A stretch of 64,000 nucleotides of DNA from Lachnospiraceae bacterium (GTDB lineage Bacteria; Bacillota; Clostridia; Lachnospirales; Lachnospiraceae). The position numbers and the translations under genes are program-made. The DNA lies in the NCBI GenBank assembly GCA_022769665.1, contig JALEIR010000079.1:1-64000 (forward strand). The letters are read 5' to 3'. Shown here one piece after another: positions 1 through 64,000 of this stretch. Under the pieces are notes generated by a model. It searched no databases. It was not told the origin of the DNA and worked only from the letters and a program-made list of their open reading frames with translations. The first letter of the stretch is position 1. Each line of letters starts with the position of its first letter.

Positions 1-86
1 CTCGTTTCATCTGTTTTACTCTCCGTTTCTTTCATTTATATCAATGTCCGCTGCAACCGGGCACCAATACCTGTTTTGTAAATCAA
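1..86. other. left edge, no assignable gene
   Basis: No complete gene is visible. On the minus strand a GGAG followed by an ATG at position 10 would read leftward out of the window, so a downstream gene may begin here. On the plus strand frame 1 is open from base 1 to a TAA near 81, but its short peptide matches nothing I recognise. Confidence 0.25.
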
Positions 87-131
87 AAGGACCTTTTCAC
101 ATTCGGCGAATCCTAGTGTGAAAAAGTCCTT
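87..131 (-). terminator. stem-loop after the ABC exporter operon
   Basis: Arms AAGGACCTTTTCACA and TGTGAAAAAGTCCTT are complementary with one mismatch. On the minus strand the stem is followed by a short T run. It lies about 90 bases past the stop of the last ABC gene, fitting an intrinsic terminator, although the T tract is weak. Confidence 0.5.
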
Positions 132-219
132 ATACACAAAATTACCAGAAGTATTTATACGTTTATTTTAGCACCAAAAAATTTTTTATGTAAGTAAAAT
201 TTTAGCATGGCGGAACCGG

Positions 220-1995
220 TTATTCAAACTGTGCGTTATACAATTTTCTGTACACGCCTCCGCGTTCCATCAGTTCCCGGTGAGTGCCCTGTTCCACCAC
301 TTCGCCGTCGTTGATCACCAGAATTAAATCCGCGTGTTCGATGGTGGAAAGTCTGTGAGCAATGACAAAACAGGTTTTTCCCTCCATTAGTTTCAGCATA
401 GCCTTTTGAATCTGCCTCTCCGTGCGGGTATCCACATTGGAGGTTGCCTCGTCCAGAATCAACATTCTGGCATCCAGAAGCATGGCCCTGGCAATGGTAA
501 GAAGCTGCTTCTGACCTTTGGAAATATTGGTTCCTTCATCCGTCAAAACAGTGTCATATTCTTCCGGAAGCCGCTTGATAAAGGAATGAATGTGCGCAGC
601 TTTTGCTGCAGCTTCTACCTCCTCCCTGGAGGCACCCTCCTTTCCGTAAGCCAGATTCTCATAAATACTTCCGCTAAACAGCCAGGTATCCTGCAACACC
701 ATGGCATATGCCTGTCGCAGGCTCTTTCTGGTCAAAGTATCGGTCTGCTTTTCGTCCACCAGAATTCTTCCGCTGTCCGGGTCGTAGAAACGCATCAACA
801 GATTAATCAATGTAGTTTTTCCCGCTCCCGTAGGACCCACAACAGCAATGAGTCTTCCGGGCTGTGCCTGAAAGCTCAAATCATGAATTATGGTTTTTTT
901 CGGCTCATACCCAAAACTGATATGTTCCAGCCGGACATCTCCCCTAACCTCAGTCAACTCCTCCGCATCCGCTCTGTCTGCCTTCTCCGGTTCCTCATCT
1001 ATCAGCTTAAAGACACGCTCCGCTGCCGCCAGTGCAGACTGTAATTCGCTGAAAATATTAGCCGCCTCATTGATAGGGCCGGAAAATTTCCTGGAATACA
1101 ACACAAAGGATGAGATATCTCCTATGGTCATACTGCCTGCCAAATACAGCAGTGCACCGAACACACTGATCAGCGACAGGGACAGATTATTGATAAAATT
1201 GACACAAGGTCCCACAATACTTCCGTAATACTCCGCCCTATAGTAAGCATCCACCGCCTCCTTGTTCTTTTTGTCAAAACGCTTCTGTGTATACTCTTCT
1301 CTTCCGTATGCTTTCAGCGTCTTCTGTCCCGTTATCATCTCCTCCACAAATCCGTTCATCTCCCCAAGCTTTGCAGAACGTTGTCTGAAAAGCGGTCTCG
1401 TCTTTCCGGTAATACTCCTTGTAATAAAGACCGAAAGCGGTACCGTAAATACAAACACCAAAACCAGCTTGGGCGAGATGGTAAGCATCATCACAAGTGC
1501 AACGGCTACAGTGATAACCGTTGTCAAAAGCTGTACCAGATCATTGGACAAAGAAGCGTTTACCGTATCAATATCATAGGAGATACGGCTGATAGTATCT
1601 CCCGTCTGATGAATATCAAAGTATCCCACGGGCAAGGTCATCAACCGTTCAAATACATCCTGACGCATTCGGTAAACTACCTTTCGGCTGATGGTCAACA
1701 TAAGGACCTGAAGCCCGTAAGACATAGCAGCGGAAACCACATAAAATCCGGCCATCCATGCCGCATAATAGAATACCCTGCCAAAATTCACCGCTCCCCT
1801 GCCCGGCTCAATTGCACTGATGGAAAGTCCTGTCATTTTCGGTCCGATCAGGGAAAACAAATTACTTCCCAATGTACAAATCAGGGCTAACAGCAAAAAC
1901 CATTTATATTGCAGCATATATTTCCCCAGGCGCAGAATTGTGCTTCCCGAATATCTCTTGGATGCCGTCTTCTCTGAATTATTCTCTTTATTCAT
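220..1995 (-). CDS. ABC exporter half-transporter, subunit with the intact catalytic Glu
   Basis: This 591-aa protein has the exporter layout of one six-helix membrane domain (about residues 30-320) followed by a nucleotide-binding domain. Walker A is GPTGAGKTT near residue 385 and Walker B is MLILDEATS with the catalytic Glu. The signature reads ISKGQ instead of LSGGQ. Its start overlaps the stop of the upstream half-transporter by four bases (ATGA), so the two are translationally coupled and very likely form a heterodimer of the BmrCD/TM287-288 type. With the partner, Walker A/B here plus the partner's LSGGQ would form the active ATP site. The substrate cannot be read from sequence; multidrug or lipid export is the family norm. 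Confidence 0.93.
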   Translation of the reverse strand: MNKENNSEKTASKRYSGSTILRLGKYMLQYKWFLLLALICTLGSNLFSLIGPKMTGLSISAIEPGRGAVNFGRVFYYAAWMAGFYVVSAAMSYGLQVLMLTISRKVVYRMRQDVFERLMTLPVGYFDIHQTGDTISRISYDIDTVNASLSNDLVQLLTTVITVAVALVMMLTISPKLVLVFVFTVPLSVFITRSITGKTRPLFRQRSAKLGEMNGFVEEMITGQKTLKAYGREEYTQKRFDKKNKEAVDAYYRAEYYGSIVGPCVNFINNLSLSLISVFGALLYLAGSMTIGDISSFVLYSRKFSGPINEAANIFSELQSALAAAERVFKLIDEEPEKADRADAEELTEVRGDVRLEHISFGYEPKKTIIHDLSFQAQPGRLIAVVGPTGAGKTTLINLLMRFYDPDSGRILVDEKQTDTLTRKSLRQAYAMVLQDTWLFSGSIYENLAYGKEGASREEVEAAAKAAHIHSFIKRLPEEYDTVLTDEGTNISKGQKQLLTIARAMLLDARMLILDEATSNVDTRTERQIQKAMLKLMEGKTCFVIAHRLSTIEHADLILVINDGEVVEQGTHRELMERGGVYRKLYNAQFE

Positions 1996-3914
1996 CCTTC
2001 CGGCACCTCCTGATCTGTTTTCATGCCCCGGCCTGGCTCCGTATTCTGTTCTGTTTCTTCGTTCTGGTCAGCCTCTCCGTTCCGCTCTTTATCTACGTCC
2101 CTGCAATGACTTGTTTCCGCTTTCCGGCCTTCTCCCATTTGGGATTTGGCAATCTCCGCGTAAGTTTCGCAGCTTTGAAGCAGTTCCTCATGACTTCCGT
2201 ATCCGATGGGCTTTCCATCCTCCAATACCAGAATATGGTCGGCATTCCGGATAGAGCTGACACGCTGTGCCACGATAACAAGGGTAGTGTCTTTGAAATG
2301 CTCTCTGATTCCCCGACGCAGCTTTGCATCCGTGCGGTAATCCAACGCGCTGGAGGAATCATCCAGTATCAATATTTCCGGCCTTTCCGCCAGTGCTCTT
2401 GCAATCAGCACACGCTGTTTTTGACCGCCGCTTAAGTTTGCTCCCTTGATATTCAACGCTTCTGCTTCCCTATCCGCCTTATCTTCCACAAACTCATCGG
2501 CGCAGGCATAAAAAAGTGCTTCCCTTATCTGTTCCTCGCCCATCTCCCGGCCCAGAGTTACATTACCGGCAATGGTATCTTCAAATATGGTATCGTTCTG
2601 GAATACCACACCAAACTTTTTCTTCAATTCCTCCGGAGGATAACATTTCACATCCCGCCCTGCTATTCGAATCCGGCCTTCATCCGCATCATACATCCGC
2701 ATCATCAGATTGACAATGGTAGACTTACCGGAACCGATTTCACCGATGATTCCAAGCGTCTCCCCTTTCGCAATTCGAAAGCTCAAATCACGGATATTTG
2801 CATCACCTTGTTTCAGATAAGAGAAAGTCACATGCTCAAATTCGATTTCCGGTTCGGACAGTCTGTTAGTACTCCGCAATTGTCCGTCTTCGCTTCGCAC
2901 CATCGTATGCTTCTCCGTTTCATCCGGTCTCCCCGACACCCCATATACCTCTTCGATTACCTTCATATCCTCCCCGCATTCCAACACCTGCCGGATACGG
3001 TCTCCGGAAGCAATGGCTTTGGACAATACCGTGAACATCTTGGAAATGGACATCATGGCATTCAGAATAATGGTAAAGTAGGTGGTGAAGGCAAGAATTT
3101 TGCCCACCTCGGAGGTTCCGCAGTTCACACGGTAAGCTCCGACCAGAACTACCCCCACAAGCCCCAGATTCAACAAAACGTTCATGGAGGGATTGATAAT
3201 TGCCATTACCATTCCGTTTTTTCGCTCCCGCTCCACCACCTCTCTGTTTACTGTGCGGAATTTTTCGGTCTCGTAATCCGTCTTTGACAAGGCCTTAATC
3301 ACACGAATTCCCGCAATATCTTCCCTCACCAGTCTGACAAAGCGGTCATTGGCTTCCTGGAGCCCGCTGTACATGGGAATACTCCTTTTCGAAACATAAA
3401 TCGTGATAAATCCCAGTAACGGCAGAGTAATCAACAAAACGCACGCCATAACCGGATCCAGTGTAAAGGTTACAAAGATTCCGCCGATTAACAGAATCGG
3501 TGCCCGCACGCCCAGTCTCTGTAAACGTGCCAGCGCCTGATGTACATTGTAAGTATCCGAAGTCATTCTTGATATCAGAGAAGGTTTCGTAAAAAAATCT
3601 GTCCGGGCATTGGATAGATGCATAATCTTTGAAAACAGGTCACGACGAATTACTTCTGTGGCATCACTTGCCACCTTGGATGCCATCCTGTTTGCAATCA
3701 CATTACCCGCCAAAGCAAGAAAAGAGCATGCCAACATAAGAACACCCCAGAGCAGCACCACACTCTTCTCTCCCAGCGGAATAACAATATCAATAATATG
3801 TGCCAGAATATAGGGAATGCATAAATCCATGACTGTCCCGACAAATTTGATAATGAATCCGACTCCCATTTTAGGGAAATAGGGACGTAGATAGTTAGAG
3901 ATAATTTGCTTCAA
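1992..3914 (-). CDS. ABC exporter half-transporter, subunit with degenerate Walker B
   Basis: This is the second half of the heterodimeric exporter. The membrane domain covers about residues 1-310, and Walker A (GEIGSGKST) lies near residue 400. The signature is canonical LSGGQ, but Walker B is LILDDSSS, with Asp in place of the catalytic Glu. That is the usual asymmetry of heterodimeric exporters. The last 45 or so residues are a highly charged tail rich in Glu, Lys and Asn. The ORF track starts at a GTG (3935) with no ribosome binding site; I prefer the TTG at 3914, which has AGGAAAG about four bases upstream. It is first of the two-gene operon and follows a chemoreceptor gene from which it is separated by a terminator-like hairpin. 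Confidence 0.92.
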   Translation of the reverse strand: MKQIISNYLRPYFPKMGVGFIIKFVGTVMDLCIPYILAHIIDIVIPLGEKSVVLLWGVLMLACSFLALAGNVIANRMASKVASDATEVIRRDLFSKIMHLSNARTDFFTKPSLISRMTSDTYNVHQALARLQRLGVRAPILLIGGIFVTFTLDPVMACVLLITLPLLGFITIYVSKRSIPMYSGLQEANDRFVRLVREDIAGIRVIKALSKTDYETEKFRTVNREVVERERKNGMVMAIINPSMNVLLNLGLVGVVLVGAYRVNCGTSEVGKILAFTTYFTIILNAMMSISKMFTVLSKAIASGDRIRQVLECGEDMKVIEEVYGVSGRPDETEKHTMVRSEDGQLRSTNRLSEPEIEFEHVTFSYLKQGDANIRDLSFRIAKGETLGIIGEIGSGKSTIVNLMMRMYDADEGRIRIAGRDVKCYPPEELKKKFGVVFQNDTIFEDTIAGNVTLGREMGEEQIREALFYACADEFVEDKADREAEALNIKGANLSGGQKQRVLIARALAERPEILILDDSSSALDYRTDAKLRRGIREHFKDTTLVIVAQRVSSIRNADHILVLEDGKPIGYGSHEELLQSCETYAEIAKSQMGEGRKAETSHCRDVDKERNGEADQNEETEQNTEPGRGMKTDQEVPEG

Positions 3915-3941
3915 TTCACTTTCCTCGCTATACACAGCAAA

Positions 3942-3971
3942 CCGGGCAGTGCAGAATCTGCACCCGCCCGG
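3942..3971 (-). terminator. GC-rich hairpin after the chemoreceptor gene
   Basis: CCGGGCAGTGCA and TGCACCCGCCCGG can pair around a short loop, giving a strong stem just past the chemoreceptor stop. The minus-strand tail (TTTGCTG) is short, so read-through into the ABC pair is possible. Confidence 0.6.
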
Positions 3972-3981
3972 CTGTATAATT

Positions 3982-6114
3982 TTACACCTTAAACACGGAA
4001 ATTTCAGATTTTAGGCTGTCCATATTTTCTCCCAATGCATCTGCGGTCTTATTCAGTCCTTCCACTCGATTCATCAGTTTTTCCACCGCATCTCTCACTG
4101 TCATGGCACTGTTTGCCGTCTCTTCGATACTGCCGGAAATCTGTCGTATTGCTGTCACGGTATATGACCGCTCCGCGTCCGCCTTCTCCGTGCTTTCCAC
4201 AATAGCCTCCAAACCTTCCACCAGTTTCCGCATCCGCTCCTGCATCTCCCGGAATACGCTGATGACCTGCTCCACAGCTTCAGTCTGAGAAGCTACCATA
4301 TCCTGTGCCTCTCTTGCACTGTCCACACTGCTCATGGTACAAGCTGAAATCTGTTCCACATTCGTTCTGATTTCACCTGCCGCAGCTGCGGAATCATCTG
4401 CCAGTTTGCGAATTTCCTCAGCAACTACCGAGAAACCTCTTCCGGCTTCCCCTGCCCTTGCTGCCTCAATGGATGCGTTCAGGGAAAGTAGATTCGTCTG
4501 TTCTGAAATTTCAGTAATCGTTCCCACAAAACTGTTGATAATCTCGGATTCCCGACGCAGGGAATTTATGTTTTCACCAACTTTGGCTGTAATCTCCGTT
4601 GTCTGCCTTGCTTTTTCTCCAAGGACTTGAACAATGTCCATTCCTTTTCCTATCATATCCTCCGTCTCGTCTACCAGCTTTTCAACCTGTTCCACCACAC
4701 GGCTGACCTCCTGCATTTCCTCCGAAAGGATATCTGTCTTGGCCACACACTCCTGGACATTCGCCGTCTGCTGCGTCATTGTCTCACTAATCTCATTGAC
4801 CGCCTGTGTAATATCGGCAGAGTGATTACTGATAACACCGGATACATGCTCAACATCTCTTGCGGAATCCTCCAGCTGAACCGTAGCCGCATTTACTTTA
4901 TTTACCAGCTTCTTCGTATTTTCAATCATATTGTTAGCGGAATCTGCCAGTCCCCGGAACTCGTCTCTTCCTTTCGCCTTAACCTGAACAGTCAAATTGC
5001 CTTGCGCTACTTCGCCCAGCTTACCGGAAATTCTTCTCATGTTGTTTTGTATACCGAAAACAATCAGCAGGCACACAGCCAGAACAATCACACAGGCCAG
5101 CACTACCAGTCCGACAGTAATCGACTTGATTTCCTCTGCCTGACCGATTACCGTCTCCATGGGTACCAACGCACAGACCATAGCCTCCGACCGCTCGCTG
5201 CGGTTGAAGAAGAACAGGTACTTTTCTCCGTGGAAGCTTACCTCCGAGGTACCCTGATTAATCGGTTCCTCCTGATTCATTTCAGGGAAAAATTCCTGTC
5301 CGTAGAAAACATTTTCTCCCTCGGTCAAGATACTCTCTTCGCCTTCCGGCAGGTTTTCCACTACCAGTTCACGCCCGTTTTTCGTAACAAATCCTACGAT
5401 ACTGCCCTGTCCCAAATCAAGACCCTCCAGGAATTCCTTAATCTTATCAGGGTCTATGTCTACTACAACGCAGGCATTGTTGTTCTGAGACTGAATCTGG
5501 TATGCCATAATATAGGAATCCTTTTTTATCTTCAGCGTGGTGTCAAGCAGTTCATGGTCATCCACCCACCGCAAAATTCCTCTGCCGTCCGCTACCGTCT
5601 CTTTATAGCTTGGATAAATACCGTCCGGTATGGTGGTAATGGAAACGGTAGTAAGCATTTTTATGTTTTCCTTGGTGACAATATGTATATTACTGATAAA
5701 TTTATTGGAAGTCTTTGACATAAAAATGGCAGTTTTGGTTTCATTCATCACCTGTGCCTTGTTGATTGTGTCATCCTCATAAAGTCCAACAAGGTACTTG
5801 TTCAGCTCCGAATCAAAGGCATACTTCATTCCCTCAGACTCGATAAAAGAGCAAATCATGTCCACATATTCCATTGCTGTATTGATGGTTTGCGCGGTGG
5901 ATTCCCTGTACTTTTCGCTCATGCCCTCCGAAGCCTTCCGGTAAGCGGCAACCCCAATCACCACCATAAACAGAACCGGCACAAGAAAACCTATCATAAT
6001 CTTGTTTCGGATGCCAAACAGCATCTTTCGCTTCTTATCAGTTTTTTGCTGATTGACTGTCTTTCGCTTTCTGTCCGTTTTTGGCTTTTCGACAGTCCCC
6101 TTTTTTCTTGCCAT
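3982..6114 (-). CDS. methyl-accepting chemotaxis protein, periplasmic-sensor type
   Basis: This 710-aa transmembrane chemoreceptor begins with a basic Lys/Arg-rich cytoplasmic stretch of about 35 residues. A first membrane helix ([16 protein letters not shown]) is followed by an extracellular region of about 270 residues, probably a CACHE-type sensor. A second helix leads into a HAMP domain containing [15 protein letters not shown]. The C-terminal signalling domain has the conserved hairpin tip [21 protein letters not shown]. It would report ligand binding to CheA/CheW, none of which are in this window. I moved the start from 6135 to the ATG at 6114, because GGAGGGTGAAGGT lies directly upstream of it and nothing lies before the first ATG. 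It appears monocistronic, with a TATAAT about 50 bases upstream. Ligand unknown. Confidence 0.92.
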
Positions 6115-6244
6115 ACCTTCACCCTCCGACAACATTTTTGATAATAATCTTATTATACCGCATTTTTACGAAATCGGAAATTGAATAATTTGTCCTTTTT
6201 TGCTTTTTTCTTTGCAAAATCACTCTTTTTTATCAAAAGTCTTT

Positions 6245-7504
6245 TCACCGTGATTTCAGTTCCAGCCTATTTACATACCGCTCACCAAAATCCGCTTCCT
6301 CTGCCAGATTAATGCAACACGTACCTTCCCTCAGACGCTCCAGCTTCCCCATAACTTCCAACCGTCCGCTTTTTTCGTCACGCATCGCAAAGCCCACCTT
6401 TTTTGCACCAAGCAGTGCTGTATTTCCTCCCGCTACTGCCCTGTGTACCAGTTCTTTCGGGAGAAGACCAATCTCCGCTGCATCCTCCGGCTTCAGATAA
6501 TATCCGAAACCTCCCGCCAGCACAACCCGGTCCACCTGTTCTGCCTTCACCCCATATTTTTCCAACAGTATTTCAATTCCGGCAGCTATTGCTGCTTTTG
6601 CAAGCTGTACACTGCGCACCGCCTCCTGAGTCACAAGAACATTGCCGATGCTGACACCGGACTCAAAATATTGTTCCGCCAGAAGACCTGTTTCATCCAG
6701 CAGTCCTTCCCGCTTAAGGGTAGCAAGGAAACTAACCATATCCGCTCCCCACACGCCCCGGTTCACACCGCCCTCGAAGGCAGGGCCCGCCGCTGTTGCA
6801 CATGCAATGCGCTTATCCCTGTTTCCCAACACAATCTCTCCGTTTGTCCCCAAATCAACCAGAAGAGTAACTTCTTCCTTTTCCGCCATGCCACAGGCCA
6901 GTATTCCCGCCGTGATGTCACCGCCCACAAAAGCAGACAGCCCCGGGAAAATAAAGCAGGGAACCCCACACAGACTGGTCTCCGCAGCGGAAAGCTTTGA
7001 AGCACGAAAAGGGGCACATCCCAATTCGGATGTGTCCCAACCCATCAAAAGATATGTCATTGTCGTGTTGGCTGCCAGCACCAACTGCAGATTTTCCCCT
7101 TTGGTAAGCTGCTTAATAAATCGGTTCAGGCCCTGTTCCAAAACACCTCTCACCAAACGGCACAGTTCTTCCGCTTTCTCCCGGTTTTCCGCTGCACGGA
7201 TTCTGGAAATAACATCTGCTCCATAAGTAATCTGGGGATTAACCGCCACATAACGATCCTTTACGAGCCCATCCTCATCGTAAAGCAGCATGGCGATGGT
7301 TGTGGTTCCCAAATCTGCCACAGCTACAAGGTCTCTGCCCTCTGCGCCACCCGTTATTGCACCTTTCTCCCGGCTCTGTCCGATGCAAGCGTTCTCCGTC
7401 AGCACATGGATTTTTCCTGCTGCACTGCCCTCCGGTGTCACACCGGGACATAATCCGCATCCGGTACACACCCGGCAGCGCAAACCTTTTTTCCCACTAT
7501 ACAA
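6245..7504 (-). CDS. ASKHA-domain protein, RACo-like (DUF4445) with Cys-rich N-terminus
   Basis: This protein belongs to the ASKHA ATPase-fold family that includes reductive activators of corrinoid proteins (RACo). Visible nucleotide-fold motifs are VADLGTTTIAM, LLVDLGTNGEI and the C-terminal LAGGFGYYLKPEDA. The N-terminus carries CRVCTGCGLC (CX2CX2CX2C followed by Pro), which could bind an iron-sulphur cluster. The ORF track start (7597) lies inside the DUF4250 gene and is wrong. The TTG at 7504 is preceded by GAGGAG at ten bases and overlaps the DUF4250 stop by eight bases, giving 419 aa. A role in reactivating a corrinoid or other redox enzyme is a family-based inference; no corrinoid protein gene is nearby. 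Confidence 0.8.
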   Translation of the reverse strand: MYSGKKGLRCRVCTGCGLCPGVTPEGSAAGKIHVLTENACIGQSREKGAITGGAEGRDLVAVADLGTTTIAMLLYDEDGLVKDRYVAVNPQITYGADVISRIRAAENREKAEELCRLVRGVLEQGLNRFIKQLTKGENLQLVLAANTTMTYLLMGWDTSELGCAPFRASKLSAAETSLCGVPCFIFPGLSAFVGGDITAGILACGMAEKEEVTLLVDLGTNGEIVLGNRDKRIACATAAGPAFEGGVNRGVWGADMVSFLATLKREGLLDETGLLAEQYFESGVSIGNVLVTQEAVRSVQLAKAAIAAGIEILLEKYGVKAEQVDRVVLAGGFGYYLKPEDAAEIGLLPKELVHRAVAGGNTALLGAKKVGFAMRDEKSGRLEVMGKLERLREGTCCINLAEEADFGERYVNRLELKSR

Positions 7505-7670
7505 ACTGATTTTTCTCCTCGTCGTAATGATAATTGATGGAAGCAAGTTTTTCTGTAATTTCCTCTCTGTCTGCCTCCAGGTCGTCACAAAGTGCATCCA
7601 AGCTTTCGTAAAAATCCCTGAGCTTCAAATTGACATAGCTCAAAAGCATTACCGGGTCTTTCGGTATCAT
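7497..7670 (-). CDS. DUF4250 family protein, 57 aa (not in ORF track)
   Basis: A 57-codon frame begins MIPKDPVMLLSYVNLKLRD and ends YDEEKNQFV. The DPVMLLSxVNxKLRD opening, a central LCDDLE and a terminal NQFV match the small Lachnospiraceae family DUF4250 as I remember it. It is predicted soluble and mostly helical, with no known function. It starts 23 bases after the clpB stop, behind a GGAGGGCAGAGGA ribosome binding site, and its last eight bases overlap the start of the ASKHA gene, so all three genes are probably one transcript. It is too short for the supplied ORF list. Confidence 0.85.
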   Translation of the reverse strand: MIPKDPVMLLSYVNLKLRDFYESLDALCDDLEADREEITEKLASINYHYDEEKNQFV

Positions 7671-7693
7671 TCCTCTGCCCTCCTGTTATCTTT

Positions 7694-10291
7694 TCAAGCA
7701 TTGTGAGGAGAACGGCTTGTGGCAGTCAATGCACCGTCCCGTACATCTATTACCACAGTATCACCACTGTCCACCTTATCTTCCAGAATCAGCTTTGCAG
7801 TCATGGTTTCCACATATTTCTGGATATATCTCTTTAACGGACGTGCACCGTAAACAGGGTCATAAGCGTTGTCCACGATATACTTTAATGCATCCTCCGT
7901 CAGCTCCAGCTTCAGATCTCTGTCCTCCAGCCGCCTGTTCAAATCGTCAATAATCAACTTTACAATTCCGCTGATATTATCTTTTGTCAAAGGCTTAAAC
8001 AGGATTGTCTCATCCAGTCGATTTAAAAACTCAGGGCGGAAATGAGCCCTCAGTTCACTCATGACAGCCGCCTCCGCTTCAGGGCTAATCTCACCGTCCG
8101 GCTGTATACCGTCCAGCAGATAATTTGCACCAATATTTGAAGTCATAATCAATATAGTGTTTTTAAAGTCCACCGTTCTGCCCTGGGAATCGGTAATACG
8201 GCCGTCATCAAGCACCTGGAGCAGTATATTGAATACATCGGGATGAGCCTTCTCTATTTCATCAAACAGCACCACACTGTAAGGCTTTCTCCTGACCGCC
8301 TCGGTCAGTTGTCCGCCCTCCTCGTATCCCACATATCCGGGAGGTGCTCCAATCAACCGGGACACCGAATACTTCTCCATGTATTCGCTCATATCGATTC
8401 GAACCATATTATTCTCATCATCGAACAGCGCCGCTGCCAGAGATTTGGCCAACTCTGTTTTACCTACACCGGTAGGGCCCAGGAACAAAAAGGAACCAAT
8501 CGGTTTGGAAGGGTCTTTAATTCCTGCTTTGGAGCGGATAATGGCTTCCGTCACCTTAGTGACACCTTCATCCTGTCCCACCACTCTCTTGTGCAGTTCA
8601 TCATCCAGATGCAGTGTCTTGTTCCTCTCGCTTTCCGTCAGCTTCGCAACAGGAATACCCGTCCACCTGGAAATGATTCTGGCAATTTCCTCATCGGAAA
8701 CCTTTTCATGCACCAGAGAAAGGTCGTTATCATTGACCTTCTCCTCTTCCTGCTCCAGCATCTTCTTGAGTCCGGGCAACTTGCCGTAGCTCAATTCCGC
8801 TGCCTTTTCCAAATTACCCTCTCTCTGGGCAATCTGAATTTCGCTGTTTACCGCATCAATCTCTTCACGCAGCTTGGACAGCTTCTCCACGGAAGCTTTC
8901 TCGTTGTCCCACTGGGCCTTCTTTCCGGCAAATTCTTCCTTCAGTTCCGCAAGCTCTTTCTGCAGATCTTCCAGACGTTCCCGGCTGAGCCGGTCATCTT
9001 CCTTTTTCAGAGCGGCTTCCTCAATCTCCATCTGCATAATCTTTCTCTGCAGTTCATCCAGCTCTGTGGGCATGGAATCCAACTCCGTTTTTATCAGCGC
9101 ACATGCCTCATCCACAAGGTCGATTGCCTTGTCGGGCAAGAATCTGTCCGAAATATATCTGTTGGACAGCACCGCTGCACTGACAAGCGCGTTATCCATG
9201 ATTTTGACGCCATGGTACACTTCATAGCGCTCCTTCAGTCCACGGAGAATGGAAATGGTATCCTCCACGGTAGGTTCGTCTACCGTAACGGGCTGGAAAC
9301 GACGCTCCAATGCCGGATCCTTTTCTATATACTGTCTGTACTCGTCAAGGGTTGTTGTACCGATACAGTGTAATTCACCTCTGGCCAGCATGGGTTTGAG
9401 CATGTTGCCTGCATCCAACGATCCGTCTGTTTTCCCGGCGCCCACAATGGTATGCAGCTCATCAATAAACAGAATAATCTGTCCGTCACTGTTCTTCACA
9501 TCCTCCAATACAGCCTTCAGACGCTCCTCAAACTCGCCTCTGTATTTGGCACCGGCTACCAAAGCACCCATATCCAATGAAAATATCTTTTTATCCTTCA
9601 GCCCCTGGGGCACATCGCCCCGGACAATACGTTGTGCCAGCCCCTCCACAACGGCAGTCTTACCGACGCCGGGCTCACCAATCAGTACCGGGTTGTTTTT
9701 CGTCTTCCGGGAAAGAATGCGAATGATATTTCGAATCTCGCTGTCTCTGCCGATGACAGGGTCAAGCTTCTGATTTCTCGCCTTCTCCACCAGTTCCTGA
9801 CCATACTTTTCCAAAGTATCGTAAGTAGCCTCCGGATTATCACTGGTCACACGCTGATTGCCGCGAACGGTGGAAAGTGCCTGTAAAAAGCGCTCACGGG
9901 TAATTCCGTACTCCTTCCAAATCTGGGCAATCTCCCGATTAGGATATTTTATCATTGCCAGGAAAAGATGCTCCACGGACACATACTCATCGCCAAGCTG
10001 CTTCGCCTCGTCCTCCGCGGAAACCAGCACTTTATTCAGCTGCTCACCAACATAAACCTTTCCGCCCTGCACCTTGGTCCGCTTTGCCAATGCCTGTTCC
10101 GCACGATTGACAAAATGCTCTTTCTGAATTTCCATCTTCTCTATCAGTTTCAGAATCAAGCTGTCGTCCAGAGTCAGCAGGCTGTACAGCAAATGCTCCT
10201 GCTCAATTTCCTGATTACCGTATTCATAAGCCAATTTCTCGCAGCCTTCCACCGCCTGCATGGACTTTTGTGTAAATTTCTGAATATTCAT
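7694..10291 (-). CDS. clpB: ATP-dependent disaggregase ClpB
   Basis: ClpB is a hexameric AAA+ chaperone that threads aggregated proteins through its pore with DnaK. The 865-aa length is typical. It has the Clp N-domain (about residues 1-145), a first AAA+ module with GEPGVGKTA, the ClpB-specific coiled-coil middle domain (about 400-525, rich in Glu/Lys), and a second AAA+ module with GPTGVGKTE and GYVGYEEGG. The C-terminal Clp small domain is complete. There is no ClpP-binding IGF loop, as expected. The start has AAAGGAGG upstream. No CIRCE element or CtsR box is visible in the 115-base upstream region. It heads a probable operon with DUF4250 and the ASKHA protein. Confidence 0.97.
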
Positions 10292-10338
10292 ATGTCCTAC
10301 CTCCTTTTCGCCTCATATTGTTTCCTTGTTCTATAAGT

Positions 10339-10366
10339 AATATAACACTATTGAAGCAAAAATCAA
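10339..10366 (-). promoter_or_regulatory. sigma-A-like promoter of clpB
   Basis: On the minus strand TTGATT, a 16-base spacer and TATATT lie about 45 bases before the clpB start. No heat-shock repressor operator is visible beside it. Confidence 0.5.
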
Positions 10367-10407
10367 GACGAAAAGTATAAAGTTTTTGTGAATCAATTCT
10401 TTTCTTT

Positions 10408-11331
10408 TTATTGTTGGTTCAAAATCTCCGCAATTTTCTCTATCATTTCATCTTCCTTCAGCCGGAATTTGATTTCCACACGCCGGGAAGCCGCCATATC
10501 AACCTCTGAGGTCGGATTACCATAGGCATCCGTCACAAACACAGGTGAACTGCAGGATTTTCCGTTGACGGTCAAAAGCTTCTGCAACTGTTCAATCTTC
10601 GTCTCGCTTAGGCCGTTCTCGGTATCCAGACAGAAATCGGCAACCGATTTGGCTCTGCTGTAAGACAGTGACATATTGCTCTGATAACCGCCGTGGGTAT
10701 CCGTATGACCTTCAATAATGATTTCGGCTATATAGCCTCTGAATCTGTCCTGAAGCAGGACATCCAGATATTTGGGTATAATTTCCTTCAGGCTCTCCTT
10801 GCTGGCATCTGTCAGAGTTGCGCTGTTAAACCGGAAAAGCACATCCGAAGAAAACGTGATGGAACCTGTCTGTGCATCCACCTCCATGTTGGAATTGTCA
10901 AAGGTATCCTGCAGTGCTCCGATAATATCTGTCCTGATTCCGACAATATTCTGCAGCTCATTTTTGGTGGTCGTCAGCTCCTGTCTGGCATTTTCAATCT
11001 CCAGGTAAGCATTATTCAGTTCCTCTTTGGTCAATGCTGCCTGGGCATAAGCCTGTTGCAGCTCTGCCAATGATGCTGCCAGCTCTTCGTTGGACTTCTC
11101 TATCTCCACTTTCGAATTCTCCAAATCCGCTATGGCTGCATCCAACTCCGTCTGCGCAGCACTCAGTTCCAGTCTGGTATTGTCCAGGTCTGTTGTCTTT
11201 TGTTTATATATTGCAAGGGTAATCGCTATAATCAGAATAAAAATCAACAGCAGGGCAGCCATCATATCCGAATAAGACTGCCAGTAGCTGTGCTCCGAAA
11301 AAGCTTCCCTGTTTCTCTGTCTATTTTTCAT
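10408..11331 (-). CDS. OmpA/MotB-domain protein, partner of the MotA-like channel
   Basis: This 307-aa protein has one N-terminal membrane helix preceded by SYWQSYSDMMAALLLIF. The Asp at the membrane boundary corresponds to the ion-binding Asp of MotB and ZorB proteins. A long coiled coil follows (about residues 45-135, heptads of Leu, Ala and Glu), then an OmpA-like peptidoglycan-binding domain (about 165-300) with IIEGHTDTHGG and AASRRVEI. The gene overlaps the upstream MotA-like gene by 11 bases, so the two are coupled. By family this is the stator half of an ion-driven membrane motor or a wall-anchored force transducer. No flagellar genes are nearby, so a flagellar role is unlikely. It resembles ZorB of Zorya defence, but ZorC, ZorD and ZorE are absent. 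Confidence 0.85.
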   Translation of the reverse strand: MKNRQRNREAFSEHSYWQSYSDMMAALLLIFILIIAITLAIYKQKTTDLDNTRLELSAAQTELDAAIADLENSKVEIEKSNEELAASLAELQQAYAQAALTKEELNNAYLEIENARQELTTTKNELQNIVGIRTDIIGALQDTFDNSNMEVDAQTGSITFSSDVLFRFNSATLTDASKESLKEIIPKYLDVLLQDRFRGYIAEIIIEGHTDTHGGYQSNMSLSYSRAKSVADFCLDTENGLSETKIEQLQKLLTVNGKSCSSPVFVTDAYGNPTSEVDMAASRRVEIKFRLKEDEMIEKIAEILNQQ

Positions 11332-12484
11332 ACAGGCTCCTCATCTGGTCAAAAGCATACAGCTGGTTGCTGATTTCATCGCTCATTTCGTCACATGCTT
11401 TGTTAAGTCTTTCCTTCTGCTCCTTCAGTTCACAGGCAAATTTCTCCTGCCTGTCCATCACCTTGGTGAGATCCGTCTGAACTTTACGGTTTATTTCTAC
11501 CAAAGCCGCAACTGCCTCTGTCAGTTCTCTGGCATTCTCCGCGCTGACCTTTTGCGATTCTCCCGCTGCTTTTAAGGTATTTCCCAATTTTTGGAAATCC
11601 GTTCCCAGACTTTCCTGCATTCTGTCATGAAACCTGTCCACAATCCGTTCCACTGCCTCAGTCTGTTCCGTTGCGTTGCCTTTCATCAGCTCCAACACCT
11701 GTTTTAACGCATTGGATATAGATGCCTGATACACCACCATTGCTGCAGAATTTTCATCCTCCTTCACCGCTACAGGCTGCGCTGTCTGGCGAAATACATT
11801 CAGGAAACTCTCCAGCTTATCATAAGCATCGGACATAATACTGCGGTATACAAAGTTAAATACCAGCGAAAACAGGATACCGTATACGGAAGTATGGAAA
11901 GCAACCTTCATACCGGAAAGCAGCGGTCCTACATTGTCCGAAATGGTATAAATATCATCCCCGTTAAAGGAACCCAGGCCCATGGAAAGTCCCAGAAAAG
12001 TTCCCAGAATTCCCAGCCCCGTCATGGTGCCTGAGATGCCGGAGTTAAAGAAATTCATCCCCACTCTGTCCAGCAAATTCTCATTGATATATTCATCCAG
12101 TTCGCAGGAGGTAACCACCCCACGCCTTGTACTGTGGCTTTTGATCCTCATACGATATTTGTTAAATGCAGACCTCAGCTCATCATTTTCAAAGACATCC
12201 TTGCGGTCCTGATAATTGACCCAGAGATTCTTTCCGCCTGCATCCCTGTACTCCTTCTGCAGTCTCAGGGAAAAATCCGTCAATTCATCTGTCACCCGGT
12301 TCAGCCTGCCGAAGCTGACAAAAGATACAATAAACAGTACGCCGATTATGGCAAGAAAGCCCAGGTTGATGGCAAGGTTGACGAAGGAGGTTTGCTCTCC
12401 CGTAAATACGCCGTTTACATACAAAACAAAAGCCACAACGATGGCATACAGCAGGAATAGTACATAATACAGTTTATTTTTCAT
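11321..12484 (-). CDS. MotA/TolQ/ExbB-type proton channel protein with coiled-coil tail
   Basis: This 387-aa membrane protein has two N-terminal helices (about residues 5-24 and 36-57). A cytoplasmic segment follows, then the paired helices typical of MotA/ExbB, with TGLGILGTFLGLSMGLGSF and MKVAFHTSVYGILFSLVFNF. The last 170 residues form a predicted cytoplasmic coiled coil. ZorA of Zorya also has a long tail, though a longer one. The ORF track start at 12547 has no ribosome binding site; AGGAGAACAG precedes the ATG at 12484, so I start there. It is coupled to the OmpA-domain gene. It would form the ion-conducting ring around the partner's single helices. What the tail drives is unknown. Confidence 0.85.
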   Translation of the reverse strand: MKNKLYYVLFLLYAIVVAFVLYVNGVFTGEQTSFVNLAINLGFLAIIGVLFIVSFVSFGRLNRVTDELTDFSLRLQKEYRDAGGKNLWVNYQDRKDVFENDELRSAFNKYRMRIKSHSTRRGVVTSCELDEYINENLLDRVGMNFFNSGISGTMTGLGILGTFLGLSMGLGSFNGDDIYTISDNVGPLLSGMKVAFHTSVYGILFSLVFNFVYRSIMSDAYDKLESFLNVFRQTAQPVAVKEDENSAAMVVYQASISNALKQVLELMKGNATEQTEAVERIVDRFHDRMQESLGTDFQKLGNTLKAAGESQKVSAENARELTEAVAALVEINRKVQTDLTKVMDRQEKFACELKEQKERLNKACDEMSDEISNQLYAFDQMRSLYEK

Positions 12485-12651
12485 CTGTTCTCCTATCCCG
12501 TGCCGTAAGCTTTGGCTGCGGCTTTTACTATATCCCGGCACGTTCATTTTCTCTGTACCTGCCCCTATCGAAAGCAGTTCACAGTTTACTTCTTAAACGT
12601 ACCATATTTTTTCTGACAACTCAACAATTCTAAAGAAATCTTAAAGAACTT

Positions 12652-13580
12652 TTATGCTTTCACCTGAATCACTTCATCATAAAGCTCCGCCAATTTCCCG
12701 GGCAGAAATAATGTGTAGCAGCGTACTCTTTCCGGAACCGCTCTCCCCGACCACCAGGTATTTTTTCCCTTTTTCAAACACTGTCAAGAAATGATTGACG
12801 GCTTTCTTTTCGCCCAGGGTCAAAGAGACATCCTTCAGTTCTATATCGCCGTATACCGCCTGTTTTTCTCTCTTTGAACCGGTATCTTCACTGTCCTGAA
12901 GAAGAGCCTTGTATTTTTCCGTCAGTTTCCCGGAAGATTTGAATCGAATCCATGTATCCGAGGCGGTCATAATGGGAGAAATAATTTTCCCGGAAAGCTG
13001 TCCGAAGGCAATGACAATACCGACGCTGAAGCTTCCTTTGATAGCAAAGTAAGCTGCAAGCGCCATGATGATAACTGTGGAAGTCAATCCCGCAAGTTCG
13101 TTCAGGCACAGAAACAAAGTCCTGTCATTCCCGTTGACTTCTTTTGCCTTTTCCAGTCTTCCGTTGGGCCTCTTTCCGGTATGTTTCACAACAAATGCCG
13201 TAAAAACGCCAATCACCATTATCAGCAAAAGCATCAACGGCTTTATATAGATACACGTAGTCACCGGTATTCCTGCTCTCAAAATCGGTTACGTTTTTAT
13301 GCAGGATTCTGTCAAATAAATCGTGCTTTAAATCCTGTCTGGCCCTTCGGATCAGCTTGTTTTTCGTAATACCGTATAAATATTCGGAAAGTACGGTCAC
13401 AATCAGGAAAACAATTCCCACAATCAATACCCGAAGGAGCTTCTGCAGATTCTCCTCCACCGCACAGTTCATAATCTCACTTAAAACAAACGCGAAGAAA
13501 ACGCTCATTGCGGAAGAGGTGGCCAGCAAAACAGCATATACAGCGTACAATCCTCTGTTCTTTATAATATATCGATACAC
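12652..13580 (-). pseudogene. decayed ABC exporter (TM plus ATPase) with internal deletions
   Basis: Pieces of one exporter lie in different frames. From a GTG at 13580 the first membrane helices read normally through SRNTGDYVYLY, then the frame breaks. The next frame resumes with later helices and an ATPase start ending at GESGSGKSTLLHII. After this Walker A the frame is lost again, and a third frame gives only a C-terminal-like LAELYDEVIQVKA before the TAA at 12652. The signature motif, Walker B and about 100 membrane-domain residues are missing. I infer two internal deletions with frameshifts, so no working transporter can be made. The intact relative would be about 530-560 aa, similar to bacteriocin or peptide exporters. 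Confidence 0.8.
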
Positions 13581-13648
13581 ACCTTTATCCTACTACATCA
13601 CTGAATCCACTGCAATATCGTATATAATCTCCCAATTTCGGCAATGCG

Positions 13649-16498
13649 TTATGCCCGTATTTCCTTCACCTCGTACCCTGCCTCTGTGACAGCGGCAGTC
13701 AGTGCCTCATCACTGACCTCCGCAGACAGTTCAACGGTAGCTGTCTTATTCTCCAGGCTCATGGTCACGGCATCTACGCCCTCCAAAGCCTCCAGGGCCT
13801 TCTGTACTCTTCCGGTACAGTGCCCACACATCATTCCCTCAATTGTCATTACCTTTGTCATGTTTTTTTCCTCTCTTTCTTCCCGGCTTACTGCCGCATT
13901 TCTCTTATCCGATTCCGGTGCTACAGCCATTGTAACCTTTCCGCCTGTGCCTTGTTCCGCTGCATCTGCGTTTTCTGCTTTCTGTACCTCCGTATCCCGC
14001 TTTACCGTCTCTTTGAATCCGCTTTTAAAGCCTCTCAGCCGCAGGGCATTGCCTACCACAAAAATGCTGCTTAAGCTCATGGCAGCTGCGCCGAACATAG
14101 GATTCAGCTTAAGGTTCAGGATGGGATACCACACTCCTGCCGCCAGAGGAATGCCGATTGCATTATAGAAAAAGGCCCAGAACAGATTCTGTTTGATATT
14201 GCGGATGACTGCCCGGCTTAAACGCACAGCGGTCACCGAATCCCGTAAATCGCTTTTCATCAGGACAATGTCAGCACTCTCCATGGCCACATCCGTTCCC
14301 GCTCCGATTGCCATGCCCACATCCGCCGCTGCCAGCGCAGGTGCATCGTTGATACCGTCCCCAACCATGGCAACTCTTCTGCCCGTTGCTTTCAACTCAC
14401 TGATTTTTCTCTCCTTATCCTGAGGCAGTACCTCCGCCACCACTTCCTCTATACCCAGCTGTTGACGTACCGCTTCCGCTGTCCTCTTGTTGTCTCCGGT
14501 TAGCATGACTACACGGATACCCATCTCCCGGAATTTCTGTACGGCAATGTAAGAGCTCGGTTTGATTTCATCCGCCACCTGAATGCTGCCAAGGAACCGG
14601 CCTTCCTCTGCCACCAGAAGATTCGTCATCCCCTCCCGGGCCATTTGATCAAGCCCCTGAAGCACCATGGGGTCAATCGTAATGCCGTTCTCCTCCAGGT
14701 ACGCCCGGTTGCCCACAAAATACCGGGTGCCCGCCTTGGCTCCGGCATCCTTTCTGTCCCGGAGCTCTGAAGCAAAGCTTCCATCCTTCTGTTTACCTGC
14801 AACAAACACAGAGGTCGGACCATCCTCAGACCGCATCACAGGACGGGGCTCAATGTTCTTCGTCAACACGCCCTCCACGCCTCTTCCGAACACTGCCTTG
14901 AAATCCCGGATTTCCGGAATGTTCAGGTTCTCCCGCTCCGCGTATTCTACCACCGCCTCCGCCAACGGGTGCTCGCTCTTCTTTTCCAGTGCCGCCGCGA
15001 GAGCAACCATAGTGTCAAGGGACATATCCTGCGCATTACAGCCTGTTCCCATGACGCGCAGCTTCCCCGAAGTGATGGTTCCTGTCTTGTCCAACACCAC
15101 CGTGTCAATCTCCTTGGCGCGTTGCAGGGCCTCCCCGGATTTTATCAATATACCGTGATTTGCTCCTACACCCGTTCCCACCATGATAGCCACGGGGGTT
15201 GCCAGACCCAGAGCACAGGGGCAGGATATCACCAGCACAGCAATCGCCGAAGAAACAGCAAACTCCGCTCCTGCTCCCGCAATCAGCCATACAGCCAGCG
15301 TCACCACTGCAATACAAATTACTACAGGAACAAATACCCCCGCCACCTTATCCGCAAGCTGAGCGATAGGCGCCTTGCTGCCTCCCGCCTCCTCCACCAG
15401 ACGGATAATCTGTGACAGGGTGGTGTCCTCTCCCACACGGTCTGCACGGCATTTCAAGAATCCCGCTTTATTCATCGTGGCAGAGATTACCCTGTCTCCA
15501 CTCTGTTTTTCCACGGGAATGCTCTCCCCGGTAATTGCCGCCTCGTCCACACTTGAGGTACCCTCCAGCACGATTCCGTCCGCAGGCACCAGACTACCCG
15601 GCTTCACAAGGAAAATATCTCCGCTCTGCAAGTCTTCCGTGGGAATTTCCCGCTCATGACCTTCCTCATCTACCACAATAGCCAGCTTTGGAGATAAATC
15701 CATCAGCTTTTTGATAGCCTCGCTTGTCTTTCCCTTAGAACGGCTTTCCAGATATTTTCCAACGGTTATCAGAGTGAGAATCATCCCCGCCGACTCAAAG
15801 TATAAATCGTGGGAATACTGCTCCACTACCGCCATATCCCCGTGTCCAAGCCCATAGCTGATACGGTACATGGCAAAAATGCCGTAGCCGATGGCTGCGG
15901 AGGCACCCAGGGCAATGAGGCTGTCCATATTGGGGGACAGATGTTTCAGCGTCTTGAAACCCACAGAAAAAAATTTCCGGTTCATATACAAAATAGGCAG
16001 CAGCAGAATAAACTGTGTCATGGCAAAGGTCATGGCATTTTCGTTTCCGTGAAAAAAACGGTGCATAAAGCCGGGAATGGGAAGCCCGAACCACTCATTG
16101 TACATGTGGAACATGGCAACATACATCAGCGGAATCAGAAAGCCGACGGAAATCCCCAACCGCCATCTCATGGCTTTTTCTTCCTCCCTGTTGTTTTTCT
16201 GCAGTTCTTCCCTGCTCTGCTCCCTGCTGTTGCCCCGGCGACTGTATTCAGCTGCTCCCGGCACAGTCCTTCCATCCGGCGCACCGCCAATGATTAAAGA
16301 TGCACCGTATCCGGCCTTTTCAACCGTTCTTTCAATCTCTTCACAACCAAGTCTTGTTTCGTCGTATTCCACTTCCATGGTCTCCGTAAGCAGATTGACG
16401 GAAGCCTTTTCTACGGGCTCCAGCTTATTTATTGCCTTCTCCACATGGGCAGAACAGGCCGAACAGGTCATGCCCGTAATGTGATATCTCTCTTTCAT
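13649..16498 (-). CDS. copA: copper-translocating P1B-type ATPase with HMA domains at both ends
   Basis: This 949-aa protein exports Cu(I) using ATP. The N-terminal HMA domain has GMTCSACSAHVEK. The core shows VISCPCALGLATP (CPC metal site), VVLDKTGTITSGK (phosphorylated Asp) and MVGDGINDAPALA. After the last helices comes a linker of about 70 residues and then a second HMA domain (about residues 880-949) with GMMCGHCTGRVQK. That domain starts with its own Met and resembles a free CopZ chaperone, as if a chaperone gene had been fused to the pump. The gene lies 29 bases after csoR in the same direction and is almost certainly controlled by the CsoR operators upstream. It is likely the main copper resistance pump. 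Confidence 0.95.
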   Translation of the reverse strand: MKERYHITGMTCSACSAHVEKAINKLEPVEKASVNLLTETMEVEYDETRLGCEEIERTVEKAGYGASLIIGGAPDGRTVPGAAEYSRRGNSREQSREELQKNNREEEKAMRWRLGISVGFLIPLMYVAMFHMYNEWFGLPIPGFMHRFFHGNENAMTFAMTQFILLLPILYMNRKFFSVGFKTLKHLSPNMDSLIALGASAAIGYGIFAMYRISYGLGHGDMAVVEQYSHDLYFESAGMILTLITVGKYLESRSKGKTSEAIKKLMDLSPKLAIVVDEEGHEREIPTEDLQSGDIFLVKPGSLVPADGIVLEGTSSVDEAAITGESIPVEKQSGDRVISATMNKAGFLKCRADRVGEDTTLSQIIRLVEEAGGSKAPIAQLADKVAGVFVPVVICIAVVTLAVWLIAGAGAEFAVSSAIAVLVISCPCALGLATPVAIMVGTGVGANHGILIKSGEALQRAKEIDTVVLDKTGTITSGKLRVMGTGCNAQDMSLDTMVALAAALEKKSEHPLAEAVVEYAERENLNIPEIRDFKAVFGRGVEGVLTKNIEPRPVMRSEDGPTSVFVAGKQKDGSFASELRDRKDAGAKAGTRYFVGNRAYLEENGITIDPMVLQGLDQMAREGMTNLLVAEEGRFLGSIQVADEIKPSSYIAVQKFREMGIRVVMLTGDNKRTAEAVRQQLGIEEVVAEVLPQDKERKISELKATGRRVAMVGDGINDAPALAAADVGMAIGAGTDVAMESADIVLMKSDLRDSVTAVRLSRAVIRNIKQNLFWAFFYNAIGIPLAAGVWYPILNLKLNPMFGAAAMSLSSIFVVGNALRLRGFKSGFKETVKRDTEVQKAENADAAEQGTGGKVTMAVAPESDKRNAAVSREEREEKNMTKVMTIEGMMCGHCTGRVQKALEALEGVDAVTMSLENKTATVELSAEVSDEALTAAVTEAGYEVKEIRA

Positions 16499-16527
16499 CA
16501 GTTAAATTTCCTCGCCTTCTTCCGTTC

Positions 16528-16866
16528 TCATTTCAGCTTCTTCACCAGTTCTACTGCCTCGTCTGCCACAGCAGTATTCCCCTTTTGTATCTCCTCTACC
16601 ACACAAGTCTCCATATGATTCTGTAAAATCAGATATCCGAAAGCCTGCAGCGCGCTCTCCACCGCTGCTACCTGGGTCAGAATATCCCCGCAATAGCGGT
16701 TTTCATCCAGCATTTTTCCTATACCGTTTAACTGTCCCGCCATACGGCTCAACCGGTTTTTCAACTGTTTTAATTCTCTCTCACTTCTCGGCGTTGTTTT
16801 TTGGTGACAGCAGCACTCTGTCCCCTGCGTCGGAATATCTCTCTTCTTGCTATTATCTCCTGCCAT
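16528..16866 (-). CDS. csoR: CsoR/FrmR family copper-sensing repressor
   Basis: This 112-aa all-helical repressor shows the Cu(I) ligand set of CsoR: Cys in NRYCGDI, then His and Cys in QNHMETC, spaced as in the Mycobacterium and Bacillus proteins. When Cu(I) binds, the family releases its operator. An unusual N-terminal extension of about 25 residues carries a further ECCCHQ cluster that could bind metal. It is first in the operon with copA. Two GC-rich palindromes of CsoR type lie directly upstream, around the only good promoter, so the operon should be autoregulated and copper-inducible. Confidence 0.93.
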   Translation of the reverse strand: MAGDNSKKRDIPTQGTECCCHQKTTPRSERELKQLKNRLSRMAGQLNGIGKMLDENRYCGDILTQVAAVESALQAFGYLILQNHMETCVVEEIQKGNTAVADEAVELVKKLK

Positions 16867-16893
16867 TGTCCTTCTATCCCTTTCTGCATTAAA

Positions 16894-16910
16894 ATACCCC
16901 CGAGGGGTAT
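16894..16910. promoter_or_regulatory. CsoR operator, copy 1
   Basis: ATACCCCCGAGGGGTAT is a near-perfect palindrome matching the CsoR box pattern TACCCnnnnGGGGTA. It lies between the promoter -10 and the csoR start, so bound repressor would block elongation or initiation. Confidence 0.8.
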
Positions 16911-16925
16911 ACTATTCTCATACGA

Positions 16926-16954
16926 ATAATATACCCTACGGGGGTATCTGTCAA
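16926..16954 (-). promoter_or_regulatory. csoR-copA promoter
   Basis: On the minus strand TTGACA, a 17-base spacer and TATTAT form a consensus-grade sigma-A promoter. The spacer is almost filled by the second CsoR palindrome, so repressor and polymerase cannot bind together. Confidence 0.8.
16931..16947. promoter_or_regulatory. CsoR operator, copy 2
   Basis: ATACCCTACGGGGGTAT carries the same ATACCC / GGGGTAT arms as copy 1 and sits inside the promoter spacer. The two centres are 37 bases apart. Confidence 0.78.
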
Positions 16955-16961
16955 GTGTCCG

Positions 16962-18266
16962 TTAAATGCTCTGGAAGCCACCCTCCAAATCCTCAATAAT
17001 GTCATCAATGTTCTCAGTTCCGATCGAAAGGCGGATGGTACTTCCGGAAATTCCCTGCTCCTTCAGTTCCGCATCGCTAAGCTGCGCGTGAGTGGTGGAA
17101 GCCGGATGAATCACAAGGCTCTTCACGTCTGCCACATTTGCCAGCAGTGAGAACAGTTCCAGATTGTCGATAAACTTTTTGGCTGCTTCCTCGCCACCTT
17201 TGATTTCAAAAGTAAAGATAGATCCTCCGCCATTGGGGAAGTATTTTTTATACAGTGCCTGCTGCTCAGGATCCTCCGATACGGAAGGATGATGCACCTT
17301 TTCTACCTTGGGATGTCTGTTCAGGTAATCCACCACTTTCAGTGCGTTCTCCACATGTCTCTCCACACGAAGAGAAAGGGTTTCCAGTCCCTGCAGGAAG
17401 AAAAATGCATGAAAAGGAGAAAGGGTCGCTCCGGTATCCCGAAGAAGAATGGCACGAATCGCAGTTACAAATACAGCTCCCGGAACTGCCTCCGCGAAAT
17501 TCACACCATGGTAACTCTCATTTGGTGTGGTAAGATGAGGGAATTTTCCGCTTGCCTTCCAGTCAAACTTACCGCTTTCAATGATAACACCGCCGATTGT
17601 CGTTCCGTGACCGCCGATAAACTTAGTCGCGGAATGAACCACGATATCTGCTCCGTACTCAAAAGGTCTTACCAGATATGGAGTTGCAAAGGTATTGTCT
17701 ACTACCAAAGGTATCTTGTGTGCATGTGCAATTTCAGCCAACTTTTCAATATCCACCACATCAGAATTGGGGTTGCCCAAAGTTTCTATGTACAAAGCCT
17801 TTGTATTTTCTTTGATTGCGGTTTCCACTTCTTCATAATCAAAGGGATTCACAAAGGTTGTGGTAACACCATAATCAACAAGGGTATGCGCAAGAAGGTT
17901 ATAGCTTCCTCCGTAAATATTGTTTGCGGATACAATATGGTCTCCTGCTTTAGCCAGATTCTGGATAGCATAGGTAATTGCTGCCATTCCGCTTCCCACT
18001 GCCAGCGCTGCCGTGCCGCCTTCCAGTGCTGCGATTCTTTTCTCAAACACATCCTCTGTGGGATTGGTTAGACGTCCGTATATATTTCCCGCATCCGCCA
18101 GTCCAAACCGGGCAGCGGCATGGTCGCAGTTGCGGAACACATAGGACGAAGTCTGATAGATGGGAACTGCTCTTGCATCCGTAACCGGATCCGGTTGTTC
18201 CTGCCCCACATGAAGCTGTAATGTCTCAAATTTCAAGTTTCTCTCTGCGTATGGTTTCTTGCTCAT
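16962..18266 (-). CDS. metY: O-acetylhomoserine sulfhydrylase family protein (MetY-like)
   Basis: This 434-aa cytosolic PLP enzyme of the Cys/Met metabolism family makes homocysteine from O-acetylhomoserine and sulfide. Motifs seen are the N-terminal [35 protein letters not shown], and the PLP-binding [13 protein letters not shown] with its Lys. Length and the C-terminal [13 protein letters not shown] match MetY better than cystathionine gamma-synthase, which is about 40 residues shorter. The start has AGGAGGACATTT upstream. It appears monocistronic, with its own promoter and a palindromic operator overlapping the likely transcription start, suggesting sulfur-responsive repression. Confidence 0.92.
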
Positions 18267-18308
18267 AAATGTCCTCCTGTCCGCCTGTCTACGGCCCGCC
18301 TCTTATTT

Positions 18309-18325
18309 CCTACTATATTAGTGGG
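18309..18325. promoter_or_regulatory. candidate Rrf2/CymR-like operator at metY
   Basis: CCTACTATATTAGTGGG has arms CCTACTA and TAGTGGG with one mismatch. It lies just after the metY -10 box. Rrf2-family regulators of Cys metabolism and Fe-S assembly bind similar A/T-centred palindromes; the assignment is an inference, and no rrf2 gene is in the window. Confidence 0.45.
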
Positions 18326-18333
18326 TTTAGTAT

Positions 18334-18362
18334 ATATTAACTCTTTTGCCAAAAATTGTCAA
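18334..18362 (-). promoter_or_regulatory. metY promoter
   Basis: TTGACA, a 17-base spacer and TAATAT on the minus strand, about 65 bases before the metY start. The -35 overlaps the tail of the upstream intergenic region after the broken chemoreceptor gene. Confidence 0.65.
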
Positions 18363-18367
18363 TACCC

Positions 18368-19650
18368 TTACTGTTGAAGCTGCTGTGCAAGACCGTAAAT
18401 ATTCTCAAGCACCTCTCTGCAGGCTTTCATATCCTCCACAGTAGCTTCGGAAGTTTTCATACCTTCTGTGGAAGATGCTGCTACCTCCTCACTGGTCGCG
18501 GACAAATGTGTGATATTTTCTGAGATTACTCCGGTCGATGCCAAAATTTCTTCAATCACACGCTTGGTAGTGTCGATATTTGTTGTAAGCGTTGCAACTC
18601 CCTCACGGATTTTCTCAAATTTTTCCCTGGTTTCCTCAATCAGTTCATTCTGCTTGTCTACAGATGCCACAGAGTTTTTGATACTTTCGTTTGCGCGTTT
18701 CGTATCGTCGTTCAGTTCACCGATAATATTGGTAATATTGTTGGAAGCATCCTTGGTTTGCTCGGAAAGCTGTCTGATTTCCTCTGCCACAACGGCAAAG
18801 CCTCTTCCGGCCTCACCGGCGCGGGCTGCCTCAATAGATGCGTTCAGAGCCAACAGGTTTGTCTGGCTGGAAATGCTCAGAATACTTCCCACAAAGTTCT
18901 CCACCTCTGCAACCTTTTTCGTCAGGCTGTCAATTACTTCCACGGTCACATTGCTTGCAAGCTCAACATTATGAGCCTGTTCCTTCAGCTCTTTCACCAT
19001 TGCAGAGCCGTCCTCAACGTTCTCATCCGTATTTCGGGAAGCCTCAATCATATTGTGGGTTACCCTCTCTGCAACATCCGTCTTCTCCTGAATCTCCGCA
19101 CACATGGTAGCCTGCTGTTGGATAGCCTCCGCCGTGCTTTCTGTGCTGTCGGCAATGTTGCTCATGGCGAAATTGCCGGTATCCACACTGTTATTCAGAC
19201 GGTCAAGCATCTGCATCGCTTCCTCGAAGAGCTTGGAAATCTTTTCCGCGACCTCGGTCATCTTCTTATTACTCTCCTCCTGTCGCTTTGCAGCGGAGGT
19301 AATGGTTTCCATATTCTCCTCATTGTTGCGAATCAGAAGCCTTACAATTCTGATGGAAGAAAAGCATAGGCAAATGCCTGTGGTGTACCGTTGGTAAACA
19401 GAATCACAACATATGCTACCGTTGCGCTTCCCAACATCACAATGCCGCACATTTTCGTGTCCTTTTTCATGACAAAAATAACGGTGGAAACAATCAACGC
19501 CAGAACACCGGCTACCGTCTGCGCCATAATTTTGCCTGTAACACCATAGCTGGCTATGTATATCAGCATCGTCAGGAACACATAGCCGTAAATAATCGCA
19601 ATTACCGGAAAAACAGTTGAATTGGCTCGCTTATATTGGGCACTTGTCAT
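18368..19650 (-). pseudogene. frameshifted methyl-accepting chemotaxis protein
   Basis: The 5' part (ATG at 19650, AGGAGG upstream) encodes four membrane helices through [12 protein letters not shown], then hits a stop after LPSEL. The rest continues in another frame as [13 protein letters not shown] followed by a complete methyl-accepting domain with [22 protein letters not shown]. At the join, a membrane segment expected between the two parts appears to be missing, so I infer a deletion of a length not divisible by three rather than a single-base error. A cytoplasmic signalling fragment might still be made from the internal ATG of METITSAAK, which has GAGGAG only three bases upstream. Unlike the receptor at 3982-6114, this one has no extracellular sensor domain. 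Confidence 0.75.
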
Positions 19651-19760
19651 TGTATAACCTCCTACGCATCTTTCGTCTTTTCGACCTTTTACACAGAAAA
19701 TATTATAGCGCACTCACAAACTGTCTGACAACTGTATCCACGACAAAAAATTGTGTCGAA

Positions 19761-21305
19761 TCATTTCTTTTCAAATACAAACCAATCTGCCTTCACAAAT
19801 CCGCCCCTACAGCCTTCCTCATTGATGATAAACAAGCCAGCCTTAACGCCAACCCAGCGTCCCGGCGTCGCCTCCGTAACGCTTCCCACCTTTCGATAAT
19901 TGTCTCCGTCAACGCTGATTTCAAAGGATACCTCCTTTTCCTTCTCAACCAACATACGCATGTAAACAGTATTTCCCGAAAAGTTCTCCAGATTTACCCG
20001 TTTTTCATCATCCTTTGTCCAGTTTCCGGTTCTCTGTTGCAGAATAAGCTGTCCTTCTTTCTTCTGCAGTGCCAGTGCGGTATAACAGCCTCCCAGAGAT
20101 ACCATTCCTGCCACATCCCCTTCAGCCATATGCTCCGTATGAATGCAGGTTGTAATCCTAAACTCCGGGGCAGGCCATTTTTGAAGCAACAGATTGCTGA
20201 CATCACAAAGCTGTGTCTTTTTCTCTGCGGGCTGCGCATACAGAGTAAGCTGTCCCTCTTTCAGACTGTACCAATCCGGCTTATAGTTGGCATTCCACTG
20301 CCACTGCAGCCCCAGCTTTTCTCCTTCAAAGAAATCACTGTCCTCCGGCGCATCAATGGGATATACTGCCCCCACATCGGGCTTTTTGTAACGCAGTACC
20401 GGTTCACCGCAGCCATCCACATCATTGACGCCGATTACCGGCCAGTCATTCTCCCAGCGCATCGGCTGCAGATGAATGATTCTGCCCGCATTTCCCACAT
20501 CCTGAAAATGAATAAACCAATCTTCTCCCGTAGGCGTGTCCACCCAGGCTCCCTGGTGAGGGCCGTTGACCGGAGAATTTCCCTGATGCAGTACAATTTT
20601 TTCCTCATAGGGACCATATATGTTTTTAGATCGCAATACTGTCTGCCAGCCGGGCTTCACGCCTCCTGCCGGAGCAAAAATATAATAATAACCGTTTCTC
20701 TTATACAGTTTGGGACCTTCAATCGTCGGCTGTGTTGCATGACCGTCGTAAATAAACCGTCCGTCGTCCAACACGTCGGAGCAGTCCGGCTGAATCGGAG
20801 ACATATAAAGCATACTTTTAAATCCGATTCGGCTTCTGGCAAAAGCGGTCACCATATATGCCTTACCGTCGTCATCCCAGAAAGGGCAGGGATCAATCCA
20901 GCCTACCACCTTTCTGACATAGGAAGGTTCACTCCACTTTCCCCATGGATCTTCGGTTTTGCACATCATGATTCCCTCGTCCGGCATGGGAATAAATACA
21001 TAATATACTCCTTCATGGTAACGGATGGAAGGTGCCCAGGTGCCGCAACCGTGAACCGGCTTGTCATAGTAATCAAAGGGCAGCTTTTCCATACAATAAT
21101 TGATAACCTTCCAGTTTACCAAATCCTTGGAGTGCAACAGCGGCACCGCAGGTGTATTGCAAAAACTGGAGGCTACCATAAAGTAGTCCTCCCCCACCCG
21201 GATAGCATCCGGATCGGAATAATCCGTGTACAATATGGGATTGCTGTAAGTTCCATCCCCATTGTCCGCAATCCACATTTTTTGAATTTTCTCTTTTTCC
21301 ATCAT
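19761..21305 (-). CDS. glycoside hydrolase family 43 (beta-xylosidase/arabinofuranosidase type)
   Basis: This 514-aa protein has no signal peptide, so it acts in the cytoplasm on imported oligosaccharides. The five-bladed propeller domain (about residues 1-310) shows the three GH43 acidic residues: Asp in YSDPDAIRVG (general base), Asp in WIDPCPFWDDDG (pKa modulator) and Glu in TIEGPKLYKRNGYYYIF (general acid). The C-terminal 190 residues form the beta-sandwich domain common in GH43 xylosidases. The start has AGGAG upstream. The divergent AraC regulator 180 bases away probably controls it. Beta-1,4-xylosidase or alpha-arabinofuranosidase activity cannot be separated by eye. Confidence 0.93.
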   Translation of the reverse strand: MMEKEKIQKMWIADNGDGTYSNPILYTDYSDPDAIRVGEDYFMVASSFCNTPAVPLLHSKDLVNWKVINYCMEKLPFDYYDKPVHGCGTWAPSIRYHEGVYYVFIPMPDEGIMMCKTEDPWGKWSEPSYVRKVVGWIDPCPFWDDDGKAYMVTAFARSRIGFKSMLYMSPIQPDCSDVLDDGRFIYDGHATQPTIEGPKLYKRNGYYYIFAPAGGVKPGWQTVLRSKNIYGPYEEKIVLHQGNSPVNGPHQGAWVDTPTGEDWFIHFQDVGNAGRIIHLQPMRWENDWPVIGVNDVDGCGEPVLRYKKPDVGAVYPIDAPEDSDFFEGEKLGLQWQWNANYKPDWYSLKEGQLTLYAQPAEKKTQLCDVSNLLLQKWPAPEFRITTCIHTEHMAEGDVAGMVSLGGCYTALALQKKEGQLILQQRTGNWTKDDEKRVNLENFSGNTVYMRMLVEKEKEVSFEISVDGDNYRKVGSVTEATPGRWVGVKAGLFIINEEGCRGGFVKADWFVFEKK

Positions 21306-21372
21306 CTGCTCCTTTCTCCGGCTGCTGCCAAAACAGTTTCTCTTTTTTACATCCTATCACAAAATGCTGTAT

Positions 21373-21389
21373 TGAAAATGACATTTTCA
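21373..21389. promoter_or_regulatory. palindrome between GH43 and araC-type gene
   Basis: TGAAAATGACATTTTCA has perfect seven-base arms around GAC, in the shared upstream region of two divergent genes. It is a candidate operator, although AraC proteins more often use direct repeats. A separate direct repeat (ATATCACCCA, 12-base period, 21455-21476) precedes the regulator's start. Confidence 0.4.
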
Positions 21390-21408
21390 GAACGGTTTAT
21401 GACATTTT

Positions 21409-21437
21409 TTGCATTTTTTTGTTGCCTATGCTAAAAT
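21409..21437 (+). promoter_or_regulatory. promoter of the AraC-family gene
   Basis: TTGCAT, a 17-base spacer and TAAAAT on the plus strand, about 50 bases before the start at 21488. Confidence 0.5.
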
Positions 21438-21487
21438 ATGTTTCAGGAACACAAATATCACCCAATATATCACCCAAGGAGATACTC

Positions 21488-22306
21488 ATGAGTATTTTTT
21501 ATCAGAGCAGATCTGAACGCATCCGTTTTTTTCTCTCGGAAGACAACACTTATGAACCGCATATTCACCGTCAGGCAGAGCTTATTCTGATGCTCCGGGG
21601 TTCCCTAACCGTCACTGTTGAGAAACAGGAGTATCCTCTGCGGGAAGGAGACGGCATCCTGATTTTTCCAAACCAGCTTCACAGTCTGAAGACAGATGAA
21701 AGCAGCCGTATTCTGCTCTGCATTTTTGACAGTGATTTCTGTCACAGCTTCCGCCGGTTCTTTTTGGATAATGCGGCCGAACCCGTTTTTTCTATGTCCG
21801 GTCTCTCTTCTCACAGCCATATTGCAATCAAAGGTCTCATTTCCCTGACCGATGAGTTTCCTCGGGGAACCGCCATTCCCGAGAACGTAATACTGCGTTC
21901 CCAGGGTTATCTCACGCTGCTTTTGACCGATATTTTCAGTTCTCTTGCCCTCCGTCATACGGAGGAACATTCTGATTTGGAGCTGGAACAGCAATTGCTT
22001 CTCTATATTGACTCCCATTACACAGAAAATCTGAGTCTGGAATATCTGGCCAGGGAATTCGGTGTCAGCCCTTTTAGGCTGTCACGTATTTTCTCACACA
22101 GACTCTACACGTCTTTCCCTCAATACGTAAACTCCAGACGCCTGGAATACGCGGCGGACCTGCTTTCAGACACTTCCCGTACCATTACCGGAATTGCTCT
22201 GGATGCCGGGTTTGGCAGCACACGTACCTTTTTCCGGGAATTTGCAAAACGTTACGGAGTTACCCCGGGTGAATACCGTAGGCTTCAGACAAAAAATAAT
22301 TGTTGA
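21488..22306 (+). CDS. AraC-family transcriptional regulator
   Basis: This 272-aa regulator has an N-terminal cupin sensor (about residues 1-130, with EPHIHRQAELILMLRG) and a C-terminal double helix-turn-helix (about 170-270, with LSLEYLAREFGVSPFRLSRIF and GFGSTRTFFREFAKRYGVTPGEYR). The ORF track start at 21419 is too early; AAGGAGATACTC lies directly before the ATG at 21488. The cupin probably senses a sugar. Divergent arrangement with the GH43 gene makes that gene its likely target. The cspA promoter -35 box overlaps this gene's stop codon. Confidence 0.9.
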   Translation: MSIFYQSRSERIRFFLSEDNTYEPHIHRQAELILMLRGSLTVTVEKQEYPLREGDGILIFPNQLHSLKTDESSRILLCIFDSDFCHSFRRFFLDNAAEPVFSMSGLSSHSHIAIKGLISLTDEFPRGTAIPENVILRSQGYLTLLLTDIFSSLALRHTEEHSDLELEQQLLLYIDSHYTENLSLEYLAREFGVSPFRLSRIFSHRLYTSFPQYVNSRRLEYAADLLSDTSRTITGIALDAGFGSTRTFFREFAKRYGVTPGEYRRLQTKNNC

Positions 22307-22332
22307 CATTCCATGAACACAGGTGCTATACT
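22303..22332 (+). promoter_or_regulatory. promoter of the cold-shock gene
   Basis: TTGACA, an 18-base spacer and TATACT. The -35 overlaps the TGA stop of the AraC-family gene. It implies a leader of about 135 bases before the cold-shock start codon. Confidence 0.7.
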
Positions 22333-22340
22333 ACAGCTGT

Positions 22341-22441
22341 ATTCTAAATGAAAGTCATTGAACTCACATATTTTTGTAAGTCATTGCGACTTTGATGATG
22401 GTTTACAAAAATATGTGATTTTTTTGTCCTAGCTTTAGAAT
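22341..22441 (+). promoter_or_regulatory. structured 5' leader of the cold-shock gene, terminator-like
   Basis: A perfect 16-bp stem pairs TCACATATTTTTGTAA (22364-22379) with TTACAAAAATATGTGA (22403-22418), and seven T follow at once. An outer pairing, ATTCTAAA (22341-22348) with TTTAGAAT (22434-22441), could enclose it. The stem lies inside the transcript, between promoter and ribosome binding site, so it could attenuate transcription or act as a temperature-sensing structure. It could instead be a terminator for the AraC-family gene. Confidence 0.6.
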
Positions 22442-22473
22442 CACTATATTTTATTTTTTAAGGAGGTACCACA

Positions 22474-22689
22474 ATGAACAACGGTACAGTTAAATGGTTC
22501 AACGCACAGAAGGGTTATGGTTTCATCACCAACGATGCTAACGGCGAGGAAGTATTCGTACATTTCTCCGCTATCAACGCTGAGGGCTTCAAGTCTCTTG
22601 AGGAAGGCCAGAAGGTTACTTTCGATACCGAGTGTGACCCTCAGAACAGCAGCAAGATTCGTGCTACCAACGTTACTGTAGTAGCTTAA
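22474..22689 (+). CDS. csp: cold-shock protein, CspA family
   Basis: This 71-aa single OB-fold RNA chaperone begins [18 protein letters not shown] (RNP1-like KGYGFI) and continues with [10 protein letters not shown] (RNP2-like VFVHF). The family melts RNA secondary structure and acts as an antiterminator. The start has a strong AAGGAGGTACCACA upstream. Codon use is highly biased (AAC, AAG, GGT), as expected for an abundant protein. It has its own promoter, a structured leader and a terminator, so it is a single-gene unit. Confidence 0.96.
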
Positions 22690-22714
22690 TTGCTTCTGAA
22701 TACGACGAACACAA

Positions 22715-22749
22715 AAGAGCACCGGATTATGTCCGATGCTCTTTTTATT
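22715..22749 (+). terminator. terminator of the cold-shock gene
   Basis: AGAGCACCGGA and TCCGATGCTCT pair with one mismatch and are followed by TTTTTATTTT. Confidence 0.85.
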
Positions 22750-22765
22750 TTACCCTTATGCGCTA

Positions 22766-22794
22766 TTGACAAAATTTATCGATTAACATATAAT
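22766..22794 (+). promoter_or_regulatory. mntP riboswitch promoter
   Basis: TTGACA, 17-base spacer, TATAAT: a perfect sigma-A consensus. Transcription would start near 22801, just before the riboswitch. Confidence 0.85.
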
Positions 22795-22811
22795 TTCAAC
22801 AGTTTTATAAA

Positions 22812-22961
22812 TCTTCCTGTGGGGGAGTAGTCAGCAGCTCAAGCTGTGGCGATATCAACATATTGACGTTTTTCGTCTGGTATTGCCGAAGCAATTTCGA
22901 TTGTGATGATGAGACTCAGAGGCAATTTGTGATTTGCGCAGATTGTCTTTGGGTCTTTTTT
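22812..22961 (+). ncRNA. yybP-ykoY manganese riboswitch with terminator
   Basis: The leader contains GGGGGAGTAGTC (the conserved L1-type element), then CAACATATTGACG and GTCTGGTATTGCC segments typical of this Mn(II) riboswitch class. Downstream, AGACTCAGAGGCAAT pairs with ATTGTCTTTGGGTCT to form a terminator followed by TTTTTT (to 22961). High Mn should stabilise the aptamer and prevent termination. The gene behind it is a Mn exporter, the commonest partner of this class. Exact aptamer borders were not determined by folding. Confidence 0.8.
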
Positions 22962-23008
22962 AATGGCTGTACAGGCATACCCGCAGGTCCGCCAAAGGAG
23001 AAAATATT

Positions 23009-23584
23009 ATGAGCTTATTTACGTTATTCGTCACTGCTGTGGGACTTTCCATGGATGCCTTCGCGGTATCGGTCTGTAAAGGACTTGCCATGAAAAAGTT
23101 ATCTGTAAAAAAGGCATTCATTATCGGGCTGTGGTTTGGAGGCTTTCAGGCGCTGATGCCTACTCTTGGTTACCTTCTGGGTACACGCTTCGAGAAATAT
23201 GTCACAGCCATTGATCATTGGATAGCCTTTGTCCTCCTTGTACTGATTGGTGCCAATATGATAAAAGAAGCGCTGTCCAAAGAAGAGGACAGCGCAAATG
23301 ATTCTGTTGATATCAAGACAATGTTTCTTCTTGCCGTTGCTACCAGTATTGACGCATTGGCTGTAGGTGTCACTTACGCATTTTTGCAGGTACAGATTGT
23401 TCCGGCAGTCACCTTTATCGGCGTAATTACCTTTTGCCTTTCTGTTGCGGGTGTTAAAATCGGCAATGTCTTCGGATTGAAATACAAATCAAAAGCAGAA
23501 ATTACCGGCGGTGTCATCCTGATTGTCATGGGAACCAAAATTCTGTCAGAACACCTTGGGCTTCTGGATTTTCTGCCGTTTTAA
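23009..23584 (+). CDS. mntP: manganese efflux pump MntP
   Basis: This 191-aa inner-membrane protein has six predicted helices. Two internally repeated halves carry the metal-coordinating Asp motifs [12 protein letters not shown] and [12 protein letters not shown]. It exports Mn(II). The start has AAAGGAGAAAATATT upstream. The riboswitch above supplies Mn-dependent expression. Its TAA overlaps the convergent stop of the GH105 gene by four bases, leaving no room for a terminator between them. Confidence 0.95.
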
Positions 23585-24729
23585 CCTTCATCCGGCAGCC
23601 TTCTGAGCTCCGTATACGCCAGAAGCAGAGGTCCTACTCCCTTGGCATCATTTTCCACAACGGGCTCGGACATATAGTATTCAAAGCTGCCATCCCTGCG
23701 GAGATTATCCGCAGGGCCCAGCCCTGCCACCAGACAGATACCTCCCAGATTCAGATTTCCGTCTGTCTCCTTTAAATACCTGTCGCAGATGCCGTGAAAG
23801 GCCTTCAACCCGTATGCTCTGTAACTTTCGGGGAGAAAGCCCAACCGCACTCCCTTTAACAGGGAATAAGCCATAATGGCACTTCCGCTGGTCTCCGGAT
23901 AATTCGGTTCCTTCCCGCTCAGGGCAGGGAGCTGATACCACATACCGCTCTCATCCTGGAATTTCAGCATATCATCTATCAGACGTACAAAAACGTTCTT
24001 CAGATTGTTGTACTCTTCTTTGAACGCTTCCCCGGGCTCACACTTGTCAAGTGTATCCAACAATGCCATGGAATACCAACCGATAGCTCTCAGCCAGAAG
24101 TTTTTGGAAAGCCCGGTCTCCTTATCACACCAGAACACTTCTCTCGATGCATCATAACCGTGATAGTAAAGTCCTGTCTTTTCATCCCTCATATGGCTGA
24201 CCACATTGGCAAACTGGTGAAAGATATCACTGTAATTCTTTTTATTGTTGAACTTTGTCTCGTACTCCATATAGAAAGGCTGTCCCATATACATACCGTC
24301 CAGCCAAACCTGATTCGGATATATTTTTTTGTGCCAGAAATTTCCTTCCGCCGTACGGGGCTGGGTTTTCACCTGACTGTATATCAAATCTATGGCTTTT
24401 CTGTATTTTTCTTTCCCGTTCAACTCATACAGTGCAAACAAAGTCTTCCCTGCGTTGACATTGTCAATATTGTACTCCTCCACGGAATAGCCTGTAATAG
24501 AACCGTCTTCCCCGACACGATGGTCAATGAAAGCATCGGCAAACTCGTAATATTTTTTCTTTCCTGTAGCCTGATAAGTCTCAAGCAACGCAAGAATCAT
24601 ACATCCGTCAATATAATTCCAGCCGCCCGCCTTTCCGGCCAGTGCTTTTTCAATATTCCACACCGGCACATCCAGTGTACTCTTTTCAATCAATTCATCA
24701 ATGTATCGTTCAAAAACAGTCAGCTGCAT
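23581..24729 (-). CDS. glycoside hydrolase family 105 unsaturated rhamnogalacturonyl hydrolase
   Basis: This 382-aa protein folds as an alpha6/alpha6 barrel and removes the unsaturated uronic acid left by pectate or rhamnogalacturonan lyases. Seen: [15 protein letters not shown], the catalytic-site segment [17 protein letters not shown] (Asp equivalent to YteR Asp143), [14 protein letters not shown] and [13 protein letters not shown]. There is no signal peptide, so it works on imported oligosaccharides. Its promoter carries an operator-like palindrome resembling a catabolite (cre) or LacI-family site. GH88 is a related alternative, but the DGMYMGQP segment favours GH105. Confidence 0.92.
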
Positions 24730-24750
24730 AAAAAATCCTCCGTCACGGAA

Positions 24751-24766
24751 ATGTAAGAGCTTACAT
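24751..24766. promoter_or_regulatory. cre/LacI-family-like operator of the GH105 gene
   Basis: ATGTAAGAGCTTACAT has perfect arms ATGTAAG/CTTACAT. It fits the CcpA cre pattern WTGNAANCGNWNNCAW except for one base of the central CG. It covers the expected transcription start. Confidence 0.6.
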
Positions 24767-24769
24767 ACA

Positions 24770-24798
24770 ATTGTACCTTCTTACTCTGTTTTCGTCAA
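24770..24798 (-). promoter_or_regulatory. promoter of the GH105 gene
   Basis: TTGACG, 17-base spacer, TACAAT on the minus strand. The palindrome begins three bases after the -10 box, an arrangement that favours repression. Confidence 0.7.
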
Positions 24799-24812
24799 CG
24801 GGGGATTTTTTG

Positions 24813-26384
24813 TTATGCGGTCTCCATTCTGTAAAAATTGAAAGAAGCGATTAACATAAATATGAAAGTAAACAATATCATAAAGACATCCATAAACAGG
24901 TATGCCGGAGTAATACCGCCTATCATAGCTCCCAGCACTGCTCCCAAAATTGCAGCCGTAATCACAATTCCCTGAATCAACATCTGAAACAACTGCTTTC
25001 CGAAGGTACCCATGGTTCCTCCCACCACAATCTCAGCCACCGCCAGGGCATACAGCTTGTTGGCTGAAAGCGATACATAGGCCAGAACACAGAGCACGGT
25101 CGTCACAGGCGACATTCCCATGACAACAGCGCCGGGTACGGTAATCAGCAACCCGTTCACCAGACTCTGGATAATCTGTATTGCCGTGGCATTTACCAGC
25201 TTGCCGAATGCGGAATCGGGAATCATATAAGTATAAGGGGATTTCAGCTCCTTGGCCCACTTTCCGTTCATTGCGGTAAAAATGAATATCAGATAGGCGG
25301 ACACTGCCGGAATCACAAAAGGCGTAAACCCTCCGAAACCTCCTTCCCGAATATACAACCAGGGAATGACTGCTCCCGCTGCCAGTGCAAAAACTGTGCT
25401 TGTGTCAAAAATAAAGAAACGACTTTTCCTGTATTCCAGAAGCTGTCTGCTAAACAGTGCCCCTGCTCCCGTTCTCTTCCATCGTACGCTCGCTTTGCCG
25501 TATTTCTGCTTTCTGCCAAGTCGCTTATCTGTGCCTCCCTGCCTGCGGTTTGCCAGAACTTCCTCATAGTCCTCCGCAAATTTGACGGCATCCTCATAAA
25601 AGGCACCGGTACATTTCATTCTCACCGCTGCAATCACTACTGCGACAAACAGACAGCAATAAAGCAATGTTCCCACAACATTCACCGTTGTTATCCCTGT
25701 AAACAGAAGATGTAAAACCGCAATATACCATCCGATGACAGGCACCAATTGTACTGCATCACTGTGCAGAAAATGTATTACTGTCTGAAAGCTCAGCCCC
25801 TCCCGTAAATACATAAGGACACCGATGACGGCCAAAATACCAAGTACCCCGTAAGCGGCTTTGATGATCAGGCCTCTCTGCTTCTCATCCAGTCTCTCCG
25901 ACCCATACAGTAAAAGCATGACACAGCATTCCAGTACATTTTCCACCCCCAGAGAGAACAGAAAATAGACCGCCAGTTTCCACGTCGGCACGTGGAACAT
26001 AAGATTGCCGCAGATTACTCCAAAAAGATTGAGTAATATTTGCATGGGAACGGTTCGCAAATGTGCATACAACAGAACCTGCTTGGGGCTGATTGGGGAA
26101 GGGAACATAAAATGGATATCGCAGTTTCGGTATACCAGTCCCTTTCTTTTGGCATAGGCAATCAGGTTGCCGGGAATCAGCCAGAAAGCGAAAAGGGTCA
26201 ACACCCCTGCCATTGAGCCCGGAGAGTCAATCCCCCCGTTCTCTGTCAGGGTTCTCAGCGAAAAGGATAAACATATCATATAAAATAAAATCAGAGCGGC
26301 ATAAAAATATGTGACAGGCTTGCGAAGAGCCATCCTGACACGGTTTAACAGTGTTTTTCTATAGAGATATCCGATTGCTCCCAT
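24813..26384 (-). CDS. ABC exporter permease subunit, large ABC-2 like
   Basis: This 523-aa membrane protein has about twelve hydrophobic segments, in two halves separated by a basic cytoplasmic stretch (around residues 270-310 with KRLGRKQKYGKASVRWKR). It matches the putative ABC exporter permeases found in Firmicutes next to a single ATPase gene. It starts three bases after that ATPase gene's stop, behind GGGAGGTAACCT. The substrate is unknown. The last of three co-oriented genes, it probably works with the ATPase at 26388-27137. Confidence 0.8.
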   Translation of the reverse strand: MGAIGYLYRKTLLNRVRMALRKPVTYFYAALILFYMICLSFSLRTLTENGGIDSPGSMAGVLTLFAFWLIPGNLIAYAKRKGLVYRNCDIHFMFPSPISPKQVLLYAHLRTVPMQILLNLFGVICGNLMFHVPTWKLAVYFLFSLGVENVLECCVMLLLYGSERLDEKQRGLIIKAAYGVLGILAVIGVLMYLREGLSFQTVIHFLHSDAVQLVPVIGWYIAVLHLLFTGITTVNVVGTLLYCCLFVAVVIAAVRMKCTGAFYEDAVKFAEDYEEVLANRRQGGTDKRLGRKQKYGKASVRWKRTGAGALFSRQLLEYRKSRFFIFDTSTVFALAAGAVIPWLYIREGGFGGFTPFVIPAVSAYLIFIFTAMNGKWAKELKSPYTYMIPDSAFGKLVNATAIQIIQSLVNGLLITVPGAVVMGMSPVTTVLCVLAYVSLSANKLYALAVAEIVVGGTMGTFGKQLFQMLIQGIVITAAILGAVLGAMIGGITPAYLFMDVFMILFTFIFMLIASFNFYRMETA

Positions 26385-26387
26385 AGG

Positions 26388-27137
26388 TTACCTCCCGTTG
26401 ACGGAAGTGGAATCACTTTCCGTTACAGAAGCATTTTCTGTTTTCTCAGCTTGTCCCGTGACCTGGAAGAACAACTCTTCCAAATCTTCATTTGCCAGGT
26501 TCTCTCTTGCATATGTTCCCAGAATGTGTCCTTTATCCATGACAAAAGTCACGTCCCACAATTCCTTTACCATCTCCAGCATATGGGTACTGATCAAAAC
26601 AGTGCATCCTCTGTCACGCAGATTGAGTATAACCGCCTTCAGTTCCTTAATTGCCGCAGGATCCAGTCCCACCATAGGTTCATCCAGCAAAACAACATCC
26701 GGTTTGGTAATCAACGCACAGCAGATGCTGACCTTCTGCATCATTCCTTTGGAAAGCTCATTCCCCAGTTTATTCTGCTTATCCGTCAGGTCAAATTTGT
26801 CAAACAGGCTCTCAATCTCCTCCTCAGATGCCTCAACGCCGTAGGCTCTGGTGATAAACTCTATGTGTTCCCGCACTGTCAGAGCCTCATACATATACGG
26901 AATCTCCGGCACATACGCAAAATGCTTCTTCGCTTCAATGGTTCGGGAATCCATTCCTTGAATCCGAATGGTGCCTTTGTAGCGTAAAAGTCCCGCAATG
27001 CTCTTTATCACCGTAGATTTTCCGGCTCCGTTGGGTCCCAGCAAAATACCTACTTTCCCGTCAGGAACAGTAAAGCCCACATTGTCCGCCGCCAACGTCT
27101 TTCCGTATTTTTTCGACAGTCCGATAACCTCTAACAT
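26388..27137 (-). CDS. ABC exporter ATP-binding subunit
   Basis: This 249-aa stand-alone ATPase has Walker A GPNGAGKSTVIKSIAG near residue 35, the signature ELSKGMMQKVSICCAL (LSKGM in place of LSGGQ, common in this subfamily), and Walker B VVLLDEPMVGLDP. It also has the switch His in STHMLE. The C-terminal 25 residues are a Ser/Thr/Glu-rich tail. It pairs with the permease that begins three bases downstream. The subfamily is CcmA/YtrB-like, used for export or immunity. Confidence 0.92.
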   Translation of the reverse strand: MLEVIGLSKKYGKTLAADNVGFTVPDGKVGILLGPNGAGKSTVIKSIAGLLRYKGTIRIQGMDSRTIEAKKHFAYVPEIPYMYEALTVREHIEFITRAYGVEASEEEIESLFDKFDLTDKQNKLGNELSKGMMQKVSICCALITKPDVVLLDEPMVGLDPAAIKELKAVILNLRDRGCTVLISTHMLEMVKELWDVTFVMDKGHILGTYARENLANEDLEELFFQVTGQAEKTENASVTESDSTSVNGR

Positions 27138-27152
27138 CCTTCTCTCCCCCTT

Positions 27153-28223
27153 TTAGATAGCTGATATCCAGCCCATGCCCATAGCTGCTGCAATCAGCCA
27201 GATAATCAACAGATGTGCCGGATAGAACACATAGAAGAAATATTTCATCTTCAATCCTCTTTCTCCATTGTAAAGAGCAATGGGAATCAAGGTAAAAAAT
27301 GCCGTAATTTCATTAACACTCATCAATGTCAGAACAATACAGCCGGAAAGCGCAGAAACCACTTTTCTTTTGCGGAACAGATACATTACGGCAATGGTCA
27401 GGACGCCCATTCCGGAATAATCTGTACGCAGGAAATCCGCTGCAAACATGGCTGCCCCCAAGGCTGCCATATCTGCGCACATTCTCCATGCCCTGTCACT
27501 CCCCTTCGCATGACGGTACGCAGCATAGATAATCGCCATGACAATGACAAAAGCAATATACACTGCCGCCAGCAGTACCATAGCCTTTTCTTGTCCTCCC
27601 AGCAGATATGCAAGGCTTACGCCAAACTGCGCAAAAAGACTTCCCAGCAAATTGCAAAACGCCAATGCGGCATAGCCGGGCAGAAGCAGAATCCCCGCAA
27701 TTGTCAAAATGACCCGTAAGGCTTTATGCACATCGTGCTTGGCAAAGAAATCAAAGGCACATAGCGACAATATTCCGATAAACAGAGTAAAATACACATT
27801 CTGGTAACCAAACTCCAGCACCTTTCCGCTGCATGCCAAATCAAAAGGTATCTCGGAAATCAAAGCAAACAATCCCAAACGGAATACATATTTTCTGATG
27901 TTTCTTGTTTTCTGAAAACCTTCTACCAAAAGAAAACAGAAAATCGGGAAACCAAGACGTCCTATCATTCTCATTACCGACATACCATAGTAAAGCGCGC
28001 CATTATCTGAAATCCACTGCATTATCTTCCCGTAGTCTCCCGACATGAGAACATCCATCATCCCGTTTGAAATCAGGATTCTTGTCAGCAGTGCCGCTGC
28101 CACATGGTCAATCAGCATTGCCACCACCGCAATGATTTTTACAGTACTTCCGGAAATCCCCTTTTTCTTTTGTTCCTGCGCAGGTGCCTGACATACCGGC
28201 GCACTCAGTTGAACACTATCCAT
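27153..28223 (-). CDS. TraX family membrane protein
   Basis: This 356-aa polytopic protein has about ten hydrophobic helices. It begins with a soluble segment of about 30 residues, then GSTVKIIAVVAMLIDHVAAALL, the typical opening of the TraX family. TraX of the F plasmid acetylates pilin, but chromosomal Firmicute members have no shown function. There are no conjugation genes here. It lies 15 bases upstream of the ABC ATPase gene, so the three are probably one operon behind the palindromic site at 28282-28303. Confidence 0.88.
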   Translation of the reverse strand: MDSVQLSAPVCQAPAQEQKKKGISGSTVKIIAVVAMLIDHVAAALLTRILISNGMMDVLMSGDYGKIMQWISDNGALYYGMSVMRMIGRLGFPIFCFLLVEGFQKTRNIRKYVFRLGLFALISEIPFDLACSGKVLEFGYQNVYFTLFIGILSLCAFDFFAKHDVHKALRVILTIAGILLLPGYAALAFCNLLGSLFAQFGVSLAYLLGGQEKAMVLLAAVYIAFVIVMAIIYAAYRHAKGSDRAWRMCADMAALGAAMFAADFLRTDYSGMGVLTIAVMYLFRKRKVVSALSGCIVLTLMSVNEITAFFTLIPIALYNGERGLKMKYFFYVFYPAHLLIIWLIAAAMGMGWISAI

Positions 28224-28281
28224 TTTTTCTCATCCTTTCCCTCATAAACCGATAATCAAGCATTTCATCACTTGAATTCAG

Positions 28282-28303
28282 TTGTATTATATGTCTAATA
28301 CAA
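28282..28303. promoter_or_regulatory. palindrome upstream of traX-ABC operon
   Basis: Arms TTGTATTA and TAATACAA are exact reverse complements around TATGTC. A TATAAT reading toward traX lies within it. The layout fits a repressor operator; GntR/YtrA-type regulators of small ABC operons use comparable sites, but none is encoded nearby. Confidence 0.5.
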
Positions 28304-28362
28304 TAATATATATTATATGATTTGTCAATGTATTTTTATGCACGTTTCTTTTCTTTATCGTG

Positions 28363-28538
28363 CTGTCTCGAAGCTTCGCTTCTCGGTGTCGCGGCGCTCC
28401 TCAAATTGCGCCGTGCGTGAACGCCCGCGCAACTTTCCTCGCTGCTCGCCCTGTCTCGAAGCTTCGCTTCTCGGTGTCGCGGCGCTCCTCAAATTGCGCC
28501 GTGCGTGAACGCCCGCGCAACTTTCCTCGCTGCTCGCG
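28363..28538. repeat. two tandem copies of an 88-bp GC-rich intergenic repeat
   Basis: Copy 1 (28363-28450) and copy 2 (28451-28538) are identical except for the last base. The unit is far richer in G+C than the AT-rich flanks. On the minus strand it contains a likely hairpin (TTGCGC ... GCGCAA with inner GCGT ... ACGC) and GAAGC-GAA-GCTTC. It lies between traX and the terminator of the response regulator. The rest of the 350-base gap (28224-28362) holds the traX upstream region. Plus-strand frames through it are low-complexity artefacts. Confidence 0.85.
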
Positions 28539-28539
28539 C

Positions 28540-28572
28540 AAAAAAGGGAGCGGGCACAATGCCCGTTCCCTT
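28540..28572 (-). terminator. terminator of the response regulator gene
   Basis: AAGGGAACGGGC and GCCCGCTCCCTT pair on the minus strand, followed by TTTTTT. It starts right after the stop codon, and its T run abuts the 88-bp repeats. Confidence 0.85.
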
Positions 28573-29271
28573 TTATCCTACCTTATACCCGTTTCCCCAG
28601 ACTACCTTCAGATATCGGGGTTCTCTGGGATTGCTCTCAATTTTTTCCCTGATGTGGCGAATATGTACCGCAATGGTATTGTCTGCTCCGATTGCCTGCA
28701 TATTCCAGATACTTTCATAAATCTGACTGTTAGAAAAGACCTTTCCTCTTTGCTGCACAAGAAGTCTAAGAATTTTATATTCGATAGGAGTCAGTCTTAC
28801 GCTTTTTCCGTCCACAGTAACCGTTCGCTGAATATCATCAATGACCAGACCGTCTACCCGGTATATGCGATCTATATTGGCACACATATTGACCAATTGG
28901 TTATACCTTCGTATCTGAGATTTGATTCGAGCCAGAATTTCAAGAGGATTGCAGTCCGCTGTCACATAGTCGTCTGCTCCTGCCTCAAGCGCCATAATCT
29001 TCGCCGTTTCAGCAGACTGTCGGGAAACTACCATCAGCGGAATACTGCTTGCATGCCGCAGTCCGGCAATCAGTTCGATGCCCTTATCCCATCCCTTGTC
29101 ATTCAGGGCAACATCTACCAGCATCAACTGGATTTCTCCGTTCTGCGGTATTTGTTTCAGTTCTTCTTCGCTTGCCGCTATCAGCATCTCCAGTCCTTCA
29201 CTCGCAAATAGCGGTTCCATTTTTTCTGCAATTCCCGTCTGATTATTGTAAATTAAAATTTTTCCCATCAT
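28573..29271 (-). CDS. orphan OmpR-type response regulator with degenerate receiver
   Basis: This protein of about 232 aa has an N-terminal receiver (about 1-115) and a C-terminal winged helix (about 135-232, with LTPIEYKILRLLVQQRGKVFSNSQ and HIRHIREKIE). The phospho-acceptor Asp is present in LMLVDVAL. The acidic pocket reads IYNNQ instead of VDDE, and the conserved Lys (usually TKP) is replaced in YVTADCNP. Phosphorylation chemistry is therefore probably weak or absent. No histidine kinase is adjacent. The ORF track start (29352) overlaps the next gene; GGAAAGGAAAG before the ATG at 29271 supports the shorter form. Confidence 0.85.
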   Translation of the reverse strand: MMGKILIYNNQTGIAEKMEPLFASEGLEMLIAASEEELKQIPQNGEIQLMLVDVALNDKGWDKGIELIAGLRHASSIPLMVVSRQSAETAKIMALEAGADDYVTADCNPLEILARIKSQIRRYNQLVNMCANIDRIYRVDGLVIDDIQRTVTVDGKSVRLTPIEYKILRLLVQQRGKVFSNSQIYESIWNMQAIGADNTIAVHIRHIREKIESNPREPRYLKVVWGNGYKVG

Positions 29272-29348
29272 ACCATACTTTCCTTTCCCTCTCAAAGTCC
29301 TCGTATAAACAGACTCAAAGTGTAATTCTCCGGCTCCAATCCGGCATA

Positions 29349-30095
29349 TCATTTCGCGAAATACACAGTTAAATCCAAATCTGCCAATATCTTTTCAATG
29401 GTTTCCGCCTCAAACCCGTGAAAACTCATGGATAACTCTCTTCCTTCCACCGCAATGACCGCATGGGTCGCTTCCACCTGTCCGTCATCGTCCACCGTGT
29501 CAAACAACGTGTAGCTCAGGCCTTGGGCGTTGATATAGCTGCTCTCGTTTTCCGTCCTGCCCGTATATCCGGTTGCCGATGAATAGCTCTCCACACCTCT
29601 GTAATCGTTCTGCATCAGGCTGAAATATTTTCCTTCCGCAATCACCATGACAGATGTCATCATGCTGTCATCAATGACGGAAACACATGCTCCTTCAACC
29701 TCCGGTTCCAGAAACGAAATGTCCGGTATTTTATTGATTACAGAAGAGTGTTCCAGAAAATCCTGAAAGTCTTCATATTCCCGGCTTTCGGAAATACCAG
29801 CCTCTTCGTTTCCGCTCCTTGCCGCCAATGTGGTTTCCAAGTTTTCCCCACCGGTGACTGTATACCCACTGTCACGTACTTCTATGACAGCATTCATATA
29901 ACCTTTGGCCGCTACGGTTCCCGCTCCGAAAAGAAGCAACACCGCTGCTGCCGTACATCCTTTTGCAACATTTCTGTTTCTGCGCTTCTGCTGTATTTTT
30001 CGATGATGGATTTCATCCTGCACGCATTCGGATTTCATATGCAGTTTGGGCAGCTCCCGGACTGCCTGCCTGTATTCCTCCCGAAAATCATTCAA
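29349..30095 (-). CDS. membrane-anchored anti-sigma-like protein
   Basis: This 248-aa protein has a cytoplasmic N-terminus of about 45 residues (FREEYRQAVRELPKLHMKSE and a basic stretch) and one membrane helix (GCTAAAVLLLFGAGTVAA). An extracytoplasmic domain of about 180 residues follows, of the type often annotated DUF4367-like. It starts with a TTG behind GGGAGG and overlaps the sigma factor gene by eight bases, the classic sigma/anti-sigma coupling. The short N-terminus probably holds the sigma factor at the membrane. The function is inferred from context; no zinc-binding anti-sigma motif is visible. Confidence 0.7.
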   Translation of the reverse strand: MNDFREEYRQAVRELPKLHMKSECVQDEIHHRKIQQKRRNRNVAKGCTAAAVLLLFGAGTVAAKGYMNAVIEVRDSGYTVTGGENLETTLAARSGNEEAGISESREYEDFQDFLEHSSVINKIPDISFLEPEVEGACVSVIDDSMMTSVMVIAEGKYFSLMQNDYRGVESYSSATGYTGRTENESSYINAQGLSYTLFDTVDDDGQVEATHAVIAVEGRELSMSFHGFEAETIEKILADLDLTVYFAK

Positions 30096-30633
30096 AATCG
30101 TATTCCTCCCTCAGTGACTTTCGAAGCAGCTCACGTCCTCTTGTCAGCTGCGATGTAACCGTTGATTCACCCCGGTTTGTTATCTCGGCAATTGCCTTAA
30201 CCGACAGCCCCTGATAATAAAAAAGGTGAATCACTTCCCGATATTTCACCGGAAGCGCCATAACCGCACTCAGAAGTTCCTGTCTTTTTTCCTTCTCCAG
30301 AGAATATTGCTCCGGCTCGGAAGTTCCCGAAAATGTCCTGTAGCTTTCCGTTTCCTCAGCTTTATCCTGCCATTCCTCATCACTTTTTCGCCTTTTCCAG
30401 GCGCTACGCCAGATTTTGCGGCATCCGTTAACAGCCACCTTAAAGAGCCAGGCCTTTTCATGCTCATCGCTCTCAAAATCTTCGCTTCTCTTCATATACT
30501 GATAGAACACCTCTTGAACGACATCTTCCGCATCCTGTACATTTTGAAGCCGAATCAGACATAGTTTAAAAAGCATGTCACCATATATATCAATCTTCTG
30601 TTGTAAATCCTTGTTATTCCCAGATTTTTCCAT
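30088..30633 (-). CDS. ECF-type RNA polymerase sigma factor
   Basis: This 181-aa protein has sigma-70 region 2 (about residues 15-85, with LRLQNVQDAEDVVQEVFYQYMKR-type sequence) and region 4 (about 120-175, with LPVKYREVIHLFYYQGLSVKAIAEI). Regions 1 and 3 are absent, which defines the ECF class. It is the first gene of a two-gene operon with the overlapping membrane anti-sigma gene. Region 4's ESTVTSQLTRGRELLRK is the -35 recognition helix area. The regulon and signal are unknown. Confidence 0.93.
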   Translation of the reverse strand: MEKSGNNKDLQQKIDIYGDMLFKLCLIRLQNVQDAEDVVQEVFYQYMKRSEDFESDEHEKAWLFKVAVNGCRKIWRSAWKRRKSDEEWQDKAEETESYRTFSGTSEPEQYSLEKEKRQELLSAVMALPVKYREVIHLFYYQGLSVKAIAEITNRGESTVTSQLTRGRELLRKSLREEYDFE

Positions 30634-30735
30634 ATTGTTTTGTACAAAACTCTTTCCACTGTTTATATATATCCGTTACTACCCCTGTTTACTGCATAAA
30701 TTATAAAATATCTTTGTATCAAAGTTGCAACAAAA

Positions 30736-30758
30736 TAGAGAGTGTTGAACACTCTCTA
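30736..30758 (-). terminator. terminator-like palindrome after the AI-2E-type permease gene
   Basis: TAGAGAGTGTT and AACACTCTCTA are exact inverted arms around a single G. On the minus strand ATTTTGTT follows. It probably ends the clp-engB-permease transcript; a protein-binding palindrome is the alternative. Confidence 0.6.
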
Positions 30759-30810
30759 CTTAAAATAGACTGTTTTCTGTGAAAAAAGTTTCATTCAGCC
30801 TGTATATTTT

Positions 30811-32076
30811 TTACTTTTTCTTATAAAGCCTCTTTTTTTCGCGGACCTTATGTTCCTTTTTCAGCCGTTTTTCCTGCTCTGCCTCCCGGCGCTGCTCTTC
30901 CAGCTGTTCGTAGGTTTCTTCATTCCGCATATTCATCTCCTCCACCTCAAACATATCTTCCTTGCCCAGGTGACGGAAACGGTTTACTCCTGCTATCAGA
31001 ATCAGCATACTGTTCTTCGTTGTATCAAATGCACCTTCCTGATACATGGTGTGGATTAGAAGTCCCAGCGGTACTGCAATAATCATTCCGATGACACCGC
31101 CAATTTTATAACCGAAATAGAGCAGAAAAAGCGTGGGAAGCGGAGCAACCCCCATGGAATCCCCCACAATTTTGGGTTGAATCAACTGCCTTGCCAGCTG
31201 CCCTCCGCCCCATATAATAAGCAGACCGATTGCAATCTTATAATCGGCCGTCAAAATCCTGATAACCGCCCATGGAATCAGAACTGTACCGGTTCCCAAA
31301 AAAGGCAGAAAATCCAAAAGAGCAATGCCGAAGGCAATCAGTGCAAAATAGTTTACCTTCAGGACACCAAGTCCGATTACCAGAAGTAGGTACATCCACA
31401 CTTCAATCTTCAGCTGGGCTTTAAAATATCCTCCCACCGACTTCACCAGGCTGCGCCGCATCATACTGTATCTCACCTGTATGGCTGCCGGTGTATGATT
31501 GCGGAACCACTCATTAATCTGTGCCCTCTCCGCCACAAAAAAGTAAGCGGAAAGCAGTGCCATAATCACGCCGATAAACAAGGATGGCAGCTGCTTCGCC
31601 AAATTTCCGGCAGCTGCAATTGTAGGTGTTCCGATTCGTCCGAAAAAATCTCCCAGATAGGTTCCGATTTCCATCACGGAATCATTCAGCTTCAGCTGGA
31701 TATCCCCCGGAAGTTTTTCTATCAGGACACTTAATGTCTTCCCGATTCTGGACAGGTCGGCTTCCATGCTTGCCCACATATCGGGTAAAGCTCCAATCAA
31801 ACCGATTACCTGGTTTATCAGCCACGCGCCCACACCATAAATCAGCAAAACTACCAGTGCGATGACAACAACAATGACGAAAGCACTTCCGATTTTTCTC
31901 TTCAGTTTTACCTTTTCCTCAAAGAAGCGGACCAAAGGCCCCGCAATCAAAGCAATCATCCAGCCCGCCACAAAGGGAGCAAAAAAAACCAATACCTTCG
32001 GCAACAGCAGAATAACCGCAACGAACAGAATTGCTGCCACTGCCAGATTAACTAATGCCTTACAGTACTTCTTCAT
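30811..32076 (-). CDS. AI-2E family transporter
   Basis: This protein of about 421 aa belongs to the PerM/AI-2E permease family: eight or so membrane helices with a central soluble loop. It has a conserved C-terminal half containing DFLPFLGTGTVLIPWAV and GGVIGMIIAVPLGLL. The last 60 residues are a very charged cytoplasmic tail (EEQRREAEQEKRLKKEHK). Members export autoinducer-2 or act as Na+/H+ antiporters; which applies here is not visible. I moved the start to the ATG at 32076, preceded by GGAGGATAATT, so it overlaps the end of engB by 17 bases. Confidence 0.9.
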   Translation of the reverse strand: MKKYCKALVNLAVAAILFVAVILLLPKVLVFFAPFVAGWMIALIAGPLVRFFEEKVKLKRKIGSAFVIVVVIALVVLLIYGVGAWLINQVIGLIGALPDMWASMEADLSRIGKTLSVLIEKLPGDIQLKLNDSVMEIGTYLGDFFGRIGTPTIAAAGNLAKQLPSLFIGVIMALLSAYFFVAERAQINEWFRNHTPAAIQVRYSMMRRSLVKSVGGYFKAQLKIEVWMYLLLVIGLGVLKVNYFALIAFGIALLDFLPFLGTGTVLIPWAVIRILTADYKIAIGLLIIWGGGQLARQLIQPKIVGDSMGVAPLPTLFLLYFGYKIGGVIGMIIAVPLGLLIHTMYQEGAFDTTKNSMLILIAGVNRFRHLGKEDMFEVEEMNMRNEETYEQLEEQRREAEQEKRLKKEHKVREKKRLYKKK

Positions 32077-32665
32077 AATTATCCTCCAGAATACTGTCAA
32101 TTATCTCATATATTTCTTCCCTGCCCTGTTTGGTTTCCGCAGAAAAAGGAATCAATACGGTTCCCTCCGCCACATTCAGCGTCATCCGAATCAATTTCAG
32201 CTGCTTTTGAATCTGACTGCGATTGATTTTGTCCAGCTTTGTAGCAATGATAATAGGCTGATATCCGTTCCTGCATATCCAGTCATACATGATACAATCA
32301 TTTTCCGAAGGAGCATGTCTGATGTCAATCAGCAGAAATACTGCCTTCAACTGTTTGGATTTGTGCAGGTAATCTTCAATCATTTTTCCCCACTGTGCTT
32401 TTACACTCTCACTTGCCCTGGCGAATCCGTAACCCGGCAAATCCACAAAATAAACGGCATCATTTATATGATAGTAGTTGATGGTCTGCGTTTTCCCCGG
32501 CTGGGCACTTGTCCTGGCAAGTGACTTTCGATTCATCAGCGCATTAATCAGAGATGACTTTCCCACGTTACTTTTTCCCGCAAAAGCCACCTCCGGATGT
32601 ACATTGTCAGGCAGCTTACTGGTGATGCCACACACTGTTTCCAGACATACATTTTTGATAATCAT
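32060..32665 (-). CDS. engB: ribosome biogenesis GTPase YsxC/EngB
   Basis: This 201-aa essential GTPase of late 50S assembly shows G1 GKSNVGKSSLINAL, G3 DLPGYGFAR and G4 ATKLDKINRSQ in order, with the family's usual length. It follows clpX in the same direction with a 76-base gap containing two hairpins. The AI-2E-type gene overlaps its 3' end. The clpP-clpX-engB order is common in Firmicutes. Confidence 0.96.
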   Translation of the reverse strand: MIIKNVCLETVCGITSKLPDNVHPEVAFAGKSNVGKSSLINALMNRKSLARTSAQPGKTQTINYYHINDAVYFVDLPGYGFARASESVKAQWGKMIEDYLHKSKQLKAVFLLIDIRHAPSENDCIMYDWICRNGYQPIIIATKLDKINRSQIQKQLKLIRMTLNVAEGTVLIPFSAETKQGREEIYEIIDSILEDNYEEVL

Positions 32666-32691
32666 ATGACCGGTTATCCTTTCTTATGAAT

Positions 32692-32743
32692 AGAGCGCCG
32701 CAAAAAACGGCGCTCTGTGAAACACAGACCTGGCGCCTGTGTT
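32692..32743 (-). other. two hairpins between clpX and engB
   Basis: AGAGCGCCG / CGGCGCTCT (loop of A or T) and AACACAG / CTGTGTT are adjacent inverted repeats. Neither has a T tract on the minus strand, so RNA processing or partial termination is more likely than a full stop. Confidence 0.5.
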
Positions 32744-34016
32744 AAATTACCTTCTCCAGCTTTTTACTGCCTTCACCTTTGTGTACCAGAACAGGCTTTT
32801 CTTCCCCTTCCACTACTTTCTTCGTAATAATACACTCTGCGATCCCGTCATCGGAAGGGATTGTATACATAGTATCCATCAGCACGTCTTCCATAATGGA
32901 ACGCAATCCTCTGGCACCCGTCTTACGTTCAAAAGCTTTCTCCGCAATAGCGTTGACGGCATCCTCATCGAAAGTCAGTTCCACATCATCCATGTCAAAA
33001 AGCTTTCTGTACTGCTTAATCAACGCATTCTTCGGCTCCTTCAGGATACGCACCAAAGCCTCCTTATCCAACCCCCTCAAGGGTACACAGATAGGTACAC
33101 GGCCAACAAACTCGGGAATCAGTCCAAACTTCACCAAATCCTGAGGAGTCACCTCCTGCAGTAATTCACTGATTTCCTTAGTCGTCTTTTGAGATACCTC
33201 CGTGTTAAAGCCGATTGCTTTTCTGTCCAGTCTCGCCTCCACAATCTTCTCCAGACCGTCAAAGGCTCCTCCGCAGATAAACAGGATATTGGAGGTATCA
33301 ATTGTAATCAATTCCTGATGAGGATGCTTTCTGCCTCCCTGAGGCGGAACACTGGCTATGGTTCCCTCCACGATTTTCAGCAGTGCCTGCTGTACTCCCT
33401 CACCGGAGACATCACGGGTGATGGACACATTCTCACTCTTCTTGGTTATCTTATCAATTTCATCGATATAGATAATGCCATACTGAGCCCTTTCCACATC
33501 ATAGTCCGCTGCCTGTATCAGCTTCAGCAGAATATTCTCTACATCTTCACCCACATAGCCGGCCTCCGTCAGGGTAGTGGCATCCGCTATGGCAAAGGGT
33601 ACATTAATAATTTTGGCCAGAGTCTGGGCAAGATAGGTCTTTCCTGAACCGGTAGGGCCTACCATTATGATATTGCTCTTCTGAAGCTCCACATCGTCCA
33701 AATCTTTCGGCGCTGTCACCCTCTTATAATGATTGTATACAGATACCGCCAAAACCTTTTTTGCTTCTTCCTGACCTACCACATACTCATCCAAAAAATT
33801 TTTAATCTGAATAGGTTTTAACAGGTTAATCTCGGGATGTGCGGTCTCTGCGACCTCATCATCCTCAAATTCCTCCTCCAGAATATCTGCACAGATATCA
33901 ATACACTCGTCACAGATATATACTCCCGCAGGGCCCGCAATCAGCTTGCGCACCTGCCCCTGAGTCTTGTTGCAGAAGGAACATCTCACATCGTTGCCGG
34001 TCATTTTCGGTGCCAT
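32742..34016 (-). CDS. clpX: ClpX ATPase of the ClpXP protease
   Basis: This 424-aa AAA+ unfoldase begins with a zinc-binding domain ([10 protein letters not shown] ... CDECIDIC, four Cys). Walker A is [12 protein letters not shown] near residue 120 and Walker B is [10 protein letters not shown]. The [11 protein letters not shown] segment carries the IGF loop that docks on ClpP. It lies 17 bases downstream of clpP and is surely co-transcribed with it. The start has TAGGAG upstream. Confidence 0.98.
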
Positions 34017-34033
34017 CGTTTTACTCCTAAATA

Positions 34034-34624
34034 TTATTTTGTATCATGGGAGGTAATCACCATGTCAATCAAGCCGTAATCCTTTGCCTCCTGGGCGGTC
34101 ATCCAGTTGTCTCTCTCCGTATCGGCACAAATTGTCTCATAGTCCTTACCTGTATTTTCCGCCAGCATATGATTCAACTTTTCTCTGATTTGAAGGATAT
34201 GCTTTGCCGCAATCTCAATCTCGGTAGCCTGACCCTGGCTTCCTCCGGAAGGCTGATGAATCATAATCTCAGCATTGGGAAGCGCAAACCGCTTTCCCTT
34301 TGTACCGCCGGCAAGCAGGAAAGAGCCCATGCTTGCAGCCATACCGATACATACAGTGGACACATCACACTTGATATACTGCATGGTGTCATAAATTGCC
34401 ATACCTGCGGTAATAACACCACCGGGGCTGTTAATGTACAGATGAATATCCTTTTCGGGATCCTCCGCTTCCAAAAAAAGCAGCTGTGCCACTACTATAC
34501 TTGCAGAGGCATCATTTACTTCTTCCCCCAGAAAGATAATCCTATCCTTTAAAAGTCTGGAATAAATATCATAGGACCTTTCGCCCTTGCTTGTCTGCTC
34601 AATGACATAAGGTACTAAACTCAT
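34034..34624 (-). CDS. clpP: ClpP protease catalytic subunit
   Basis: This 196-aa serine peptidase has the full triad: Ser in [14 protein letters not shown], His in [10 protein letters not shown] and Asp in [12 protein letters not shown]. It assembles as a 14-mer with ClpX from the next gene, or with other Clp ATPases. The start has CGGAGGATTTGGT upstream, and a sigma-A promoter lies about 45 bases further up. The tig gene precedes it behind a terminator. Confidence 0.98.
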
Positions 34625-34669
34625 ACCAAATCCTCCGTTTCTGCCAACTTTTTCTAAAACACATATTTT

Positions 34670-34698
34670 ATATTATCCTACTCTTGCCCCTTTTTCAA
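34670..34698 (-). promoter_or_regulatory. clpP-clpX promoter
   Basis: TTGAAA, 17-base spacer, TAATAT on the minus strand, between the tig terminator and clpP. No CtsR-type heptad repeats were seen. Confidence 0.65.
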
Positions 34699-34734
34699 TG
34701 AAAATACAAGGAATTAAGAAATTTTTAAGCAAAA

Positions 34735-34765
34735 TGGTTGTACCCCGGTAATCGAAGTACAACCA
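34735..34765 (-). terminator. tig terminator
   Basis: TGGTTGTAC pairs with GTACAACCA. On the minus strand it is followed by TTTTGC, about 30 bases past the tig stop. Confidence 0.75.
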
Positions 34766-34794
34766 CTTTTACATCCTCTGTAATCCGGAAGGAT

Positions 34795-36171
34795 TTATGC
34801 CTCCTCGGTAGTCTCCTCTGCTGTTTCCTCAGCCTTTGCCTTCTTGGTGGTCTTCTTTGCTGCGGTTTTCTTTGCTGCAGGCTTGTCTTCCTTAGCGTTC
34901 TCTACAACAAACTCAACAGCCTTCTTAATGCAGATATCCTGCATAACCTGCTTCTTGCCGTTCTCGCCCAGAAGCTCTTTTACCTTGTCAACCTCCATCT
35001 GGTAAACCTCACCCATGGTCTTGGCTTCCTCTTCGAACTCTTCCTCTGTAGCGTTCATATTCTCTGCAGCCACAACAGCTTCCAGTACCAGTCTGGACTG
35101 AATTCTCTTCAAAGCCTGAGGCTTAATCTGATCCAGCAGAGCCTGGGTGGTCAGGCCGGTAAACTGCATATACTGCTCCATGGAAATACCCTGAGACTGC
35201 AGTCTCTGTGCGTAATCCTGCAGCATCTGTCTCTGCTGGGTATCAACCATAGCATCGGGAATATCCATCTTTGCATCTTCGATAATCGCATCGATAACAG
35301 CATCTTCCTTAGCGCTCTTTGCATCGGCAGCCTTCTTGTCAGATAACTTTTTCTTTACTTCTGCCTTATATTCGTCAACGGTATCGCTCTCCTCTGAAAC
35401 CTCACTGACAAAATCGTCGTCCAGGTCAGGAAGCTGCTTTTCCTGAAGCTTCTTTACCGTACACTTGAATACCGCTGCCTTGCCTGCCAGTTCAGCTGCC
35501 TGATAATCCTCAGGGAAGGTAACATTTACATCGGTCTCCTTACCTACTTCCGCACCGATTAATGCCTCCTCGAACCCGGGGATGAATGCACCGGAACCGA
35601 TGGTCAGAGGATAATCCTCTCCTTTTCCGCCCTCAAAGGCAACACCGTCCACAAAGCCTTCAAAATCGATGGTTGCGATATCGCCGTTCTTTACGGCTCT
35701 GTCGGTAATGTCAACCGTTCTGGAATTCTTTTCTCTCTCCTTGTCGATTTCCGCATTTACTTCATCTTCGGTCACATCGATGTCAATCTTGTCAACCTTT
35801 ACACCCTTGTACTTGCCAAGTGTTACTTCGGGCTTTAATGCTACTTCGGCAGTAAAGATAAAAGACTTTCCTGCCTCCAGCTGTGTCACGTCAATCTTGG
35901 GAGAAGATACGATTTCCTCTGTGCACTCCTCAAGTGCCTTATCATAAGCATCGGGAATCAGAGCATTTGCAGCATCCTCATAAAAAACTTCCTTGCCGTA
36001 CATCTGCTCAATCATTTTACGGGGTGCTTTACCCTTGCGGAATCCGGGAATGCTGATTTTGTTCTTGTTCTTCTGATAAGCGCCTTCGATTGCTTTCTCC
36101 AGTTCCTCTGCAGATACCTCAATGGTCAGCTTCGCCATATTGTTTTCTAACTTTTCTACCTGTAAACTCAT
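34795..36171 (-). CDS. tig: trigger factor
   Basis: This 458-aa ribosome-associated chaperone has the ribosome-binding signature GFRKGKAPRKMIE near residue 45, an FKBP-type prolyl isomerase domain (about 150-245) and a helical C-terminal chaperone domain. The final 30 residues are an added tail of alternating Lys/Ala/Thr then Glu/Thr (KPAAKKTAAKKTTKKAK, then acidic), which is low-complexity and absent from the E. coli protein. The start has GAAGGAGG upstream. It has its own promoter and terminator, directly upstream of clpPX. Confidence 0.97.
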   Translation of the reverse strand: MSLQVEKLENNMAKLTIEVSAEELEKAIEGAYQKNKNKISIPGFRKGKAPRKMIEQMYGKEVFYEDAANALIPDAYDKALEECTEEIVSSPKIDVTQLEAGKSFIFTAEVALKPEVTLGKYKGVKVDKIDIDVTEDEVNAEIDKEREKNSRTVDITDRAVKNGDIATIDFEGFVDGVAFEGGKGEDYPLTIGSGAFIPGFEEALIGAEVGKETDVNVTFPEDYQAAELAGKAAVFKCTVKKLQEKQLPDLDDDFVSEVSEESDTVDEYKAEVKKKLSDKKAADAKSAKEDAVIDAIIEDAKMDIPDAMVDTQQRQMLQDYAQRLQSQGISMEQYMQFTGLTTQALLDQIKPQALKRIQSRLVLEAVVAAENMNATEEEFEEEAKTMGEVYQMEVDKVKELLGENGKKQVMQDICIKKAVEFVVENAKEDKPAAKKTAAKKTTKKAKAEETAEETTEEA

Positions 36172-36258
36172 TGTTACATTTCCTCCTTCACGTTGCTGTG
36201 TCTCATCTATTCTAATCTGTTTCCGTAAATTTCAGGACACAGTCACAGTCATTTTAAG

Positions 36259-36287
36259 ATTATAGCATAGGAGCCGCCATAATTCAA
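36259..36287 (-). promoter_or_regulatory. tig promoter
   Basis: TTGAAT, 17-base spacer, TATAAT on the minus strand, about 90 bases before the tig start. Confidence 0.7.
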
Positions 36288-36359
36288 ATGTTTTTTGATA
36301 TCACCGCTCGCAGATTCTATAGCTGCCGTTTCCTGCCTGCTGTCTCGGATGGCTTTAGG

Positions 36360-37730
36360 CTATATATGTGTTGCAATAATCAGGGTTCTCCCATTCCGGC
36401 GGGTCCGGACATACTCTTCGGCGCATGCACGGGTTTCGGCATCCATCCCCGTAAAAGGCTCATCCAGAAGCACACAGTCAGAATCTGCTTCCATGGCCCG
36501 CACCAGTGCCACCCGACGCTTCATGCCACCGCTTAAGACTTCGCAGGGCTTGTCCAATGCCTCCGGCTCCAAAAGCTTTTCCAGTTCCGCTCTTGCTGCT
36601 GTCGCATCGCCCGTCACCATCTCCACATTCTTTACTGCACTGTATCCCCGGCACAATCTGTCTTCCTGAAATACCATACTACAGGAAGCAATCGTTTTTA
36701 CCCTGCCGCTGTCGGGCTGTTCCAAGCCCGCAAGGAGACGCAGCAGCGTTGTCTTTCCGCTGCCGGAGGGTTCTCTCAGATAATAAACATGTCCCTGCTC
36801 AAAGAAATCATTCCTGTCCTTGAACACAGTTATATCGTGATATCTCTTACACACATTTTCCAGTACAAATCCACGGTCGTCAGACGCAACTGCATCTCCG
36901 GCGTTTGCCTCCCGGGGAAACCTCCTTCTCTGTTCTCCCTTCTTTGGCTTCACCTGCTGTCCCCGGCTTTTTACTTCCGGCTTTCTGCACGCCGGCTGCC
37001 AGTCAAAAAATCTGTCCGTTAGCCAAATCACCAGCTTTTCAAAAAGGAAGCTGAGCATAATCACCACCGCTGTCCACGCAAAAACTCCGGCTGTGTCAAG
37101 ATAAATCTTAGACATATATATCTGACCACCGATGGACAAATCTGCCATGCCAATCACTTCCGCTGCCACTCCGGATTTCCAGCTCATACCCAGTGCTGTT
37201 TTCATGCTGCTGTACAGATATGGTTGCAATGCCGGTCTGTAAATATAGAAAAAGCAGCTACCCGGCGACAGCCGGAATACCTTACCCATCTCCAGAAGTT
37301 CCCGGTCTACATTTTTGAGACCTTCCAACGTATTGATATAAATACCGGGCAACACCACCAGGAAACTGACGACAGCCGCCAGGAAAGAAGACCCCCACCA
37401 AATCAGTAACAACACAACAAAGGATGCCACAGGAATCGCTTTCAGCAAACTGATAAGCGGTGACAGGCAATCCTCCAGGAACGGGAAACGACAACTGACA
37501 GCTGCCAGCAATACAGCAGTCCCCATCCCCGCAAAAAAACCTGTTCCGATTCGCAGAAGCGACATTGCAATTGTCCGGTAAAAAGACTTGTCCCCCAACA
37601 GGGCAAACAGTTCCTTTGCCGTCCGGATAGGTGTTGACAGCAGAATCTTGTTGTCGACGACATGCGCCAGTACTGCCCACATAACAATCCAGAACAGAAT
37701 CATTAAGGCTTTTCTGATTGTCTTTTTCAT
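36360..37730 (-). CDS. fused ABC permease-ATPase (SsuC-SsuB/TauC-TauB type importer)
   Basis: This 456-aa protein joins two normally separate importer subunits. Residues 1-255 form an SsuC/TauC-type permease with about six helices and the ATPase-contact region ELLEMGKVFRLSPGSCFFYIYRPALQPYL. After a basic linker, residues 295-456 form an ATPase with EPSGSGKTTLLRLL (Glu where Gly usually begins Walker A), signature VLSGGMKRRVALVRA and Walker B CVLLDEPFTGMD. It ends at IIATHI, just after the switch His, about 20 residues short of most relatives. Its start overlaps the lipoprotein gene stop by four bases. Substrates of this class include sulfonates, taurine, nitrate and pyrimidines; the substrate here is unknown. 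Confidence 0.85.
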   Translation of the reverse strand: MKKTIRKALMILFWIVMWAVLAHVVDNKILLSTPIRTAKELFALLGDKSFYRTIAMSLLRIGTGFFAGMGTAVLLAAVSCRFPFLEDCLSPLISLLKAIPVASFVVLLLIWWGSSFLAAVVSFLVVLPGIYINTLEGLKNVDRELLEMGKVFRLSPGSCFFYIYRPALQPYLYSSMKTALGMSWKSGVAAEVIGMADLSIGGQIYMSKIYLDTAGVFAWTAVVIMLSFLFEKLVIWLTDRFFDWQPACRKPEVKSRGQQVKPKKGEQRRRFPREANAGDAVASDDRGFVLENVCKRYHDITVFKDRNDFFEQGHVYYLREPSGSGKTTLLRLLAGLEQPDSGRVKTIASCSMVFQEDRLCRGYSAVKNVEMVTGDATAARAELEKLLEPEALDKPCEVLSGGMKRRVALVRAMEADSDCVLLDEPFTGMDAETRACAEEYVRTRRNGRTLIIATHI

Positions 37731-38725
37731 CTGTTTTCATTCCCTAAATAATAGAAATCGTCATCCGGCAGACTGCCGCCCACCAACTGTCCGTTGAAAT
37801 CCGCAAGAACATTCAGGTACGCAGAAAGGGCTTCTTTCATTTCCCTGCCGGTCACACAGGTAAGATTGCATTTCGGAATTGCCTGCGCAGCAATAGGCTC
37901 CTTGGCTACAATGCCAGCTTCTACCGCAAGTACCGCTGCCGCCTCAACATTTGAATTAACGGCTTCAGCGCTCAATCTGTGTTCCTCCAGAAATGTTTCC
38001 ACAGTCTGAGGATGCTCCTCAAGAAACGCCTTTCTGACCACTGTCACACCGGTAACCATCCCTTCTGTTCCGTTTCCCGTACGCAGCCATTCCTCATTCA
38101 TATCAAGCACAACCCTTAAAGTATCATTCTGTAACAGTGCCGCCGTGACAAAGGGCTGCGGCAGCAAACCGACTGCCTCCGGATTTTCTGTCAGAACAGC
38201 TGCCACCTCAGTAGCTTCAGACTTAAATTCCAGAATATAGTCCGATTCCGTAAAACCGTTGGCTGCCAAAATATATCGCAGCGAAGCCTCCGGAGTTGTT
38301 CCTTTTCCTGTCAGATAAATCGTCCTACCCCGTAAATCAGCTATACTGTTAATCTCATCTGTTCCCGTCACCACATACAATACACCAAGGGTATTGATAT
38401 CAATAACAGCCACGCCGCCTTCCGTCTTCCGGTAAAGGGCCGCTGCCACATTCGCCGGCACAAGTGCTATATCAAGCTCTCCCTTTACCATCAACGGCAG
38501 AAGCTCGTCTGCTGCCGCTGCCATTTGAAACTCATAAGTATCGGCAGTCTCTCCTTTTCCGGCTTTATCCATTAAAAAAAGAATTCCCATGGAGGTAGGT
38601 CCTTTCAGCGCGCCCACTCTGACATTCACACTCTCTTCCCGTTGTCCGCATCCACCCATAAATGCAGTTAAAAAAACTGCACATAATATCACAATGACAG
38701 TATGATATAATCTCTCCTTTTTCAT
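37727..38725 (-). CDS. ABC importer substrate-binding lipoprotein
   Basis: This 332-aa protein has a signal sequence ending in FLTAFMGGCGQREE, a lipobox-like site with the lipidated Cys near residue 21. An NMT1/SsuA-like binding fold follows (KGPTSMGILFLMDKAG, DIALVPANVAAALYRK, DLRGRTIYLTGKGTTPE). The ORF track start (38929) is far too early; CAGGAGAGCTGAT precedes the ATG at 38725. It is coupled to the fused permease-ATPase by an ATGA overlap, so the two genes make a complete importer. The ligand is unknown. Confidence 0.88.
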   Translation of the reverse strand: MKKERLYHTVIVILCAVFLTAFMGGCGQREESVNVRVGALKGPTSMGILFLMDKAGKGETADTYEFQMAAAADELLPLMVKGELDIALVPANVAAALYRKTEGGVAVIDINTLGVLYVVTGTDEINSIADLRGRTIYLTGKGTTPEASLRYILAANGFTESDYILEFKSEATEVAAVLTENPEAVGLLPQPFVTAALLQNDTLRVVLDMNEEWLRTGNGTEGMVTGVTVVRKAFLEEHPQTVETFLEEHRLSAEAVNSNVEAAAVLAVEAGIVAKEPIAAQAIPKCNLTCVTGREMKEALSAYLNVLADFNGQLVGGSLPDDDFYYLGNENR

Positions 38726-38831
38726 ATCAGCTCTCCTGTTCATATTTTTTTCAGCGTAGCACCTCAGATTCATTAAGTCAATTATAAAACTGTCAAAAAT
38801 GTTATATACGATTTTTCCTCCAAAAGTTTCC

Positions 38832-38861
38832 AACATATTTCTTTTTGTCAGGGTCATACTA
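38832..38861 (+). promoter_or_regulatory. sigma-G-like forespore promoter of the SASP gene
   Basis: CATACTA at 38855-38861 matches the Bacillus sigma-G -10 consensus. An AACATA 17 bases upstream ends in the ATA expected at -35. Forespore expression is the rule for alpha/beta SASP genes. Confidence 0.65.
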
Positions 38862-38866
38862 AGACC

Positions 38867-38936
38867 AAGATAAGTCGCAGCAAAGCACTTGGCTGAAAGC
38901 AACATTTTCAGGATAAGTGCATGCAGCACTTATCTT
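38867..38936 (+). promoter_or_regulatory. structured leader of the SASP gene
   Basis: One 3' arm, GCACTTATCTT, can pair either with the distal AAGATAAGT (38867-38875) or with the proximal GATAAGTGC (38912-38920, loop ATGCA). CTGAAA/TTTCAG forms another hairpin between. The two pairings exclude each other. No function is known to me. Confidence 0.5.
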
Positions 38937-38981
38937 GAAGATAGAGAAGGAACACAAAACACACTTATGGAGGTGAAAAGA

Positions 38982-39182
38982 ATGTCCGGTAACAGAAGTA
39001 ATAGAGTAGAAGTGCCTGAAGCAAAGGCAGCAATGGATCGTTTTAAGACTGAAGTTGCATCTGAGCTTGGTGTAAACCTGAAGGAAGGCTACAACGGTGA
39101 TTTGACTTCCCGTGAGGCTGGTTCCATCGGTGGTGAAATGGTTCGTCGTATGATTCGTAAGCAGGAAGAGCAGATGAAATAA
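38982..39182 (+). CDS. alpha/beta-type small acid-soluble spore protein
   Basis: This 66-aa protein coats and protects spore DNA. It has the family's two conserved blocks: a VEVPEAKAAMDRFKTEVASELGV segment with the germination-protease cleavage region around FKTEVASELG, and the C-terminal GDLTSREAGSIGGEMVRRMI. I chose the ATG at 38982, preceded by GGAGGTGAAAAG, not the upstream frame start at 38889. It is a single-gene unit with a sigma-G-like promoter and a shared terminator, and is clear evidence of sporulation. Confidence 0.96.
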   Translation: MSGNRSNRVEVPEAKAAMDRFKTEVASELGVNLKEGYNGDLTSREAGSIGGEMVRRMIRKQEEQMK

Positions 39183-39227
39183 GGCTCCCCGAGCAAAAAG
39201 AACTGCGTAAATGAACGCATCAAAAAA

Positions 39228-39258
39228 GGACCCTGGCAAAAGCCCCGGTCCTTTTTTT
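39228..39258. terminator. bidirectional terminator between SASP and transaldolase genes
   Basis: GGACCCTGG and CCCCGGTCC pair, with TTTTTTTG on the plus side and a TTTTTT run on the minus side. It serves both convergent genes. Confidence 0.85.
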
Positions 39259-39268
39259 GTAAATTTAC

Positions 39269-39922
39269 TTATTCTCCGAATACAGCTCTGTAGTCTGCCT
39301 GGAACTTTGCAATTCCCGCATCGGTCAAAGGATGCTTCACCATCTGCTCGATAACGGCATAAGGAACGGTTGCAATATCTGCCCCTGCCAGTGCACAATC
39401 CGTTACATGAATAGGATTGCGAACACTCGCTGCAATAATCTGGGTATCCAAATCGGTTACGGCAAAGATATCGGAAATCTCACGAATCAAATCAACACCT
39501 CTCTGGCTGATATCATCCAGACGTCCCAAGAAAGGAGATACATATGTAGCGCCTGCACGTGCTGCCAAAAGAGCCTGGTTTGCACTGAAAATCAAGGTAA
39601 CATTTGTCTTTATTCCCTCGGAAGAAAGAACCTTACAAGCCTTCAGTCCCTCTACAGTCATCGGAATCTTTACTACCATATTAGGATGAATCTTCGCAAT
39701 TTCACGGCCTTCGCGAATCATTCCTTCTGCATCTACGGTGGTAGCCTTAACTTCACCACTAATAGGTCCGTCAACGATGGACGCAATTTCGGCAATAACC
39801 TCCTCAAATACTCTGCCTTCCTTCGCAATCAGGGAAGGGTTTGTGGTAACGCCACAGATAACACCCATGTCGTTTGCCTTCTTAATGTCCTCTACCTTTG
39901 CGGTATCAATGAAAAAACGCAT
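39269..39922 (-). CDS. fsa: transaldolase-like fructose-6-phosphate aldolase
   Basis: This 217-aa class I aldolase of the small transaldolase family has the opening [26 protein letters not shown], and the Schiff-base Lys in [14 protein letters not shown]. The length matches FSA/TalC rather than the 310-residue TalB. It either makes or splits fructose 6-phosphate or carries out the transaldolase step; these cannot be told apart by eye. The ATG at 39922 is preferred to 39928, because AGGAG lies nine bases before it and only three before the first ATG. A promoter and palindrome lie upstream. Confidence 0.92.
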
Positions 39923-39962
39923 AACCATAATCTCCTTTTCTATAGGTTTATGTCCTTATTGT

Positions 39963-39978
39963 GCTCGTGCACACGAGC
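39963..39978. promoter_or_regulatory. palindrome in the fsa 5' region
   Basis: GCTCGTG-CA-CACGAGC has perfect seven-base arms, about 10 bases after the -10 box, a position suited to a repressor operator or a 5' mRNA hairpin. Confidence 0.5.
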
Positions 39979-39988
39979 CTCTTAATCT

Positions 39989-40017
39989 AGTATACTAGTG
40001 TCTTGGGCAAAACTCAA
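39989..40017 (-). promoter_or_regulatory. fsa promoter
   Basis: TTGAGT, 17-base spacer, TATACT on the minus strand. The -10 lies inside a second perfect palindrome, CTAGTATACTAG. The -35 overlaps the end of the kinase gene. Confidence 0.65.
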
Positions 40018-40808
40018 GTATTTTCGTACTCATACAGCCAAATATTTTTTTCCACTCTTATTTTCCCCCTCAGCACAGCCTTCTGTAAATTGCTGAACTT
40101 TCCGTGACACCCGGTTTCGCAGCAGACCGAAAGCAGTTCTTCCGCCCATCCCATATCCGGCAGTCTCTCCGTGGGAAGGATTCCGGTGCATCTGCGAATG
40201 ACTGCCCTCAGCCGATTATCACAATTTTTCCCACCGGCTGCCTGCAATGTTTTTCCAAGCCCGTAGATATCGGCAGTTATGGTCGGGCTGTTGCCGGGTT
40301 CAAACTGCTCCGGTGCTCCAAAGCCGGCGGTTCCGGCAATGCCGCTTTTATCTCCCTCCCGGCATGCACAACCAAAATCAACAAGTTTCACTCTACCGTC
40401 CGCGCTCAGTATAATATTGGAAGGTTTGATATCCCGAAACAGAATCGGTCGTTGTCTCTCATGAAGATATCTTATTCCATTTGCAAGTTTTTGTCCGATT
40501 TCTGCTGTCTCCTGCGATGAAAAGCAGCCTTGGCTTCTGATAATTCGCTCCAGATTTTCTCCCTGTACATATTCCATCATGAGCCATCCGCTCCCCTTCT
40601 CTGTCCCATGCTCCGCATACGTCGGAAACAGCTCATGCTTTACCTGTCTCTGAATTTCCGCTTCTTTCATTAACATTTCAGTATTTTTACTAATCTTGCA
40701 GGCATAATAGCGGCCTGCCGTATCTGCGGCCAGATACACCTCTGCAAAGGCACCTTTTCCCAGCAACCGGAGCAGCCTATATTTTCCGCCGGCTATTCTC
40801 TCATTCAT
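40014..40808 (-). CDS. Ser/Thr protein kinase, soluble Hanks type
   Basis: This 264-aa kinase has a glycine loop GKGAFAEVYLA, Lys in YACKISK, catalytic loop FRDIKPSNIIL (FRD for HRD), metal-binding VDFGCA and GAPEQF (APE). Unlike PrkC it has no membrane helix and no PASTA repeats, so it does not sense cell wall fragments itself. The last 50 residues lie past the kinase fold and include several Cys. It overlaps the upstream gene, a likely dead PP2C homologue, by eight bases. That pairing suggests the partner regulates or is regulated by the kinase. Confidence 0.9.
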   Translation of the reverse strand: MNERIAGGKYRLLRLLGKGAFAEVYLAADTAGRYYACKISKNTEMLMKEAEIQRQVKHELFPTYAEHGTEKGSGWLMMEYVQGENLERIIRSQGCFSSQETAEIGQKLANGIRYLHERQRPILFRDIKPSNIILSADGRVKLVDFGCACREGDKSGIAGTAGFGAPEQFEPGNSPTITADIYGLGKTLQAAGGKNCDNRLRAVIRRCTGILPTERLPDMGWAEELLSVCCETGCHGKFSNLQKAVLRGKIRVEKNIWLYEYENT

Positions 40809-41457
40809 TGTCCCCCTCCTTTGTCATTACCAAAACGGCTGTCCGGAAATTTCCTTCTGCCTTCTTTGCAAATTCTCTCAGATGCCTGTTTGCCTGTTCT
40901 TCCGTTTCCATGCCAACCAATCGTAAAGCTTCACCCAGTTTATTCTCCTCGCCGGGTTTCACCGCTCCTTCCGGAACCAGCAAAATTCCTGCTCCCGGTT
41001 CCAATACACCCCTGAAACTGCCGTTCATTCTTCTTACAATTCCTCTTCCGAGAGACGTACCCAGTAAATAAGCTTCCTGCCCATTCCCCAAAATCATAGC
41101 TTCTTCGCCCAGACACAAAAGTATCTTCCATTTCGCTCTGATACTCTGTGGCAGCAAGCCCTGACCTGTCATATCAGAGCACGCTATATCAGCTGTACTC
41201 TCTCTGGCAATCTCCGCCAGTTCTTTCTCTGCCAGTCCCATCCACTTTTTCCGGCTTCGCACCGCCTTATGCCAGGGGAAGCCACGGCACCACGATAAAA
41301 GCTGCCCGGTAAATCTTCGGCCCGCTTCTTCATTTTTCACATTACATGCACAAATACATACAAAGCATACCGAAATTCCCCTGCATGCATACTGCTGCAG
41401 CAAAAGGGAGGTTTCTCCCTCCCCCTGCAGCCTGATATAGGTTGTCAAATATTTCAT
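40801..41457 (-). CDS. possible PP2C pseudophosphatase, partner of the kinase
   Basis: This 218-aa protein is not clearly assigned. Its layout suggests a PP2C fold: an MKYLTTYIRLQG start, a hydrophobic strand GISVCFVCICACNVKNEEAG where DGMGG would be, LLCLGEEAMILGN where GDSR lies, ILLVPEGAV where the TDG motif lies, and a final FRTAVLVMTK where DNxTxIVV lies. Each expected metal-binding Asp is replaced, so it would be inactive as a phosphatase. The order phosphatase-kinase with overlap is a standard bacterial pair, which supports this reading. Unrelated function remains possible. Confidence 0.55.
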   Translation of the reverse strand: MKYLTTYIRLQGEGETSLLLQQYACRGISVCFVCICACNVKNEEAGRRFTGQLLSWCRGFPWHKAVRSRKKWMGLAEKELAEIARESTADIACSDMTGQGLLPQSIRAKWKILLCLGEEAMILGNGQEAYLLGTSLGRGIVRRMNGSFRGVLEPGAGILLVPEGAVKPGEENKLGEALRLVGMETEEQANRHLREFAKKAEGNFRTAVLVMTKEGDNE

Positions 41458-41495
41458 ACGGATACCTGTCAGGAAATTACATAGAAAACAGAATT

Positions 41496-42581
41496 TTATT
41501 TCATAAAGATATTTGCCAAATCATTAAAGAAGATAAATACCATCAAAATCATAAAAAACATCAAGCCGATAAAATGCACCATGCCTTCCTTCTCGGGCGG
41601 TACCGGCTTGCCCCGGATAACCTCTATCAGCAGAAAGACCAGTCTTCCGCCATCCAGCGCGGGAATCGGAAGCAGATTCAGGATACCCAGGTTTACGGAA
41701 AGCATCAACGTAATATTCAGCATACTTAACAGTACGCTCTGCCAGCCATAATCCTTGGCAGCCTCGTAGGTAGCGCCCACCACATTAACCGCAATACCCA
41801 CCGGTCCTGCCACATCCTGCCTGGTCACACGCCCGGTGAACAGCATCCCCAGGCTCTTGTAAGTGGCCTTCACGGAGTAACGCATCTCATACCACGCATA
41901 CTTCAGGGTTTCGACACCCTTTGGCTCAACAAATTCCCCATTGACAATTCCCAAAAGATAATAGCCGTATTCTTCATCATACCGGGGAGTCAGCATCGTT
42001 TCATGACGTTCACCGTCACGCTCATACACTACCTTCACATCGCCACCGCGATAAGAGGCCTGCATAAACAGTGAAATTTCCTGATACAGTTTGATGCTTT
42101 CTCCGTTAAGGGAAATGATTCTGTCACCGTCCTGTAAGCCTGCTGCCTCCGCGCCGCCTCCTTCTGACACCTGAGAAGCAATCGGATCGCGAATTGCTAT
42201 AATTCCTGTCATGTTAACCATGATAAAAGCAATGACAAATGCCAGAATAAAGTTGAAAAAAGGGCCTGCTGCCACTGTGGCAATCCGACTCCAAACCTTG
42301 GCTTTCAAAAAAGAGCCCGGTCCCGGTTCTTTTGCCTCTCCCGAAGTCTCATCCTTCTCAACCACTCCGTCTTCACCCTCAAACATACAGGCTCCGCCGA
42401 TGGGAAACAACTTCAGGGAATATTTTGTTCCACCCTTTTGAAACGAAAAAATATTCGGTCCCATACCCACGGCAAACTCCACCACATGAATGCCGTTTAC
42501 TTTGGCAATCAGGAAATGTCCGAATTCGTGTGCTATGACCACAACCCCGAAGATGATAATAAACAAAATCAACGTCATCAT
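41496..42581 (-). CDS. rseP: site-2 membrane metalloprotease RseP
   Basis: This 361-aa intramembrane zinc protease has HEFGH in the first helix (VVIAHEFGHFLIAKVNG), a PDZ domain in the middle (about residues 130-215, with GLQDGDRIISLNGE) and the second catalytic motif NLLPIPALDGGRL. It cleaves anti-sigma factors or signal peptides within the membrane. The window also has a membrane anti-sigma protein (29349-30095), a possible but unproven substrate. The start codon directly follows the dxr stop (TAAATG), so the two are coupled. Confidence 0.95.
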   Translation of the reverse strand: MMTLILFIIIFGVVVIAHEFGHFLIAKVNGIHVVEFAVGMGPNIFSFQKGGTKYSLKLFPIGGACMFEGEDGVVEKDETSGEAKEPGPGSFLKAKVWSRIATVAAGPFFNFILAFVIAFIMVNMTGIIAIRDPIASQVSEGGGAEAAGLQDGDRIISLNGESIKLYQEISLFMQASYRGGDVKVVYERDGERHETMLTPRYDEEYGYYLLGIVNGEFVEPKGVETLKYAWYEMRYSVKATYKSLGMLFTGRVTRQDVAGPVGIAVNVVGATYEAAKDYGWQSVLLSMLNITLMLSVNLGILNLLPIPALDGGRLVFLLIEVIRGKPVPPEKEGMVHFIGLMFFMILMVFIFFNDLANIFMK

Positions 42582-43730
42582 TTAGTAACTAATCCTTCCT
42601 GCTATATATTCATAAGTCTCCGCCTCAGCGGCTAAAATTTCATCTACGTCCGGATTTTGAATTGTTTTATGATGCTCCATGGCTTCACCAATCAGATCCG
42701 GAATCTGCAGATAGCCGATTTTTTCCTCCAGGAACAGGGCTACCGCCTTCTCATTTGCCGCATTGTACACAGTAGGCATACTGCCTCCCAGGGTTGCTGC
42801 CCGATAAGCCAGCGCAAGCCCTGTGAAAGTGTCTGTGTCCGGTTTTTCGAATGTGATGCTTCCGAGTTCAAAAAAATCTACTCGCTTTCCCTGCATGGGA
42901 CGTCTGTCGGGATAAAACAGTGCGTACTGGATTGGCAGCTTCATGTCCGGTGTCCCCATCTGAGCCATAATTGCTCCATCCACAAACTGCACCGCCGAAT
43001 GAATGATACTCTGGGGATGTACCACCACCTGAATACGGTCTAGATCCACCCCAAAGAGCCACTTTGCCTCCATAACCTCCAACCCTTTGTTCACAAGTGT
43101 AGAGGAATCAATTGTGATTTTACGCCCCATAGACCAATTCGGATGCTTCAATGCATCCTGCACTTTCATATTTGCCAGTTGCTCTCTTGTTTTCCCTCTG
43201 AAAGGCCCGCCCGATGCTGTCAACAAAATTTTCTCTATTCTTTCGGAAGGCTCTCCGTTCAGAGACTGAAAAATTGCGCTATGTTCACTGTCCACCGGCA
43301 GAATGGACACACCGCACTCTTTCGCCAATGGCATTATGATATGCCCCGCTGTCACCAGCGTCTCCTTGTTGGCAAGTGCAATATCCTTGCCTGCACGGAT
43401 GGCTGCTATCGTAGGCCTGATACCAATCATTCCCACAATTGCCGTAACCAATACCCGGCTTTCTTCCATCGTCGCAATTTCCAAAAGTCCTTCCATACCC
43501 GAAACGATTTTTACGTTCAAATCAGACACCTTAGTCCGCAAATCCTTTGCAGCTTCCTCAGTCCACATTCCGGCAATCGTGGGGTGAAACTCCCGAATCT
43601 GTTCCTCCATCTTTTCTACGCTGCTCCCCGCGGCCAGTGCAACCACCTGCAACTCGGGATGATTGCGGACCACGTCCAATGTCTGTGTTCCGATAGACCC
43701 GGTGGAGCCTAAAATTGCTATCTTTTTCAT
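42582..43730 (-). CDS. dxr: 1-deoxy-D-xylulose 5-phosphate reductoisomerase
   Basis: This protein of about 382 aa is the second enzyme of the MEP isoprenoid pathway, making MEP with NADPH. Seen: the Rossmann motif LGSTGSIGTQTL, ALANKETLVTAGHII, PVDSEHSAIFQ (metal-binding Asp and Glu), KILLTASGGPFRG and HPNWSMGRKITIDSSTLVNKGLE. AGAAGGAATGCGT before the ATG at 43730 favours that start over 43736. It sits in the usual cdsA-dxr-rseP order and supplies precursors for the undecaprenyl chain made by uppS upstream. Confidence 0.97.
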   Translation of the reverse strand: MKKIAILGSTGSIGTQTLDVVRNHPELQVVALAAGSSVEKMEEQIREFHPTIAGMWTEEAAKDLRTKVSDLNVKIVSGMEGLLEIATMEESRVLVTAIVGMIGIRPTIAAIRAGKDIALANKETLVTAGHIIMPLAKECGVSILPVDSEHSAIFQSLNGEPSERIEKILLTASGGPFRGKTREQLANMKVQDALKHPNWSMGRKITIDSSTLVNKGLEVMEAKWLFGVDLDRIQVVVHPQSIIHSAVQFVDGAIMAQMGTPDMKLPIQYALFYPDRRPMQGKRVDFFELGSITFEKPDTDTFTGLALAYRAATLGGSMPTVYNAANEKAVALFLEEKIGYLQIPDLIGEAMEHHKTIQNPDVDEILAAEAETYEYIAGRISY

Positions 43731-43818
43731 ACGCATTCCTTCTCAAGTGAATCTTTTACTGTTTTCATTACTATGGCATAATCCAAAATATTAACGTACA
43801 GTTCCCGTTCAGCAGACA

Positions 43819-44649
43819 TTAATGCAAAATAGAGGAAAGAAAATATATCAGAGGTGCTGTAACGATGACACTGTCAAACCGGTCCATGATCCCACCGTGC
43901 CCCGGAATCAGCTTTCCGTAATCCTTAATTCCCTTGTTGCGCTTGATGGCCGAGGCTGCGAGGTCGCCCACCATGCTTACCACTGCACCGAGAGCACAAA
44001 TCACTGCTGCCAGTGTCAAATTTCCGGGTGTCCTCTCCATTACAAACCACCCGTAGCCGACACCGATCAATGCTGCTCCCAATACTCCTCCGATACATCC
44101 CTCCAGCGACTTTTTCGGGCTTAATACCGGGAATATTTTTCTTTTTCCAATCAGCTTTCCCACACAATATGCGCAAGTGTCGCTGCCCCAAGAGCAAATC
44201 AGTATGAACCATACCATGTAAATTCCGTTCTCGCCCATACGGATAAAATCAATAAAGGACAGCATCACCGGTGCGTAAAGAAACGCAAACACGGCAAACG
44301 CAATCTGCTCTGCCCGGTATTTTGGGAATGTCACTACATATACAAACAGCTCACCGAGAAATAAAACAATAAAGCATGCAATCAGATAAATAGAATTCTG
44401 CTCCAGCAATCCCAAGTCTGTCAAAAGAATCAGCAGATAATAAGCTGTAATTCCCACATACCCGATTATTTCAGGTGCACTGTACCTTGCCTGTTCTCCC
44501 CCAAAAACTCCAAGTGCTTTCGCAAGTTCCCGATATCCAACGGCAGAAATAAAAAACAACAAAAGCGGAAGCAGGGGAGCACCTGTTACAAACCCGGCAG
44601 CTGCAACGATAACCAACACGATGCCACTTAAAAGTCTTGTTCGAAACAT
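43819..44649 (-). CDS. cdsA: phosphatidate cytidylyltransferase
   Basis: This 276-aa polytopic membrane enzyme makes CDP-diacylglycerol, the precursor for phospholipids including the product of pgsA further right in the window. About eight helices precede the C-terminal signature GDLAASAIKRNKGIKDYGKLIPGHGGIMDRFDS. The start has GGAGGAGTAGGCAT upstream, four bases after the uppS stop, so the genes are co-transcribed. Confidence 0.97.
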   Translation of the reverse strand: MFRTRLLSGIVLVIVAAAGFVTGAPLLPLLLFFISAVGYRELAKALGVFGGEQARYSAPEIIGYVGITAYYLLILLTDLGLLEQNSIYLIACFIVLFLGELFVYVVTFPKYRAEQIAFAVFAFLYAPVMLSFIDFIRMGENGIYMVWFILICSWGSDTCAYCVGKLIGKRKIFPVLSPKKSLEGCIGGVLGAALIGVGYGWFVMERTPGNLTLAAVICALGAVVSMVGDLAASAIKRNKGIKDYGKLIPGHGGIMDRFDSVIVTAPLIYFLSSILH

Positions 44650-44653
44650 ATGC

Positions 44654-45373
44654 CTACTCCTCCTTCAATCCACCGTATCTTCTGTCTCTATGATTATATG
44701 CCTCAACGGCTTTTATCAATTCTTCCTTCGTGAAATCCGGCCATGGTACCGGTGTAAAATAGAACTCCGTATATGCCAGCTGCCATAACAGGAAATTGGA
44801 AATTCTCTGTTCATTGCAAGTCCGAATCAATAAATCCGGTTCCGGTATGCCTGCAGTGTCAAGAGCATCCGAAAGTACATTTTCCGTAATCTCATCTGCT
44901 TTGATTGCTCCGGACGCCGCTTTTTTGGCAAGCTTACGTACCGCCCGGACAATTTCATCCCTGCCTCCGTAATTGATGGCTATCTGGAAATGTAGACCGT
45001 CATTGTTCTTTGTGGACTCCTCCAGCTCTCGGATTCTGGTTCGAATATCCTCGTCCAGCCGGGACTTTTCACCAAGGACACGAATGCACATATGATTTTT
45101 CTTTGCCGTCTGCAGACATGTTTTCATATAATTCCGCAACAGTTTCATCAGCGCATCCACTTCATCCTGAGGTCTGTTCCAGTTCTCAGTGGAAAAGGCA
45201 TAAACCGTCAGATATTGAATTCCCATCCGGTAGGCTTCCTCACAAATAACCTCAACATTCTTAGCTCCCTGAACATGTCCGTAATTTCGGGGCATTCCCT
45301 TCGCTTTTGCCCACCTTCCGTTTCCGTCCAGAATAATTGCCACATGCCGCGGCATCTTCAGCTCATCACTCAT
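44654..45373 (-). CDS. uppS: undecaprenyl diphosphate synthase
   Basis: This 239-aa cis-prenyltransferase makes the lipid carrier for peptidoglycan. Motifs are AIILDGNGRWAKAKG (catalytic Asp), YLTVYAFSTENWNRP and a C-terminal DLLIRTCNEQRISNFLLWQLAYTEFYF. In most relatives the first of these C-terminal motifs reads RTSGEQR; here it is RTCNEQR. The ORF track start (45454) overlaps frr; AAAGGAATATATC lies before the ATG at 45373. A terminator-like hairpin separates it from frr. Confidence 0.96.
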   Translation of the reverse strand: MSDELKMPRHVAIILDGNGRWAKAKGMPRNYGHVQGAKNVEVICEEAYRMGIQYLTVYAFSTENWNRPQDEVDALMKLLRNYMKTCLQTAKKNHMCIRVLGEKSRLDEDIRTRIRELEESTKNNDGLHFQIAINYGGRDEIVRAVRKLAKKAASGAIKADEITENVLSDALDTAGIPEPDLLIRTCNEQRISNFLLWQLAYTEFYFTPVPWPDFTKEELIKAVEAYNHRDRRYGGLKEE

Positions 45374-45399
45374 GATATATTCCTTTCGTCCATTCGCGC

Positions 45400-45433
45400 A
45401 AAAAGGGAGCGGAAATATCGTTTCTCCACTCCC
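45400..45433 (-). terminator. hairpin with T run between frr and uppS
   Basis: On the minus strand GGGAGTGGAGAAA pairs with TTTCCGCTCCC, followed by TTTTT. It would end, or partly attenuate, the pyrH-frr transcript before uppS. Confidence 0.65.
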
Positions 45434-45453
45434 CCGCCATATTTCGCACAGCA

Positions 45454-46005
45454 CTAGACTGTCATAATTTCCTTGGATTTAACCTCCATCAAAGCATCGA
45501 TATCCTTGATAAACTTATCGGTAAGCTTCTGCAGCTGTTCCTCAAGCTGTTTGATTTCATCCTCTGAAATTTCCGTCTTAGCCAGCTTTTTCAAGGAATC
45601 GTTTCCGTCTCTTCTGATATTTCGGATTGCTACCTTGCCGTCCTCAGCCTTTTTCTTTACTTCCTTTACCAAATCCTTTCTCCGTTCCTCCGTCAGTTCG
45701 GGAAATACCAATCGGATTACACTTCCGTCGTTGGTAGGATTGATGCCGATGTCTGAGGTAAGAATCGCCTTCTCAATTTCCTTCAGTAAAGACTTCTCCC
45801 AAGGTGCAATCTGTATGATTCGTGCTTCCGGCACCGTCACATTACCTACCTGCTGAATCGGGGTGGGAGTTCCGTAATAATCCACCCGAAGCTTATCCAG
45901 CACATGGGGATTGGCACGTCCCGCACGTATCGCTGCATAGTCGGCCTCAAGAAATTCGTATGCCTTCTTCATTTTATCTTCATATTGCTGTAGTCTGGAA
46001 TCCAT
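45454..46005 (-). CDS. frr: ribosome recycling factor
   Basis: This 183-aa protein splits post-termination ribosomes together with EF-G. It shows the conserved AAIRAGRANPHVLDKLRVDYYGTPTPI and RKDLVKEVKKKAEDGKVAIRNIRRDGND. Length is standard. The start has AAAAGGAGGATAGAGAT upstream. It lies 17 bases after pyrH in the widespread pyrH-frr-uppS order. Confidence 0.98.
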   Translation of the reverse strand: MDSRLQQYEDKMKKAYEFLEADYAAIRAGRANPHVLDKLRVDYYGTPTPIQQVGNVTVPEARIIQIAPWEKSLLKEIEKAILTSDIGINPTNDGSVIRLVFPELTEERRKDLVKEVKKKAEDGKVAIRNIRRDGNDSLKKLAKTEISEDEIKQLEEQLQKLTDKFIKDIDALMEVKSKEIMTV

Positions 46006-46022
46006 ATCTCTATCCTCCTTTT

Positions 46023-46718
46023 TTATACCAATACCTTGGTTCCGGTAAATTTACCTTTTACAGTATTGACAATACTGTTTTCTTCATTTAACCCGAATAC
46101 CCACATGGGCATCTTATTGTCCCTTGCCAAAATAGAAGCTGTCATATCAACAACCTGAAGATTCTTGGCAATCACTTCATCGATTGTCACTTCATCGTAT
46201 TTCTTTGCTGCAGGGTTCTTTCCGGGATCATCATCGTACACACCGTCAATAGACTTAGCAAGCAGAATCACCTCTGCCTCCACCTCGATGGCACGAAGCA
46301 CCACGCCGGTATCCGTAGAGAAATAAGGGTGCCCTGTACCTCCGGCAAAGAAAACCACCTGTCCCTGCTCAAAATACTTATTTGCACGGTCTTTGGAGAA
46401 TAGTTGCGTAAAGGCTCCGCATTCAAAAGGAGTCAAAATACTGGTCTTCATCCCAACGGAACGAAAAATCTCGGACACATAAATGCAGTTCATCACCGTA
46501 GCCAGCATTCCAATCTGGTCTGCCTTGGTTCGGTCGATATTCTCACTGGTTCTGCCTCTCCAGAAGTTCCCGCCCCCGGTGACAATTCCGACCTGTATAC
46601 CGTCATTCACCAGCTGTTTTACCTGCAAGGCAACCTTTCTTACAGTTTCCTCATCAAATCCGGTCTTTTTATCCCCTGCCAACGCTTCCCCGCTGAGCTT
46701 TAATAATATTCTGTGCAT
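46023..46718 (-). CDS. pyrH: uridylate kinase
   Basis: This 231-aa amino-acid-kinase-fold enzyme makes UDP from UMP. It has LLKLSGEALAG at the N-terminus, VTGGGNFWRGR and the C-terminal DNKMPMWVFGL. Length and motifs are normal. TAAGGAGAGCGAAGC lies before the start. The usual upstream tsf and rpsB genes are not here; a bactofilin gene lies 12 bases upstream instead. Confidence 0.98.
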   Translation of the reverse strand: MHRILLKLSGEALAGDKKTGFDEETVRKVALQVKQLVNDGIQVGIVTGGGNFWRGRTSENIDRTKADQIGMLATVMNCIYVSEIFRSVGMKTSILTPFECGAFTQLFSKDRANKYFEQGQVVFFAGGTGHPYFSTDTGVVLRAIEVEAEVILLAKSIDGVYDDDPGKNPAAKKYDEVTIDEVIAKNLQVVDMTASILARDNKMPMWVFGLNEENSIVNTVKGKFTGTKVLV

Positions 46719-46730
46719 GCTTCGCTCTCC

Positions 46731-47642
46731 TTATTTTGATTTGGACTTCACCACGTCAGGCTTATAATCATCAAAGAAAGATGTAGGGCTGACATCCGCA
46801 TAGCACTGTGAGCACATTCCTTCAATTACTGCGCCGTTGTTAATCTGAACGGATTTGGACTTGATATTTCCCATAACAATGGCAGATGCATCCAAAATAA
46901 CAGGTCCACGGACATCAATATCCCCCTTGACAGCTCCTGCGATTGCCGCGCTGGTTGCTGTAATGTTACCGATGATTACGGAGCTGGCTCCCACTTTTAC
47001 AGCACCTTCACTGATAATCTCGCCGTTAATCTTCGCGCTCTCCGCATAGATTTCTGCTGCCTTGGAATTTCCGTTAATATGTCCTGTGATATTCAGCTTA
47101 CCCAGTGCATCAATATTTCCGTTTACGGTACCGATTACATCGATAGAGCCTTCTGATACGATGTCACCTGTGATTATCATTCCTCCTGTAATCACTGATG
47201 TTTCGTCCGATGCTTCTCTGCTCATTTCCATTTCCATATTCTTTGACGCTCCTTTATTCTCTTCTCTTATTTCCGGTACTTCAGGCTTTTCACTGACAGA
47301 GTCTTCCTCCAGCATTTTAGCCAGCATCCTTTCCAACTCACCATTCTCAGCCTCGGCTTCTTCAGCATTATCGGCAATGTTCTCCGGTTCTTCGGCTGTC
47401 CCGGCAGTCTCCGCATCCGCAGAAGCATCTTCGGTTGTATTGTCCGCGGAAACGAAATCTTTCTCCTCATGATGTGTCTCCTCAACCGGCAACTGAATGT
47501 CATCGATGTTTTTCAACATTTCATCCAGGGAAACTGTGTCTGTCGTCTCCGTTGAATCTACGTTCTTCGCTTGTTCGTCCTCAGGTATCAGTTCATTGAC
47601 TGCCTGTGATAAGTCTTCCTTTAAATCCGAGAAAAAACCCAT
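46731..47642 (-). CDS. bactofilin-family protein with long acidic N-terminal region
   Basis: This 303-aa protein has about 140 acidic, low-complexity residues (rich in Glu, Asp, Ala, Thr). A bactofilin beta-helix follows (about 150-270) made of short repeats such as EGSIDVIGTVNGNIDALGK and GAVKGDIDVRGPVILDAS. A short tail has CSQCYAD and a basic C-terminus. Bactofilins polymerise without nucleotide and scaffold wall or polysaccharide enzymes. The polysaccharide deacetylase gene next to it, 43 bases upstream, is a plausible client. Confidence 0.85.
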   Translation of the reverse strand: MGFFSDLKEDLSQAVNELIPEDEQAKNVDSTETTDTVSLDEMLKNIDDIQLPVEETHHEEKDFVSADNTTEDASADAETAGTAEEPENIADNAEEAEAENGELERMLAKMLEEDSVSEKPEVPEIREENKGASKNMEMEMSREASDETSVITGGMIITGDIVSEGSIDVIGTVNGNIDALGKLNITGHINGNSKAAEIYAESAKINGEIISEGAVKVGASSVIIGNITATSAAIAGAVKGDIDVRGPVILDASAIVMGNIKSKSVQINNGAVIEGMCSQCYADVSPTSFFDDYKPDVVKSKSK

Positions 47643-47685
47643 GGTAAAACAAATCCTCCGTTCTTTGGTTTTAAGCGCAATCGGC

Positions 47686-48669
47686 TTAATGTATATGTTG
47701 AACCGGCTCTGTTTCCTCCGTAATCGGCAAGATTACGGTATCCTCCATCGCCAAAATGTTCTCAATGATAATCGGTAAAGCTTCCACGGTTGTCCTCTTT
47801 GCAGCGGAATCATGCAACAAAATAACGGATGTCTCGTGCTTTTCAATATCGGAAGTACAATTCTCCACCAATCTTTCCACCGAAAGAAGCTCCTTCCCTC
47901 CGTCTCCGGAAGATATGTTCCAATCAAAAAAACGTACATCCTGCTCCGAAAGATAATCAGCAAAATCTTTCATATCCACGTTACTCACCGTATTGGAACT
48001 TCCTCCCGGGAAGCGGTACACATTGCTTTTCACACCCGTAACTTCATAAAGGTAATCCCGGAGCTTCGTAAAATCACAGGCAAAATCTTCAACGGAATGA
48101 TAAATTTCGGAGTATTTATGACTGTATGAATGCATACCCAGCGTGTGGCCGCGATTCACAATATCCAACAACGCTTCCCTGTCCGTTTCCGTCTCTTTTC
48201 CTACTACAAAGAAAGTAGCCTTGATATCGTATTGATCCAAAATGTCCAGAATATCATCCGTATACACACTGGGGCCATCGTCAAAGGTTAAATATACCTT
48301 ATGGCCTGCCGTTATCTCTGCGATATCTTCTGTTGATTGTTTTTCCGGATCGGGAAAAGCCTCTTTTACCGGTCCGGATATTTCTCTTCCGGTCTCTCCT
48401 GAGACAGGAAGACCCTGTCCCGTAATCACAGTTTCGGCAGACAAGTCATTCAACAGTTCCTGCTGACTCTGTACCATATCGGACAGATTCTTCACCTGTA
48501 AAGTAAGGCTGTCCAGTCTTTCACTGATACTGCTCACTTTAACCAACAGAATCACACAGAGCACCAACGGTACCGTTACTGCCAAAAAAAACATAAGGAT
48601 AATACATTTTTTAATCCGCTGTACCCGCTGCCGTCTGGCGGCAGATGCCTGAATATTGTCATCTGACAT
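47686..48669 (-). CDS. membrane-anchored polysaccharide deacetylase (NodB domain)
   Basis: This 327-aa protein has one N-terminal helix (about residues 27-48), a short coiled coil (ISERLDSLTLQVKNLSDMV) and an external NodB domain (about 145-320). All five motifs are present: TFDDGPS (metal Asp), HTLGMHSYSH, RFPGGSSN, DWNISSGDG and ILLHDSA. It probably removes acetyl groups from peptidoglycan or another wall glycan, giving lysozyme resistance. It probably shares a transcript with the bactofilin gene downstream. Confidence 0.92.
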   Translation of the reverse strand: MSDDNIQASAARRQRVQRIKKCIILMFFLAVTVPLVLCVILLVKVSSISERLDSLTLQVKNLSDMVQSQQELLNDLSAETVITGQGLPVSGETGREISGPVKEAFPDPEKQSTEDIAEITAGHKVYLTFDDGPSVYTDDILDILDQYDIKATFFVVGKETETDREALLDIVNRGHTLGMHSYSHKYSEIYHSVEDFACDFTKLRDYLYEVTGVKSNVYRFPGGSSNTVSNVDMKDFADYLSEQDVRFFDWNISSGDGGKELLSVERLVENCTSDIEKHETSVILLHDSAAKRTTVEALPIIIENILAMEDTVILPITEETEPVQHIH

Positions 48670-48776
48670 AATTTATTCCCATCTGATTATACTCTCACTT
48701 TTTCAAGTATAGCATATTCCACTTTTTTCGAAAAGACAAAATTCAAAAAAGGGACAAAAAAAGAAACAGTAATATA

Positions 48777-48944
48777 TTATGCACGTTTATTTTTCTTTGC
48801 AGAAGATTCTTCCCCGCTTTTGCAACCGCAGTTACACCCCGAACAGCCGCTGCAACACTGCCCTTTGCGAAATCTGCGAAGTTCGCGACGAACAATAAAA
48901 AATACCGTCATCGCAATCACAGCGATAATGATGACATCTATCAT
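48777..48944 (-). CDS. FeoB-associated Cys-rich membrane protein, 55 aa (not in ORF track)
   Basis: This 55-codon frame starts MIDVIIIAVIAMTVFFIVRR, one membrane helix and a basic stop-transfer stretch. Then comes CCSGCSGCNCGC (seven Cys in 12 residues) and a Lys-rich tail. This matches the small Cys-rich proteins usually found beside feoB in Clostridia, thought to help ferrous iron import. No feoA or feoB is in the window, so this copy is separate. AGGAGGTAGTT precedes the start. A Fur-like box lies about 80 bases upstream. Confidence 0.85.
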   Translation of the reverse strand: MIDVIIIAVIAMTVFFIVRRELRRFRKGQCCSGCSGCNCGCKSGEESSAKKNKRA

Positions 48945-49020
48945 AACTACCTCCTGTTCTCTGAAAGTATCGTTTATTATAAATACGATATGTTTATTTT
49001 AATAAAATGTTACTTCATTT

Positions 49021-49035
49021 TGAGATTCATTCTCA
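49021..49035. promoter_or_regulatory. Fur-like box
   Basis: TGAGATTCATTCTCA has arms TGAGA/TCTCA and differs by a few bases from the 7-1-7 Fur consensus TGATAATnATTATCA. It lies between the divergent Cys-rich protein and DAHP synthase genes and nearer to an iron-related gene than would be expected by chance alone. Confidence 0.45.
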
Positions 49036-49073
49036 TTTAAATTATACATTCCGGTCTTGCACCTGTCAAGACC

Positions 49074-49102
49074 TTGCAGGTTTTATCCGATTGTGCTATA
49101 TT
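49074..49102 (+). promoter_or_regulatory. promoter of the DAHP synthase gene
   Basis: TTGCAG, 17-base spacer, TATATT, giving a leader of about 80 bases. I see no T-box or obvious attenuator in that leader. Confidence 0.6.
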
Positions 49103-49189
49103 TGGTTACAGTTCGGATATCTGTATCAACAGGAACCGACATACAATCAAGCCGTTCCACGCGGCTCAGAAAGGATTTATCAAAACACT

Positions 49190-50218
49190 ATGAGCTTTGA
49201 GTTTGTCAAAAAACTTCCCACTCCGGCCGAAATCCGGGAACAGCTTCCCCTTCCGGAGGAACTGGCAAAAATAAAAGAGGCACGTGATGCTGAAATCAGA
49301 GATGTTCTCACCGGAAAAAGCAGTAAATTTCTGGTAATCATCGGTCCTTGTTCCGCAGATAATGAAAATGCAGTATGTGATTATGTCAATCGTCTCGCCA
49401 AAGTAAACGAAAAAGTAAAAGATAAGCTGATTCTGATTCCCAGAATTTATACCAACAAACCCCGTACCACAGGCGAAGGCTACAAGGGTATTGTCCATCA
49501 GCCCGACCCGGAGAAAAAGCCGGACTTCCTGGCAGGACTGATTGCCATGAGAAAGATGCATATCCGCGCTATTGCCGAGACGGGACTGACCGCTGCTGAT
49601 GAAATGCTTTATCCTGAGAACTGGAGATATGTATCTGATATTCTTTCCTATGTAGCAATCGGAGCACGCTCCGTAGAAGATCAACAGCATCGTCTCACCG
49701 TCAGCGGCTTTGACGTGGCTGCCGGCATGAAAAATCCTACCAGCGGCGACCTTTCCGTCATGCTCAATTCCGTCTATGCGGCTCAGCATCCCCATTCCTT
49801 TATCTACAGAGGTTGGGAAGTAAACACGACCGGTAATGACCTTGCCCACACCATCCTGCGGGGTGCCACCAATAAACACGGCAACAATATCCCCAACTAT
49901 CACTATGAGGACCTAAATCTGCTGATGGAGATGTATGGCAAAATGGATTTGAAAAATCCTGCCTGTGTCATCGATGCCAACCATTCCAATTCAGGAAAGC
50001 AGTTTGCACAACAGATTCGAATTGTTAAAGAGGTTATGCACAGCCGCAAGTTAAATGCCGATATTCACAAAATGGTGAAAGGTGTCATGATAGAAAGCTA
50101 CATTGAAGAAGGTTGCCAGAAAGTGGGCGGCGGTGTTTACGGGAAGTCCATTACAGACCCTTGCCTCGGCTGGGAAGATTCAGAAAATCTGATTTACGAT
50201 ATCGCATCCTACGAATAG
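49190..50218 (+). CDS. aroF: 3-deoxy-7-phosphoheptulonate (DAHP) synthase, class I AroFGH type
   Basis: This 342-aa enzyme condenses PEP with erythrose 4-phosphate, the first step of aromatic amino acid synthesis. Seen: VIIGPCSADNENAV, IPRIYTNKPRTTGEGYKG, GARSVEDQQHRLTVSG, RGATNKHGNNIPN and DANHSNSGKQ. The length and the N-terminal extension (EFVKKLPTPAEIREQLPLPEELAK) match the feedback-regulated type Ia alpha group. The ORF track begins at 49007, but the family start fits MSFEFVKK at 49190, although its ribosome binding site (AAAGGA, 12 or more bases away) is weak. A terminator follows. Confidence 0.94.
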   Translation: MSFEFVKKLPTPAEIREQLPLPEELAKIKEARDAEIRDVLTGKSSKFLVIIGPCSADNENAVCDYVNRLAKVNEKVKDKLILIPRIYTNKPRTTGEGYKGIVHQPDPEKKPDFLAGLIAMRKMHIRAIAETGLTAADEMLYPENWRYVSDILSYVAIGARSVEDQQHRLTVSGFDVAAGMKNPTSGDLSVMLNSVYAAQHPHSFIYRGWEVNTTGNDLAHTILRGATNKHGNNIPNYHYEDLNLLMEMYGKMDLKNPACVIDANHSNSGKQFAQQIRIVKEVMHSRKLNADIHKMVKGVMIESYIEEGCQKVGGGVYGKSITDPCLGWEDSENLIYDIASYE

Positions 50219-50229
50219 TGAAAAAACAA

Positions 50230-50284
50230 AAAGACCGTCTGCATGTCCACAGTTCTTATCTGCGGGCATGAGCGGTCTTTTGTT
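50230..50284 (+). terminator. terminator after DAHP synthase
   Basis: AAAGACCG pairs with CGGTCTTT, with inner CATGTCC/GGGCATG pairing, and TTTTG follows. It may also serve the convergent spoIIM gene. Confidence 0.8.
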
Positions 50285-50294
50285 ATACCGTACA

Positions 50295-50927
50295 TCAAAA
50301 TACTTTTAAATATCCAATCAGAATTCCCGGATTCACATACCCTTCCATCACACATCCCAAAAAGGTCAGAAAAGCAATCACACCCAGCCATCCCAATTTC
50401 TTGACAACAAAAGTTTTGTCTGCCACATGTATGTTCAATCCTCTGGAATAAATCGCCCGGTACAGGTCTTCCCCCCATCCCAGCATCATGATAATTGCCG
50501 GTATATAAAAAAGATACTGGGGAAACATACTGATTATCGCAAGAACAATTCCCTTAATCCCGTATCGGACCGTCAGTGTTGCCAGAAAAATGCCGGAAGA
50601 CATTCCGCACCAAACCGCAGCACCCATGCAGGCGACATATCCAAGGTAGGTAGTTGACAGAACAGCCAGCAGAATCAGCACTTCCATTCTCTTTCGGAAC
50701 ACATAACAAAAAAGAGCATTGCTGTCCACAGTCATATATTTCATCCGATACAGTGTATCTTCATCAAACAGTCCTGTATTTTCCAGCAAAATGCTCTTTC
50801 CCAGATTCATGATAAAAAATCCTGCCAGTATTCCTGCGCAAAACACAGGCACCAGCTTTTTCCCTCCCGAGGGTATTTGTTTTCCAACAATCCGCATCAT
50901 CATGCCCGCCCTTTCAGGTGACCGCAC
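50295..50927 (-). CDS. spoIIM: stage II sporulation protein M
   Basis: This 210-aa protein of the SpoIIM/DUF95 family has five or so membrane helices, with the family features FFIMNLGKSILLENTGLF, MGAAVWCGMSSGIFLA and FPQYLFYIPAIIMMLGW. SpoIIM joins SpoIID and SpoIIP in engulfment. In B. subtilis it lies beside nudF, as it does here. The true start may be one of the three adjacent ATG codons near 50903. An ATA-N16-CATATATT element upstream could be a sigma-E promoter, a low-confidence reading. Confidence 0.88.
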   Translation of the reverse strand: MRSPERAGMMMRIVGKQIPSGGKKLVPVFCAGILAGFFIMNLGKSILLENTGLFDEDTLYRMKYMTVDSNALFCYVFRKRMEVLILLAVLSTTYLGYVACMGAAVWCGMSSGIFLATLTVRYGIKGIVLAIISMFPQYLFYIPAIIMMLGWGEDLYRAIYSRGLNIHVADKTFVVKKLGWLGVIAFLTFLGCVMEGYVNPGILIGYLKVF

Positions 50928-51113
50928 ACCCCTTTCGGCTCATACATCTCCGAGCGCCTGTACGCCATACATCGCCGGAAAAATGATGATTTATGTGGGG
51001 CTGTCAAATCATTTCATAATATATGCGGTATATGTGTTCTGTATACCTCCGGCTGTTGAACGAAAACAGACCACCGTATTGTCAGGAAATGACTGATGCA
51101 TTTACCCGTGCCT

Positions 51114-51653
51114 TTACTTTACCGCCTTCTTGGCAGCATAGGTCAATATGCCGCAAATGGTCTTGGAATCCTGAATTTTACAATCAAAAATCATCTGTTT
51201 CAATTCCTCTAAGTCATAAGCTTCCACATTCAGATACTCATCCTCATCCAGATGCTGTTTTCCGGGCTTTAAATCTTTCGCAAGATAAATATCTATCTTT
51301 TCATTGCAAAATGCAACGGTCGTATAAATAGAGTTTAAAAGCTCAACTTCGTCACAGACATACCCTGTCTCTTCCTCCAGCTCGCGCATAGCCGCTTTCT
51401 CAGTCGGCTCTTCCCGTCCGTTTAATCCGCCCGCCGGAATTTCCAGGGTTTCCCGTTCCAGGGCATTACGGTACTGGCGAACCATCAACAGCTTTCCGTC
51501 CTCACGAACCGCAACCACAGCAGCAGCTCCCTTATGATCAATCAAATCCCACTTGGCGGTATTTCCGTTGGGAATCAGCATGGTATCCTGATAATAGTCT
51601 ATAATAGCCCCCTTTGCCACCAATTCTCTTTTCAGTCTCTTATATTCTTCCAT
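51114..51653 (-). CDS. nudF: Nudix hydrolase, ADP-ribose pyrophosphatase type
   Basis: This 179-aa enzyme has a complete Nudix box (GX5EX7REUXEEXGU) in GGLNGREEPTEKAAMRELEEETGY, near residue 75. Proline in IPAGGL just before it and the overall length point to ADP-ribose hydrolysis, as for B. subtilis NudF. It begins three bases after the aminotransferase stop and is probably co-transcribed with it. Confidence 0.93.
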   Translation of the reverse strand: MEEYKRLKRELVAKGAIIDYYQDTMLIPNGNTAKWDLIDHKGAAAVVAVREDGKLLMVRQYRNALERETLEIPAGGLNGREEPTEKAAMRELEEETGYVCDEVELLNSIYTTVAFCNEKIDIYLAKDLKPGKQHLDEDEYLNVEAYDLEELKQMIFDCKIQDSKTICGILTYAAKKAVK

Positions 51654-51656
51654 CTT

Positions 51657-52946
51657 TTATTGCATCCTTTCCAACAGTTTCTCCACGCTCACAAGTTTTA
51701 CGCACAGTACAAACAAATCTGTAGCCTGTGCCATCTCTTCCGGGGTGGGGAAAGACGGAGCAATACGAATGTTGCTGTCTTTAGGGTCCTTTCCGTAAGG
51801 GTAGGTAGCTCCCGCGCCGGTCAGCACCACACCCGCTTCTTTGCACTTTGCCACAATAGCCTTCGCACAGCCTTCCATTGCATCAAAAGAAATAAAATAT
51901 CCGCCGTTTGGCTTTGTCCAGGTACCGATACCTAAACCTGCCAGTTCCTTCTCCAGTCCATTCTCTACCGCCTCAAATTTAGGCCGCATCAAATCCGCAT
52001 GCTTTTTCATATGCTCTTTCATGCCTTCGATACCCTTAAAATAACGGGCATGACGAAGCTGATTAATCTTATCGTGCCCAATGGTCTGAACGGTCATCTG
52101 GCTCTCGATAAAATCTATATTTTTCAACGAAGACGCAATGGCAGACACACCCGATCCCGGGAAAGTAACCTTTGATGTGGATGCAAAAATGTATACCATA
52201 TCAGGATTTCCTGCCTTTTCACATTCCTCCAGAATATTTAAAATTTCATCCTGCCTGTCCTCATATAAATGATGGATACAGTAAGCATTATCCCAGAATA
52301 TACGGAAATCTTCCGCTGCAGGTTTCAAATTGGCAAATCGCTTCACAACCTCATCGGAATAAGAAATACCTGTAGGATTGGAATACTTAGGTACGCACCA
52401 GATTCCCTTGACAGCCGGATCATTGTTCACATACTTCTCTACCATATCCATGTCCGGTCCGTCATCGTTAAGCGGTACGTTTATCATTTCAATGCCAAAA
52501 TACTCTGTAATTCTGAAATGCCTGTCATAACCGGGAACAGGGCACAAAAACTTCACCTTGTCCAGTTTGCTCCAAGGTGTAGATCCGTTGACACCCTTTA
52601 TCATGGAACGGGACACGGTATCATACATAATGTTCAGGCTGGAATTACCACAGACTACCACATTATCTTTATTGACAGACATCATATTTGCCATAAGTCG
52701 CCGGCATTCTCCGATACCATCCAGGTCACCGTAATTTCGCGTATCATTTCCCAATACGGTTCTCATATCCGAAGCACTGCTAATCACATCCAGCATTGGC
52801 ATAGACAACGCAAGCTGTGAAACACCGGGTTTACCTCTGGACATATCCAGCTTTAACCCTTTTCCCTTTGCGTCCTCGAATTCTTTCTCCAACTGATTTT
52901 TCAAAGACAACAGTTCCTCTTTGCTCAATTCCTGATACGCTTTCAT
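51657..52946 (-). CDS. PLP aminotransferase, aspartate aminotransferase subgroup Ic-like
   Basis: This 429-aa fold-type I aminotransferase belongs to the small group often annotated aspartate aminotransferase or MocR-like aminotransferase domain. Seen: LDMSRGKPGVSQLALSMP, GNDTRNYGDLDG, the substrate region WCVPKYSNPTG, FWDNAYCIHHLY and the PLP Lys in ASTSKVTFPGSG. There is no GntR domain at the N-terminus, so it is an enzyme and not a MocR regulator. The start has GAGAGGAAGAA upstream. It is followed by the Nudix gene. Confidence 0.9.
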   Translation of the reverse strand: MKAYQELSKEELLSLKNQLEKEFEDAKGKGLKLDMSRGKPGVSQLALSMPMLDVISSASDMRTVLGNDTRNYGDLDGIGECRRLMANMMSVNKDNVVVCGNSSLNIMYDTVSRSMIKGVNGSTPWSKLDKVKFLCPVPGYDRHFRITEYFGIEMINVPLNDDGPDMDMVEKYVNNDPAVKGIWCVPKYSNPTGISYSDEVVKRFANLKPAAEDFRIFWDNAYCIHHLYEDRQDEILNILEECEKAGNPDMVYIFASTSKVTFPGSGVSAIASSLKNIDFIESQMTVQTIGHDKINQLRHARYFKGIEGMKEHMKKHADLMRPKFEAVENGLEKELAGLGIGTWTKPNGGYFISFDAMEGCAKAIVAKCKEAGVVLTGAGATYPYGKDPKDSNIRIAPSFPTPEEMAQATDLFVLCVKLVSVEKLLERMQ

Positions 52947-53106
52947 TTCTTCCTCTCATTCTGCCGCTCAGAGCGGCTTTATTTTCGTTCTATGCGCGAA
53001 TATTCTGGCATATTTCCCATGACTCTTACTGGATTATTGTATACAATCATACAGTATGCTTGAATTATCATACTACAAGATGAAAGTTTCTACAAGAGAA
53101 AAATAA

Positions 53107-53139
53107 AAAACCGTCGCACTTTTTATGTACGACGGTTTT
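53107..53139 (-). terminator. rny terminator
   Basis: AAAACCGTCG and CGACGGTTTT pair. On the minus strand TTTTTTATTTTT follows, 40 bases past the rny stop. Confidence 0.9.
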
Positions 53140-53179
53140 CACACTTATGAAATTTTCAAGTCAAAAACTGATATAACGG

Positions 53180-54733
53180 TTATTTTGCGTAATCAATAAC
53201 GCGGCTTTCACGAATAACGTTTACCTTAATTTGTCCGGGATATTCCATTTCAGCTTCAATCTTCTTGGAAATATCACGTGCCAACAAAACCATATCGGCA
53301 TCCGAAATTTGTTCCGGCACAACCATTACACGAACTTCACGACCTGCCTGAATAGCAAAAGATTTATCTACACCTTTGAAATTGTTTGTTATTTCTTCTA
53401 ACTGCTTTAATCTGCTAGTATAGGTTTCCAGTGTTTCCCTTCTAGCTCCCGGTCTTGCAGCGGATATTGTATCAGCAGCTTGTACAATACACGCAATCAG
53501 GGAAGTAGGTTCAACATCACCATGGTGAGATTCTACCGCGTTAATGACAACGGCATTCTCCTTGTACTTTTTACAAAGTTCCACACCAAGTTGAATATGT
53601 GAACCTTCCATTTCATGGTCAACGGATTTACCGATATCGTGGAGCAGACCGGCGCGTTTTGCAAGTCTGACATCCAGTCCCATCTCCGCTGCCAGCAATC
53701 CTGATAACTGAGCAACCTCAATGGAATGCTTTAACGCATTCTGACCATAGCTGGTTCTGAACTTCATCTTACCCAGCAATCTGACAAGTTCAGGATGAAT
53801 TCCGTGAACACCAACCTCCAGTGTTGCGGCTTCTCCCTCTTCCTTCATCATTACTTCCACTTCTTTTTGCGCTTTTTCCACCATCTCTTCGATTCTGGCC
53901 GGATGAATACGTCCGTCCACAATCAACTTTTCAAGCGCAATTCTTGCGACCTCACGACGAATCGGGTCAAATCCCGACAGAATCACTGCTTCCGGCGTAT
54001 CATCAATAATCAAGTCAACACCGGTCATGGTCTCCAGAGTCCGAATATTACGTCCCTCTCGTCCGATAATTCTTCCTTTCATCTCATCGTTCGGAAGCTG
54101 TACGACGGAAATCGTGGTCTCAGAAACATGGTCTGCTGCACATCTCTGAATTGCCGATACCACATATTCCTTCGCTTTTTTGTCTGCTTCTTCTTTGGCG
54201 CGACTCTCCATTTCTTTGATCATCACAGCCGTTTCATGCTTTACTTCATCTTCAACAATTTTCAATAAGTAGTCTTTTGCTTGTTCAGAGGTTAATCCGG
54301 AAATTCGTTCCAGTTCCTGCACACGCTGCTCATTCAGCTTGGAAACTTCTTCTTTCATTCTGTTCAAAGACTCTTCCTTCGCTGCCAAGCTCGCCTCACG
54401 CTTTTCAATAGCGTCTGCCTTTTTATCAATGTTCTCTTCCTTCTGTTGAACCCTGCGCTCATAGCGCTGTGCTTCGGCTCTTCGTTCCTTAATCTCCTTA
54501 TCAAGCTCATTCTTGGTACGAATGGACTCTTCCTTAATTTCAAGAAGCGATTCGCGTTTCTTGGATTCCGCAGTCTTCAGAGCTTCGTCAATAATTTCTC
54601 TTGCCTTATCCTGTGCACTTCCGATGGTAGACGCAGCAGATTTTTTCTGAACGGTAGATACAACAACACCGGTAATCACTGCTGTCAAAACAACGGCTGC
54701 CACAACGATAACAGCTGTTACGACTGGCGACAT
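53180..54733 (-). CDS. rny: ribonuclease Y
   Basis: This 517-aa membrane-anchored endoribonuclease starts global mRNA decay. It has an N-terminal helix ([22 protein letters not shown]), a long charged coiled coil (about 30-200), a KH domain with [21 protein letters not shown] and an HD domain with [17 protein letters not shown]. The start has GGAGGTGCTCC upstream. It is a single gene with its own terminator, downstream of recX. Confidence 0.97.
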
Positions 54734-54894
54734 CTACAGGAGCACCTCCTTTATTCATTTTTCATTGTACATTCTAACAAGCAATTTACAACAGTTAAAT
54801 TTTAAACTCAAATCAAATTAATGTCAAGCATTAGTCTCAATATCTTCCAAATCTATTTCTGTTTTTTTGTTAAATTTGTGCATAATGGTATAAA

Positions 54895-55524
54895 TTAATC
54901 TGTTTCAAAAAAGAATTCTGATTTCAAAACCCTGCGCACAGCTTCTCCGGAGAATCCCTTTCTCAACAGAAAAGCACATATTTTTTGACGTTCCTTCCAA
55001 TCTGCCGTCTCAGGATTAAATTTTCTCTTTTCCAGCAGTGCATGAATCATACTCTCCTCGTCCTGTCTGCCTCCCTTGGCTTCCCATTCTTCCCATGCAC
55101 GCTCCAGCGTTTCCTTGCAAATACCTTTTCCTGTCAAGTCCTGTTCAATTCTTCGTCGGCTTCTGGTACTCTCATGATCCGTGATGTAAGTAACCGCATA
55201 GCGCAAATCATCGGTATAATGAAAATCTGCCACATAGGAAAGAGCCTCCTCTATTATCTTCTCCGGGTATTGGCCTTCCCTGAGCTTATTTCGAAGCTGC
55301 TTTTCGGTATATTCTCGTTTTGTCAAAAGATTCATGGCGCGAAGCTTTGCCCTCTTTGGCAGAACCTCCTTCATTATAGCCTCATAATCCTTTGTGGTAA
55401 TTTCCTCTCCCACACTAATATGATATAAACGAAGTTCGCCTTTGTACAGGACAAAGGCGAACTCACCATCAATCATAACCCTGCTGCGGGATTTGGACAG
55501 TTCCTCTACAGCTGTAACTATCAT
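54895..55524 (-). CDS. recX: RecX regulator of RecA
   Basis: This 209-aa all-helical protein has the tandem three-helix RecX repeats, including LLTKREYTEKQLRNKLREGQY and RSRRRIEQDLTGKGI. It modulates RecA filament growth. It starts nine bases after the recA stop, so it is in the same SOS-controlled transcript. Confidence 0.93.
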   Translation of the reverse strand: MIVTAVEELSKSRSRVMIDGEFAFVLYKGELRLYHISVGEEITTKDYEAIMKEVLPKRAKLRAMNLLTKREYTEKQLRNKLREGQYPEKIIEEALSYVADFHYTDDLRYAVTYITDHESTRSRRRIEQDLTGKGICKETLERAWEEWEAKGGRQDEESMIHALLEKRKFNPETADWKERQKICAFLLRKGFSGEAVRRVLKSEFFFETD

Positions 55525-55532
55525 ATTTTCCC

Positions 55533-56558
55533 TTATTCCTTCCGGGCGGTTTCTTCTTCGGCATTGTCAAAACCGTAATGCGCTCTGACCTTACGGCTGA
55601 TTTCTTCACAGATTTCCGGATTATCCTTCAGATACTGCTTTGCATTTTCACGTCCCTGACCGATTTTGTCACCTTCATAAGCATACCACGCCCCCGACTT
55701 CACAACAATATTCAAATCCGATGCAAGATCCAAAATATCTCCCTCTTTGGAAATGCCTTCACCGAACATAATATCAAATTCTGCTTCTTTGAAAGGGGGA
55801 GCAATTTTATTCTTAACCACCTTCACACGGGTACGGTTACCAATCACTTCACCACCCTGTTTCAGCGATTCAATACGACGTACATCCATACGCACCGAAG
55901 AATAAAACTTTAAGGCACGGCCACCTGTCGTTGTCTCCGGGTTGCCGAACATCACTCCAACCATTTCGCGGAGCTGGTTGATGAATACCACCGTACAGTT
56001 GGACTTGCTGATAACGGCAGTCAGCTTCCGCAGGGCCTGCGACATCAGTCTTGCCTGCAGTCCCACATGACTGTCACCCATATCACCGTCAATCTCCGCC
56101 TTGGGTACCAGTGCGGCAACCGAGTCAACCACCACGATATCAACGGCGCCGGAACGCACCATGGTCTCCGTAATCTCCAAAGCCTGTTCACCGTTATCCG
56201 GCTGAGAAATGTATAAGTTGTCAATATCAACCCCGATATTTTTCGCATATACAGGATCCAGCGCATGCTCTGCATCAATAAATCCCGCGATTCCACCCCT
56301 CTTCTGCACCTCCGCAATCATGTGCAGGGTAACTGTCGTCTTACCGCTGGACTCAGGGCCGTAAATCTCAACAATTCTTCCTTTGGGAATTCCTCCCAAT
56401 CCCAGGGCGATATCAAGACTTAAGGAACCCGTGGGAATCGTCTCCACATTCATCTGTGCGGAAGGGTCTCCCAGCTTCATAACCGCACCCTTGCCGTATT
56501 GCTTTTCAATTTGGCTGATAGCCGCATCCAACGCTTTCAGTTTTTCATCTCTTTCCAT
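55533..56558 (-). CDS. recA: recombinase RecA
   Basis: This 341-aa recombinase has Walker [26 protein letters not shown], the L2 region [21 protein letters not shown] and an acidic C-terminus. The ORF track start (56585) is nine residues too early; AAAGGAGATTCCAG lies before the ATG at 56558. Two LexA-type boxes and a consensus promoter lie directly upstream, and recX follows at nine bases. Confidence 0.98.
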
Positions 56559-56579
56559 CTGGAATCTCCTTTTCGTCGG

Positions 56580-56591
56580 GAACAAATGTTC
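56580..56591. promoter_or_regulatory. LexA box, promoter-proximal to recA start
   Basis: GAACAAATGTTC is a perfect palindrome with the Firmicute SOS half-sites GAAC/GTTC. It lies 22 bases before the recA start codon. Confidence 0.8.
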
Positions 56592-56602
56592 TGCCTTTTC
56601 TA

Positions 56603-56631
56603 AGAATAAAACATTTGTTCGTATTTGTCAA
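56603..56631 (-). promoter_or_regulatory. recA promoter
   Basis: TTGACA, 17-base spacer, TATTCT on the minus strand. The upstream LexA box fills the spacer. The 236 bases between here and cinA hold only a small AT-rich hairpin (ACATAAAA/TTTTATGT) and no convincing gene. Confidence 0.8.
56609..56620. promoter_or_regulatory. LexA box in the recA promoter spacer
   Basis: On the minus strand CGAACAAATGTTT has one perfect and one imperfect half-site. It shares its core with the other box, 29 bases away. Confidence 0.7.
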
Positions 56632-56867
56632 TTGTAATTTGAATGGCATTTTCTAACTTTCTGTACAATGACATAAAAGCACTTTTTATGTACCTTAAAA
56701 CTCCCTCAAAGGCAATCACCTCCGTCTTCATCAAATTTGTTCTGAAACCTTTGGCGAATGCCGGAATAAAAAGACATGCAACTGCGGGACAATTTGCCCC
56801 ACAGTCACGCAGATTCATAAAAGTATCAGACATAAAAAGTTTAACATAACGCCGCCGTTTAGGCAAC

Positions 56868-58136
56868 TTAATCTTTTTTCCCGAAGGTGACCTTGCTGAA
56901 GTATTCCAGAATACAGTCTCGCATCAGAACCAATGCAGCGGAGACGGCAGACTCTCTCACCTTAGTACGGTTTCCCGAAAAGCGGTACTTCTTCACCGTA
57001 ACCTTCCCCTTCACATTGCATGCAATATATACCAGTCCCACCGGTTTCTCCTCTGTTCCGCCGTCGGGACCCGCAATACCCGTTACTGCAACAGAGACAT
57101 CCGCTTTTGTCAGCAGTACTGCTCCCTTTGCCATTTCTTCCGCCGTCTGTTCACTGACTGCGCCGTATCTTTGAAGTGTCGTTTTTTTCACCCCGACAAA
57201 TCGGCGCTTGGATTTATTGGAATAAGTTATCACGCCGGACTTATATATGTCAGACACTCCCGGTACATTGATAAGTCTTGCCGAGAGAAGTCCTCCCGTA
57301 CAGGATTCCACACAGGTAACGGTCAAATCATTAGCCTGCAGCAGATCAACCACGGCCTTCTCCAACGTTACATCCTGCTCTGTAGAATAAATGTTATTAC
57401 CAAAACGGTTCTTTAATTCCTTGACTACCGGCTTAATCAGCTTCATCGCCGCTTTTTTATCCTCTGCTGCGGCAGTGACACGAATGTGTACTTCACCGGT
57501 CTTGGCATAAGTGGCAATTGTGGGATTTGTCTGGGTATCAATCAAATCCTTTACCATTGTCTCTGCCCTGCTCTCACCCACACCGCATATTTTTACGGTC
57601 TGGGAGCAGATAACCCTGGATGTCAGTTTCGTCAAATAAGGTTCCACGCTCTCTTCAAACATGGGGCAAAGTTCTCCGGGAGGTCCCGGTAGAAGAATCA
57701 CTTTGGCCTCTTTTGTCTCCATGATGGCACCGGGTGCCGTACCGTTATGGTTATCCATGACAATACACCCTTCCGGCAGCATAGCCTGCTTCCAGTTATT
57801 ATCGGTAGGTTCAATACCCTTTTCTTCGAAGTACTTTTTGATTGCCTTTTTGCTGGGTTCATGCAGCACAAGTTGTTTCCCGCAAACCTTTGCCGCAACC
57901 TCTTTTGTCAGATCATCCTCCGTAGGTCCCAGCCCGCCCGACAAAATCACAATGTCCGATCGCTCCATGGCCGTCTTCAACACCATGGTCAATCGCTCCT
58001 CGTTATCGCCCACCACCGTCTGGAAGTAACATGAAAGCCCCAATCCTGCACATTTTTCAGCAAGATATGCTGCGTTGGTATTCACAATATTTCCGAGCAG
58101 TATTTCTGTTCCCACACAGATGAATTCAACCGTCAT
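56868..58136 (-). CDS. cinA: CinA-family nicotinamide-nucleotide amidase / competence-damage protein
   Basis: This 422-aa two-domain protein has an N-terminal MoCF-like domain with FICVGTEILLGNIVNTNAAYLA and LSGGLGPTEDDLTKE, and a C-terminal CinA amidase domain with VTCVESCTGGLLSARL and VAVTGIAGPDGGTEEKPVGLVY. It recycles NMN and removes damaged pyridine nucleotides; in many Firmicutes it is next to recA. A deep gap of 280 bases with the SOS promoter separates the two here. Confidence 0.96.
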   Translation of the reverse strand: MTVEFICVGTEILLGNIVNTNAAYLAEKCAGLGLSCYFQTVVGDNEERLTMVLKTAMERSDIVILSGGLGPTEDDLTKEVAAKVCGKQLVLHEPSKKAIKKYFEEKGIEPTDNNWKQAMLPEGCIVMDNHNGTAPGAIMETKEAKVILLPGPPGELCPMFEESVEPYLTKLTSRVICSQTVKICGVGESRAETMVKDLIDTQTNPTIATYAKTGEVHIRVTAAAEDKKAAMKLIKPVVKELKNRFGNNIYSTEQDVTLEKAVVDLLQANDLTVTCVESCTGGLLSARLINVPGVSDIYKSGVITYSNKSKRRFVGVKKTTLQRYGAVSEQTAEEMAKGAVLLTKADVSVAVTGIAGPDGGTEEKPVGLVYIACNVKGKVTVKKYRFSGNRTKVRESAVSAALVLMRDCILEYFSKVTFGKKD

Positions 58137-58155
58137 TTGTTTTTCTCCTCGTAAA

Positions 58156-58731
58156 TCATTTCTGCTCTTTCATTACATCCTTGTTCTTCACAAGATAATC
58201 CACCAGGGAAATCACAGTCAGCGCCAGTGCAATCCACATGACAATATCCGTGAGAATCCGGATCCAGGAAAACATGGCTCCCAGATTTGCAATCATCAGA
58301 CAGACCATCACCATTTGAAAGGTTGTCTTAAACTTTCCCCAATAGCTTGCGGCAATCACCACATTATTATCCGATGCAATCAGGCGAAAACCGCTGATAA
58401 TAAACTCCCGGCTGATAATAATGATGACTACCCACGCAGGAATACGCCCCATCTCCACCAGGGCAATCAACGCGGCGCAGACCAACAGCTTATCTGCCAA
58501 CGGATCCATAAACTTACCGAAATTTGTCACAAGATTGTACTTGCGTGCAATTTTCCCGTCTATCAAATCAGTAAGACTTGCCACAATGAAAATCGCCAGC
58601 GCTATCATGTCGGGAATCAAAAGATTTTGTCCGAACCACCCCGCTTCGCCACCCAGCAGAATCACCACAAACGGCACAATCAGAATCATTCGGAAAATTG
58701 TCAGTTTATTGGGCAAATTCATTTTATTCAT
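58156..58731 (-). CDS. pgsA: CDP-diacylglycerol-glycerol-3-phosphate 3-phosphatidyltransferase
   Basis: This 191-aa membrane enzyme makes phosphatidylglycerol phosphate. The CDP-alcohol phosphotransferase signature is complete in TDLIDGKIARK and GKFMDPLADK, covering four Asp. AGAGGAGAAATATATC lies before the ATG. Its start overlaps the rimO end by eight bases. Confidence 0.96.
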   Translation of the reverse strand: MNKMNLPNKLTIFRMILIVPFVVILLGGEAGWFGQNLLIPDMIALAIFIVASLTDLIDGKIARKYNLVTNFGKFMDPLADKLLVCAALIALVEMGRIPAWVVIIIISREFIISGFRLIASDNNVVIAASYWGKFKTTFQMVMVCLMIANLGAMFSWIRILTDIVMWIALALTVISLVDYLVKNKDVMKEQK

Positions 58732-60052
58732 GATATATTTCTCCTCTTAAATCATATTCGTTGGAATCCGTGACAAGCACTTTCACAAAATCCCCCGTCA
58801 TCAGAGTTGCCGTTGTATCCAGAAACAGATATCCGTCCACATTCGGTGCATCGCGATAGGTTCTGGTAACGTAAACATCCTCGTCAGACACCTTTCCCTC
58901 CACCATGACCTCCAGCACTCTGCCCACCATATTTTCCGCCTTTTCAAAGGCAACGGCCTGTTGCAGTTCCATCAATTCATCCCTGCGGGCTTCCTTGATT
59001 TCCTCCGGTATCTGGTCCGGCATTTCCGCTGCCTTCGTATCCTCCTCCTGGGAATAGGGGAATACGCCCAGCCTGTCAAACTCCATCTCATTGACAAATC
59101 GATACAACTCCTCGAAATCCTCCTGAGTTTCTCCGGGGAATCCGCTGATTAAAGTGGTGCGCAGGCAGATATCGGGAATCCGTTCACGCAGCTTTCCGAT
59201 CCACTGTCTCAGCTCCTCCTGATTGGTACGACGCCCCATACGTTTCAGTACCTTGTCCGAGGCATGCTGAATCGGAATGTCCAGATAATGACATACCTTG
59301 GGCTCCGTGGCGATGGTTTCAATCAACTCATCCGTTATTTCTTCCGGATAACAATAAAGGATCCGAATCCAGTAGATGTCACTGATTTTTGCCAGCTCAC
59401 GAAGCAGCTTCGGAAGACACTTTTCTCCATATAAATCAACACCGTACAGTGTTGTTTCCTGCGCTACCAGAATCAGCTCTCTTACCCCTTTTTCACCCAG
59501 TATCTTTGCCTGCTCAACAAGTTCCTCCATGGGAATACTTCGATAATCTCCCCGAACCTTGGGAATAATACAGTAGGTACAACGCTTATTGCAGCCTTCC
59601 GCTATTTTCAGATAAGCAAAGTGTCCTCCCGTTGTCAGGACTCTGTCACGGGCAAAAGGCGGTCTGCAGTTCAAATCCCGATAATGATTCTGTCCTTTTC
59701 CGCCAAGTACTTCTTCCAATGCCTCCGCAATTTCCTCAATGGCCATAGTACCGATAACGGCATCCACTTCGGGAATTTCCTTCTGAATCTCTTCACGGTA
59801 GCGCTGAGCCAGACAGCCGGCTGCAATCAGCGCTTTTATCTGTCCGGATTTTTTCAACTCTGCCATCTCCAGAAGCGTATTGATACTCTCCTCCTTGGCA
59901 TCTCCGATAAAGCAGCAGGTATTGACAACCACAATATCCGCATCGTTCTCGTCATCCGTAAAGGAATAACCCTTCTGCCGTAACATACCCAGCATCATCT
60001 CGGAATCCACCAAATTTTTGTCACAGCCCAGGGATACAAATAAAATATTCAT
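58724..60052 (-). CDS. rimO: ribosomal protein S12 methylthiotransferase RimO
   Basis: This 442-aa radical-SAM enzyme adds a methylthio group to an Asp of S12. It has an N-terminal UPF0004 domain (SLGCDKNLVDSEMMLGML, VNTCCFIGDAKEES, AAGCLAQRY; three cluster Cys), the radical-SAM motif CNKRCTYCIIP and a C-terminal TRAM domain. The opening and VNTCCFI separate it from MiaB. It is between rpoZ and pgsA in the same direction. Confidence 0.96.
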   Translation of the reverse strand: MNILFVSLGCDKNLVDSEMMLGMLRQKGYSFTDDENDADIVVVNTCCFIGDAKEESINTLLEMAELKKSGQIKALIAAGCLAQRYREEIQKEIPEVDAVIGTMAIEEIAEALEEVLGGKGQNHYRDLNCRPPFARDRVLTTGGHFAYLKIAEGCNKRCTYCIIPKVRGDYRSIPMEELVEQAKILGEKGVRELILVAQETTLYGVDLYGEKCLPKLLRELAKISDIYWIRILYCYPEEITDELIETIATEPKVCHYLDIPIQHASDKVLKRMGRRTNQEELRQWIGKLRERIPDICLRTTLISGFPGETQEDFEELYRFVNEMEFDRLGVFPYSQEEDTKAAEMPDQIPEEIKEARRDELMELQQAVAFEKAENMVGRVLEVMVEGKVSDEDVYVTRTYRDAPNVDGYLFLDTTATLMTGDFVKVLVTDSNEYDLRGEIYHE

Positions 60053-60073
60053 AAAAATCTTGCCCCATACATA

Positions 60074-60100
60074 AAGTAGCTGGCAATTTACCAGCTACTT
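60074..60100 (-). other. stem-loop between rpoZ and rimO
   Basis: AAGTAGCTGG and CCAGCTACTT are perfect 10-base arms around seven bases. The minus-strand tail is TATG, so it is more likely an RNA-stability or processing hairpin than a terminator. Confidence 0.5.
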
Positions 60101-60108
60101 CATTTTTC

Positions 60109-60342
60109 CTATTCTTCGTCTCCCAGAATCTTTATCTTGCCTTGGTTCAGTTCTTCTACCGCAATGGAAAGGGGTTTCTCTCCCTTGCCGTCCACAAGAG
60201 GTTCTTCACCGGCAATAATCTGTCTTGCGCGCTTTGACGTTGCCATAACGATGGAATAACGGCTATTAACAACCGGTGCCTCTCCGGGCTCCACCTCACT
60301 GTTTACTACTTTCATTAAATCGGAATAAGACGGATGTAACAT
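60109..60342 (-). CDS. rpoZ: RNA polymerase omega subunit
   Basis: This 77-aa subunit helps assemble RNA polymerase. It has MLHPSYSDLMKVV, then SRYSIVMATSKRARQIIAGEE, the conserved omega core. The ORF track start (60459) lies inside gmk; the ATG at 60342 overlaps the gmk stop by one base (TAATG) and has CGAAAGGAGCAAA upstream. It is a standard member of the gmk-rpoZ pair. Confidence 0.95.
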   Translation of the reverse strand: MLHPSYSDLMKVVNSEVEPGEAPVVNSRYSIVMATSKRARQIIAGEEPLVDGKGEKPLSIAVEELNQGKIKILGDEE

Positions 60343-60977
60343 TATTTTGCTCCTTTCGCGAAATCTTTCAATTCCTCTCTGATTTCTTTTATCATTTCCT
60401 GGCATCTGACAGGTGCTCTGCGCGATGCATCCACCAGACGGTGAATTTCCTCTACACACTCATCCAGATTGTCATTTACTACTATATAATCATAGGCTTC
60501 AATGCCTTCTGATTCCTCTGTTGCACGTGCAAGGCGCTGTGCGATTACCTCAGCGCTCTCCGTTCCTCTCCCTTCCAGCCTGCGCTTCAGTTCTTCCGCA
60601 CTTGGCGGTGTCACAAACACCAGCAAACTGTCAGGGAACTTTTCTTTGATTTTCAGTGCGCCCTGAATCTCTATCTCCAAAATGACATTTTTGCCGGCAG
60701 CCATCTGCTCCTCCACGTAAGCTCTGGGAGTTCCGTAATAGTTGCCGCAATACAGAGCGTATTCAATCAGACCGTTATCTACGATGGTCTCTTCAAATTT
60801 TTCCCTTGTGGTAAAAAAGTATTCCACTCCGTCCCGTTCACCCTCTCTGGGTGCTCTTGTTGTCATGGAGATGGAAAGTGCGTATTCATTATACTTTTTT
60901 AATAATGCTTTTACAAGCGTTCCTTTTCCGGCACCGGAAAAGCCGGACAAAACAATCAGGATTCCCTTTTGCTTCAT
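60342..60977 (-). CDS. gmk: guanylate kinase
   Basis: This 211-aa enzyme makes GDP from GMP. It has the P-loop GFSGAGKGTLVKAL, MTTRAPREGERDGVEYFF and GNYYGTPRAYVEE. The ATG at 60977 has GGAGG ten bases upstream and is preferred to the GTG two codons earlier. Confidence 0.97.
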   Translation of the reverse strand: MKQKGILIVLSGFSGAGKGTLVKALLKKYNEYALSISMTTRAPREGERDGVEYFFTTREKFEETIVDNGLIEYALYCGNYYGTPRAYVEEQMAAGKNVILEIEIQGALKIKEKFPDSLLVFVTPPSAEELKRRLEGRGTESAEVIAQRLARATEESEGIEAYDYIVVNDNLDECVEEIHRLVDASRRAPVRCQEMIKEIREELKDFAKGAK

Positions 60978-60996
60978 TCTCACACTTCCTCCAACA

Positions 60997-61275
60997 TCAG
61001 TCTAGCTCCTCCGCTGTACATCCGTCAGGACTGTCCTGTCCCGACTGTACACGCCCCGCCACAGTCTCCGGCAAAAGTGCCGAGAGCACCACCTGACTGT
61101 TTTCCATGACCAGAACGGATTTTGTCTTTCGGCCCTGGGTGGCATCGATTGCCATTCCCTTCTCCTTTGCATTCTGCACCAACCGTTTGATGGGAGCGGA
61201 TTCCGGACTGACAATTGCGATTATTTTTGCGGAGTTGACAATATTGCCGAATCCGATATGAATCAACTGCGTCAT
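60997..61275 (-). CDS. remA: extracellular matrix regulator RemA-like (DUF370)
   Basis: This 92-aa protein matches RemA/DUF370 in its opening [28 protein letters not shown] and in [14 protein letters not shown]. In B. subtilis RemA is a DNA-binding activator of matrix and osmoprotection genes. The Asp/Glu-rich last 15 residues are extra. It lies between yicC and gmk, the usual Firmicute position. Confidence 0.94.
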
Positions 61276-61305
61276 ATGCTGCCTTTCTTTAAGCCATGCC
61301 TTTTG

Positions 61306-62184
61306 CTATTCAATGTTTTGAATCTGCTCGCGGACCTTTTCAATCTCTGTTTTCAACTCAATGGCACAGTTGGAAATTTCCAAATCATTTGCCTTTGACA
61401 GGGTTGTATTTGCCTCGCGGTTCATCTCCTGGGCAATAAAATCCAGCTTTCTTCCGATAGAGCCACCCTCTAAAAGTGCATTTTTTGTCGTCTCAATATG
61501 ACTGCGGAGCCTTACGATTTCCTCATCCACACACACCTTGTCCGCAAAAATCGTCACCTCGGTCAGAAGCCTGCTTTCATCCACAGTATTATCGCCTAAA
61601 AGCTCCTTCACCTTCTCCTCCAGCCTGCGGCGGTATTCCGTTACAATCTGAGGAGACCGCTCCGCGATAAAATCAACCAGCTTCAGCATACCGTCCAGCT
61701 TTTCAAGCAGGTCGTCCTTCAGATGCTCTCCTTCCGTAATACGGCTCTCCACAAACATCTTTGCCGCCCCGTCCACAGCTTTCTTCAGCTCCTTCCAGAG
61801 CTCCTCCTCGTCTACACCCGCTTCCTCCATCGTAAATACCTCGGGATATTTGGATAATGTAGACACGCGGATGTCATCGTCCAGTCCGAAATCTGCTGCC
61901 ATCTGACGCAGATAAGTCAGGTACTCTTCTGCCAGTTCTTTATTGTAACGAACCGTGGAAGTATTCTCGGAAAGATCCTCGTAAGTAATAAATACATCCA
62001 CCTTACCTCTGGCGATATAATTTTTGAGTTCACTTCGAATAGCAGACTCAAAAAAGTTCAGAGATTTAGGCATTTTTATGTTTACATCCAGATAGCGATG
62101 ATTTACAGCCTTCATCTCTACCGTGAATTTCCGATTGTTCTCGGCGACCTCACATCTGCCGAAGCCGGTCATACTTTTTATCAT
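61306..62184 (-). CDS. yicC: YicC-family endoribonuclease
   Basis: This 292-aa protein of the YicC family, recently shown in other bacteria to include an RNA endonuclease, starts MIKSMTGFGR and ends with the DUF1732 domain (GRKLDFIAQEMNREANTTLSKAND). The ORF track start at 62262 includes the promoter; GGAGAATTG lies before the ATG at 62184. It is the first gene of the yicC-remA-gmk-rpoZ run. Confidence 0.95.
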   Translation of the reverse strand: MIKSMTGFGRCEVAENNRKFTVEMKAVNHRYLDVNIKMPKSLNFFESAIRSELKNYIARGKVDVFITYEDLSENTSTVRYNKELAEEYLTYLRQMAADFGLDDDIRVSTLSKYPEVFTMEEAGVDEEELWKELKKAVDGAAKMFVESRITEGEHLKDDLLEKLDGMLKLVDFIAERSPQIVTEYRRRLEEKVKELLGDNTVDESRLLTEVTIFADKVCVDEEIVRLRSHIETTKNALLEGGSIGRKLDFIAQEMNREANTTLSKANDLEISNCAIELKTEIEKVREQIQNIE

Positions 62185-62233
62185 CAATTCTCCTATCCGG
62201 GCAATGAACCCATATTGCCGCATACTGCATTTT

Positions 62234-62262
62234 ATTATAGAATAAGTTTTTGGAAGCGTCAA
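62234..62262 (-). promoter_or_regulatory. promoter of the yicC-remA-gmk-rpoZ run
   Basis: TTGACG, 17-base spacer, TATAAT on the minus strand, 50 bases before yicC. Confidence 0.75.
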
Positions 62263-62407
62263 GGGTGAAGGGGTGGCTTTTTCCGGATAAGTTTGATATA
62301 CTGTAACAGTTCAGCCCGGCGCTTTTATTGCAGAAGGCTGAAGTACGGCAATATACAGAGAATGCAGTAAAAGAAATTAAGTGATAACAGAATCGAGGAA
62401 TAAGACC

Positions 62408-64000
62408 ATGGCCTTTGACGGTGTAACGATAGCAAACGTAGTAAGTGAATTGAAAAAAGAATTGATTGGGGGCAGATTGTATAAAATTGCCCAGCCTGAG
62501 GAGGATGAGCTTCTGTTAACAATCAAGCAGCCTTCCGGTCAAAAGCGCCTCTTCATCTCTGCAGGGGCCTCCCTGCCTTTGATTTATCTGACAGAGAACA
62601 ATAAACCAAGCCCCATGACCGCTCCCAACTTCTGTATGCTCTTGAGAAAGCATCTCCAAAACGGGCGCATCACTGACATTTCCCAACCCGGCCTGGAACG
62701 GATTGTGCATATTCAGGTGGAACACCTGGACGAGATGGGCGATCTGCGCCATAAGACATTAGTTATTGAAATCATGGGCAAGCACAGCAACATTATTTTC
62801 TGTAATGATGACAATATGATTATTGACAGCATAAAGCGGGTCTCCGCCGCAGTCAGCTCTGTCCGTGAGGTTCTGCCCGGGAAGCCGTACTTTGTGGCAC
62901 ACACACAGGATAAACTGGATGCCCTGACTGTCGGTTACAGCGAATTCCGCGAAGCTCTTTCCGCCAAATCCCAGCCGGTCTTTAAAGCTCTCTACAGCAG
63001 CTTCACCGGCATCTCCCCCATTCTTGCCCAGGAACTTTGTTACGAAGCGGGAATTGACGGAGAACAACCCACTGCCGCTTTGGAAGATACCGGATTTCAG
63101 TCTCTTTTCCGGGCATTATCCCAAATGGCATCAGCCATCCGGGAAGAGCGTTTTGTTCCCAATATTGCCTATACAAACGGAAAACCGGTGGAATTTTGCG
63201 CCCTGCCCCTGACTATGTATGGTTTTTCCTCCCCATGTTCTGCTGTCGGCAGCGCTACAGACCATTCAGTCTGTAAAAACTCCTGTGATTATACCGTCAC
63301 CTTCGACTCCATGTCTTCCCTGTTGGAGAACTATTATGCGGAAAAGAATACCATCACCCGGATTCGCCAAAAGTCTTCGGATTTGCGCCGAATTGTACAG
63401 ACGGCTCTGGAGCGGAATGTTAAAAAATATGATTTGCAAATGAGGCAAATCAAGGATACAGAGAAACGGGACACCTACCGTATTTACGGCGAATTGTTGA
63501 ACACCTACGGCTACAATGTCGAGCCAGGCGCAAAGTCCCTGGAGGCTTTGAACTACTACACCAACGAGACAGTGAAGATTCCCTTAGACCCTACCCTTTC
63601 TGCCACCGAAAATGCAAAAAAGTATTTTGATAAATACGGCAAGTTGAAGCGGACCTACGAGGCTCTCTCCCAGCTGACCGAAGAGGTAAAGGCAGAAATT
63701 GACCATCTGGAATCTGTCTCAACAGCTCTGGATATCGCTCTCCACGAGGAAGATTTGGCTGAAATAAAAGAAGAACTTACCGAGAGCGGCTATATCCGCA
63801 GAAAAGGCGGTACGAAGAAGCAAAAAATGACCAGCAAGCCTTTTCATTATATCAGCAGCGACGGCTTCCATATATATGTGGGGAAAAATAATTATCAGAA
63901 CGATGAACTGACCTTCAGGTTCGCCACCGGCAACGACTGGTGGTTTCATGCAAAAAAAATGCCCGGCTCCCATGTAATTGTGAAGCTGGGCAATGCAGAA
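62408..64000 (+). CDS. rqcH: NFACT family protein RqcH, 3' end outside window (not in ORF track)
   Basis: An uninterrupted frame of 531 codons runs to the right edge. It starts MAFDGVTIANVVSELKKEL, typical of NFACT proteins (FbpA/RqcH), followed by coiled-coil arms and the NFACT-R part GNDWWFHAKKMPGSHVIVK. RqcH adds Ala tails to stalled nascent chains on 50S subunits. The segment that holds the Asp-Arg pair needed for tRNA binding in B. subtilis reads GLERIVHIQVEHLDEMGD here, with Glu for Asp. The start has GAGGAATAAGACC upstream. About 50 residues of a full-length protein are missing. Confidence 0.92.
   Translation, partial: MAFDGVTIANVVSELKKELIGGRLYKIAQPEEDELLLTIKQPSGQKRLFISAGASLPLIYLTENNKPSPMTAPNFCMLLRKHLQNGRITDISQPGLERIVHIQVEHLDEMGDLRHKTLVIEIMGKHSNIIFCNDDNMIIDSIKRVSAAVSSVREVLPGKPYFVAHTQDKLDALTVGYSEFREALSAKSQPVFKALYSSFTGISPILAQELCYEAGIDGEQPTAALEDTGFQSLFRALSQMASAIREERFVPNIAYTNGKPVEFCALPLTMYGFSSPCSAVGSATDHSVCKNSCDYTVTFDSMSSLLENYYAEKNTITRIRQKSSDLRRIVQTALERNVKKYDLQMRQIKDTEKRDTYRIYGELLNTYGYNVEPGAKSLEALNYYTNETVKIPLDPTLSATENAKKYFDKYGKLKRTYEALSQLTEEVKAEIDHLESVSTALDIALHEEDLAEIKEELTESGYIRRKGGTKKQKMTSKPFHYISSDGFHIYVGKNNYQNDELTFRFATGNDWWFHAKKMPGSHVIVKLGNAE

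Follow-up and report, generated by a model that had tools for sequence, protein, structure and literature searches.

A predicted PP2C-fold pseudophosphatase encoded beside a soluble Hanks-type kinase in Lachnospiraceae is a probable subunit of that kinase

Introduction

Bacterial kinase/PP2C pairs are textbook on/off switches. Operons that combine a kinase with a PPM phosphatase are common (PMC6213207), and PP2C proteins carrying a Pkinase domain exist elsewhere (PMC12088040). Inactive members of this fold are also described: TAB1 is PP2C-like without activity (PMC5297835), RssB of E. coli contains a bacterial PPM-fold pseudophosphatase domain turned adaptor (PMC12143880), and PHLPP2 is a PPM pseudophosphatase whose activity was lost in an ancestor and which was then kept (PMC12002173). 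In the literature searched, mostly papers available without subscription, we saw no account of a Hanks kinase that has a pseudophosphatase as its partner in bacteria. Here we analyze a locus in a 64,000-nt stretch of Lachnospiraceae DNA (the window) and compare it with its relatives across the family.

Results

The locus and its kinase

On the minus strand of the window, rseP, encoding a site-2 protease (41496-42581), is followed after 38 nt by the gene of a 218-aa protein (40801-41457; hereafter the partner) and by that of a 264-aa soluble Hanks-type Ser/Thr kinase (40014-40808), with dxr and further same-strand genes in line with these three. Automatic annotation misses the partner entirely. 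The partner's stop and the kinase's start overlap by 8 nt (ATGAATGA, 40801-40808, minus strand), which the sequence-only reading had taken as locking the two together. The overlap is real here, but spacing among relatives differs and the 8 nt are not kept (start choice was crude); a special role was rejected on this ground and we regard the overlap as incidental. On every fetched locus long enough to show both genes, the partner lies directly upstream of the kinase, and the next gene upstream, where visible, is mostly rseP, a neighbor conserved across the family. The window also holds a short ORF near the kinase locus resembling alpha/beta-type small acid-soluble spore proteins (38982-39182, plus strand) and an ORF resembling an ABC permease and ATPase in a single chain (36360-37730, minus strand), whose Walker A reads EPSGSGKTT, with the first Gly changed to Glu.

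The kinase is assigned to Pkinase by Pfam (5.9e-34) and carries the full catalytic residue set, with all Hanks-type hallmarks present (Gly loop, VAIK Lys, alpha-C Glu, HRD Asp and DFG). Searches with Pfam, NCBIfam and a transmembrane (TM) call revealed neither PASTA repeats nor a hydrophobic or transmembrane segment, as had been claimed from the sequence, and the NCBIfam PASTA-kinase model scores far under its cut-off. The same genome encodes one other Pkinase, a kinase of roughly 715 aa in a 721-aa frame adjoining the sole PP2C_2 match; judging from its sequence, this is an ordinary kinase/PrpC pair with an intact phosphatase. One SpoIIE-type phosphatase and one FHA protein are also encoded. 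Since two Hanks kinases but only one PP2C_2 phosphatase were found, the PrpC-type phosphatase may serve both kinases.

The partner is predicted to have a PP2C fold

Searched against Pfam, NCBIfam and PDB sequences, the partner gave chance matches only, among them a match to the RCF1-5 lid (E 0.012) that was rejected as such. The PP2C profiles PF13672 and PF00481 match neither the window protein nor any of 13 genus homologues, and homology to PP2C becomes visible only via intact family members. A profile built from the 13 same-genus homologues and searched against 397 genomes of the family found relatives in 38 of them. The more distant matches are plain PP2Cs with NQDS, CDGIGG, GDSR, CTDGF and DN motifs, recognized as such by Pfam, and a profile of the partner's relatives matches intact PP2Cs over their full length (E down to 3e-27, up to 96 bits). 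In other Lachnospiraceae, these intact relatives occupy the equivalent position downstream of rseP.

An AlphaFold (AF2) model of the partner, whose input was limited to 9 degenerate rows, the window protein among them, and contained no intact PP2C, reached a pLDDT of 83.9 and a pTM of 0.83. In a Foldseek search with this model, the best 50 PDB matches listed were all PP2C/PPM structures, including PstP, tPphA and PppA, with probability 1.00 and TMq of 0.46-0.63, values that point to a shared core fold without close similarity. This fold evidence is strong, yet it is not fully independent because AlphaFold was trained on PP2C structures. Profile homology and predicted structure together support a PP2C beta-sandwich fold, which had been guessed from strand order, and no other fold appeared among these matches.

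The metal site is lost in a single clade

Loci were gathered with the kinase alignment, the partner alignment having no conserved stretch for contig scanning. The genomes are for the most part metagenome assemblies, the trees come from quick searches, and both start codons and TM segments were called mechanically. In an alignment with intact relatives, CACNVK (partner aa 36-41; 41335-41352, minus strand) replaces the metal motif CDGMGG and VPEGA (aa 161-165; 40963-40977, minus strand) replaces CTDGF, with PEG standing over TDG; elsewhere GET stands over NQD and FR over DN. The window protein thus keeps none of the four metal Asps (motifs 1, 2, 8 and 11), and the claim that all of them are replaced is borne out. 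The kinase tree groups 82 loci that have a degenerate partner into a single clade (SH-aLRT 99), whose members retain 0-2 of the four by alignment column, a tally that includes chance residues, versus 4/4 in 51 intact relatives. The losses are kept in 82/82 clade members, and intact versions occur only outside the clade; sequencing error as their source was rejected because all members are degenerate.

Early-branching clade members keep differing single remnants of the site (CDG in L205; GDCKGY and CTDGF in L201; GDARAYL in L021), as expected if their ancestor was an active enzyme. At the positions that once bound metal, entropy in the clade is 3.0-3.4 bits, versus a mean of 2.56. Polar residues conserved in at least 60% of members are limited to Q21, Q22, C34, C36, N133, R138, R192 and E195. 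Glu195 (40873-40875, minus strand) is invariant (82/82) and atypical of intact PP2C; N133, F136 and R138 are specific to the clade, with conservation of 71-78%. Going by these columns, Glu195 reads as a constraint gained in the dead clade. Column conservation over the 82 members revealed no conserved cluster of D/E/H/K. The partner is thus predicted to be a pseudoenzyme of PP2C/PPM descent and not a phosphatase.

Kinases of the clade keep the catalytic Asp (82/82), the DFG Asp (82/82) and the Lys (81/82), the range over catalytic positions being 77-82/82, and all 82 are soluble. Strict coupling between a dead partner and a kinase without TM segment was rejected, with exceptions in both directions: two further Asp losses elsewhere in the kinase tree (L038 and L041) are both dead with a TM kinase, and six loci were scored as intact PP2C with a soluble kinase (L239 being cut off and L044 borderline). 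Separately, we observed a half-degenerate PP2C (CDGDEE, GPTRAY, YSDGF, RED) before a TM kinase in L061 (3068-3958), a possible intermediate, and one genome (G003) with two versions of the pair, one dead and one intact (L005 and L190), each after an rseP, which could reflect paralogy or contamination.

The partner is retained under purifying selection

Across 11 close species pairs, dN/dS from Nei-Gojobori counts was 0.15-0.39 for the partner, 0.12-0.38 for the kinase and 0.03-0.10 for rseP. The low partner values, similar to those of the kinase, indicate that the partner is under purifying selection and that both genes evolve under a common regime, and reading frames of the partner are full-length in 82 loci. 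Distances of partner and kinase remain correlated after removing the rseP distance (r=0.37, reached in 0/2000 permutations), a residual that can also arise via co-inheritance of neighboring fast-evolving genes.

Fusions, partner-less kinases and the kinase tail

In six species, a single frame holds both partner and kinase (L022, L056, L075, L208, L211 and L237). These fusions form one weakly supported group in a second tree (support 47), and the fusion may have occurred once. A model of the fused protein, in which a linker of some 4 residues joins the domains (pLDDT 85.6, pTM 0.73), suggests a fixed arrangement of the two; in the fold search with this model, the best matches were to the kinase half alone.

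Conversely, no partner gene was found beside the kinase in a sub-clade of six species (genomes G457, G495, G462, G458, G019 and G526; loci L240, L241 and L243-L246), the full upstream interval being visible in four only: in L240, L241, L244 and L246, rseP is visible and the kinase comes next with nothing in between. Because this sub-clade keeps the kinase, the kinase manages alone in some lineages and has no strict need of the partner.

Kinases with a separate partner share a C-terminal consensus of roughly [YC]xKNIW[EK]SxY, represented in the window by VEKNIWLYEY (kinase aa 252-261; 40026-40055, minus strand), a candidate docking peptide for the partner. Scored with a leave-one-out matrix, this tail reaches at least 0 in 71/75 separate pairs and at least 8 in 57/75, a score of 8 being found in 1.3% of shuffled tails, and it falls below 0 in 6/6 fused and 6/6 partner-less kinases. 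Fisher's exact test gives p 1e-11, but the tree contains only two independent switches, with which a sign test cannot reach significance, and the association is for that reason a pointer and not proof. Some kinases paired with an intact PP2C carry a KNIW element beside the membrane segment (QEKNIWLTEKK in L027). Two other soluble Hanks kinases of Lachnospiraceae (L057, 3974-4777; L072, 3956-4819) have neither a PP2C-like neighbor nor a KNIW tail.

Discussion

We propose that the 218-aa protein descended from the working PP2C of a membrane kinase/phosphatase pair located after rseP in Lachnospiraceae. In the clade ancestor, the metal site of the phosphatase would already have been gone, as would the membrane and outer regions of the kinase. 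The partner would have been kept since as a constitutive, non-enzymatic subunit of a still active kinase, most likely binding it through the C-terminal KNIW tail and either setting its activity or targeting it; the tail would act as a docking peptide, dispensable once the partner is fused in cis or lost. We give a probability of roughly 0.6 to this proposal, in short a PP2C pseudophosphatase kept as regulatory or docking subunit of an active kinase, for which we infer both the binding and the sign of regulation. Linkage, purifying selection, the six single-chain forms and the matching loss of the tail speak indirectly for the earlier suggestion of a regulatory module instead of an on/off pair, again with binding as the inferred step. 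Because partner and kinase can be fused in cis, we lean toward a scaffold or activating role over that of a reversible inhibitor. The more specific picture of a TAB1-TAK1-like bacterial holoenzyme, with a single origin, docking by the KNIW tail and a single-chain form in one lineage in which the tail then became dispensable, is tentative, and we would put it somewhat short of even odds.

A free-standing adaptor is the rival that we take most seriously, although we think it rather unlikely: the dead PP2C would bind a client other than the kinase, and the kinase would only control this binding by phosphorylating it. RssB, a bacterial PPM pseudophosphatase adaptor that takes part in sigma-S control (PMC12143880), sets a precedent, the partner gene follows rseP, and the newly conserved positions could serve any client; the six kinase fusions, however, and a tail that is missing where the partner is fused or gone indicate the kinase itself as the partner. 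Those fusions also bear on a slightly less probable scheme, in which the kinase is restrained by the dead PP2C bound to it, for example at its activation loop, until a signal releases it. Such an inhibitor would suit an ancestral PP2C that probably acted on the kinase itself, and is compatible with the joint loss of partner and tail from kinases that still appear intact, but something that has to let go would be ill served by being permanently fused.

Two further explanations deny the partner a role as non-catalytic subunit, and we give each very little weight. Were it a decaying phosphatase without function, one would expect what is seen in the loss of all catalytic Asps, the fast evolution and the absence of the gene from one sub-clade; the dN/dS of 0.15-0.39 in 11 species pairs, the full-length frames in 82 loci and the invariant Glu195 strongly disfavor this. 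Continued catalysis, by a reconstructed metal site or a different chemistry, might be read from the one or two Asps kept in some rows (e.g., ATDGF in L002, L050 and L187), but this is hard to reconcile with a clade that has no conserved D/E/H/K cluster. A regulatory or docking subunit of the kinase remains our preferred reading.

In this sizeable group of gut bacteria, the off switch would have been disabled once, with both genes retained in about 80 lineages over a long span of evolution. Intact, dead, fused and partner-less states can all be compared, making the locus a naturally occurring test case for how a phosphatase may turn into a kinase subunit.

Among known systems, PrpC/PrkC, Stp1/Stk1 and PstP/PknB correspond to the intact pairs at the same locus in other Lachnospiraceae; they combine active phosphatases with membrane PASTA kinases, whereas here the motifs predict a dead phosphatase with a soluble kinase. 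RssB, compared with RsbU in PMC12143880, carries a receiver domain, binds sigma-S and has no kinase partner gene, while the 218-aa partner is a single domain without a receiver match in Pfam or in the structure model. PHLPP2 is an animal multidomain protein with no paired kinase gene. The likeness to human TAB1-TAK1 lies in a PP2C-fold pseudophosphatase partnering a kinase, and compares a possible mode of action: the two are not homologous as pairs, TAB1-TAK1 belonging to a eukaryotic MAP3K pathway and the pairing proposed here being drawn from the genes.
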